From NCBI GenBank assembly GCA_946061795.1, contig CAMGSK010000001.1, positions 1-29,137 on the forward strand: a stretch of DNA of 29,137 nucleotides, given 5' to 3'. The notes beneath the pieces are model-generated. The model searched no databases, had not been told where the DNA came from, and saw only the letters and a program-made list of their open reading frames with translations. The position numbers and the translations under genes are program-made. The stretch's first letter is position 1. The number at the start of each line of letters is the position of its first letter. Positions 1 to 29,137 of the stretch are shown here, piece after piece. The stretch is from an uncultured Elusimicrobium sp. Lineage in GTDB: Bacteria > Elusimicrobiota > Elusimicrobia > Elusimicrobiales > Elusimicrobiaceae.

Positions 1-361
1 GAAGGACGTGGCCGCGGGCGCAAGCATCAGTTATAACCGCAGCTTTATCGCCCCGCGCGCCATGAAAGTGGCCACCATTCCCGTCGGGTACGGGGACGGA
101 TATTTGCGCGCGCTTTCCAACCGGGCCGAAGTGCTGATAGGGGCCCGCCGCTGCCGCGTGCTGGGCAATATTACCATGGATATGTGCATGGTGGATTTGA
201 CGTCCGTCCCGCAGGCGCGGGTCGGGGACGAAGTGGTGTTAATCGGCCGGCAGGGCGGGGAAGAAATCCGCGCTAGGGAGTTGGCGGACAAGGCGGGCAC
301 GATTGATTATGAACTGACCACGCTTTTGACGGCGCGCGTCCCGAGGTTTTATAAAGAGTAA
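1..361 (+). CDS. alr: Alanine racemase, C-terminal part (5' end outside window)
   Basis: PLP-dependent enzyme that converts L-alanine to D-alanine in the cytoplasm for peptidoglycan synthesis. Only the C-terminal beta domain is present; the frame is already open at base 2 and the start lies upstream. The ISYNRSF stretch matches the conserved segment holding the catalytic Tyr of the dimer partner (usually SYGRT). GYGDGYLR and the MDM motif after VLGNIT are further Alr C-domain hallmarks. The stop is three bases before the mlaE start, so the gene probably leads or belongs to the following lipid-transport operon. The family assignment is firm; activity cannot be judged because the PLP-lysine domain is not in view. 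Confidence 0.93.
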   Translation, partial: KDVAAGASISYNRSFIAPRAMKVATIPVGYGDGYLRALSNRAEVLIGARRCRVLGNITMDMCMVDLTSVPQARVGDEVVLIGRQGGEEIRARELADKAGTIDYELTTLLTARVPRFYKE

Positions 362-364
362 ATT

Positions 365-1141
365 ATGTTTACTTCTCTGGGCAAATTGATGTTGCGGTGG
401 ATGAATCAGGTGGGCGGCGCGGCCGATATGGTGCGCTCCATCGGGTTTTGGCTGGTGCGTTCTCGGTTTGAATTTTCCCAGTTTGTGCGCCAGAGCGTGA
501 CGATAGGGGTGGATTCTTTCGGCGTGACCGCGCTGACCAGCCTGTTTACCGGCATGGTGCTGGCTTTGCAGGCGGGAAATACCATCGGCAATATTTTCGG
601 CGAACCGATTTTTGTGGGCACGATTGTGGCGTTTTCCCTCATCCGCGAACTTGGCCCCGTGCTGACGGGCGTGGTGGTGGCCGGCCGCGCCGGAGCCGCC
701 GTGACGGCGCATATCGGCACCATGGCGGTCACGGAACAGCTTTCCGCACTTTACACGCTGGGAACCAATCCTACGCAATATTTGGTCATTCCCCGTATGT
801 TTGCGTTTTTGCTGACGATGCCCATTCTAACGCTTTTTTCCAATTTGTTCGGCGTAGTGGGCGGATATTTGGTGGCGGTGTATGCGCTGGGGGTGCCGGG
901 CGAAGTATATTTGACCGATATTAACACCTTTATGGACAGCGCCGATTTTATGCACGGATTTTTGAAGTCTTTTATTTTTGCGTTTCTGGTGGCGACGGTC
1001 TGCTGCTACAAAGGCGTCAGCACCCGCGGCGGAGCCGAAGGGGTGGGCAAAGCCACCACCGGAGCGGTGGTCACGTGCATTGTAATGATTTTGGTGCTGG
1101 ATTATTTTTTGACCGCTATTTTGACGGCGTTCGGAATTTAA
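365..1141 (+). CDS. mlaE: MlaE/YrbE-family ABC permease for lipid transport
   Basis: Inner-membrane permease of an MCE-type ABC transporter that moves phospholipids between inner and outer membrane. At 258 residues it has the usual family length, with an amphipathic N-terminal segment and about five hydrophobic spans. The conserved family core is visible: an FTGMVLALQAG-like stretch, then RELGPVLTGVVVAGRAGAA, and AEGVGKATTGAVV near the end. Its stop abuts the mlaF start with no gap, implying translational coupling. The order permease, ATPase, MCE protein is the mlaEFD order. Substrate direction cannot be read from sequence. Confidence 0.95.
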   Translation: MFTSLGKLMLRWMNQVGGAADMVRSIGFWLVRSRFEFSQFVRQSVTIGVDSFGVTALTSLFTGMVLALQAGNTIGNIFGEPIFVGTIVAFSLIRELGPVLTGVVVAGRAGAAVTAHIGTMAVTEQLSALYTLGTNPTQYLVIPRMFAFLLTMPILTLFSNLFGVVGGYLVAVYALGVPGEVYLTDINTFMDSADFMHGFLKSFIFAFLVATVCCYKGVSTRGGAEGVGKATTGAVVTCIVMILVLDYFLTAILTAFGI

Positions 1142-1906
1142 ATGATAGAAATAAAACATTTGCGCAAAAGTTTCGGTTCGCACGTGGTGCTCAAAGACGT
1201 GAACCTAAAAATTGAAGAAGGGAAGGTGACTTCCATTCTGGGCGGTTCCGGCTCGGGCAAAAGTACGCTGATTAAGTGCCTGATGCGGCTGGAAGACGCC
1301 ACTTCCGGCGAAATTTTGGTCAACGGCAAAAATATCACCCGTGTGACCGATCCCGTGCGTTTGGCGGCGGTGCGGCGGCATTTTGGATATTTGTTTCAAG
1401 ACAGCGCGTTGTTTGATTCTATGACGGTGGGAGAAAATGTGGCGTTCGGGCTGCAATATCTGACCGACGTTCCCAAATCCCGCTACGCTGATGTGGTAAA
1501 AGAAAAACTGGCCATGGTGGGCCTGAAAGAAGAAGTGGCCCGTTTAAACCCGTCCGAGCTGTCCGGCGGAATGCGCAAACGCGTCAGTTTGGCGCGCGTG
1601 CTGGCCGTCAGCCCGCAATGTATTTTATACGATGAACCGACCACCGGCCTGGACCCGATCATGTCCGATATTATCAGCGATCTGATTCTGGATATGAAAA
1701 AGAAAATCGGCGTCACTTCCGTGGTGATTACGCATGACATGCATTCGGCGTTTAAAATATCGGACTATATCGCTTTTTTGTACGAAGGGGAAATTATGCT
1801 TTACGGCACGCCGGAAGATTTCCGCAAGACGGATAATCCGTACGTGCGGCAGTTTGTGGACGGCTCCAGCCACGGGCCCATACAAATGAAACTAATGAAA
1901 AATTAG
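1142..1906 (+). CDS. mlaF: MlaF-family ABC transporter ATPase
   Basis: Cytoplasmic ATPase that drives the MlaE permease. All nucleotide-binding elements are intact: Walker A GGSGSGKST (residues 34-42), Q-loop Gln86 in YLFQDSALF, signature LSGGMRKRVSLAR (140-152), Walker B CILYDEPTTGLDP (160-172) and H-loop His198 in VVITHDM. Length (254 aa) is normal. The start directly follows the mlaE stop, so it relies on coupling or an SD inside mlaE. The C-terminal tail after the H-loop is short, as in MlaF. A gap of 53 nt separates it from mlaD. Confidence 0.96.
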   Translation: MIEIKHLRKSFGSHVVLKDVNLKIEEGKVTSILGGSGSGKSTLIKCLMRLEDATSGEILVNGKNITRVTDPVRLAAVRRHFGYLFQDSALFDSMTVGENVAFGLQYLTDVPKSRYADVVKEKLAMVGLKEEVARLNPSELSGGMRKRVSLARVLAVSPQCILYDEPTTGLDPIMSDIISDLILDMKKKIGVTSVVITHDMHSAFKISDYIAFLYEGEIMLYGTPEDFRKTDNPYVRQFVDGSSHGPIQMKLMKN

Positions 1907-1959
1907 ACGGCTTCCATGCCAACAAAATTATTTAAATTCATTTAAGGTAGAATAAAATC

Positions 1960-3228
1960 ATGAAACCGGAAACAAAATTAGGCGTATTTACCGTGCTGGG
2001 GCTGATAGTCCTGGGATTTAGTTTGTATTTTTTGGGCGGATTTTCCATTACCCGCACCTATGATTTGAACGTGGAATTTGCCGACGTTTCCGGCTTGCCG
2101 GTCAAAGCCGCGGTGAAACTCTCCGGCGTGGAAGTGGGAAAGGTCAAAGCCATTAAAATAGAAAACCAAAAAGTCATCGTGGTGGCGGCCATCAATGAAG
2201 GCGTGCCTTTATATAAAGGGGCCCAGTTTTCCGTGGTAATGACGGGCATTATCGGCAGCAAATACGTCAAAGTCACGCAGGGGGAAGAGGCGTTGGGCCT
2301 GCTTAAAGACGGGGATTATGTTTCCGGCCTGAACGAAAAACCGATGGACGAACAAATCGCCGATACGATGAAAAGCGTCCGCCAGCTGGTGGACAGCATT
2401 AACAACCAGGGCCAGTTCGGCGCCCAGCTTAACGAAGCCATGCGCGACGTGCGCCAGCTTTCCGCCAACGTCAACCAACTGGTGGTCACACTACGTCCCT
2501 ACATCTCTCAGTCTATGCAAAATTTGGAACAAATCACGGATAAGTTAAACGCCGTGATGGACAATATCGCCAATCAAGACGGCGTGCTGGGCACTTTGAT
2601 TAAGGACGAAGAGATGAAGACGCAGGTCAAACAAAGCGTCAGCGAGCTGAAAGACACCATGACGGAAGTGAAATCTTTTGTGGGCAAGATGAGCCGTTTC
2701 CGCGTGTATTGGGATTTTGACTTTTTCTACGCCACTTCCGCCGGAGTGGCCAGCAGCGATTTGGCGTTGGAAATTTTCCCGTCCAGTGGCTATACGTATT
2801 ACCGGGCGGGCATAGCCAACGTCGGCAACGAAGACGATACCCTGGATGACAAGGATTATATAGAGCGCAACAAACTGGACTTGCGTTTCGGGTTGTATAA
2901 CCGCTGGGCCAATATTTCCGCCGGTATGATACGCGGCGCGGGCGGCGTGGCGTTGGAAGTCAAACCTTTTTACAATCATGAATTTTTGCAGCGTTTTACC
3001 GCCGGGGTGGAATTTTCTGACTGGGGACGCGACCGCGTAATTAACGGCCGTTTGTTCAATAAACCCAATCTTTCCTACGGCGTGGATTACCGCGTGAGCA
3101 AGTATTTCTCCGTGGGCGCGTGGATGCGCGATACGATGGAAACCAACTATTTCAACGTAAAAGCCAATATCTCGTTTAACGACCAGGACATTTCTTCGTT
3201 CTTCGGTCTGGCCACCATGGCGCGTTAG
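1960..3228 (+). CDS. mlaD: MlaD-like MCE protein with C-terminal beta-rich (barrel-like) domain
   Basis: Periplasmic lipid-binding subunit of the MCE transporter, anchored in the inner membrane. Residues about 8-30 form one transmembrane helix, 35-115 the MCE domain (VEFADVSGLPVKAAVKLSGV, GIIGSKYVKV), and 125-245 a long helical stretch rich in Gln, Asn and Val, as in MCE helical tubes. The extra part is residues 248-422: alternating aromatic/polar strands (RVYWDFDFFY, KLDLRFGLYNRW, LSYGVDYRVSKYFSVG, YFNVKANISF) that resemble an outer-membrane barrel more than a soluble domain. Usual MlaD is about 150-180 aa, so this is a large extension. It could span the envelope by itself. The MCE part is certain; the barrel is inference. 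SD-like AAGG lies about 11 nt upstream. Confidence 0.88.
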   Translation: MKPETKLGVFTVLGLIVLGFSLYFLGGFSITRTYDLNVEFADVSGLPVKAAVKLSGVEVGKVKAIKIENQKVIVVAAINEGVPLYKGAQFSVVMTGIIGSKYVKVTQGEEALGLLKDGDYVSGLNEKPMDEQIADTMKSVRQLVDSINNQGQFGAQLNEAMRDVRQLSANVNQLVVTLRPYISQSMQNLEQITDKLNAVMDNIANQDGVLGTLIKDEEMKTQVKQSVSELKDTMTEVKSFVGKMSRFRVYWDFDFFYATSAGVASSDLALEIFPSSGYTYYRAGIANVGNEDDTLDDKDYIERNKLDLRFGLYNRWANISAGMIRGAGGVALEVKPFYNHEFLQRFTAGVEFSDWGRDRVINGRLFNKPNLSYGVDYRVSKYFSVGAWMRDTMETNYFNVKANISFNDQDISSFFGLATMAR

Positions 3229-3235
3229 GAGCGGT

Positions 3236-4600
3236 ATGAAATTTAAAACGGTGTTCGTGTGCCAAAAATGCGGGTATGAGTCGCCAAAATGGGCCGGAAA
3301 ATGTCCGGAGTGCGGCGAATGGAATACCCTGCAGGAAGAAGTGAAACAGCAGGAAAGCAAAAAGGAAAAACGCACGCGCTCGTTTACGGATTTTTCCTCT
3401 GAAGTCGTTAAACTTTCCGAAGGCAAGGCCGCCCATGAAGCGCGCATTCCCACGGGAATCGGCGAGTTTGACCGCCTGTTGGGGGGAGGGCTGGTCAAAG
3501 GTCAGCTGACGCTGCTGGCCGGCGCACCGGGTATCGGCAAAAGCACGCTGATGCTGCAGGTGGCCGACGCTTTGGCCAGAGAGCGTAAAGTCCTTTATAT
3601 TTCCGGCGAGGAAAGCATTGGCCAAATTTCCGGCCGCGCCCAAAGACTGGGCGTGAAAAACGACAATATCTTTCTGCATTGTGAAACCAATATCCAAAAC
3701 ATCGTGGAATCCGTGGAGAAGGTAAATCCCGACGTGCTGGTGCTGGACTCTATCCAAACCGTATATCATCCGGATTTTACGTCTTCCGCCGGCACCGTCG
3801 GCCAAGTGCGCGAATGCGCGGCCGAGCTGGTACGCTTGTGCAAGCCCAAAGGCATTATCACTTTCGTGTTGGGGCACGTCACTAAGGACGGAGAGTTGGC
3901 CGGACCGAAAATTTTGGAGCATATGGTGGACTGCGTATTGTATTTTGACACGGAGAAAGACAACGTGCTGCGCCTGTTGCGTCCGCATAAAAACCGCTTT
4001 GGTTCCACCTCGGAAATCGGTCTGTTTAAAATGACGGGAGCCGGATTGGAAGGGCTGGAAAACGCCGGAGAATATTTCGCGCAGACTTCCGCCCGTTCCG
4101 CCTTAAAAGGCCGCGCCTATACGCTGGCTTTGGAAGGTTCCCGCCCGCTGCTGACCGAAGTGCAGGCTTTGGCCAGTCCGACGCATTATCCCTTCCCGCG
4201 CCGCGTGGCGACGGGGGTGGATTTGAACCGCTGTCTGATGCTTTTCGCCGCACTGGAAAAGCACGTCGGGCTAAGCTTGGACAATAAAGACGTTTACGTC
4301 AGTATCGCCGGGGGGGTAAAACTCAAAGACCCCGCGCTGGATCTGGCCATATGCGCCGCCGTTATCAGTTCGGTCAAAGACGCGGCCGTGCCGCATGACT
4401 GGATTTTCTTGGCCGAGGTGGGCATTTTGGGCCAAATCGCCAAGGTGCCGTTAATGGACCGCCGGCTGGAAGAAGCGCAGCGGCTGGGATTTAAAAAAGC
4501 GTTTTGCGCTCCCGTATCCTCCGCGGAGAAACAAAAACTCTCTTCCCTGTCCTTGGCGGAAATCACCGAAATCAATGAGCTGGCTTTAAAACTGCGCTGA
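3236..4600 (+). CDS. radA: DNA repair protein RadA (Sms)
   Basis: RecA-like branch-migration helicase used in recombinational repair. Order of parts: a four-Cys zinc finger (Cys9, 12, 23, 26), a linker, the ATPase core with Walker A GAPGIGKST (96-104) and Walker B VLVLDSI, the RadA-specific KNRFG motif (252-256), then the C-terminal Lon-protease-like domain (SIAGGVKLKDPALDLAI). Length 454 aa is typical. The start has AGGAG about 6 nt upstream and lies 7 nt after the mlaD stop, so it is read as the last gene of the lipid-transport operon. A strong terminator follows. Confidence 0.97.
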   Translation: MKFKTVFVCQKCGYESPKWAGKCPECGEWNTLQEEVKQQESKKEKRTRSFTDFSSEVVKLSEGKAAHEARIPTGIGEFDRLLGGGLVKGQLTLLAGAPGIGKSTLMLQVADALARERKVLYISGEESIGQISGRAQRLGVKNDNIFLHCETNIQNIVESVEKVNPDVLVLDSIQTVYHPDFTSSAGTVGQVRECAAELVRLCKPKGIITFVLGHVTKDGELAGPKILEHMVDCVLYFDTEKDNVLRLLRPHKNRFGSTSEIGLFKMTGAGLEGLENAGEYFAQTSARSALKGRAYTLALEGSRPLLTEVQALASPTHYPFPRRVATGVDLNRCLMLFAALEKHVGLSLDNKDVYVSIAGGVKLKDPALDLAICAAVISSVKDAAVPHDWIFLAEVGILGQIAKVPLMDRRLEEAQRLGFKKAFCAPVSSAEKQKLSSLSLAEITEINELALKLR

Positions 4601-4624
4601 GCCGGATATTGCGCTTTTTCCAGA

Positions 4625-4656
4625 ATGCCCCGGGTTTTTGCCCGGGGTATTTTTTT
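4625..4656 (+). terminator. Rho-independent terminator after radA
   Basis: Ten-bp stem (4625-4634 with 4641-4650, including CCCCGGG/CCCGGGG and one G-T pair), loop TTTTTG, followed by seven T. It ends the alr-mla-radA operon. Confidence 0.93.
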
Positions 4657-4693
4657 CGTCGTTAGAGGAGTTGTTTGGTTGCCGGGAAGAGCC

Positions 4694-4728
4694 TTGACGC
4701 ATTTTTTTTTTTTTGATAAATTTTACAT
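4694..4728 (+). promoter_or_regulatory. Prepilin promoter with T13 spacer, apparently leaderless
   Basis: A -35-like TTGACG (4694-4699) is followed by CA, thirteen T, GA and then TAAATT (4717-4722) as a -10-like box, giving a 17-bp spacer (GATAAA at 15 bp is an alternative). Counting 6-7 bases from this -10 puts the transcript start at or next to the ATG at 4729. No Shine-Dalgarno sequence exists in the T/A-only stretch before the ATG, which fits a leaderless mRNA. The same cassette with T12 occurs before the second prepilin. No transcript data are available to confirm the start. Confidence 0.6.
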
Positions 4729-4749
4729 ATGAATAAAATTTATCAAAAA
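4710..4749. repeat. 16-bp perfect palindrome centred on the prepilin start codon
   Basis: TTTTTGATAAATTTTA (4710-4725) and its exact reverse complement (4734-4749) flank the 8-nt loop CATATGAA, which contains the start codon. The identical structure surrounds the second prepilin start at 12923. It may act as an operator in DNA, or as an RNA hairpin if transcription starts upstream. Confidence 0.85.
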
Positions 4750-5253
4750 TTTCTCTCCGGCGGAAAAAACGCCGGATTTACGCTGATAGAACTGCTGGTG
4801 GTGGTGTTAATCATCGGTATTTTGTCTGCGATTGCATTGCCGCAATATACGGCGACGGTGGAAAAGGCTCGTGCAGTGGAAGCCGTGGCAAATATCAAAG
4901 TGATGACGGATGCTGCTTCTTTATTTATCTTGGAAAATCCCTCTTCGGAGCAAACTTGTTTTTCTGACTTCGGCGTGACGGAGCTTTCCGGAGGCGCATG
5001 GACGGACGGTTGGTATCAAACGAAATATTTTGAATATCAAGGTTTGTGTATTACCAACGGAAGGGGAAGCATGGATGTTAACCGCAGGGATGGAAATTAT
5101 TCGTTTTGGGTCACGAATGAGGGAGGAGGAGTTTGTGAAGGCACTGCGGGCACGTGGTGCAAGTCCTGCTTTACTCAATTAACGGATATAGGACGAAAAA
5201 TTTGCCGGGGACTGGAAAGCCAGGGCTTTATTTATGTAGATGGCGAACTTTAG
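4729..5253 (+). CDS. Type IV prepilin-like protein 1
   Basis: Secreted pilin or pseudopilin subunit. The 16-residue leader ends in KNAG; cleavage is expected before FTLIEL, leaving Phe1 and Glu5 of the mature helix, followed by the hydrophobic helix LLVVVLIIGILSAIALPQY. The variable globular part has about seven Cys (TCFSDF, CITN, GVCEG, WCKSC, ICRG) that could form disulfides. It stands alone between two terminators, away from any pilus assembly genes. The first 45 residues and the promoter cassette match the second prepilin while the rest differs. This suggests paralogues that share an expression and secretion cassette but display different surfaces. Minor pilin versus major subunit cannot be decided. 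Confidence 0.9.
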   Translation: MNKIYQKFLSGGKNAGFTLIELLVVVLIIGILSAIALPQYTATVEKARAVEAVANIKVMTDAASLFILENPSSEQTCFSDFGVTELSGGAWTDGWYQTKYFEYQGLCITNGRGSMDVNRRDGNYSFWVTNEGGGVCEGTAGTWCKSCFTQLTDIGRKICRGLESQGFIYVDGEL

Positions 5254-5302
5254 CCCTCTTTATCTGCTAGGCAAGCAGAAAAGTACAACAAGCTATTTAT
5301 AA

Positions 5303-5327
5303 AAACGGCTCCTTTAAGGAGCCGTTT
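5303..5327. terminator. Bidirectional terminator between prepilin 1 and yggU
   Basis: Perfect 12-bp inverted repeat AAACGGCTCCTT / AAGGAGCCGTTT around one central base. Its T-tail is better on the minus strand (TTTTTAT), so it serves yggU-yggS and probably also ends the prepilin transcript. Confidence 0.8.
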
Positions 5328-5350
5328 GAGTTTGTCACAAATCTGTTGAT

Positions 5351-5617
5351 TTAAGGAATGGAATCCATGATTTGGCGCAGTTCTTCTTCGCTTTTATCGC
5401 GCACTTCCACCGTTTTCTCTTTGCCTTTGGCGCCTTTGACGATGATAATCTGATCTTCCCGTACGGCGAAGAAATCCGCCAAAAAAGTTTTCATGATGGC
5501 GTTGGCCGGGTCGTCGTCCACTTTTTTGTTTTTGATTTTCATGCGCAGCACGCTTCCGATGCGGCTGATGATTTCGTTGCGTCCCGAAGTGGGGATAACA
5601 CGGACCTTAATAATCAT
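5351..5617 (-). CDS. yggU: DUF167 / YggU family protein
   Basis: Small conserved protein of unknown biochemical role (UPF0235). The family pattern is clear: an N-terminal strand MIIKVRVIPTSGRNEI, a central KIKNKKVDDDPANAIMKTFLADFF segment corresponding to the usual PP.dGKAN..l...la motif, then IIIVKGAKGKEKTVEV. The normal glycine-containing GKAN is weakly kept here (DPANA). At 88 aa the length is ordinary. Its start overlaps the end of yggS by 4 nt (ATGA), and pairing with yggS is common in bacteria, so both are one operon. Confidence 0.85.
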   Translation of the reverse strand: MIIKVRVIPTSGRNEIISRIGSVLRMKIKNKKVDDDPANAIMKTFLADFFAVREDQIIIVKGAKGKEKTVEVRDKSEEELRQIMDSIP

Positions 5618-6324
5618 ACTCCCTCCAAATTTGAAGCAAACAGTTTGCTGCCTACCCTGGGCAGCGTGGACCCTTCTTCTACCGCCGTTTCAAAATCTTC
5701 ACTCATACCCAGAGACAGAAATCTCTGCGGCAGTTGCGGCGGAAAATCCCGTTCAAAAGCTTCACGGACTTTTTTGAACAGTCCCCGCAGAGACTGCGGG
5801 TTATCCGTCTTGGGCGCAATGGCCATATAACCGCAAGGACGCAAAAAATCCAATTTTTTAAGCTCTTGAACCAGCAAAGGCGCTTCGTTAAAACTCACGC
5901 CGGATTGCGTCTGGCGGTCCGTCAATTTGATTTGCACCAAAACGCCCAGCGTTTTGTTTAATGCGCGCGCGCATGCATTGAGGCGCAGAGCGGTGTCAAT
6001 ATCGTCAATAGAATCTATAAAATCAAACAGCTTGGCGGCCTGCGCCGCTTTGTTTTTTTGCAAATGGCCGATGAAGTGTTTAGATATGTTGTACTTTGCA
6101 AAAGAGGGTTTTGTCCAGCGTTGGGCGGCCTGCTGAACGCGGCTTTCCCCAATGTGGCGTATCCGGCCGGACTCCAGCAGCGTCAGTACGTCTTGATCGG
6201 CGGCGTATTTTGTGACGGCCATTAAATTTACGTCTTCCGGCCGTCTGCCCGCCCGAAGGCAGGCCCGAGCGCACGCGGCTTGCGTCTTGTTTAAATTTTC
6301 AATTACATTATTGGCCGCATTCAT
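5614..6324 (-). CDS. yggS: PLP homeostasis protein, YggS/PROSC family
   Basis: Pyridoxal-phosphate-binding protein of the alanine racemase N-domain fold, with no known catalytic reaction; it buffers PLP and affects amino-acid balance. The PLP lysine lies in LMAVTKYAAD; HIGESRVQQAAQRW and FIGHLQKNKA are the family signatures (usually GENRVQ and IGxLQxNK), and FLSLGMSEDFETAVEEGST is the phosphate-binding end. The start is placed at the ATG giving MNAANN, with AAGGG about 5 nt upstream. An in-frame ATG 15 bases further up is adjacent to the promoter -10 box and so should not be in the mRNA. Confidence 0.93.
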   Translation of the reverse strand: MNAANNVIENLNKTQAACARACLRAGRRPEDVNLMAVTKYAADQDVLTLLESGRIRHIGESRVQQAAQRWTKPSFAKYNISKHFIGHLQKNKAAQAAKLFDFIDSIDDIDTALRLNACARALNKTLGVLVQIKLTDRQTQSGVSFNEAPLLVQELKKLDFLRPCGYMAIAPKTDNPQSLRGLFKKVREAFERDFPPQLPQRFLSLGMSEDFETAVEEGSTLPRVGSKLFASNLEGV

Positions 6325-6339
6325 AAAAACCCTTGACAT

Positions 6340-6368
6340 ATTATATCAAAATTTACTTAAATCCTCAA
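6340..6368 (-). promoter_or_regulatory. Promoter of yggS-yggU
   Basis: On the minus strand TTGAGG (6368-6363), a 17-bp spacer and a perfect TATAAT (6345-6340). The expected start of transcription is about 12 nt before the chosen yggS start codon. Confidence 0.8.
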
Positions 6369-6577
6369 TTCTTCATAAATCTCCCAAATGTTTTTCTCCG
6401 TCGTAAAATAAAATAAGAATATTTTTTTCAAAAATGTGAAGAATACTGAGCCGAGCGGTAGCGTTTAAATAAATTTTTCAGGATAGAAGCGGCGTTGTGG
6501 AAATCTTAGACAGAAAAAAGCAAAGGATATTTTCCGGCGGACAGGACAAGTCCATGTTCCTTAAGATGCCTGAAGCG

Positions 6578-6612
6578 CAAAAAAAGAGCCCTCCGCATAG
6601 TATCGGAGGACT
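6578..6612 (-). terminator. Rho-independent terminator (minus strand)
   Basis: Read on the minus strand: AGAGTCCTCCG, loop ATACTATG, CGGAGGGCTCT, then a run of T. The stem has one mismatch and the T-tail is strong. No intact gene precedes it. It lies directly after the stop of the decayed-looking reading frame described for 6613-6983. Confidence 0.8.
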
Positions 6613-6983
6613 CTACTTTTGTTCTGGCATGTTTTTTCCTTCCCCGCAACGTTGGTTCGGCGGTCACAGGGCAGTTCCACTCTTCCGGCAAAATCCGCAT
6701 TCGCTCCGGCCCAAGTTTTCGGCGGCTCCGCTCCCTCCTGTGGAAGCGGACCGAAACGGATGAACCGCTTACGGCGTGCAAATTTTGCAATTTCAAGGAA
6801 CGTGTCTTTTCTGCTTCAAAGCCGTGTACTTATATCCCGCCGCTTAACGCGTGCGTGACCGGCGCGGCCCGACCAGTTTCTATGTCCGCCCGCCGTCCGG
6901 CGTCTTCAGGCCGGGCTGGCAAAGCAAACAAATTTTCTGTCCTGCATACCCCAAACGCATTGGAGGGGCGTGTCCTTAGTATA
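6613..6983 (-). pseudogene. Possible decayed zinc-ribbon gene or ncRNA, downstream of the XRE regulator
   Basis: This 370-base stretch has no intact gene. On the minus strand it starts with promoter-like TTGTTT (7005-7000), a 16-bp spacer and TATACT (6983-6978), and ends at a strong terminator, so it is probably transcribed. A short frame gives MRLGYAGQKICLLCQPGLK. Further down another frame, broken by TGA and TAA codons, gives NCKICTP, SECGFCRKSG and finally NQRCGEGKNMPEQK with a TAG immediately before the terminator. Three CxxC pairs in order suggest a worn-out Cys-rich protein gene. A structured RNA is the alternative. Neither can be proved from this sequence. Confidence 0.3.
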
Positions 6984-7009
6984 AGCGTTTTTTTAAAAAA
7001 AACAAGGGG

Positions 7010-7687
7010 TCACACTCCGCATATGCGCCGGACGATGCGGCCCAGCGGGCACGCTTGCCCCTGCGGCAAGGGTGCGTCTTTGGCGTTTAAGCCCTGCAAA
7101 ATGCGTATTTCGCCCTTTTTGGTGTAGTGCCCGGCAAGATATCCCTCATTCGTTTTCCACAACATAACGTGTTGCTCCGACGGGACGTCCGTCGGTTGCA
7201 CAAAGCACAAATCGTCCCCGTCTTTTGCGTCAGCCAAACCCGCGTTAGAACTGCGGATAATATATTTTGCGCCTAAAGCGTATCTTCTGGGAACGCTCCA
7301 CCATTCGATGATTTCGCTTTCGTCATATTGCGGGAAAGCGTCCGGCACCGAATTTAGGAACGGAAGCCTGACCGTATTGCTTTGACATTCTTCTTCCGTC
7401 CCGGCGGAATAGACGTCCTCCTCCGTCTTTTCTCTTAACAGCTGCATGCGCGGGGAGGGTTCGGGATAAGTTGTTGTGCGGGAGTCAAACAGTTTTAATG
7501 CATCAAATAAATCTATGGAAAACAGTTCCGCCATTTTGTTGATATATCCTTTGGAGGGATGGCGTTTGCCCGTGGCCCATTGTGCGGTGGTGGCGGTGGA
7601 AACGCCCAATGTTTTTGCTAACTTGGCCTGTGCTCCTCTCAACACGCCGTTATTCCATTTTTCCAATTGTTTTTCAAATTTATTCAT
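7010..7687 (-). CDS. XRE-family regulator with S24/LexA-like C-terminal domain
   Basis: Probable transcriptional repressor. Residues about 15-50 form a Cro/CI-type helix-turn-helix (AKLAKTLGVSTATTAQWATG); residues 130-225 resemble the S24 peptidase-like domain of CI/LexA repressors (KYIIRSS, DGDDLCFVQP, GRIVRRI). The usual GDSM motif is not present (SSNAG stands there) and no Lys sits at the expected VKR position, so self-cleavage is doubtful and the domain may only dimerise. GGGAA lies about 5 nt before the start. A strong divergent promoter (7732-7761) starts 45 bases away, which is the classic position for its target. Neighbouring DNA is gene-poor, as in a prophage remnant, but no phage genes are present. 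Confidence 0.78.
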   Translation of the reverse strand: MNKFEKQLEKWNNGVLRGAQAKLAKTLGVSTATTAQWATGKRHPSKGYINKMAELFSIDLFDALKLFDSRTTTYPEPSPRMQLLREKTEEDVYSAGTEEECQSNTVRLPFLNSVPDAFPQYDESEIIEWWSVPRRYALGAKYIIRSSNAGLADAKDGDDLCFVQPTDVPSEQHVMLWKTNEGYLAGHYTKKGEIRILQGLNAKDAPLPQGQACPLGRIVRRICGV

Positions 7688-7731
7688 ATTTTTCCCATAT
7701 AATTAAAGCGAACGGGAAAAATGAAAAAAAC

Positions 7732-7761
7732 TTGACAAACGCTTACAAAACTTACTATATT
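7732..7761 (+). promoter_or_regulatory. Strong promoter divergent from the XRE regulator
   Basis: Perfect -35 TTGACA (7732-7737) and a -10 at CTATAT/TATATT (17-18 bp spacing). Three partly similar blocks CTTGACAAA, CTTACAAAA and CTTACTATA recur every 9-11 bp from 7731, a possible operator array for the adjacent regulator. Confidence 0.65.
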
Positions 7762-7767
7762 AACATA

Positions 7768-7932
7768 AGACAAAAGCAGTATCGGTTTGTCTTTTCTTTC
7801 CCTTCAGACGGAAAAACGCCTAAAAGCGCAGAGAGAAACAACCGCCCTCCGGTTGGGTGCCGCCGCCTCGCGGCACGCAGGGTCTCCTCCGTCTTGACCG
7901 CTTGTTTTGTACAAAGCCTTGCGGTCTTTATT
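7768..7932 (+). ncRNA. Candidate structured small RNA
   Basis: About 165 nt from the predicted start of the strong promoter to a terminator-like hairpin, with no plausible protein. Visible stems: AGACAAA/TTTGTCT at the 5' end (7768-7792); an outer stem AGACGGA with TCCGTCT (one bulge possible beyond it) enclosing CAACCG/CGGTTG with a 5-nt loop and GTGCCGC/GCGGCAC; then GACCGC/GCGGTC (7896-7926) followed by TTTATT. The closed domain with internal hairpins is typical of a regulatory RNA. I do not recognise it as 6S, SRP, RNase P or tmRNA: the hallmark motifs of the last three are absent. Confidence 0.45.
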
Positions 7933-7953
7933 GTAGCAAAAAAAAAGTTGTTT

Positions 7954-8042
7954 GAGTTAGTAAAGTGTAAAATGAAACTTAGGTTCGGAGACGCCCATAC
8001 AATAGTTCCCGGTCTGTTTTGTTTTTAACACTTTACTAACTC
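7954..8042. repeat. Long perfect inverted repeat (MITE-like or regulatory stem)
   Basis: GAGTTAGTAAAGTGT (7954-7968) and its exact 15-bp reverse complement (8028-8042), with further imperfect A/T pairing inside, enclose about 59 nt. No clear target-site duplication flanks the ends. The orientation (GTTAG inward, CTAAC outward) is opposite to integron attC ends. Confidence 0.8.
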
Positions 8043-8486
8043 TGTTAGTATTTTGAAAGTTTTTCATCAATGGATAAGGCGGCGGACAATCCGTATGTTT
8101 GCGCCGGAATTTATGCGCGCCGCCCTTGCGTACAGCGATTGTGTTTTTGCTAACCTCTCAAGGGGTGCGCCAGGGGGCTTATATTTAAAAAATATGGATA
8201 AAATCCGTTTGGAAAATTTGATTTTCTTTTATGCATCTGTTTGTTCGGAATCTGTTTTTTCCAAAGGGGGGAAACTAAGCTGCCTCAGCAAGAACGGATT
8301 TTTGCCGTTTTTACTGCGGATATATAATATCCGCTTTTCTGCAGAGAACGGGCGTATTTCCCGGGAAGATTCGGCATGGGAAAAACGCGAATGGAGGAAG
8401 TTTTGCGCCTGCTATATGAAAGAACGACGCAATTGCCCTCCGGCGCCCGGGGTGAACTGGCAACGACGACGCAGAGAAGGTATGAG
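8043..8486. other. Gene-poor stretch with one hairpin
   Basis: No gene here is convincing. A 107-codon plus frame from the ATG at 8194 has A/T-rich third positions unlike its neighbours, no SD, and runs into the terminator of the minus-strand gene. A 59-codon frame in another phase (ATG 8376, MEEVLRLLYERTTQLPSG) looks more protein-like but also lacks an SD and overlaps the neighbouring coding end. A terminator-like hairpin GCGGATAT/ATATCCGC with TTTT (8316-8338, plus strand) lies inside. The stretch may be decayed DNA. Confidence 0.4.
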
Positions 8487-8518
8487 AAAAAACCTCTCGT
8501 CTGCTGGCGAGAGGTTTT
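8487..8518 (-). terminator. Terminator of the secreted zinc-ribbon gene
   Basis: Minus strand: AACCTCTCG with CGAGAGGTT around an 8-nt loop, followed by TTTTCTC. It lies about 20 nt after the stop codon at 8539. Confidence 0.85.
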
Positions 8519-8538
8519 AGTATTTCCGGAGGGAAAAA

Positions 8539-9129
8539 TTATTTATTTTCTTTAGAGCTTACAGAGGCCGCCGGCTGGGGAGCAACGGGCCGGGCAACTT
8601 CCACTTGGCTGGGTTCAAACGGGACGTTATAGGTAGATTTTTCCCGTCCTTCGCGGTGTTCGCCTTTATGAAGGGGCGTGCCCCAGTTCAAGTCCGTATG
8701 CGTGCAGCGGTCAAACGGATTGTCTTTGCCGGAGCATTTCTGATGATCGTGCAAAATAGGTTCCCCGCAAAAAGCGCAGGTCCAAACTGTTATTTTCTCA
8801 GTGGTTTCTTCCGCGGCAGCTTCCTGTGAAGCTTTTTCGTTGGCTTTCTTTAAAAAATGGACGTCAGGAAGTTGTAAGTCCAACTTTATTTCAGAGCCAA
8901 TGGTGGCCATAGAATTGGCAACGGGCCTGTATGGTTGTTGTTGTTGTTGTTGTTCCGGGTTTTTAGTTTCTTGTTTTCTCTTGCGCGGAGTTTGTTTTTT
9001 GGCGGGACGGAGCGTCGTGACTTTGACATCTCCGTTCTTATTCCCATTCTGCTGGCGGGACTGGGCGCTGAGAGAAATAGGCAATATGAACATTCCCAGC
9101 ATCAATAAAACCACGTATTTTTTTATCAT
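8539..9129 (-). CDS. Secreted zinc-ribbon-like protein of unknown function
   Basis: I do not recognise the family. The 196-residue protein begins with a signal peptide (MIKKYVVLLMLGMFILPISL, then SAQS as probable cleavage site). A basic, low-complexity region with a run of Gln follows; (CAA)n codons near 8935-8955 make the run prone to slippage. The C-terminal half has WTCAFCGEPI, HDHQKCSG and RCTHTD, four or more Cys/His groups that look like a small zinc ribbon, and ends Pro/Ala-rich. The start is chosen at the ATG with GGAG 9 nt upstream, just after a good promoter. The frame stays open far upstream but that part lies inside clpP antisense and is not used. Confidence 0.75.
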   Translation of the reverse strand: MIKKYVVLLMLGMFILPISLSAQSRQQNGNKNGDVKVTTLRPAKKQTPRKRKQETKNPEQQQQQQPYRPVANSMATIGSEIKLDLQLPDVHFLKKANEKASQEAAAEETTEKITVWTCAFCGEPILHDHQKCSGKDNPFDRCTHTDLNWGTPLHKGEHREGREKSTYNVPFEPSQVEVARPVAPQPAASVSSKENK

Positions 9130-9160
9130 TTTTGATTTCTCCTTCTCATGAATATATAAA

Positions 9161-9189
9161 ATTATAGAATTTTTATACGTTGTTGATAA
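9161..9189 (-). promoter_or_regulatory. Promoter of the secreted zinc-ribbon gene
   Basis: Minus strand TTATCA (9189-9184), 17-bp spacer and TATAAT (9166-9161). The transcript would start near 9154, giving a leader of about 25 nt with the SD AAGGAG. Confidence 0.75.
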
Positions 9190-9194
9190 GGGCC

Positions 9195-9232
9195 ATAGGA
9201 CCCAAACGGAGAGGTGATTTGGACCTATTTTT
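9195..9232. promoter_or_regulatory. Imperfect inverted repeat between divergent promoters
   Basis: ATAGGACCCAAA and TTTGGACCTAT pair over about ten positions with one mismatch and one bulge, followed on the plus strand by five T. It sits between the zinc-ribbon promoter and the clpP promoter and could be an operator or a weak terminator. Confidence 0.4.
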
Positions 9233-9268
9233 GCTTTCGTTTCCGTGCGCCGTGCGGAGTATTTTTCG

Positions 9269-9274
9269 TATAAT
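9269..9274 (+). promoter_or_regulatory. -10 box of clpP
   Basis: Perfect TATAAT 36 nt before the clpP start. The -35 region (TGCGCC at 17 bp) is poor, suggesting an activator or an alternative factor. Confidence 0.55.
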
Positions 9275-9309
9275 AAATATATTGTAAGCAGAATATACAG
9301 GGAGCGTTT

Positions 9310-9897
9310 ATGATTATACCTACCATTATTGAAAAGAACGTCGGGTACGATTTGTTTTCCCGCTTGCTCAAAGACCGCATTATTTTTGTGGGCGGACGCG
9401 AGGGGGAAGTGGATACCGCCAGCGCAAATATGATTATTGCGCAGTTGTTGTATTTGGACGCGGAAGACTCTCAGCGGGAGATTAACCTCTACATCAATTC
9501 TCCCGGCGGCATGGTGACCGCCGGACTGGCCATTTACGACACCATGCAGTTTATCAAGTCTCCCATTACCACCATTTGCATGGGGCAGGCTATGAGTTTT
9601 GGCGCGGTACTGTTGGCCGCCGGTTCCAAAGGCCGCCGCTACGCTCTGCCGCATTCGCGCATTATGATTCACCAGCCGCTGATTTGGGGCGGCGGCATTT
9701 CCGGCCAGGTGACGGATATTGAAATTGAAGCGCGCGAATTGCGCGATAATAAAGAGCATTTGCTGGATATTTTGGCCAAGCACACCGGCCAGGATAAAGA
9801 AAAAGTCCGCCAAGACAGCGAACGCAACTACTACATGTCTGCGCAGGAAGCCAAAGAGTACGGTTTGATTGATGAAGTGCTGAAGCTGACAAAATAG
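9310..9897 (+). CDS. clpP: ATP-dependent Clp protease proteolytic subunit, altered triad
   Basis: Barrel-forming serine peptidase that degrades proteins unfolded by ClpX or ClpA/C. At 195 aa its length is normal and the fold motifs are all present ([27 protein letters not shown]). Catalytic Ser96 lies in GQAMSFGA and His121 in MIHQP. The third triad residue, Asp in the family motif ERDxFMS, is Asn173 here (ERNYYMS, codon AAC at 9826-9828). GGGAG lies 6 nt before the start. The gene ends in its own terminator, and clpX, which often follows, is absent; lon comes next instead. The altered triad may mean reduced or conditional activity, or a need for a second ClpP. Confidence 0.96.
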
Positions 9898-9912
9898 TTT
9901 AACAAATCATGA

Positions 9913-9944
9913 GCAACGCCCCGGTTTGCACCGGGGCGTTCTTT
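9913..9944 (+). terminator. Terminator after clpP
   Basis: ACGCCCCGG, short loop, CCGGGGCGT, followed by TCTTTG. It is a strong G+C stem with a short T-tail and separates clpP from lon. Confidence 0.8.
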
Positions 9945-10070
9945 GTCTGTCCGGCGATTTTTAGGCCGTTAGTTTGTGCCCCGGTCTGGAAATTTTAAAA
10001 AGCGTCTGCCCGCTCTCCGTCAACAAATCCAAGCCGCGGGAGTTTGGCGGATTTTCCGTGGCCTTTATTT

Positions 10071-10123
10071 AAAATTAGCAGATTAATAAAACAATTGCTA
10101 ATTTTAAAATAATCTGCTATACT
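10071..10123 (+). promoter_or_regulatory. lon promoter with CIRCE-like operator
   Basis: -35 TTGCTA (10095-10100), 17-bp spacer, -10 TATACT (10118-10123). Overlapping the -35 is a 27-nt element, TTAGCA..N15..TGCTAA (10075-10101). It has the exact length and outer arms of the HrcA site CIRCE (TTAGCACTC-N9-GAGTGCTAA) but differs in the inner three bases of each arm. The perfect arms extend to AAAATTAGCA/TGCTAATTTT. A second 10-bp pair, TAGCAGATTA (10076-10085) with TAATCTGCTA (10110-10119), overlaps the first, so the two pairings exclude each other. Confidence 0.6.
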
Positions 10124-10194
10124 TTACTAAACTAACCCAAAAGCGCGCTTGTGCGCCGCCGGGGAAAGATTTATCCTTTTAATACGGAGAGTAT

Positions 10195-12729
10195 ATGGAA
10201 GAAATAAGAAAAAGAACCCTTTCTTTGCCTCAAGTGGTGCCTGCGGTGGCGATACGGGACGTGGTGATGTTTCCGGGGATGTCGCTGCCTCTGTCGGTGG
10301 ACCGGCCAAAATCCGTTTCCGCCATTGAATTGGCTTTGGCCGCTCCCGGCAAATACGTGTTGGCTCTATCCCAAAAATCCGCTGAAGTGGATGATCCGGC
10401 GGAGCAGGATATTTATCATTTCGGCGTCTTGGCCGAAATTACCCAGTCGCTGAAAATGCCCGACGGCTCCTTAAAAGTTTTCCTTCAGGGGTTGGTGCGC
10501 GCCAAGGTGGAAAAGCTGGAGTTTAACCAGCCCTCCAACGCTTGGTTTGCCACCGTGCGCTATATTGAAGAACAAGAAGACGACAGTCCCGTCGTACAGG
10601 CGCTGATGCGCAAAGTGCTGGACGAATTTGACCACTACGCCCGCGTTTCGCACCGGATTGCGGTGGAAGGCGTCTCTTTCCTGCGTCAGATAGAAGACCC
10701 GTCCAAATTGGCCGATACCATCGCTTCCAATATGATGGTTAAGACGGAGCAGCGGCAGGAAATTCTGGAAACATACAATGTGGAAGACCGCCTGGAACGG
10801 ATTTTGAAACTTATTACCAGCGAAGTGGAAATTTTGGGATTGGAGGAAAAAATCCACTCCAAAGTCCGCGCGCAAATAGAGAAAAACCAAAAAGAATATT
10901 ATTTGAATGAGCAGATGAAAGCCATTCAAAAAGAATTGCGCCAAAAAGACGATTTCCAAAAAGAATTGGACGGCCTGCGCGCCAAGATTAAGAAAAACGG
11001 CTTTCCCGCCGCCGCCAAAGAAGCGGCCGAAAAAGAGCTGGACCGCCTGCAGAAAATGGCGCCCTTCTCTCCGGAAGCTACCGTGTCGCGTACGTATTTG
11101 GACTGGCTGGTCAATATGCCGTGGAACCAAACCACCCAGGACGTGCTGGATATCGCCGCCGCCAAAAAAGTGCTGGATGAAGACCATTTCGGTCTGGACA
11201 AACCCAAAGAGCGCATTTTGGAATATATCGCCGTGAGCAAGCTGACGGAAGGCTTGCGCGGCCCGGTGCTGTGCTTTGTGGGGCCTCCGGGAGTGGGCAA
11301 GACTTCTTTGGCCAAGTCCATCGCGCGCGCCATCGGGCGTAAGTTTGTGCGCATGTCTTTGGGCGGCGTGCGGGACGAAAGCGAAATCCGCGGTCACCGC
11401 AGAACGTATATCGGTTCCATGCCCGGGCGTATCATCCAGGGTATCAGCAAAGCCAAAAGCTCCAACCCCGTCTTTTTGCTGGACGAAATAGACAAAATGG
11501 GTTCGGACTGGCGCGGAGACCCCGCGGCGGCCCTGCTGGAGCTGTTGGACCCGGAGCAGAACAAAGACTTCGTGGACCACTTTTTGGATGTTCCGTACGA
11601 CGTGTCAAAAGTATTGTTTATCACGACGGCCAACTCGCTCTCGTCCATCCCCAACACGCTCAGAGACCGCTTGGAAATCATTGATTTCTCCGGTTATACG
11701 GACTATGAAAAGCACGAAATCGCCGACAATTACCTCATTCCCAAACAGATGAAACTGCACGGGCTGAAAGAGGGAAGCCTGGAAATTTCCAAGGACGCCG
11801 TCGCGCTGATGATGCGCGAATACGTGCGGGAAGCCGGCGTGCGCAATTTGGACCGGGAAATCGGTACCTTGTGCCGCAAAGCCGCCAAACAATATGTGGA
11901 GAACGGCGGGAAAAAAATCAGCATAAACGCCAAAAATTTGTATGAATACTTGGGCGTGCCGAAATATTCCAACTTTGCCGCCGAGGAAAACGGCGTGGGC
12001 ATCGCCACCGGTTTGGCGTGGACCAGCGTGGGGGGAGAAACCCTTTCCATCGAAGCCACGAAAATCCCGGGCAAAGGCCAGCTGATTTTGACGGGTATGC
12101 TGGGCAATGTGATGAAGGAATCCGTCCGCGCCGCGCTGACCTATGCGCGCAGCCGCGGTTTTGGCAAAAAAGTGAATTTTGACCGCACCGATTTCCATAT
12201 CCATTTCCCGGAAGGCGCAGTGCCCAAAGACGGACCGTCAGCGGGTATCACGGTGACGTCCGCGCTGGTCAGTCTGCTCTCGGGGCTGCCGGTCAAGAAG
12301 AATTTGGCCATGACCGGAGAAGTGACGATCACCGGCCGTGTGCTGCCCGTGGGCGGCATTAAGGAAAAATTCTTGGCCGCGTACCGGGAAGGAGTCAAGA
12401 CCATTTTGTTTCCGCACACCAACGAAAAGGACGTGTCCGAACTGCCCGAAAAGGTGCGCAAAGAACTGACCTTAATTCCCGTGAAACATATGGACGAGGT
12501 GCTTCCTTTGGCTTTGGAGGGGTATAAAGGCCCTAAATCCGCCGCAAAAGCGGCGGAAAAAAAGCCGCAAGGCAATGCCGCCCGGACAATGGAAAAACGC
12601 GCGCCGAAAGGACGTACGGCCGCTAAAGCAAAAAAAGCGGCCAAGGCGGTTTCCAAACCGGCCAAAAAGGCCGTTAAGAGAACGTCCCGGGTCAAAGCTT
12701 CCGCACGTTCCGCCAAAAGACGGAAATAG
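10195..12729 (+). CDS. lon: ATP-dependent protease Lon with long basic C-terminal tail
   Basis: AAA+ protease that degrades misfolded and regulatory proteins in the cytoplasm. Order: LON substrate-binding domain (about 10-200), coiled-coil linker (215-290), AAA+ ATPase with Walker A GPPGVGKTS (363-371) and Walker B VFLLDEIDK, then the peptidase domain with catalytic Ser682 (KDGPSAG) and Lys723 (GGIKEK). Family members end near residue 780-800. Here residues 779-844 add a tail made almost only of Lys, Ala, Arg, Pro, Ser and Thr, much like histone H1 or bacterial histone-like tails. Lon binds DNA in several bacteria, so this tail may tether it to the nucleoid (inference). GGAG precedes the start. 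It is probably heat-shock controlled through the CIRCE-like site. Confidence 0.97.
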   Translation: MEEIRKRTLSLPQVVPAVAIRDVVMFPGMSLPLSVDRPKSVSAIELALAAPGKYVLALSQKSAEVDDPAEQDIYHFGVLAEITQSLKMPDGSLKVFLQGLVRAKVEKLEFNQPSNAWFATVRYIEEQEDDSPVVQALMRKVLDEFDHYARVSHRIAVEGVSFLRQIEDPSKLADTIASNMMVKTEQRQEILETYNVEDRLERILKLITSEVEILGLEEKIHSKVRAQIEKNQKEYYLNEQMKAIQKELRQKDDFQKELDGLRAKIKKNGFPAAAKEAAEKELDRLQKMAPFSPEATVSRTYLDWLVNMPWNQTTQDVLDIAAAKKVLDEDHFGLDKPKERILEYIAVSKLTEGLRGPVLCFVGPPGVGKTSLAKSIARAIGRKFVRMSLGGVRDESEIRGHRRTYIGSMPGRIIQGISKAKSSNPVFLLDEIDKMGSDWRGDPAAALLELLDPEQNKDFVDHFLDVPYDVSKVLFITTANSLSSIPNTLRDRLEIIDFSGYTDYEKHEIADNYLIPKQMKLHGLKEGSLEISKDAVALMMREYVREAGVRNLDREIGTLCRKAAKQYVENGGKKISINAKNLYEYLGVPKYSNFAAEENGVGIATGLAWTSVGGETLSIEATKIPGKGQLILTGMLGNVMKESVRAALTYARSRGFGKKVNFDRTDFHIHFPEGAVPKDGPSAGITVTSALVSLLSGLPVKKNLAMTGEVTITGRVLPVGGIKEKFLAAYREGVKTILFPHTNEKDVSELPEKVRKELTLIPVKHMDEVLPLALEGYKGPKSAAKAAEKKPQGNAARTMEKRAPKGRTAAKAKKAAKAVSKPAKKAVKRTSRVKASARSAKRRK

Positions 12730-12758
12730 ACCGGAACCGGAAAAAGTTCAGGCTTTTT

Positions 12759-12785
12759 GCCCCGCCTTTTTAGGCGGGGCTTTTT
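12759..12785 (+). terminator. Rho-independent terminator after lon
   Basis: GCCCCGCC / GGCGGGGC (8 bp) with a 6-nt loop and five T. Confidence 0.93.
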
Positions 12786-12888
12786 GTCGGATAAAAATCT
12801 TTCGGCATAAAAAAGAACCGGGGTTGCGCAAGGGCCGGCGTTTAATAGGGGAGTTTATATGAGGGGTGCTGTTTCCTGTAAACGGGGC

Positions 12889-12922
12889 TTGACGCATTTT
12901 TTTTTTTTGATAAATTTTACAT
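12889..12922 (+). promoter_or_regulatory. Second copy of the prepilin promoter, T12 spacer
   Basis: TTGACG (12889-12894), CA, twelve T, GA, TAAATT (12911-12916): a 16-bp spacer, one base shorter than the first copy. No SD is present. From TTGACG into codon 8 the sequence is the same as at 4694 except for the T-tract length. Confidence 0.6.
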
Positions 12923-12943
12923 ATGAATAAAATTTATCAAAAA
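12904..12943. repeat. Second copy of the start-codon palindrome
   Basis: Same 16-bp inverted repeat (TTTTTGATAAATTTTA and complement) around CATATGAA as at 4710-4749. Confidence 0.85.
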
Positions 12944-13495
12944 TCTTTCTCCGTCCATAAAAACGCCGGATTTACGCTGATAGAGCTGTTAGTGGTTGTT
13001 TTAATCATCGGCATTTTGTCGGCCGTCGCTTTGCCGCAATATCAAAAAGCGGTGGTAAAAAGCCGTGCCGCCGCCTTGCTCCCGTGGGCGAAAAAGGTAT
13101 ATGACGCACAGCAGATGTATTTTATGCAGAACGGGAAATTCGCCGCCAACTTTGAGGAATTGGGCGAAGATTTTTCGGATTCTTTCCCTGTGAAGCCATC
13201 TGATTTTTCTCAGGCACCTTGGCAGCTGGCCACCTCCAATCACAATATGGGCAAATATCCGTACGGAGTGCGTATTATGACGCATGGGGCCCTAAGCGGC
13301 GCGGTGTTTAATCAGGCGATGATTTCCGGCTACGGCGGCTTGGTGTATAAACATTCCGCTCCTTATCAAGGAGAACTTTTGTGTTGGGAATATGCCTGTC
13401 ATGTCGTGCAAGACGGCAGTTTTTGCCAAAAAATTATGGGATACTCAAATAAAGTGACTACGGGCAGCTGCTACCGGTTGTATCGCAAAGATTAA
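12923..13495 (+). CDS. Type IV prepilin-like protein 2
   Basis: Secreted pilin or pseudopilin of 190 residues. The leader is MNKIYQKSFSVHKNAG; cleavage is expected before FTLIEL, with Glu5 and the helix LLVVVLIIGILSAVALPQYQ. After residue 45 it is unrelated to prepilin 1 at a glance, with its own Cys set (LLCWEYACHV, SFCQKI, GSCYRL), a MYFMQNGKF stretch after the helix and a basic end. It is a single-gene unit behind the lon terminator, with the duplicated promoter and palindrome cassette, and was probably copied as a cassette. No assembly ATPase or peptidase gene is in the window. Confidence 0.9.
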   Translation: MNKIYQKSFSVHKNAGFTLIELLVVVLIIGILSAVALPQYQKAVVKSRAAALLPWAKKVYDAQQMYFMQNGKFAANFEELGEDFSDSFPVKPSDFSQAPWQLATSNHNMGKYPYGVRIMTHGALSGAVFNQAMISGYGGLVYKHSAPYQGELLCWEYACHVVQDGSFCQKIMGYSNKVTTGSCYRLYRKD

Positions 13496-13620
13496 TATTT
13501 GACGGATAAACGTTTCCGTGTGCTTTCTGCCCTATGGAGCGGCGCAGGATACGAAACGCAGCGGAAAGTGAGGTTATATTTAAAATATTCCCTAAAAGTT
13601 TTAAAAGAAAAAATAAGGTT

Positions 13621-13646
13621 GTTCTTTCCCGTCGGTGGGAGGGAAC
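13621..13646. promoter_or_regulatory. Hairpin in the prepilin 2 3' region
   Basis: GTTCTTTCCC pairs with GGGAGGGAAC (ten pairs, two G-T) around GTCGGT. It lies in the otherwise empty 220 bases between the prepilin 2 stop and the terminator and may stabilise the mRNA end. Confidence 0.4.
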
Positions 13647-13718
13647 ACATAAACCGAAAAGAGTCCGAAGGAGGCTTCCCTCTTCGGGGTGAGAAAATTA
13701 AATATATCTGCCGACAAC

Positions 13719-13747
13719 AAAAGCCCCCGGTTAAACCGGGGGCTTTT
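13719..13747. terminator. Bidirectional terminator between prepilin 2 and rplS
   Basis: AAAAGCCCCCGGTT / AACCGGGGGCTTTT, 14-bp perfect inverted repeat. It ends the rightward prepilin transcript and the leftward fmt-to-rplS operon. Confidence 0.92.
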
Positions 13748-13783
13748 CGTTATTGGAGGAAATAATTTGGCCCGAAGGCTTGG

Positions 13784-14182
13784 TTATTTGGCCTCGGCGG
13801 CTTCGGCCGCGGGAGCTTCTTCCGCCGTTTCAGCGGTTTTGGTCGGTTTTTTCACTTCCTGCAAGCGGGCGGCTTTACCGGAGAGTTCCTTGAGGTAGTT
13901 CAGTTTGGCTCTGCGCACTTTGCCGTGTTTCAATACTTCAATGCTTTCCACACGGGGAGAGTGCACCGGGAAAATGCGTTCCACGCCGACTCCGAACGAA
14001 ATTTTGCGCACGGTAAAGGTTTCTCCGATGCCGCTGCCTTTGCGGGCTACGACCACGCCGTCAAAGGCTTGGATGCGTTCGTTGTCTCCTTCCACGACTT
14101 TCACTTTCACGCGCACCGTATCGCCCGATTTAAAAGACGGGAGATTGGTTTTAAGATTGTGTTTAATTTGGTTGATGTTCAT
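13784..14182 (-). CDS. rplS: 50S ribosomal protein L19
   Basis: Protein of the large subunit at the 30S-50S interface. The L19 core is clear: [57 protein letters not shown] and [17 protein letters not shown]. The usual length is 115-120 aa; here a further tail of about 20 residues of Ala, Glu and Thr follows, acidic and of low complexity. It is the last gene of the operon, 21 nt after trmD with GGAGG as SD, and is followed by the bidirectional terminator. Confidence 0.97.
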
Positions 14183-14203
14183 AACGCTTACTTCCTCCGA
14201 AAA

Positions 14204-14965
14204 TCATTTCGTTGTTTTTTTCTTTGGCGTCTTTTTTACGGCCGTTTTGGCGGCTTTTGCGACGCTCTTTTTCGTTGCGGCCTTTTTTGCCTGAGAGGTT
14301 TTTAGCAAATCGGGTCTGTATTTTTTTGTCAATTCCAGCGCTTGTTCCCGTTTCCACGCTTCCATTTGTTTGTGGTGTCCGCTCAGGAGCACCTCGGGCA
14401 CTTTTTTGCCCCGCCACACCTCGGGCCGGGTGTATTGCGGCGCTTCCAAAAGCCCTTCTTCAAAGGATTCGGAAACAGTCACATCCTGCTTCTTGAAAGT
14501 CCCCGGCACCAGCCGCGTGATTGAGTCTATCATCACGGCAGCCGCCAGTTCGCCTCCGGTAAGGATAAAGTCCCCCAGAGAGACTTCCATGTCCATCTCG
14601 GGATACACGCGCTCGTCTATCCCCTCATAATGCCCGCAAACGAAAATCAGGTGCTTCTTTTTGGCCAGTTTCTTGGCCAAAGTCTGCGTGAACGTCTGTC
14701 CGCGCGGACTAGTTAAAATCACCACCGAGTTTTTCTTGCGAAGCTTCTTTATGGCCAGGTAAAGCGGTTCGGCTTTCATCAGCATGCCGGGGCCGCCCCC
14801 GTAAGGCCTGTCGTCGAGCGTATGGTGCTTATCGTCTGTAAAATCCCGGGGATTGGTAAACCCCAGTTTCAGCACTCCCGCTTTGCGCGCCCGGCCCACG
14901 ATGCTCTGGCCCAGCGGGCCGTCTATCATGTCCGCAAACGCGGTGACGACATCTACTTTCAACAT
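14204..14965 (-). CDS. trmD: tRNA (guanine37-N1)-methyltransferase, with Lys-rich tail
   Basis: Methylates G37 next to the anticodon using S-adenosylmethionine, preventing +1 frameshifts. The SPOUT trefoil-knot motifs are present: DDRPYGGGPGMLMKAEPL, ILTSPRGQ, FVCGHYEGIDERV and SLGDFILTGGELAA. The SGHH motif in EVLLSGHHKQ is also kept. The core ends about residue 222; residues 224-253 are a Lys/Ala/Thr tail similar in composition to the tail on Lon. The start overlaps the khpA stop by one base (TAATG). In most bacteria rimM stands directly before trmD; here khpA does. Confidence 0.97.
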   Translation of the reverse strand: MLKVDVVTAFADMIDGPLGQSIVGRARKAGVLKLGFTNPRDFTDDKHHTLDDRPYGGGPGMLMKAEPLYLAIKKLRKKNSVVILTSPRGQTFTQTLAKKLAKKKHLIFVCGHYEGIDERVYPEMDMEVSLGDFILTGGELAAAVMIDSITRLVPGTFKKQDVTVSESFEEGLLEAPQYTRPEVWRGKKVPEVLLSGHHKQMEAWKREQALELTKKYRPDLLKTSQAKKAATKKSVAKAAKTAVKKTPKKKTTK

Positions 14966-15195
14966 TAGTCTTCCAGCTTGAGCGTGACCTTCACGTTCTG
15001 TTTGGCCGCCGCCGCGCTGAGCACGGTGCGTACGGCCTTAATAATGCAGCCGTCTTTACCAATGACTTTGCCTTTGTCCTCGGCGGACACTTTCGTCGTC
15101 AGGTAAATTTTAGTATTCTCAACTTTTTCTTCCACCACCACATTTTCCGGGTTCGCGGAGAGGGATTTGAGAAGGATAGTGGCTAACTCTTTCAT
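14965..15195 (-). CDS. khpA: KH-domain RNA-binding protein KhpA
   Basis: Small single-KH protein (76 aa; YlqC/UPF0109 family) that binds RNA, in other bacteria as a partner of KhpB and linked to cell division and sRNA control. The KH signature GKDGCIIKAVRTVL (usual GRxGxxxxxLR) is at residues 46-60, after VEKVENTKIYLTTKV strands. It lies 6 nt after rpsP and overlaps trmD by one base, the usual position between rpsP and rimM/trmD. Confidence 0.93.
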   Translation of the reverse strand: MKELATILLKSLSANPENVVVEEKVENTKIYLTTKVSAEDKGKVIGKDGCIIKAVRTVLSAAAAKQNVKVTLKLED

Positions 15196-15201
15196 AACGG
15201 C

Positions 15202-15456
15202 TTATTTGGCTGCGGCTTCGGTTTTTTTAATCAGGCTGGCCACCGTTTCGGACGGTTTGGCGCCGTTTTTAATCCAGTGCTGCACGCGGTCCATGTTCAA
15301 TTTGATTTGTTCGGACGCTTCTTTGTTGCACGGATGATAAATGCCGAGCACTTCTTTGGCTTCAGAACCGACCGCGGTTTTCTTTTCGATCGCGACGACT
15401 CTGTACTGCGGCTGGGCTTTTTTGCCCACTCTTTGTAATCTAATGACGACTGCCAT
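15202..15456 (-). CDS. rpsP: 30S ribosomal protein S16
   Basis: Small-subunit assembly protein of 84 aa. Family features: VVIRLQRVGKKAQPQYRVVAIEKK at the start and VLGIYHPCN, MDRVQHWIKNGAKPSETV. The start has AAGGAG 7-8 nt upstream. A 7-bp hairpin lies just upstream, after the rpe stop, and may mark a processing point between the metabolic and the ribosomal halves of the operon. Confidence 0.97.
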   Translation of the reverse strand: MAVVIRLQRVGKKAQPQYRVVAIEKKTAVGSEAKEVLGIYHPCNKEASEQIKLNMDRVQHWIKNGAKPSETVASLIKKTEAAAK

Positions 15457-15476
15457 GTTTACTTCTCCTTATATAT

Positions 15477-15494
15477 CGCCTTTTTTCAAAGGCG
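15477..15494. promoter_or_regulatory. Intercistronic hairpin between rpe and rpsP
   Basis: CGCCTTT / AAAGGCG, 7-bp stem with a 4-nt loop and no T-tail on the minus strand. It sits 6 nt after the rpe stop and about 20 nt before the rpsP start. A processing or stability element is more likely than a terminator. Confidence 0.5.
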
Positions 15495-15500
15495 GTGTAA

Positions 15501-16187
15501 TTAAATTGTGGCCGCTTGGCGTATGGCCCGCAGGGCCTCCGCCGGGTTCGGTGCGGCGAATATGGCGCTTCCTGCCACAAACGCGTCGGCGCCCGCCAGC
15601 GCGGCTTCCCGCGCGGTTTGGGCGTTGATGCCGCCGTCCACTTCCAGCCGGACGGCTTTGCCGCTTGCGTCAATCAGTCCGCGTACGGCACGGATTTGGG
15701 CCGGGCTGTGCGGCAGAAAACCTTGTCCGCCGAAACCGGGCTGTACGGTCATGACCAACACCAAATCCAATAAATCCAAAAACGGTTTTATGCGCGCCGG
15801 GTCTGTATCCGGTTTAATGGACAAACCTGTTTTTACGCCGGCGTTTTTAATGGTTAAAAGAGCTTTTTTTATGTCGTCTTCCGCTTCAATGTGCACCGTC
15901 AGATAATCCGCGCCCGCTTTGGCGAACGCTTCTATAAAATCCGTCGGTTTGCGCACCATCAAATGCACGTCCAGCGGAATTTGAACGTGCGGTCTCAAAC
16001 ATTTTACGACGGACGGACCAAAACTTAAATTCGGCACGAAATGCCCGTCCATCACGTCCACATGAATCCAATCCGCTCCCGCGCATTCGGCCTCTTGCAC
16101 TTGCTCGCCCAAACGCCACAAATCGGCCGACAAGATGGAAGGAGCCACTATTATTTTAGCATTTGCGGGGGCGTTTGTGGAAGTCAT
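15501..16187 (-). CDS. rpe: Ribulose-phosphate 3-epimerase
   Basis: Interconverts ribulose-5-phosphate and xylulose-5-phosphate in the pentose phosphate pathway. TIM-barrel enzyme of 228 aa with all signatures: IVAPSILSADLWRLGEQV, WIHVDVMDGHFVPNLSFGP (metal-binding His/Asp), LDVHLMV, LVLVMTVQPGFGGQGF, LEVDGGIN and GADAFVAGSAIF. The start overlaps the upstream PASTA gene by 4 nt (ATGA). The order fmt, PASTA, rpe recalls the prkC-rsgA-rpe neighbourhood of other bacteria with the kinase removed. Confidence 0.97.
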   Translation of the reverse strand: MTSTNAPANAKIIVAPSILSADLWRLGEQVQEAECAGADWIHVDVMDGHFVPNLSFGPSVVKCLRPHVQIPLDVHLMVRKPTDFIEAFAKAGADYLTVHIEAEDDIKKALLTIKNAGVKTGLSIKPDTDPARIKPFLDLLDLVLVMTVQPGFGGQGFLPHSPAQIRAVRGLIDASGKAVRLEVDGGINAQTAREAALAGADAFVAGSAIFAAPNPAEALRAIRQAATI

Positions 16188-17185
16188 TGTATTTCCCGTT
16201 CGCGCACCAAAATGCCGTCCGACATAATGCGGAAGACGGCTTTGCCGTTGTAAGGAATTTCCAAATCAATTTTCGTTCCGGGCTGTTTGATTTCGTTGAT
16301 GACTTCACGTTCTCCGTTGTCGTCTTCCATTATGACGCGGATGCGCATCGCCTTTTTTCCTTGCGGCAATTCGTAATGCAAATGGTATGTTTTTTCATCG
16401 TCCGAAGCGGGGCGGCGGCTGACCGTCACTTCCAGTGCGGCTCCAGGCGCCAGCTGGCTGTCCGCCGACGGATTTTGCGCGGCGATGACACCGTAGGGGA
16501 AAGGAGATTTCGGGTCTTCCTTTACGGTTAAATTCATGCTTTGTTGGCTGGCCCATAAGGTGGCTTCCGCCAGTTTTTTATTAAGGAAATCCGGGACCAG
16601 AATAACGCTTGCCGGCGGCTGGCCTAAAGAGAGGGTGAGGACGACTTTGTCTCCGCGGGTGAGCATACTATCGGCTTTGGGTTTCTGCGTGATGATTTGG
16701 CCTTTTTCCGTGGTCAAAGAATAGGCGTTCTCTACTTTTTCCACTTGCAAACCCGCTTGGCGTATGGCCAGCTGCGCGGCGCGCAAATCCAAGCCTTCCA
16801 CGGCGGGGACGAACACCATTTCGTCGCCCTGGGAGATCCATACGCGGATAACGCGTCCTTCGCGCACGGTGCTGCCTGCGGAAGGAATTTGGCGCAATAC
16901 GGAGCCGGGGGGAACGCCTTCTGCAAATTCCACGCCGGCTTGTTTGAGCGCCAAATTAACGCCCGCCAGCGCACCCAGCGCAGCGGTGACGGGTTTGCCG
17001 GAAAGATCCGGTACCTGAACTTCTTGGCGCGTATGCACCAAGGCGCCCAGCACCCAGTCTATGGAGACAAAAATAAGCGCGGCGAAAAAGACGCACACCA
17101 CTCCCGCCGCCGTCCATTTGACGCGGGAAGACTTTTTCGCTTTGCCGATAAATTCTTCAAAGCTTTGCTCTGTGTTTTTAGTCAT
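16184..17185 (-). CDS. Membrane-anchored PASTA-domain protein without kinase
   Basis: 333 residues: short cytoplasmic part (1-22), one transmembrane helix (about 24-46), then three PASTA repeats outside: VQVPDLSGKPVTAALGAL, VFVPAVEGLDLRAAQLAI and ILVPDFLNKKLAEATLWA, each followed by the usual ..I..Q.P..g..v..G..v.. end. A C-terminal beta-rich domain (YHLHYELPQGKKAMRIRV) closes the protein. PASTA repeats bind peptidoglycan or muropeptides, most often as sensors of PknB-type kinases; no kinase domain exists here or nearby. It overlaps fmt by 8 nt and rpe by 4 nt, so it is co-translated with both. Its role may be purely structural or as a cell-wall sensor for a partner elsewhere. Confidence 0.9.
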   Translation of the reverse strand: MTKNTEQSFEEFIGKAKKSSRVKWTAAGVVCVFFAALIFVSIDWVLGALVHTRQEVQVPDLSGKPVTAALGALAGVNLALKQAGVEFAEGVPPGSVLRQIPSAGSTVREGRVIRVWISQGDEMVFVPAVEGLDLRAAQLAIRQAGLQVEKVENAYSLTTEKGQIITQKPKADSMLTRGDKVVLTLSLGQPPASVILVPDFLNKKLAEATLWASQQSMNLTVKEDPKSPFPYGVIAAQNPSADSQLAPGAALEVTVSRRPASDDEKTYHLHYELPQGKKAMRIRVIMEDDNGEREVINEIKQPGTKIDLEIPYNGKAVFRIMSDGILVREREIQ

Positions 17186-18137
17186 GACAAATAAACGCCC
17201 CGTCTTTAGGCTTTAGTCCTCTTCCGTTGGCGTAGGCCGCTGCGGACATGGGCTTTTTCCCGGCGGGGTGCACCTGGGTAATCCAGAGGCTTCCTTCCTT
17301 ACATTCTACTAAAATTCCCAAAGAGCTTTCAACGCAGAGTATGGTCCCCGGCGCGCCCGTCTTTGCCGTTGTTTCCGCCAAACGGGTGCGTAAAATTTGG
17401 AGGGGTTCTTCTTTTCCGTTTACATGCACGGTGACCCTGGCTTTTGGACCGCAGGCCAATCCCCGTACCCGGTGATGTATTTCTTCGGCGGTCATAGTGG
17501 TAAAATTCAGCAAGGCGTATTCTTTGGTAATCATGGGAGCCAGAGAGGGCTCTCCCGCTTGAGGGGTCTGTATTAAATTGCCTTTGGCGGTTTGTTCCAG
17601 CGTTTCTTTCAGCGCGTCGCATCCGAGTGGGATTAGTTTTCCGAACAAGGATTGTGCGTCATCCTGTTCCTCTATAGAAATTTCTTTTTGTAAAAACAGC
17701 GGGCCGTCGTCCAATCCCGGCCTTATCCAAAACACGCTGACGCCCGTTTTCTTAAAATTGAGAAACAGGCTGTGTTGCACCGGGGCCGCTCCGCGCAGAA
17801 GAGGCAAAAGAGAAAAATGTACGTTCAAAATGCCCAGTTTGGGCAATGCAAGAAAATCCGGGCGGAAAATTTTGCCGAAAGCCACCGCCACGCCCACATC
17901 AAACGGAATATTTTTGACTTCCTCGTAAATGTCTTTGAGTTTGTCCGGAGAGCGTACGGGCAGCCCCAGCTCCAGCGCGCGCGCTTTGACGGGGCAGGGA
18001 ACAATTTTCATCCCGCGTCCGCGCGGTTTATCGGCCTGCGTGACCACCAATTGCACGTCGGTCATTTCGTGTACCAGCTCCAGAAACGGCACGGACACGT
18101 CGGGCGTGCCGAAGAAAATAGTTTTCAGTTTGGACAT
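17178..18137 (-). CDS. fmt: Methionyl-tRNA formyltransferase
   Basis: Formylates initiator Met-tRNA with 10-formyl-tetrahydrofolate. 319 aa, normal length. Motifs: FFGTPDVSVPFLELV, TQADKPRGRGMK, ILNVHFSLLPLLRGAAPVQ (catalytic Asn and His in NVHxSLLP) with catalytic Asp in GLDDGPLFLQKE, and the C-terminal OB-like domain. It leads the long minus operon that ends at rplS. Its 5' region is shared with the divergent sigma-factor gene, with about 97 bases between the starts. The usual partner def is not adjacent here. Confidence 0.96.
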   Translation of the reverse strand: MSKLKTIFFGTPDVSVPFLELVHEMTDVQLVVTQADKPRGRGMKIVPCPVKARALELGLPVRSPDKLKDIYEEVKNIPFDVGVAVAFGKIFRPDFLALPKLGILNVHFSLLPLLRGAAPVQHSLFLNFKKTGVSVFWIRPGLDDGPLFLQKEISIEEQDDAQSLFGKLIPLGCDALKETLEQTAKGNLIQTPQAGEPSLAPMITKEYALLNFTTMTAEEIHHRVRGLACGPKARVTVHVNGKEEPLQILRTRLAETTAKTGAPGTILCVESSLGILVECKEGSLWITQVHPAGKKPMSAAAYANGRGLKPKDGAFICHD

Positions 18138-18234
18138 AATTTTATTTTATCAAATTTGTTCTTCTTTCCGTCCCGCCCCAAAAAACGCTAAGATAATATG
18201 TGATACTTTTTCCGCGGGAGCATAGTTTTAGTGT

Positions 18235-18732
18235 ATGGAGTCTTTTGAATCTTTGTATAACGCTTTATTCAAACGCGTGTATGCTTATGTTTTGTTGCGG
18301 GTGAGAAACGCGGCGGAAGCGGAAGACATATGCGCGTGCGCTTGGCGCAAAGCGTATGAAAAAAGAGATCTTTTTGACCCGGAAAAAGGAGAATTTTCCC
18401 AATGGATTTTCGCCGTGGCGCGCAACGAAGTCAATATGTATTGGCGCTGGAGCCGGCTGAAAGGTTTCTTTTCCCTGACGCAGACGGACGAAGTTTTGCC
18501 GCTTAAAGAGCCGGGGCCTTCCCAAACGGCGGAAGCGGAAGAGTTAAAACACCGTCTGTTATTATCCGTACAAAAGCTTTCTTCCCGCGAGCGGGATTTG
18601 GCGGCGCTGAAATTTTATTCGGGTTTGAACAACCGGCAAATCGCGCAGGTGACGGGGCTGAGCGAAAGCAACGTGGGGACCCTGTTGTACCGCGCGGTGC
18701 GTAAAATGCGCAAAGATATGGAGGATTTATGA
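18235..18732 (+). CDS. ECF-type RNA polymerase sigma factor
   Basis: 165-residue sigma-70 family member with only regions 2 and 4. Region 2: LYNALFKRVYAYVLLRV, AEDICACAWRKAYE, FSQWIFAVARNEV (the usual FxxWLxxIARN). Region 4: LSSRERDLAALKFYSGLNNRQIAQVTGLSES with the helix-turn-helix, and VGTLLYRAVRKMRK. No SD is evident before the ATG (GGGAG is 18 nt away), so initiation may be weak or the mRNA short-leadered. Its stop overlaps the next gene by 4 nt; that gene encodes a one-helix membrane protein, the normal arrangement of a sigma/anti-sigma pair. Confidence 0.93.
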   Translation: MESFESLYNALFKRVYAYVLLRVRNAAEAEDICACAWRKAYEKRDLFDPEKGEFSQWIFAVARNEVNMYWRWSRLKGFFSLTQTDEVLPLKEPGPSQTAEAEELKHRLLLSVQKLSSRERDLAALKFYSGLNNRQIAQVTGLSESNVGTLLYRAVRKMRKDMEDL

Positions 18733-19199
18733 AACAGGATTGGCAGTCCCGGGTGAGCGGACTGGATTTTGACCCGCAGGAGGCGGCGCAGCGGCGCGTC
18801 TGGAACAGAGTGGCGTCTGCGGCGCGGGAGCCGCGCGGCCGCAAACGCGCCGCGGTGTACGCCGCGTGCGCGGCGTTTGTGCTGGCGTTGGGCGTTTTGG
18901 TTTTTTCCCGCGCGCCGTTTGGGACGTTGGGCCGTGCGGCGGAATTAAGCGAGTCCGACTGTGCGGAACTGCAAAGCCGCTTTTTATTGGCCCAGGCTTT
19001 GGCCGGGGGGGAGGAAAACTGCCCCTGCCGCCAACATTGGAACGGTTATGACCTCCAAACCGTGTCCCATTTGCGCAACGAATTAAAAACGCTGACGGGC
19101 AATGTGTGTTCCGCCGGCGAGCAGAAAAAACTGCACCAGTGCAATTTGAAGTACAAACCCAAATTACAATCTATCGCGTTATGCAAGACGCTGTGTTAG
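18729..19199 (+). CDS. Probable membrane anti-sigma factor with Cys-rich periplasmic domain
   Basis: I do not recognise a named family. The protein (156 aa) has a charged cytoplasmic part (1-40), one transmembrane helix (about 41-60) and a periplasmic part with seven Cys: 78, 98 and 100 (NCPCRQH), 126, 138, 152 and 156 (LCKTLC). Position, 4-nt overlap with the sigma gene and topology support an anti-sigma factor. The short N-terminal part lacks the zinc-binding HxxxCxxC motif of ZAS anti-sigmas. The Cys-rich outer half and the following thioredoxin/DsbD-like gene suggest sensing of periplasmic thiol state (inference). Confidence 0.6.
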   Translation: MKQDWQSRVSGLDFDPQEAAQRRVWNRVASAAREPRGRKRAAVYAACAAFVLALGVLVFSRAPFGTLGRAAELSESDCAELQSRFLLAQALAGGEENCPCRQHWNGYDLQTVSHLRNELKTLTGNVCSAGEQKKLHQCNLKYKPKLQSIALCKTLC

Positions 19200-19208
19200 G
19201 AGACTGAA

Positions 19209-20447
19209 ATGAGACGAAAATTATGGTTTATCCCGCTGTTTTTGGCGGCGGCGCTGGCGGTTCCTCTTCTCTGCGGAGCCGAACCCGTAGAAGTAAAACT
19301 GTTCACTTCGCCGTATTGCCCGCATTGCCGCCACTTGCAGAGCGACGGCTTTGCCGAGCAATTTGCCGCGCGCCACAAAGGGCAAATTCGTTTGGTCCAT
19401 TATGATGTGACGAAAGACGCCAACAATATTTTGTTTTCCCAAACCATGCAGGCCTGCGGCGTGAAGGCCCGCGGGATTCCCGCCATGGTCATCGGGGAGA
19501 GGGTTTTGATGGGGTATCCGCGTTCCATTAATACGGCCGATGACGTGCTGGCCGAAGTGCTGTCCGCGCAGGAAGCCGTTGCCGCGCCCGCTCCTGCCGT
19601 GTCTGCGGTTTGGCCCGAAACTTCTATTCCCGCACATGCGGCGGCGGATTCCGCAGTTCCCGCGCCGTCCTCTGCGGAAAATTCCGCGTTGGAACAGCAT
19701 GAACAAATGTTTAACAATATCACGTTTTGGGCCATTATGGGCGCGGGGCTGGCGGACGGTATTAATCCGTGCGCGTTTGCGGTGATCGTATTTTTTATTT
19801 CCTTCTTGTCCGTATATAAATACAACCGCAAAGAAATTATTTTGGTGGGTTCGGCTTATTGCGCTTCCGTTTTTGCGGCGTATGTTTTGCTGGGGCTGGG
19901 AGCGTTTCGCTTCCTTTACGCCATGAAAGGCTTTGCGCTGGTGACGGCCGCCATACAGTGGGCCACTATCGGTTTGTGCGCGCTTTTCTTCGCGCTGAGT
20001 TTGTATGATTTCATTATCTATACGCGTACGAAAAAATCAGACAAGCTGATTTTGCAGCTGCCCAAAAGCTATAAAGAATACATCCATAAAGTCATGCGTT
20101 TTTTCCTGCGTGACAAAAAAAGCTCCGCCTGGCGGCTGCTGTTGGCCGCGTGCGCAGTGGGGTTTGTGGTGTCTGCGGTGGAGGCGGTGTGCACCGGACA
20201 GGTGTATTTGCCCACGATTATGGTGATCTTAAAAGAAGCCAACCGCCATTTCTTCCGTGCCGCGGAATATTTGCTGCTTTATAACTTGATGTTTATTGTG
20301 CCGCTGGTGCTGGTGTTCGTACTGGCTTTGTGCGGAAAAGAATCTTCCGTATTTAACAATTGGCTCAAAAAACATCTGGGCCTGACCAAACTGCTTTTGT
20401 GCGGCGTGTTTTTGGGACTGCTTCTTTTGTTGCTCTTCAACCGCTGA
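19209..20447 (+). CDS. Fused thioredoxin-like / DsbD-CcdA-type membrane redox protein
   Basis: 412 residues. Signal peptide (1-24), then a thioredoxin/glutaredoxin fold (26-120) with active site CPHC (37-40), LVHYDVTKD and cis-Pro91 in RGIPAMVIG. A Pro/Ala linker (121-160) follows, then a DsbD/CcdA-like membrane domain (165-412) of about six helices with Cys188 in GINPCAFAV and Cys328 in EAVCTGQVYLP, the paired Cys of electron-carrying DsbD. The layout suggests electrons pass from cytoplasmic thioredoxin through the membrane Cys pair to the outer thioredoxin domain. AGGAG lies upstream; it is co-transcribed with the sigma/anti-sigma pair and followed by a terminator. Confidence 0.88.
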   Translation: MRRKLWFIPLFLAAALAVPLLCGAEPVEVKLFTSPYCPHCRHLQSDGFAEQFAARHKGQIRLVHYDVTKDANNILFSQTMQACGVKARGIPAMVIGERVLMGYPRSINTADDVLAEVLSAQEAVAAPAPAVSAVWPETSIPAHAAADSAVPAPSSAENSALEQHEQMFNNITFWAIMGAGLADGINPCAFAVIVFFISFLSVYKYNRKEIILVGSAYCASVFAAYVLLGLGAFRFLYAMKGFALVTAAIQWATIGLCALFFALSLYDFIIYTRTKKSDKLILQLPKSYKEYIHKVMRFFLRDKKSSAWRLLLAACAVGFVVSAVEAVCTGQVYLPTIMVILKEANRHFFRAAEYLLLYNLMFIVPLVLVFVLALCGKESSVFNNWLKKHLGLTKLLLCGVFLGLLLLLLFNR

Positions 20448-20450
20448 TTG

Positions 20451-20475
20451 AAAACCCGCCGGAAGGCGGGTTTTT
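20451..20475 (+). terminator. Terminator after the redox gene
   Basis: AAAACCCGCC / GGCGGGTTTT with loop GGAA and a T-tail. The same 25-base sequence recurs at 21668. Confidence 0.93.
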
Positions 20476-20516
20476 GGTGTATAGTTAGGAAGGATCCCTA
20501 AGCGTTAAAAGAGGAC

Positions 20517-20545
20517 TTGTTGAAAACGGGATTTTCGGTTATACT
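20517..20545 (+). promoter_or_regulatory. Promoter of the alanine-rich protein gene
   Basis: TTGTTG (20517-20522), 17-bp spacer, TATACT (20540-20545). The leader of about 65 nt has GGCC..GGCC followed by six T (20567-20588) and an alternative CGGAAA/TTTCCG pairing, which could attenuate or shape the mRNA start. Confidence 0.65.
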
Positions 20546-20617
20546 GTTTTTATGTGAGGTAAAAACGGCCGGAAATAGGGCCTTTTTTCCGAACACTTCT
20601 TAAAAAAAGGAGCGTGT

Positions 20618-21640
20618 ATGAAAATTATTTTGAAGGTGTTTCTGGCATTGTTTGTTCTGTCCTGGAGCGGTGCCGTGCTGGCCGAGGACATGGACATAGA
20701 TTTTGAAATCCGCAAGAGCCGGGCGATGGTCAAATCCCAAGCGGCGGCCAACGTGTCGGCCAAAAAAGCCGTGGATATTTCCGCCAAAGCGGCGGCTTCT
20801 TGCAGCGCTAAAGCAAAAACGGCGGCGGAAACTGCCGCGTTAAGCAAGGCGGCCGCGGATGCGGCGGCCTTGTCGGCGGCCAATGCTTCGGCCAAAGCGA
20901 AAGCGGCGGCGCAGGCGGCGGCTCAGTCCAAAGTTCAAGCGGATTTGACGGCGGCGGCAGCCGCGGACGCCGCATTGAAAGCCAAGGCGGCTTTAACCGC
21001 GGCGACGGACGCCGCTGCAAAAGCGAAATCTTCTTCCGAAGCGGCTGTAAAAGCCAAAGCGGCTGCGGACGGAGTGGCGAAATCCTCCGCGGAATCCGCC
21101 GCTAAAGCGCAGGCGACGGTTAAAGCGGCTTTGCGTTTGGCTTCCCGCACGGGTGCTGCTTCCCGCTCCGAAATAGACGCCTTGGTGCAAACGGCCCAAG
21201 ACGCCGCTTCCAAAGCCCAAGCTGTGTCCAAAGAAGCTTCCTCTGCGGCTTCTGATACAGCCGTAAAGGCTCAAGCGGCCGCGGACGTTGCCTCTGCGGC
21301 GGCTGCGCAAGCGGCGGCCAAAGCCAAGACCGCCACGGACGCCGCGCTGGCGGCAGACCTCAAGGCCAAGGCGGCGGCACAGGCGGCGGCAAAATCCAAA
21401 GCGGCGGCTGACGTGACGGCGGCTGCGGCTGCAGACGCGGCACTGAAAGCCAAAACGGCCGCGGAAGCCGCGGCGAGAGCTAAAGCGGAGGCGGATTTGA
21501 CGGCTGCCTCGGCGGCGCAGGCGGCGGCCAGAGCCCAAGGGGCGGCTGGAGCGGAAGCGCGGGCTTTATCGGAAGAAATTTCCAAAGAGGTGGCCAAAGC
21601 GGCCGCCGCGCCCGAAACGGCATTTCATCCGGAAGACTGA
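20618..21640 (+). CDS. Secreted alanine-rich coiled-coil protein
   Basis: No named family recognised. A signal peptide (MKIILKVFLALFVLSWSGAV, cut near LAEDM) is followed by about 315 residues that are nearly half Ala, with Lys, Ser, Asp and Thr at spaced positions. Short units such as AKAKAAAQAAAQSK, ADLTAAAAADAALKAKAA and AEAAARAKAEADLTAASAA recur, so the region grew by internal duplication. There are no Pro before the end and only one Cys, so a long continuous helix or coiled coil is expected, similar in style to TolA- or Lpp-like helices. A less repetitive break (RLASRTGAASRSEID) divides two halves. SD AAGGAG. It could act as a periplasmic spacer or surface filament; function is unknown. 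Confidence 0.85.
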   Translation: MKIILKVFLALFVLSWSGAVLAEDMDIDFEIRKSRAMVKSQAAANVSAKKAVDISAKAAASCSAKAKTAAETAALSKAAADAAALSAANASAKAKAAAQAAAQSKVQADLTAAAAADAALKAKAALTAATDAAAKAKSSSEAAVKAKAAADGVAKSSAESAAKAQATVKAALRLASRTGAASRSEIDALVQTAQDAASKAQAVSKEASSAASDTAVKAQAAADVASAAAAQAAAKAKTATDAALAADLKAKAAAQAAAKSKAAADVTAAAAADAALKAKTAAEAAARAKAEADLTAASAAQAAARAQGAAGAEARALSEEISKEVAKAAAAPETAFHPED

Positions 21641-21667
21641 GACGTATTCTTTTTTTAACGAAGACCA

Positions 21668-21692
21668 AAAACCCGCCGGAAGGCGGGTTTTT
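21668..21692 (+). terminator. Terminator after the alanine-rich gene
   Basis: AAAACCCGCC / GGCGGGTTTT with GGAA loop and T-tail, the same 25 bases as at 20451. Confidence 0.93.
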
Positions 21693-21770
21693 GCGTTTGG
21701 TTTGATGCGTTCTTGGATGCCGAGCAAGGTTCTTTAGGCTTAAGATATTCTTTTTAAAAGAGGAAGACCT

Positions 21771-21812
21771 AAAAAACAAACACCCCACTTGTTGGCGGGG
21801 TGTTTGTTTTTT
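21771..21812. terminator. Strong stand-alone terminator hairpin upstream of the fimbrial operon
   Basis: AAAAAACAAACACCCC pairs perfectly over 16 bp with GGGGTGTTTGTTTTTT around ACTTGTTGGC. No gene lies between the previous terminator and this one. It therefore acts as insulation, attenuates a leader transcript of the fimbrial operon, or ends a short unseen RNA. Confidence 0.75.
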
Positions 21813-21878
21813 GTCTGGTACATTCTAATTAAAAAACGGGCTGGGGCAATTGCGCCACAGTTGCTAAATTGTGTGTAA

Positions 21879-21896
21879 GGCGCGCGGGGGCGCGCC
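21879..21896 (+). promoter_or_regulatory. G+C palindrome directly before the chaperone SD
   Basis: GGCGCGC / GCGCGCC (7 bp, GGGG loop) ends two bases before the SD AGGGGG. It may limit ribosome access; a similar hairpin precedes the last gene of the operon (26031-26055). Confidence 0.5.
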
Positions 21897-21907
21897 AAGG
21901 GGGAAAA

Positions 21908-22762
21908 ATGAAAAAGAATCTTTGGTGCGCCGTTTTGACGGCGTGTATCGCCGGCCTTCCGGTCTGCCGGCTTTGGGGCGGCGGCGTGATGATTTATCCG
22001 AAGTATTTGGAATTTGACGCCAAGAACAAAGTCCGGGAAGTGATGCTGGTTAATCCGTCCGCTGAAGAAACGGCTTCTTACCGTGTGAGCGTAAAATACA
22101 TGCGTCAAAAACCGGGCGGCGGATACGAGGAGGTTTCCGGCCCGGCTTTGGATGACGCGTCGGGTTTTTTGCGTTATAGCCCGCGTTCCGTCACTTTGGG
22201 TCCGCGCCGCAGCCAGAACGTAAAATTTCTGGCGCGCGTGCCAAAAGAAGCGATGGACGGAGAATACGTCGCGTATGCCGTATTTACCAAAATTATTGCC
22301 CCCAAGCCGCTGACGGTCCGCGATCTGGAAAAGAAAGACGGCGTATCCGTGGAAATTATTCCCATTCCGTCTTTTGCCGTACCCGTCATTGTGCGCAAAG
22401 GAGAAAATTTTCACTCCGCGCCGAAACTGGAACAGGCGCGTCTTTCCTCCGGGGAGGACGGAAGCGCTTTGCTGAAGGTACGTCTGCGCCGGACGGACGG
22501 AGATAAAAAACAACCGGAGTCTTCCGTTCGGGCGGATGTCAGCGTTTGGGCAGGAGACGAACTGCTGGCCGTGAGCAAGGGGCGCTACGTATTGGCGCAT
22601 AACGAATATGCGGACGTATTGCTCTATCCCGCCCGCTCCGGGAAGGCCGTTTCGTCTGATGAATTGCGCGGCAAAACGCTGACGTTCTGTTTGACGCCCG
22701 TGTCTGAAGCGGACGGCGCGGACTGTTCCCTTGCGCGGGAGCGGTTGGAATATATCCCGTAG
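21908..22762 (+). CDS. Periplasmic pilus-type chaperone (PapD-like fold)
   Basis: 284 residues with a signal peptide (MKKNLWCAVLTACIAGLPVC). The mature part starts with strand MIYPKYLEFDAKNKVREVML, then NPSAEETASYRVSVKYM, and LRYSPRSVTLGPRRSQNVKFLARVP, which match the first Ig-like domain of pilus chaperones: the G1-strand region and the conserved SPxxvtLxPgxxQ-like pattern. The second half carries two Cys (TFCLTP, DCSLA). It is the first gene of a four-gene unit with usher and two DUF4402 subunits. The start is at the ATG with AGGGGG 4-5 nt upstream, not the GTG further up. It would cap subunits by donor-strand complementation in the periplasm. Confidence 0.8.
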   Translation: MKKNLWCAVLTACIAGLPVCRLWGGGVMIYPKYLEFDAKNKVREVMLVNPSAEETASYRVSVKYMRQKPGGGYEEVSGPALDDASGFLRYSPRSVTLGPRRSQNVKFLARVPKEAMDGEYVAYAVFTKIIAPKPLTVRDLEKKDGVSVEIIPIPSFAVPVIVRKGENFHSAPKLEQARLSSGEDGSALLKVRLRRTDGDKKQPESSVRADVSVWAGDELLAVSKGRYVLAHNEYADVLLYPARSGKAVSSDELRGKTLTFCLTPVSEADGADCSLARERLEYIP

Positions 22763-22770
22763 GGATCTTT

Positions 22771-25512
22771 ATGCGCCGCCTCACGTTTTTATTTGTTTTG
22801 GCGTGCTTTTGCTTTTGTTGTCCTGTTCGGGCGCAAGCGCAGGAGGCGGACAGCTTTTTTGTAGCTTCGGCGGAGGTAGATGGAAAAACCGTTTCGGAGG
22901 GTGTGTTGTTTCTGTACCAAAACGAAACATTGTTCGCGCCGTTTTCTTTGTTAACCGATGAACTGAATCTCCCTTTCGTGTGGAACGGCGGGCGGCTGTA
23001 CGGAGAGACTTCATCGGGGGAACGCGTTGAGGTTCTTCCTGAAGCCTCCAAGGCGCGGAAGGGGGAGGACGAAGCGAATGTAAGCGGGCGGGATTTTGCC
23101 AAGGCGGACGGGGAGTGGTATCTCAGCGCGCATGCTTTGGAAGAGCTGTTGGGGGTGGAAATGAAACCGGATTTTACGCGTCAGTCCGTTCGTGTGAGCA
23201 GCCGGACGCGTTCGCTGCCCGATGAGCTGGCGGCGGACGCTTCGGTCCGCCGTGCCGCATTGCTGTTCTCTGAGCCGGATGATGAAGTCGTTGCTTTGAC
23301 GGAAGAGACGGATTCTTGGCGTGCGCCTTTTGTGGATGTTTCCGCCCGTTATAATTTTGACAAAGAACCTTCCGGCTCTTCCTCTTCTTTTTTGGGATAC
23401 AGCGTGCACGCTTTTGGTCCCACGGGCCCGACGGACAGCGAGGTATATGTCTATGATATGGACGGGCGTTCTCCTGCGTCGGTGTCCGTTAAGACCTCCC
23501 GTTATGAACCGGACGGAAAAATGTTGGGTCTGTTTAAAAAGATAGAAATAGGTGACGTGTATTCTTTTTCCAATTCCGCCGTTAATTACGCACAGAGCGG
23601 GCGCGGGGTAAAATTTTCTTCGTTTGCCGAAGATGCTCCCTCCGATAAAACCTTCAGCTTGCGCGAGCCGCTGCCACTGGGGTGGGAAGCGGAACTCTAC
23701 CGCAACGGAGAGCTGATGGGATACCGACGGGCGGGAGAGGACGGATTTTTGGAATTTCGCGACGTTCCTTTTTTACTAGGGCGCAACGTGTTCCGTCTGG
23801 TTTATTACGGCCCGCAGGGGCAGGTGCGCAGTGAGGAACGGGTCTATTACTATACCGGTAATGTGGTGGATAAAGGAACATGGGACGTAAAATTTAATTT
23901 TTTGGAAAAAAATAAAAATGTAATAGAAACCCGCAAAGATATCCCTTCTTACTCCCAGGGCTACAACGGCTTGCTGGGCCTGACGTACGGCTTGGCAGAC
24001 TGGCTCAGCGCCGGGACGAACGTCATGTACGATTCCGTAGAGCGTGCCGCGCAAGGGGGATTTGAACGAAAAGACAAATGGTTTTTTTCCGCTTCGTTGG
24101 CGGCTTTGGCGGCGGGTACTTATTTGAACGCGGAAACCGTGTATGACCCGGAAGAAGGGGCATTTTCCGTGGAGGGCGGCGCACAAACGGACCTGTACGG
24201 GTGGGACGTGGCGGTCAATAACGTGTATTATGACGGAACGGTCACTCAGCGCAACGTGTATAATTTTACGACGCTGCGCAATGAATTTACCGCGCGCATA
24301 AACAAATCTCTGGCACTGCCCGGCGGCTGGAGTTTTCCGTTTTCTTATTCTTTTCGGCGTTTTTCCACATCCGAGAGCAAACATCAGACGGAGCATAACC
24401 TGTCCCTTTATCAGAATTCTTGGCGCGGAATGTATGCCGGGCTGTCATACCGCCGTTTGTACGGAGTGGACGGAAAGGCGGATTTGTTGTCTGCGGATAT
24501 AAACCGGATGGGGGCGGATTATTCTCTGAGAGCCGAAGCGGCGTATGATTTTTTATACGGACACCTTTACAGCGCGGGACTGAGCGTTTATAAAGATTTC
24601 CTTCCCCGGCTGACCGGCGGATTGAAGTACACCCGTTTTGTGCAAAGCGATTTAAATTCCGATTACGTCAACCGTCTTTCGGCCAGTTTAAGCTGGAAAA
24701 CCCGCTGGGGCTACTGGACGGCGGATTTCGGCGTGGGGGACGACCACAGCTGCTACGGCTACATAGGGCTGAATTTATCTTTGCTGCTGGACGGAAAGCG
24801 CGTTTGGGCGGGGCCGGATAAATTGTACGGCACCGGCGCGGTGAAAACCGACGTTTTTTTGGATGAAAACGCCAACGGACGCAGAGATCCCGGCGAAAAA
24901 AGCGTTCCCGGAGCCTCTGCCGTCCTTTCTCCGCGTCCTTCGGGAGATTTTTCTTTGCGCGAAGGCCGGGAAGGGGACACTTTATTCAGCGGTCTGAAGG
25001 CCTATGAATCCTATATGTTGGATATTGATTTGAACGCCGCGTCCGAAAGCGCATCTTATGTTTCCGCGGCGCCCCGGCGCCGTGTGCGCGTGCGTCCCGG
25101 GCAGGTGCTGACTTTGCCTTGTCCCGTTATCGGGACAGGAGACGTGCAGGGACGGGTATTCTCTTGGGTTCCCGGCGCAGAAGCTTTGGAGCGGAGCGGA
25201 ATTATTTTGAAATTGACGGACGCAAAAACGGGACGCGTTGCGGCGCGGCGGGTGAGCGAGTTTGACGGTAATTATTTGTTTGAGAGACTGCCGGCGGGGG
25301 ACTATGTACTGGAAACGGACGCCGCCCAATTGGAAGAATTGGGGTTTGCCGCATCCGCTCCGGTTGCTTTTTCCGTGAAGAAAAACGAAGAGCTGCTGAC
25401 ATTTGATTTTGTTCTGGAACGGCGTGATGCGCCGTCCCGGGAAGAAATACAGACAGACCATCGCTTCCCAAGCTTACGGCAAGAAGCGGAGAAAAATAAG
25501 GAGGGGGTATGA
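22771..25512 (+). CDS. Outer-membrane usher-like protein with SdrB/Cna-B-like C-terminal domains
   Basis: 913 residues. Signal peptide (MRRLTFLFVLACFCFCCPVR, then AQAQ). The N-terminal domain (25-175) precedes a long beta-barrel region (about 195-670) with the usher-type block IEIGDVYSFSNSAVNYAQSG, RGVKFSSF, REPLPLGWEAELYRNGELMG and FRDVPFLLGRNVFRLVYYGPQG, followed by repeated aromatic barrel strands. Residues 690-760 carry VFLDENANGRRDPGE, the calcium-type SdrD B-domain pattern; 785-890 is a second Cna-B-like Ig domain (GNYLFERLPAGDYVLETD). It forms the pore for pilus assembly. Its stop overlaps the next start (ATGA). It appears to belong to the alternate usher groups rather than the FimD/PapC type. 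Confidence 0.82.
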   Translation: MRRLTFLFVLACFCFCCPVRAQAQEADSFFVASAEVDGKTVSEGVLFLYQNETLFAPFSLLTDELNLPFVWNGGRLYGETSSGERVEVLPEASKARKGEDEANVSGRDFAKADGEWYLSAHALEELLGVEMKPDFTRQSVRVSSRTRSLPDELAADASVRRAALLFSEPDDEVVALTEETDSWRAPFVDVSARYNFDKEPSGSSSSFLGYSVHAFGPTGPTDSEVYVYDMDGRSPASVSVKTSRYEPDGKMLGLFKKIEIGDVYSFSNSAVNYAQSGRGVKFSSFAEDAPSDKTFSLREPLPLGWEAELYRNGELMGYRRAGEDGFLEFRDVPFLLGRNVFRLVYYGPQGQVRSEERVYYYTGNVVDKGTWDVKFNFLEKNKNVIETRKDIPSYSQGYNGLLGLTYGLADWLSAGTNVMYDSVERAAQGGFERKDKWFFSASLAALAAGTYLNAETVYDPEEGAFSVEGGAQTDLYGWDVAVNNVYYDGTVTQRNVYNFTTLRNEFTARINKSLALPGGWSFPFSYSFRRFSTSESKHQTEHNLSLYQNSWRGMYAGLSYRRLYGVDGKADLLSADINRMGADYSLRAEAAYDFLYGHLYSAGLSVYKDFLPRLTGGLKYTRFVQSDLNSDYVNRLSASLSWKTRWGYWTADFGVGDDHSCYGYIGLNLSLLLDGKRVWAGPDKLYGTGAVKTDVFLDENANGRRDPGEKSVPGASAVLSPRPSGDFSLREGREGDTLFSGLKAYESYMLDIDLNAASESASYVSAAPRRRVRVRPGQVLTLPCPVIGTGDVQGRVFSWVPGAEALERSGIILKLTDAKTGRVAARRVSEFDGNYLFERLPAGDYVLETDAAQLEELGFAASAPVAFSVKKNEELLTFDFVLERRDAPSREEIQTDHRFPSLRQEAEKNKEGV

Positions 25513-26024
25513 AACAAGTAAAATACATCGCGGCGGCCTTGCTGGCCGTGGCGGGATTAAGCGGCGCGTTGTTTGCTGCTACGGCGGGCCCGGCGACGGG
25601 CAGCGCCAAGGTCGTAATTATCGCTCCGATGACGCTTGCGCACGTCAACAATGCGGCATTAAATTTTGGCCGCGTCGTCAATACGTCGGCGGGCAGTGTG
25701 ACGGTGGCGGCCAAGGACGGCTCTTCCACCAATACGGGGGTGACGTATCAGGAAGGGCCTACCACGGCGGACCAGTTTACCGTGACAGGGCAAAACGGGG
25801 TGAGTTTTACCGTTAATTTGCCCGCCAGCATTACGGTGACCGACGGTTCCGGCAACAATATGACCGTCAATGCGCTGACCAGCTTCTGCGGTACGGGGGC
25901 GACGTCAACCTGCACGGCCAGTACGGCGGGCACGTCCGTGGGAGTGGGCGGTACGCTGAACGTGGCGGCCGCGCAAACGCCGGGTACGTATACGGGGACT
26001 TATTCCGTGACGATTACGTATTAA
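25509..26024 (+). CDS. DUF4402 fimbrial subunit-like protein (probable major subunit)
   Basis: 171 residues with a signal peptide (MKQVKYIAAALLAVAGLSGA, cut near LFAAT). The whole mature part is one DUF4402 domain: AALNFGRVVNTSAGSVTVAA, FTVNLPASITVTDGSGNNMT, one Cys pair (SFCGTG, TSTCTA), and GGTLNVAAAQTPGTYTGTYS with a terminal VTITY. The domain has the immunoglobulin-like pilin style used with chaperone and usher systems. It overlaps the usher by 4 nt but has its own SD AGGAGGGGG inside the usher end, fitting high expression. A hairpin follows, which would lower expression of the next gene. Confidence 0.82.
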   Translation: MKQVKYIAAALLAVAGLSGALFAATAGPATGSAKVVIIAPMTLAHVNNAALNFGRVVNTSAGSVTVAAKDGSSTNTGVTYQEGPTTADQFTVTGQNGVSFTVNLPASITVTDGSGNNMTVNALTSFCGTGATSTCTASTAGTSVGVGGTLNVAAAQTPGTYTGTYSVTITY

Positions 26025-26030
26025 AAAATA

Positions 26031-26055
26031 CGGGGCGCGTTTTGTGCGCGCCCCG
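26031..26055 (+). promoter_or_regulatory. Intra-operon hairpin between the two DUF4402 genes
   Basis: CGGGGCGCG / CGCGCCCCG, 9-bp stem with a 7-nt loop and a weak tail (CTTTAG). It ends nine bases before the next ATG and occupies the SD position. Partial termination or translation block is expected, making the downstream subunit minor. Confidence 0.7.
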
Positions 26056-26064
26056 CTTTAGCTT

Positions 26065-26997
26065 ATGCGAACGATTTTGCTTTGTTTGTTTTTGACTTTG
26101 GCCGCTCCGCTGCGCGCACTGACGGTGACCCAAGTGCCGGAAATTGATTTCGGGACGGTGCTGTTTTCTCTTTCCGGGGCGGGAACCAAAACCATATATG
26201 TGACGGGAAACGGCGCGGTTTCCCTGTCCGGTTCCGGCGGTATCGTCAGCCAGTCCGGCGGCGCGGCGGGGACGGCCGTTTTTACCAAAACGCTGATTAC
26301 GGAACTGGTGCTGGTGCTGCGCGTGACCAATACGTCCACTACATATTCAGCCAATACTTCCGGCTGTGGTCAGGCAACGCTGTCCGGACTGGAAATTAAC
26401 GGAGGCTTACTGAATGTGACACTGAATATTTTGGGGTCCACCGTACAGGCAAACGCCGGAGGCAAGCTGACTTTAAATTCCGTAGTCGGTTCCAACTGCG
26501 TCATTTCGGGTGTGGCTTCCGGCGCGCTGCGATATGGCACGGTGGTGGATTTGGACCCGGCCGGACCGGTGGATGTGAAGTTTAAGGTGCGTATCGGAGG
26601 AAGCGTCTTGACGCTGAATCATGATTCGCAAGCGGCCTTGAACTTCGGCACTTTGTGTCAAAACGTGTCTGCTTCCCAAACGCTGACGGTGGCGCCGGAC
26701 GGGACGGCGTCCTCGCAAAATTTAGTGTGCGGCCCCGGTGCGGTGACGGCGGATTCTTTTACGGTGAACGGTTTGAATCAAAGTTCGTTCAGTGTGACGC
26801 TGCCGGCCTCGGTCACGTTGCAAAACGGTGCGGGCAACACGCTCAGCGTCAGCGCGCTGACCAGTTCATGCGGCGCGTCCTGTACTATTACCTCTTCCAA
26901 CGAAAAAAAATTTACGGTCGGCGGTACGCTGACGGTTCCTCCGTCGGCCGCCGCGGGTTCTTATGCGGGAACGTATCCCGTCACGGTGGTGTATTAA
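26065..26997 (+). CDS. Two-domain DUF4402-like minor subunit or tip protein
   Basis: 310 residues; signal peptide MRTILLCLFLTLAAPLRA. Two domains of the same style: residues 20-180 (VPEIDFGTVLFSLSGAGTK, Cys in SGCGQA and SNCVIS) and 185-310 (AALNFGTLCQNVSASQTLTV, FSVTLPASVTLQNGAGNTLS, SSCGASCTI, GGTLTVPPSAAAGSYAGTYP). The second is close to the major subunit; the first is diverged. A two-domain subunit made in lower amount is the normal plan of a tip adhesin, so a pilus tip role is inferred. There is no SD; a hairpin covers that place, so it relies on read-through or coupling. Confidence 0.75.
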   Translation: MRTILLCLFLTLAAPLRALTVTQVPEIDFGTVLFSLSGAGTKTIYVTGNGAVSLSGSGGIVSQSGGAAGTAVFTKTLITELVLVLRVTNTSTTYSANTSGCGQATLSGLEINGGLLNVTLNILGSTVQANAGGKLTLNSVVGSNCVISGVASGALRYGTVVDLDPAGPVDVKFKVRIGGSVLTLNHDSQAALNFGTLCQNVSASQTLTVAPDGTASSQNLVCGPGAVTADSFTVNGLNQSSFSVTLPASVTLQNGAGNTLSVSALTSSCGASCTITSSNEKKFTVGGTLTVPPSAAAGSYAGTYPVTVVY

Positions 26998-27011
26998 ACG
27001 AAAAATAAACA

Positions 27012-27029
27012 ACCCCGCATGCGCGGGGT
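27012..27029. terminator. Terminator after the fimbrial operon
   Basis: ACCCCGC / GCGGGGT with loop ATGC. The plus-strand tail is poor (GTTAAATT); the minus-strand tail (TGTTTATTTTT) is better. It resembles the tRNA-Ser terminator and belongs to the duplicated segment described for 27042-27216. Confidence 0.7.
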
Positions 27030-27041
27030 GTTAAATTCCTC

Positions 27042-27216
27042 GGAGAGGGAGGGATTTGGCATTCGGTAAAATTCCTGACGGAATTTTCCTGCAGCCCGGG
27101 CTCGCGGTTTTTGCTTCTCGGGGCTCGCCGGTGTGGCTCACCCCTCAAACAAAAACATCGCTCCGCCTTTCAAATCCCTACGCGGCATAAAGCAGTTTAT
27201 GCCGCTCCAACTCTCC
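27042..27216. repeat. Folded element carrying a copy of the tRNA-Ser 3' end
   Basis: The first 17 bases equal the tRNA-Ser 3' end (an 18-bp exact match, 27041-27058 versus 27261-27278). The element closes on itself: GGAGAG (27042) with CTCTCC (27211-27216), GGA with TCC, and GGGATTTG (27051-27058) with CAAATCCC (27171-27178). Two perfect internal hairpins are AAAATTCC/GGAATTTT (27068-27087) and GCGGCATAAA/TTTATGCCGC (27182-27205). The middle has a repeated GGGCTCGC. No protein frame is plausible. It could be a decayed second tRNA-Ser copy with insertion, an integration remnant, or a structured RNA. Confidence 0.55.
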
Positions 27217-27225
27217 ACGGAAATT

Positions 27226-27251
27226 AAAAAACCCCGCGTTTGCGGGGTTTT
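27226..27251. terminator. Terminator of tRNA-Ser (works on both strands)
   Basis: AAAACCCCGC / GCGGGGTTTT with loop GTTT; minus-strand tail TTTTTTAATTT. It lies 10 bases beyond the tRNA 3' end. Confidence 0.88.
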
Positions 27252-27260
27252 AAATTTCCA

Positions 27261-27345
27261 CGGAGAGGGAGGGATTTGAACCCTCGAAGCCTTGCGGCTT
27301 ACAGGTTTTCGAGACCTGCTGTTTCAACCACTCACACACCTCTCC
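27261..27345 (-). tRNA. tRNA-Ser (anticodon CGA)
   Basis: Minus strand, 85 nt with all arms: acceptor GGAGAGG / CCTCTCC, a D-arm, anticodon stem CAGGT/ACCTG with loop CTCGAAA (anticodon CGA, reads UCG), a long variable arm (AAGCCGCAAGGCTT) typical of class II serine tRNA, and T-arm AGGGTTCAAATCCCT. The discriminator base is G. CCA is not encoded (TGG follows), so it must be added by the CCA enzyme. Confidence 0.96.
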
Positions 27346-27387
27346 ATATTTGCGTTTGCCTAGCGGCGGGCTAAGGAACGCTTTTTT

Positions 27388-27393
27388 ATTATA
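27388..27393 (-). promoter_or_regulatory. -10 box upstream of tRNA-Ser
   Basis: Minus-strand TATAAT 42 nt before the mature tRNA start; no clear -35 at 17 bp (AATACA-like). Confidence 0.55.
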
Positions 27394-27428
27394 CCAAACT
27401 TTTATTTATGTGTATTTGGCGCGCCGGA

Positions 27429-28301
27429 TTATTGGCGCTGGCTGTTCCATTCTGAAGCCAATTTTTCACAGACAAAGAAACGGGACCTGTCTTCTTCCGT
27501 ATCACATTGAGGAATCCCTTTGTTGTAGGGAACTGTAAGACGGTATTTAAACGAATTGGTACGCCAAGCGGTAATCCCCCGGGGACCAAGAGCAAGGAGC
27601 CATGTTTTCTCTGTCCCGCAGCTTGCATATTTGTTTTGTGGATTGACGGTCTGCGGTCCCTTTATACAATAAAAATCCGTATATTCATTGGTTTGACGCG
27701 CCTTTTGGGGATTTCTCTGCGCAACGGCCGTTTGCTGCAAATGCTTCGTCAGTTGTATGGCGGCAACCACTTCAGACGCTTGTTGGTATTGGCGCAAAAA
27801 GGCGGGAAGCACAATAATTGCAGCCAGCAAGCATAAGCAAAGCACAATCGATTTCCAAGGAGTTTTTGCCGGAGCGTTTTGAGTTTGTTCTGGGACATAG
27901 TTTTTGTCCACCACCAAACATTTTGCAATTTTATCGTGCAGACATTGTTTCCGCTTCGTCCAGAAACACATTAAATAGCCTATAAAGAGCGTATATTTGG
28001 TCAAGAACGAGGAAATGTTGCGCATAAAAGAGCGCCAAAGAGAAATCCGGTTGCCGTTTAAATCCGTCACTTTAATGCCTACGATCCGTTTGCCGAGGGT
28101 TGCCTGCCAGCTGGATGCCTCTGACATGACGAAATATACCCACATGAACAGCAAGATAAACCATCCCAGCAACGACTTAATATGGTTGTTTATTGTGCCA
28201 TCAGCCGAAGAAAAAATTGCGATGACGAGATAAATGCTGCCATAGAATATCACGGTGTCAATAATATAAGCGACGGCTCTTTTCCAAAAACCTGCGTACA
28301 T
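27429..28301 (-). CDS. RDD-family membrane protein with pilin-like C-terminal region
   Basis: 290 residues. The N-terminal half (1-130) is an RDD domain: FWKRAVAYIIDTVIFY (R and D of the name), two further helices, LGKRIVGIKVTDLNG and LRNI-like SFMRNISSF, WTKRKQCLHDKIAKCLVV. The second half begins at about residue 150 with a helix IVLCLCLLAAIIVLPAFLRQ, then QYQQASEVVAAIQLTKHLQ, which reads like the helix and start of a type IV pilin (compare ALPQYTATVEKARAVEAV in prepilin 1) but without the GFTLIE cleavage site. The globular end has paired Cys (FYCIKG, ASCGTE, PQCDTE, FVCEKL). SD AGGAGG 7 nt before the start. The fusion is inferred from pattern. Confidence 0.82.
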   Translation of the reverse strand: MYAGFWKRAVAYIIDTVIFYGSIYLVIAIFSSADGTINNHIKSLLGWFILLFMWVYFVMSEASSWQATLGKRIVGIKVTDLNGNRISLWRSFMRNISSFLTKYTLFIGYLMCFWTKRKQCLHDKIAKCLVVDKNYVPEQTQNAPAKTPWKSIVLCLCLLAAIIVLPAFLRQYQQASEVVAAIQLTKHLQQTAVAQRNPQKARQTNEYTDFYCIKGPQTVNPQNKYASCGTEKTWLLALGPRGITAWRTNSFKYRLTVPYNKGIPQCDTEEDRSRFFVCEKLASEWNSQRQ

Positions 28302-28320
28302 GTGGGGCCTCCTGGGAGAA

Positions 28321-28359
28321 TAAGATAAACTATCTTACCGTTTTTTTTTTTTGAGTCAA
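28321..28359 (-). promoter_or_regulatory. RDD gene promoter with A12 spacer and palindrome
   Basis: Minus strand: TTGACT (28359-28354), C, twelve A, CGG, TAAGAT (28337-28332); 16-bp spacer. The -10 is the left arm of the palindrome TAAGATA-AAC-TATCTTA (28321-28337), a possible operator. It is the third promoter in this window with a 12-13 base homopolymer spacer. Confidence 0.7.
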
Positions 28360-28363
28360 ATTC

Positions 28364-29137
28364 TTAGATTTTTTTATGCAGGCCGTTTAAAAATCCGTCC
28401 ACGGCTTTGGCCGCCCAGTCAAACTCGTCATGTCCGCCTTTTTCCGCCAAAAAACGTTTGGCGTGCGGGATAAAATCCGCCAGCCGCGCCGTCATTTGCC
28501 ACGGAATCGTTGCGTCCGCCTTGCTCATGCAAACCAGTGCGGGAGCAGTTAAGCGCGCCGCCGCAGCCGCGTTTTTAAAGCGGTTAAACCATAAAAAAGG
28601 CGTCACAAAGGCCTTGCAGACGCGGAAGAGCGGACTTTTGGGGGTGTAAACGTGTGTGACAAAGCTGGCGGCCATATCGGGGGTGGACAGAAAAGGGCTT
28701 TGCAGAATGACCGCTTTCCACGGCAGTTTCCCTAAGGCCGCCGCCGCGTGCAGCGCGGCCGCGTTTCCCAGAGAGTGTCCGTAAATGACTATATTTTGCG
28801 GGAGTATCTTTTTATTCTTCAGCAGAAAGCGGGCGGCGCAGAGTGCGTCTTCAAACAGATGTTTTTGGGAGGGACGGCCCGCCGTCAGTCCAAAGCCCCG
28901 GTAATCGGCCATAAACACCCCGTAGCCCAGCGGCGCGTACGCCAGCGCAAATTTTTCAAAATGCGATACATTTCCTCCGCGTCCGTGGAAAAACAAAAAT
29001 GTGGGATTTGCGCCTTTGGCCGGCAGATACACGCCCGTTATCATCGTGCCGTCCGGTGCGGGAAAAGAAAAGTTTTCAAACGGCAGCCGCAGCGGCCAGC
29101 GTTTTCTCTTCGGCCGGAAAATAACGTGCGCGCCTAT
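28364..29137 (-). CDS. Alpha/beta hydrolase (5' end outside window)
   Basis: Serine hydrolase of the YfhR/BEM46-like type. The frame stays open past the first in-frame Met to the window edge (…PLRLPFENFSFPAPDGTMITG), so the true start is outside. Oxyanion motif FFHGRGGNVSHFE, nucleophile elbow YGHSLGNAAA, the Asp in MSKADATIPW and His in GGHDEFDWA complete the triad. The upstream basic, Trp-containing stretch may follow an N-terminal membrane anchor, as is common in this group. The substrate cannot be named. The RDD promoter begins 4 bases after its stop, so the two genes are read separately. Confidence 0.9.
   Translation of the reverse strand: MGAHVIFRPKRKRWPLRLPFENFSFPAPDGTMITGVYLPAKGANPTFLFFHGRGGNVSHFEKFALAYAPLGYGVFMADYRGFGLTAGRPSQKHLFEDALCAARFLLKNKKILPQNIVIYGHSLGNAAALHAAAALGKLPWKAVILQSPFLSTPDMAASFVTHVYTPKSPLFRVCKAFVTPFLWFNRFKNAAAAARLTAPALVCMSKADATIPWQMTARLADFIPHAKRFLAEKGGHDEFDWAAKAVDGFLNGLHKKI

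Follow-up and report, generated by a model that had tools for sequence, protein, structure and literature searches.

In M. hyorhinis, every gene of the vlp surface family has a homopolymer tract in its promoter, and the length of this tract switches the genes (Citti and Wise 1995, as presented in PMC10502178). A different kind of compact control region is found in the nreAXY operon of Mesorhizobium, for which a leaderless mRNA has been mapped to the ATG and a dyad operator lies in a very compact promoter (PMC12724321). The acuR-acuI-dddL operon of Rhodobacter sphaeroides also has a leaderless start, with an inverted-repeat operator overlapping the promoter (PMC3017554). Pilin genes are known in Elusimicrobiota, for example in Endomicrobium, and the passages of the source that deal with these genes describe no shared promoter, T tract or palindrome (PMC8809381).

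The window analysed here, i.e. the whole stretch of 29,137 nucleotides, comes from an uncultured Elusimicrobium sp. and contains two prepilin genes that begin with nearly the same block of DNA (Table 1). Many pilin-like genes are present in Elusimicrobium minutum. Direct sequence comparison and a promoter scan confirmed the cassette pair as it had been described in a first-pass annotation. The two blocks are the same through the first base of codon 8, T count excepted; both read TTGACG, CA, T tract, GA and TAAATT, with TTACAT leading on to the ATG in copy 1, and the spacers between the −35 and −10 hexamers measure 17 (copy 1) and 16 (copy 2). Both promoters have 9 of 12 consensus bases and a TG ahead of the second hexamer, which ends 6 nt before the ATG, and each region has one further, overlapping weaker site (TTTACA/AAAAAT, also 9/12). 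Two occurrences of TTGACNNNTTTTTT were counted in the window where 0.06 would be expected, a number reached in 0 of 100 shuffles; the second half alone, TAAATTTTACATATG, is not rare, with 2 occurrences in the window at up to 3 mismatches and 19 of 100 shuffles reaching 2. Both ORFs are prepilins, with Pfam N_methyl (PF07963) scores of 33.0 and 34.3 bits (cut-off 21.2) and TIGR02532 scores of 32.5 and 31.3 (cut-off 16.3) for prepilins 1 and 2, and with a short basic leader before the N-terminal cleavage/methylation motif. The window also encodes, at 22771–26997, a large ORF that is usher-like by eye (its SdrD_B match is sub-threshold), followed by two DUF4402 proteins (94.1 and 96.8 bits), which together are perhaps a second fibre system. 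On the minus strand at 7010–7687 lies an XRE-type HTH protein, whose HTH_3 score of 22.6 bits is just below the cut-off of 23 and whose C-terminal part is S24-like by eye.

Table 1. Features of the two prepilin cassettes in the window.
Feature	Position	Strand	Basis
−35 hexamer TTGACG, copy 1	4694..4699	+	sequence and promoter scan
T13 tract in promoter spacer, copy 1	4702..4714	+	sequence and genome T-tract survey
−10 hexamer TAAATT with TG extension, copy 1	4717..4722	+	promoter scan
Palindrome left arm, copy 1	4710..4725	+	inverted-repeat search
Palindrome right arm, copy 1 (last base of codon 2 to codon 7)	4734..4749	+	inverted-repeat search and leader-codon comparison
Prepilin 1, 174 aa, predicted leaderless start	4729..5253	+	ORF, Pfam, start-class survey
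−35 hexamer TTGACG, copy 2	12889..12894	+	sequence and promoter scan
T12 tract in promoter spacer, copy 2	12897..12908	+	sequence and genome T-tract survey
−10 hexamer TAAATT with TG extension, copy 2	12911..12916	+	promoter scan
Palindrome left arm, copy 2	12904..12919	+	inverted-repeat search
Palindrome right arm, copy 2	12928..12943	+	inverted-repeat search
Prepilin 2, 190 aa, predicted leaderless start	12923..13495	+	ORF, Pfam, start-class survey

The first-pass annotation missed an inverted repeat that is present in both copies, with 16-nt arms separated by 8 nt and 100% complementary. In copy 1 its centre lies between 4729 and 4730, the first two bases of the ATG, and its right arm is written in the leader codons for (N)KIYQK. 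We take this start-codon palindrome to be a more informative feature than the T tract. The genome of origin is a metagenome-assembled genome (MAG) of 1,299,434 bases in 159 contigs and 85.6% complete (G000), and when searched in the sense orientation with GATAAATTTT-NNNN(A)TGAAN-AAAATTTATC it yielded 35 exact blocks, or 37 at one mismatch or fewer, including both window copies; contigs that break inside the block may have led to double counting of up to about four of these. Such breaks leave an upstream half in C60, C96, C116 and C125 and a downstream half in C54, C74, C107 and C117. The originally suggested pattern, TTGACG-CA-T with the tract and gap kept loose, returned only the two places in the window, because both carry a rare variant of the centre: among the 35 exact blocks, they alone have A..T and not G..C adjoining the arms. 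The cassette does recur in the genome along with its leader peptide, so that a lack of further copies, named in the first-pass annotation as an objection, does not apply. The description of it as copied is right only in part: neither the −35 hexamer nor the centre is the same in most copies, and the upstream flanks are unrelated by eye.

Prepilins are numerous in this genome. A motif search of the DNA retrieved returned 71 prepilin-type ORFs, and a protein search with prepilin 2 gave 80 matches at E ≤ 1. The cassette genes have the 5′ block in common in dozens of cases and diverge in their C-terminal parts. An early idea that the cassette also precedes non-pilin genes has mostly dissolved, with 124 of 139 distinct cassettes having a prepilin motif within 60 residues; 6 of the other 15 are cut by contig ends, and the 9 that lack a motif within this distance comprise 2 prepilins with longer leaders (L130, L169) and 7 short broken ORFs. 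In L130 and L169, in-frame REP-like repeats that lie between the start and GFTLIE make the leader longer, and the same lengthening is seen in L336, L340, L349, L352 and others from genomes G024, G027 and G039. A search of viral contigs for an exact cassette match found none.

Among the 71 prepilin ORFs, 32 have their ATG 14 nt downstream of the first base of GATA. No SD-like motif is present in the last 20 nt before any of these 32 starts, the first 10 of these nucleotides being fixed by the definition of the class and the free test covering about 10 nt. An SD is present in 35 of the 39 other prepilin ORFs, a group that includes a cut leaderless copy (C59:8786) and a gene in which the distance from the −10 to the ATG is two bases longer (C87); two starts classed as "SD, TTG" (C34, C135) are probably internal. 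Paralogues carry TACACT, TACCCT, TACATT or TAAATT at the −10 place after the T tract, and the assignment of the −10 is supported by the first three of these groups, since they have the hexamer there and then a 5′ leader with an SD. The lack of an SD and a promoter from which +1 is predicted to fall at the ATG agree with the earlier proposal of leaderless expression, and the window prepilins and the 32-member class likely start in this way. A palindrome is not needed for such initiation, because one leaderless gene has none: at C93 (L238, G000:C93:4563), a leaderless T11 promoter without palindrome precedes a DUF1796 gene for a putative papain-like peptidase (40.2 bits, cut-off 23).

Runs of ten or more Ts number 55 in the genome, both strands included, and the next base is G in all 55. 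The run is followed by GATA in 53 cases, by GGTA in one and by unrelated sequence in one (C1:28352), and a TTG lies within 10 nt ahead of 51 of the 54 GATA/GGTA tracts, with two lacking it and one cut by a contig end. A prepilin motif is found within 260 nt of 45 runs, 29 with an ATG at the leaderless position and 16 with a 5′ leader. The remaining ten are contig-end cuts (C60, C96, C125, C101), C116 with 118 nt visible, a short broken ORF (C6), C93, C24 and C71, which are overlapping contig ends and probably one locus for a secreted protein without Pfam match, and C1:28352. A T12 promoter with an SD is repeated before this secreted protein (L237, L235 and L239, at G000:C71, C24 and C101), and the contigs end within the repeat. 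C1:28352 corresponds to 28342–28353 of the window and is the sole run of the genome without GATA or GGTA after it; on the minus strand it reads TTGACT-C-A12-CGG-TAAGAT, with an A-tract spacer, upstream of an RDD-family ORF (27429–28301, minus).

The position of the homopolymer between the promoter boxes was borne out by the promoter scan and the genome survey. The suggestion that slippage tunes expression was not supported, since the tract is exactly T12 in 46 of the 55 runs (T11 in 4, T13 in 4, T14 in 1) and in 68 of 105 palindromic cassettes from relatives (T11 in 11, T13 in 8, and 18 others between T7 and T17); for the relatives only T lengths were used, spacer values being unreliable where a TTG was at times picked inside TTGATTTG. 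This uniformity argues against slippage as the main role of the tract, and a fixed spacer would fit better than a free ON/OFF switch. The T7–T17 tail in the relatives nevertheless shows, by comparison of their cassettes, that tract lengths do change, and these outliers may be slipped or inactive copies.

As regards the palindrome itself, leader codons 3–7 show no synonymous change in 164 codons and one non-synonymous change among 33 genes of the genome, which were chosen by a leader amino-acid criterion. In 12 other ORFs of the window, by contrast, CAA makes up 45% of the Gln codons and TAT 54% of the Tyr codons. Codons 2 and 5 of GFTLIE are as invariant as the leader (33/33 each), with later codons varying up to 0.73, so shared descent or gene conversion explains part of the uniformity of the block. 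Relatives do show synonymous changes, as well as changes in one arm that are left unpaired. The palindrome is found at a fixed place in the promoter and is kept as a palindrome; the arms being set by the search pattern, covariation could be assessed at the centre bases only. Exact matches in ten relatives number 205, and 150 of them, from nine genomes, were analysed (0 from G063, 18 of 25 from G062). Position p2 (base −3) is Watson-Crick complementary to the middle base of codon 2 in 105 of 150 copies, compared to 71.8 in within-genome shuffles (z 7.0, 0/3000). As the copies are related, the rows were also collapsed to one per genome and combination, which reduces this effect and gave 47 of 78 against 33.4 (1/3000). 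The neighbouring dyad pair, p3, yields 46 against 37.0 (z 3.4, 1/3000), weakening to 92/3000 on collapse. These two z-scores are the highest of nine position pairs tested, and both belong to true dyad pairs; the combination of p2 with the first base of codon 2, which is no dyad pair, is also raised (z 2.8), and p1 has no clear covariation outside the genome of origin (607/3000; 1031/5000 in a separate test). Adding the genome of origin gives 108 of 185 against 74.9 for p2 (0/5000); most of its own centres are unpaired at p2, and its codon 2 is Asn in 35/35, while in relatives this codon varies between Asn, Ser, Asp, Thr, Gly, Arg and His. Since the amino acid of codon 2 changes along with a noncoding base, selection on DNA or RNA symmetry would be the simplest reading of the covariation.

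The palindrome is matched at two mismatches or fewer in 25 of 90 genomes of the family, all in one of six genera. It is dispensable within this genus, because G024, G027, G038 and G039 have no match at this threshold yet many prepilins. Where the palindrome has no match, also in other species of the genus, many prepilins have TTG–T tract promoters with an SD (30 loci in each survey, not all with a T tract), so that the T-tract promoter seems to be the older form and the palindromic leaderless one a derived form. The number of palindromic copies varies from none (G027, G038, G039) to dozens (G014, G046) in relatives whose RadA is about 91% identical. A prepilin lies behind radA in 6 of 30 loci and behind lon in another 6 of 30, with some of the loci truncated, and both sites are occupied in some species only; no orthologous pair for a comparison of tract lengths emerged from them. 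The 1.5 Mb genome G004 has 150 scored prepilin matches (238 candidates).

The reading that we favour, if only slightly, is that a promoter with a rigid spacer and a predicted dyad operator at +1 serves a dispersed pilin regulon. The cassette would then be a compact promoter–operator–start module, with a −35 of the TTGAC- or TTGCAT-type, a near-fixed T12 spacer, an extended −10 of the form TGATAAATT, and a 40-bp DNA palindrome centred between the A and T of the ATG, which would be +1/+2 if the transcript is leaderless. RNA would start at the ATG, and a putative multimeric DNA-binding protein might occupy the palindrome and switch the pilin subset together, in the simplest mode as a repressor at +1. 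The right half-site would lie in the (N)KIYQK codons, so that the prepilin leader would double as operator DNA, and the T tract would be a spacer of set length and not a slip switch. An operator is the simplest reading because the palindrome sits at +1 of many promoters, and the model fits two further loci, C5:13714 and C29:8129, since these keep a near-palindrome without central ATG and start downstream with an SD. To the wider proposal we give about even weight: that a predicted operator, half promoter and half signal peptide, forms a 40-bp palindrome centred on the ATG in dozens of leaderless pilin genes, is under simultaneous constraint as a binding site, as the start of transcription and as the prepilin leader, and has been gained or lost between closely related gut species.

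Phase variation, as proposed at first, would have the gain or loss of Ts shift the −35/−10 spacing and so switch individual pilins. The long T tracts that separate the two hexamers, the T13 and T12 of the two window copies and the T7–T17 tail would suit it, as would the precedents of the promoter homopolymer in M. hyorhinis vlp and the promoter-spacer repeats in M. mycoides vmm (both as given in PMC10502178), but the predominance of exact T12 speaks against slippage, which also leaves the palindrome unexplained, and we regard it as unlikely. We think it just as improbable that pilin genes swap promoters or coding parts at the palindromic block, which would then be a site of recombination or gene conversion. 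A 5′ block common to dozens of genes with divergent C-terminal parts, the sharp differences in copy number between close relatives and the partial occupancy of the sites downstream of radA and lon could all be understood in this way. However, the dyad keeps a fixed place relative to the −10 and the ATG, and leaderless copies with visible upstream DNA have promoters of their own (2 lack the TTG and 1 is cut), which points away from a single expression site or an invertible promoter.

Were transcription to start further upstream, the palindrome could instead fold in the RNA with the AUG in the loop and control translation. The strand does fold well (−12.3 kcal/mol, z −4.72, 0/200 shuffles as good), but the conserved promoter puts +1 near the ATG, with only the right arm in the RNA and no upstream start predicted, and an Rfam search of the window matched nothing at the cassette and returned only a tRNA (27261–27345); such a hairpin is very unlikely. 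Least probable in our view is a young repeat family without function that spread by duplication, its palindrome inherited from one ancestral copy. Many copies are identical, and the first GFTLIE codons are also low in diversity, as expected for such a family, but the upstream flanks and downstream coding parts have diverged where the block has not, the covariation is specific to the dyad, and T runs are almost absent elsewhere in the genome.

If the operator reading is correct, a gut lineage that has been little studied would have dozens of stand-alone pilin genes in a single regulon, its members recognisable from sequence alone, and a defined 40-bp bait would make its regulator findable. The cassette would also give a clear example of a signal peptide under constraint from regulatory DNA, and the approximately 37 copies in one genome, with many more in relatives, would offer a natural set for the study of leaderless mRNAs for abundant structural proteins.

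Searches of open-licence papers returned no description of such a cassette, or of a homopolymer combined with a leaderless dyad operator on pilin start codons. As far as these sources go, homopolymer-controlled surface families and leaderless dyad-operator operons are each already known, and the combination in a pilin family was not found described. Like vlp, the family presented here is a multigene surface family with a homopolymer in each promoter region and a separate transcript for each gene; the tract of vlp switches, however, whereas that of the prepilins is near-constant, and the passages on vlp mention no start-codon palindrome. The vsa genes of M. pulmonis and the mpl genes of M. penetrans are similar in being large surface-gene families switched at the 5′ side, but according to the passages on them they use one expression locus or invertible promoters, in contrast to the separate promoter at each visible copy here (PMC10502178). 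The acuR-acuI-dddL operon differs, in the account available, in being a single operon that encodes its own repressor and in having 8-bp arms with 6 nt between them. As described, nreAXY is likewise one operon with its own repressor, and its operator lies in the −35/−10 spacer, whereas the palindrome of the prepilin genes is centred on the start codon, at a transcription start that is predicted.
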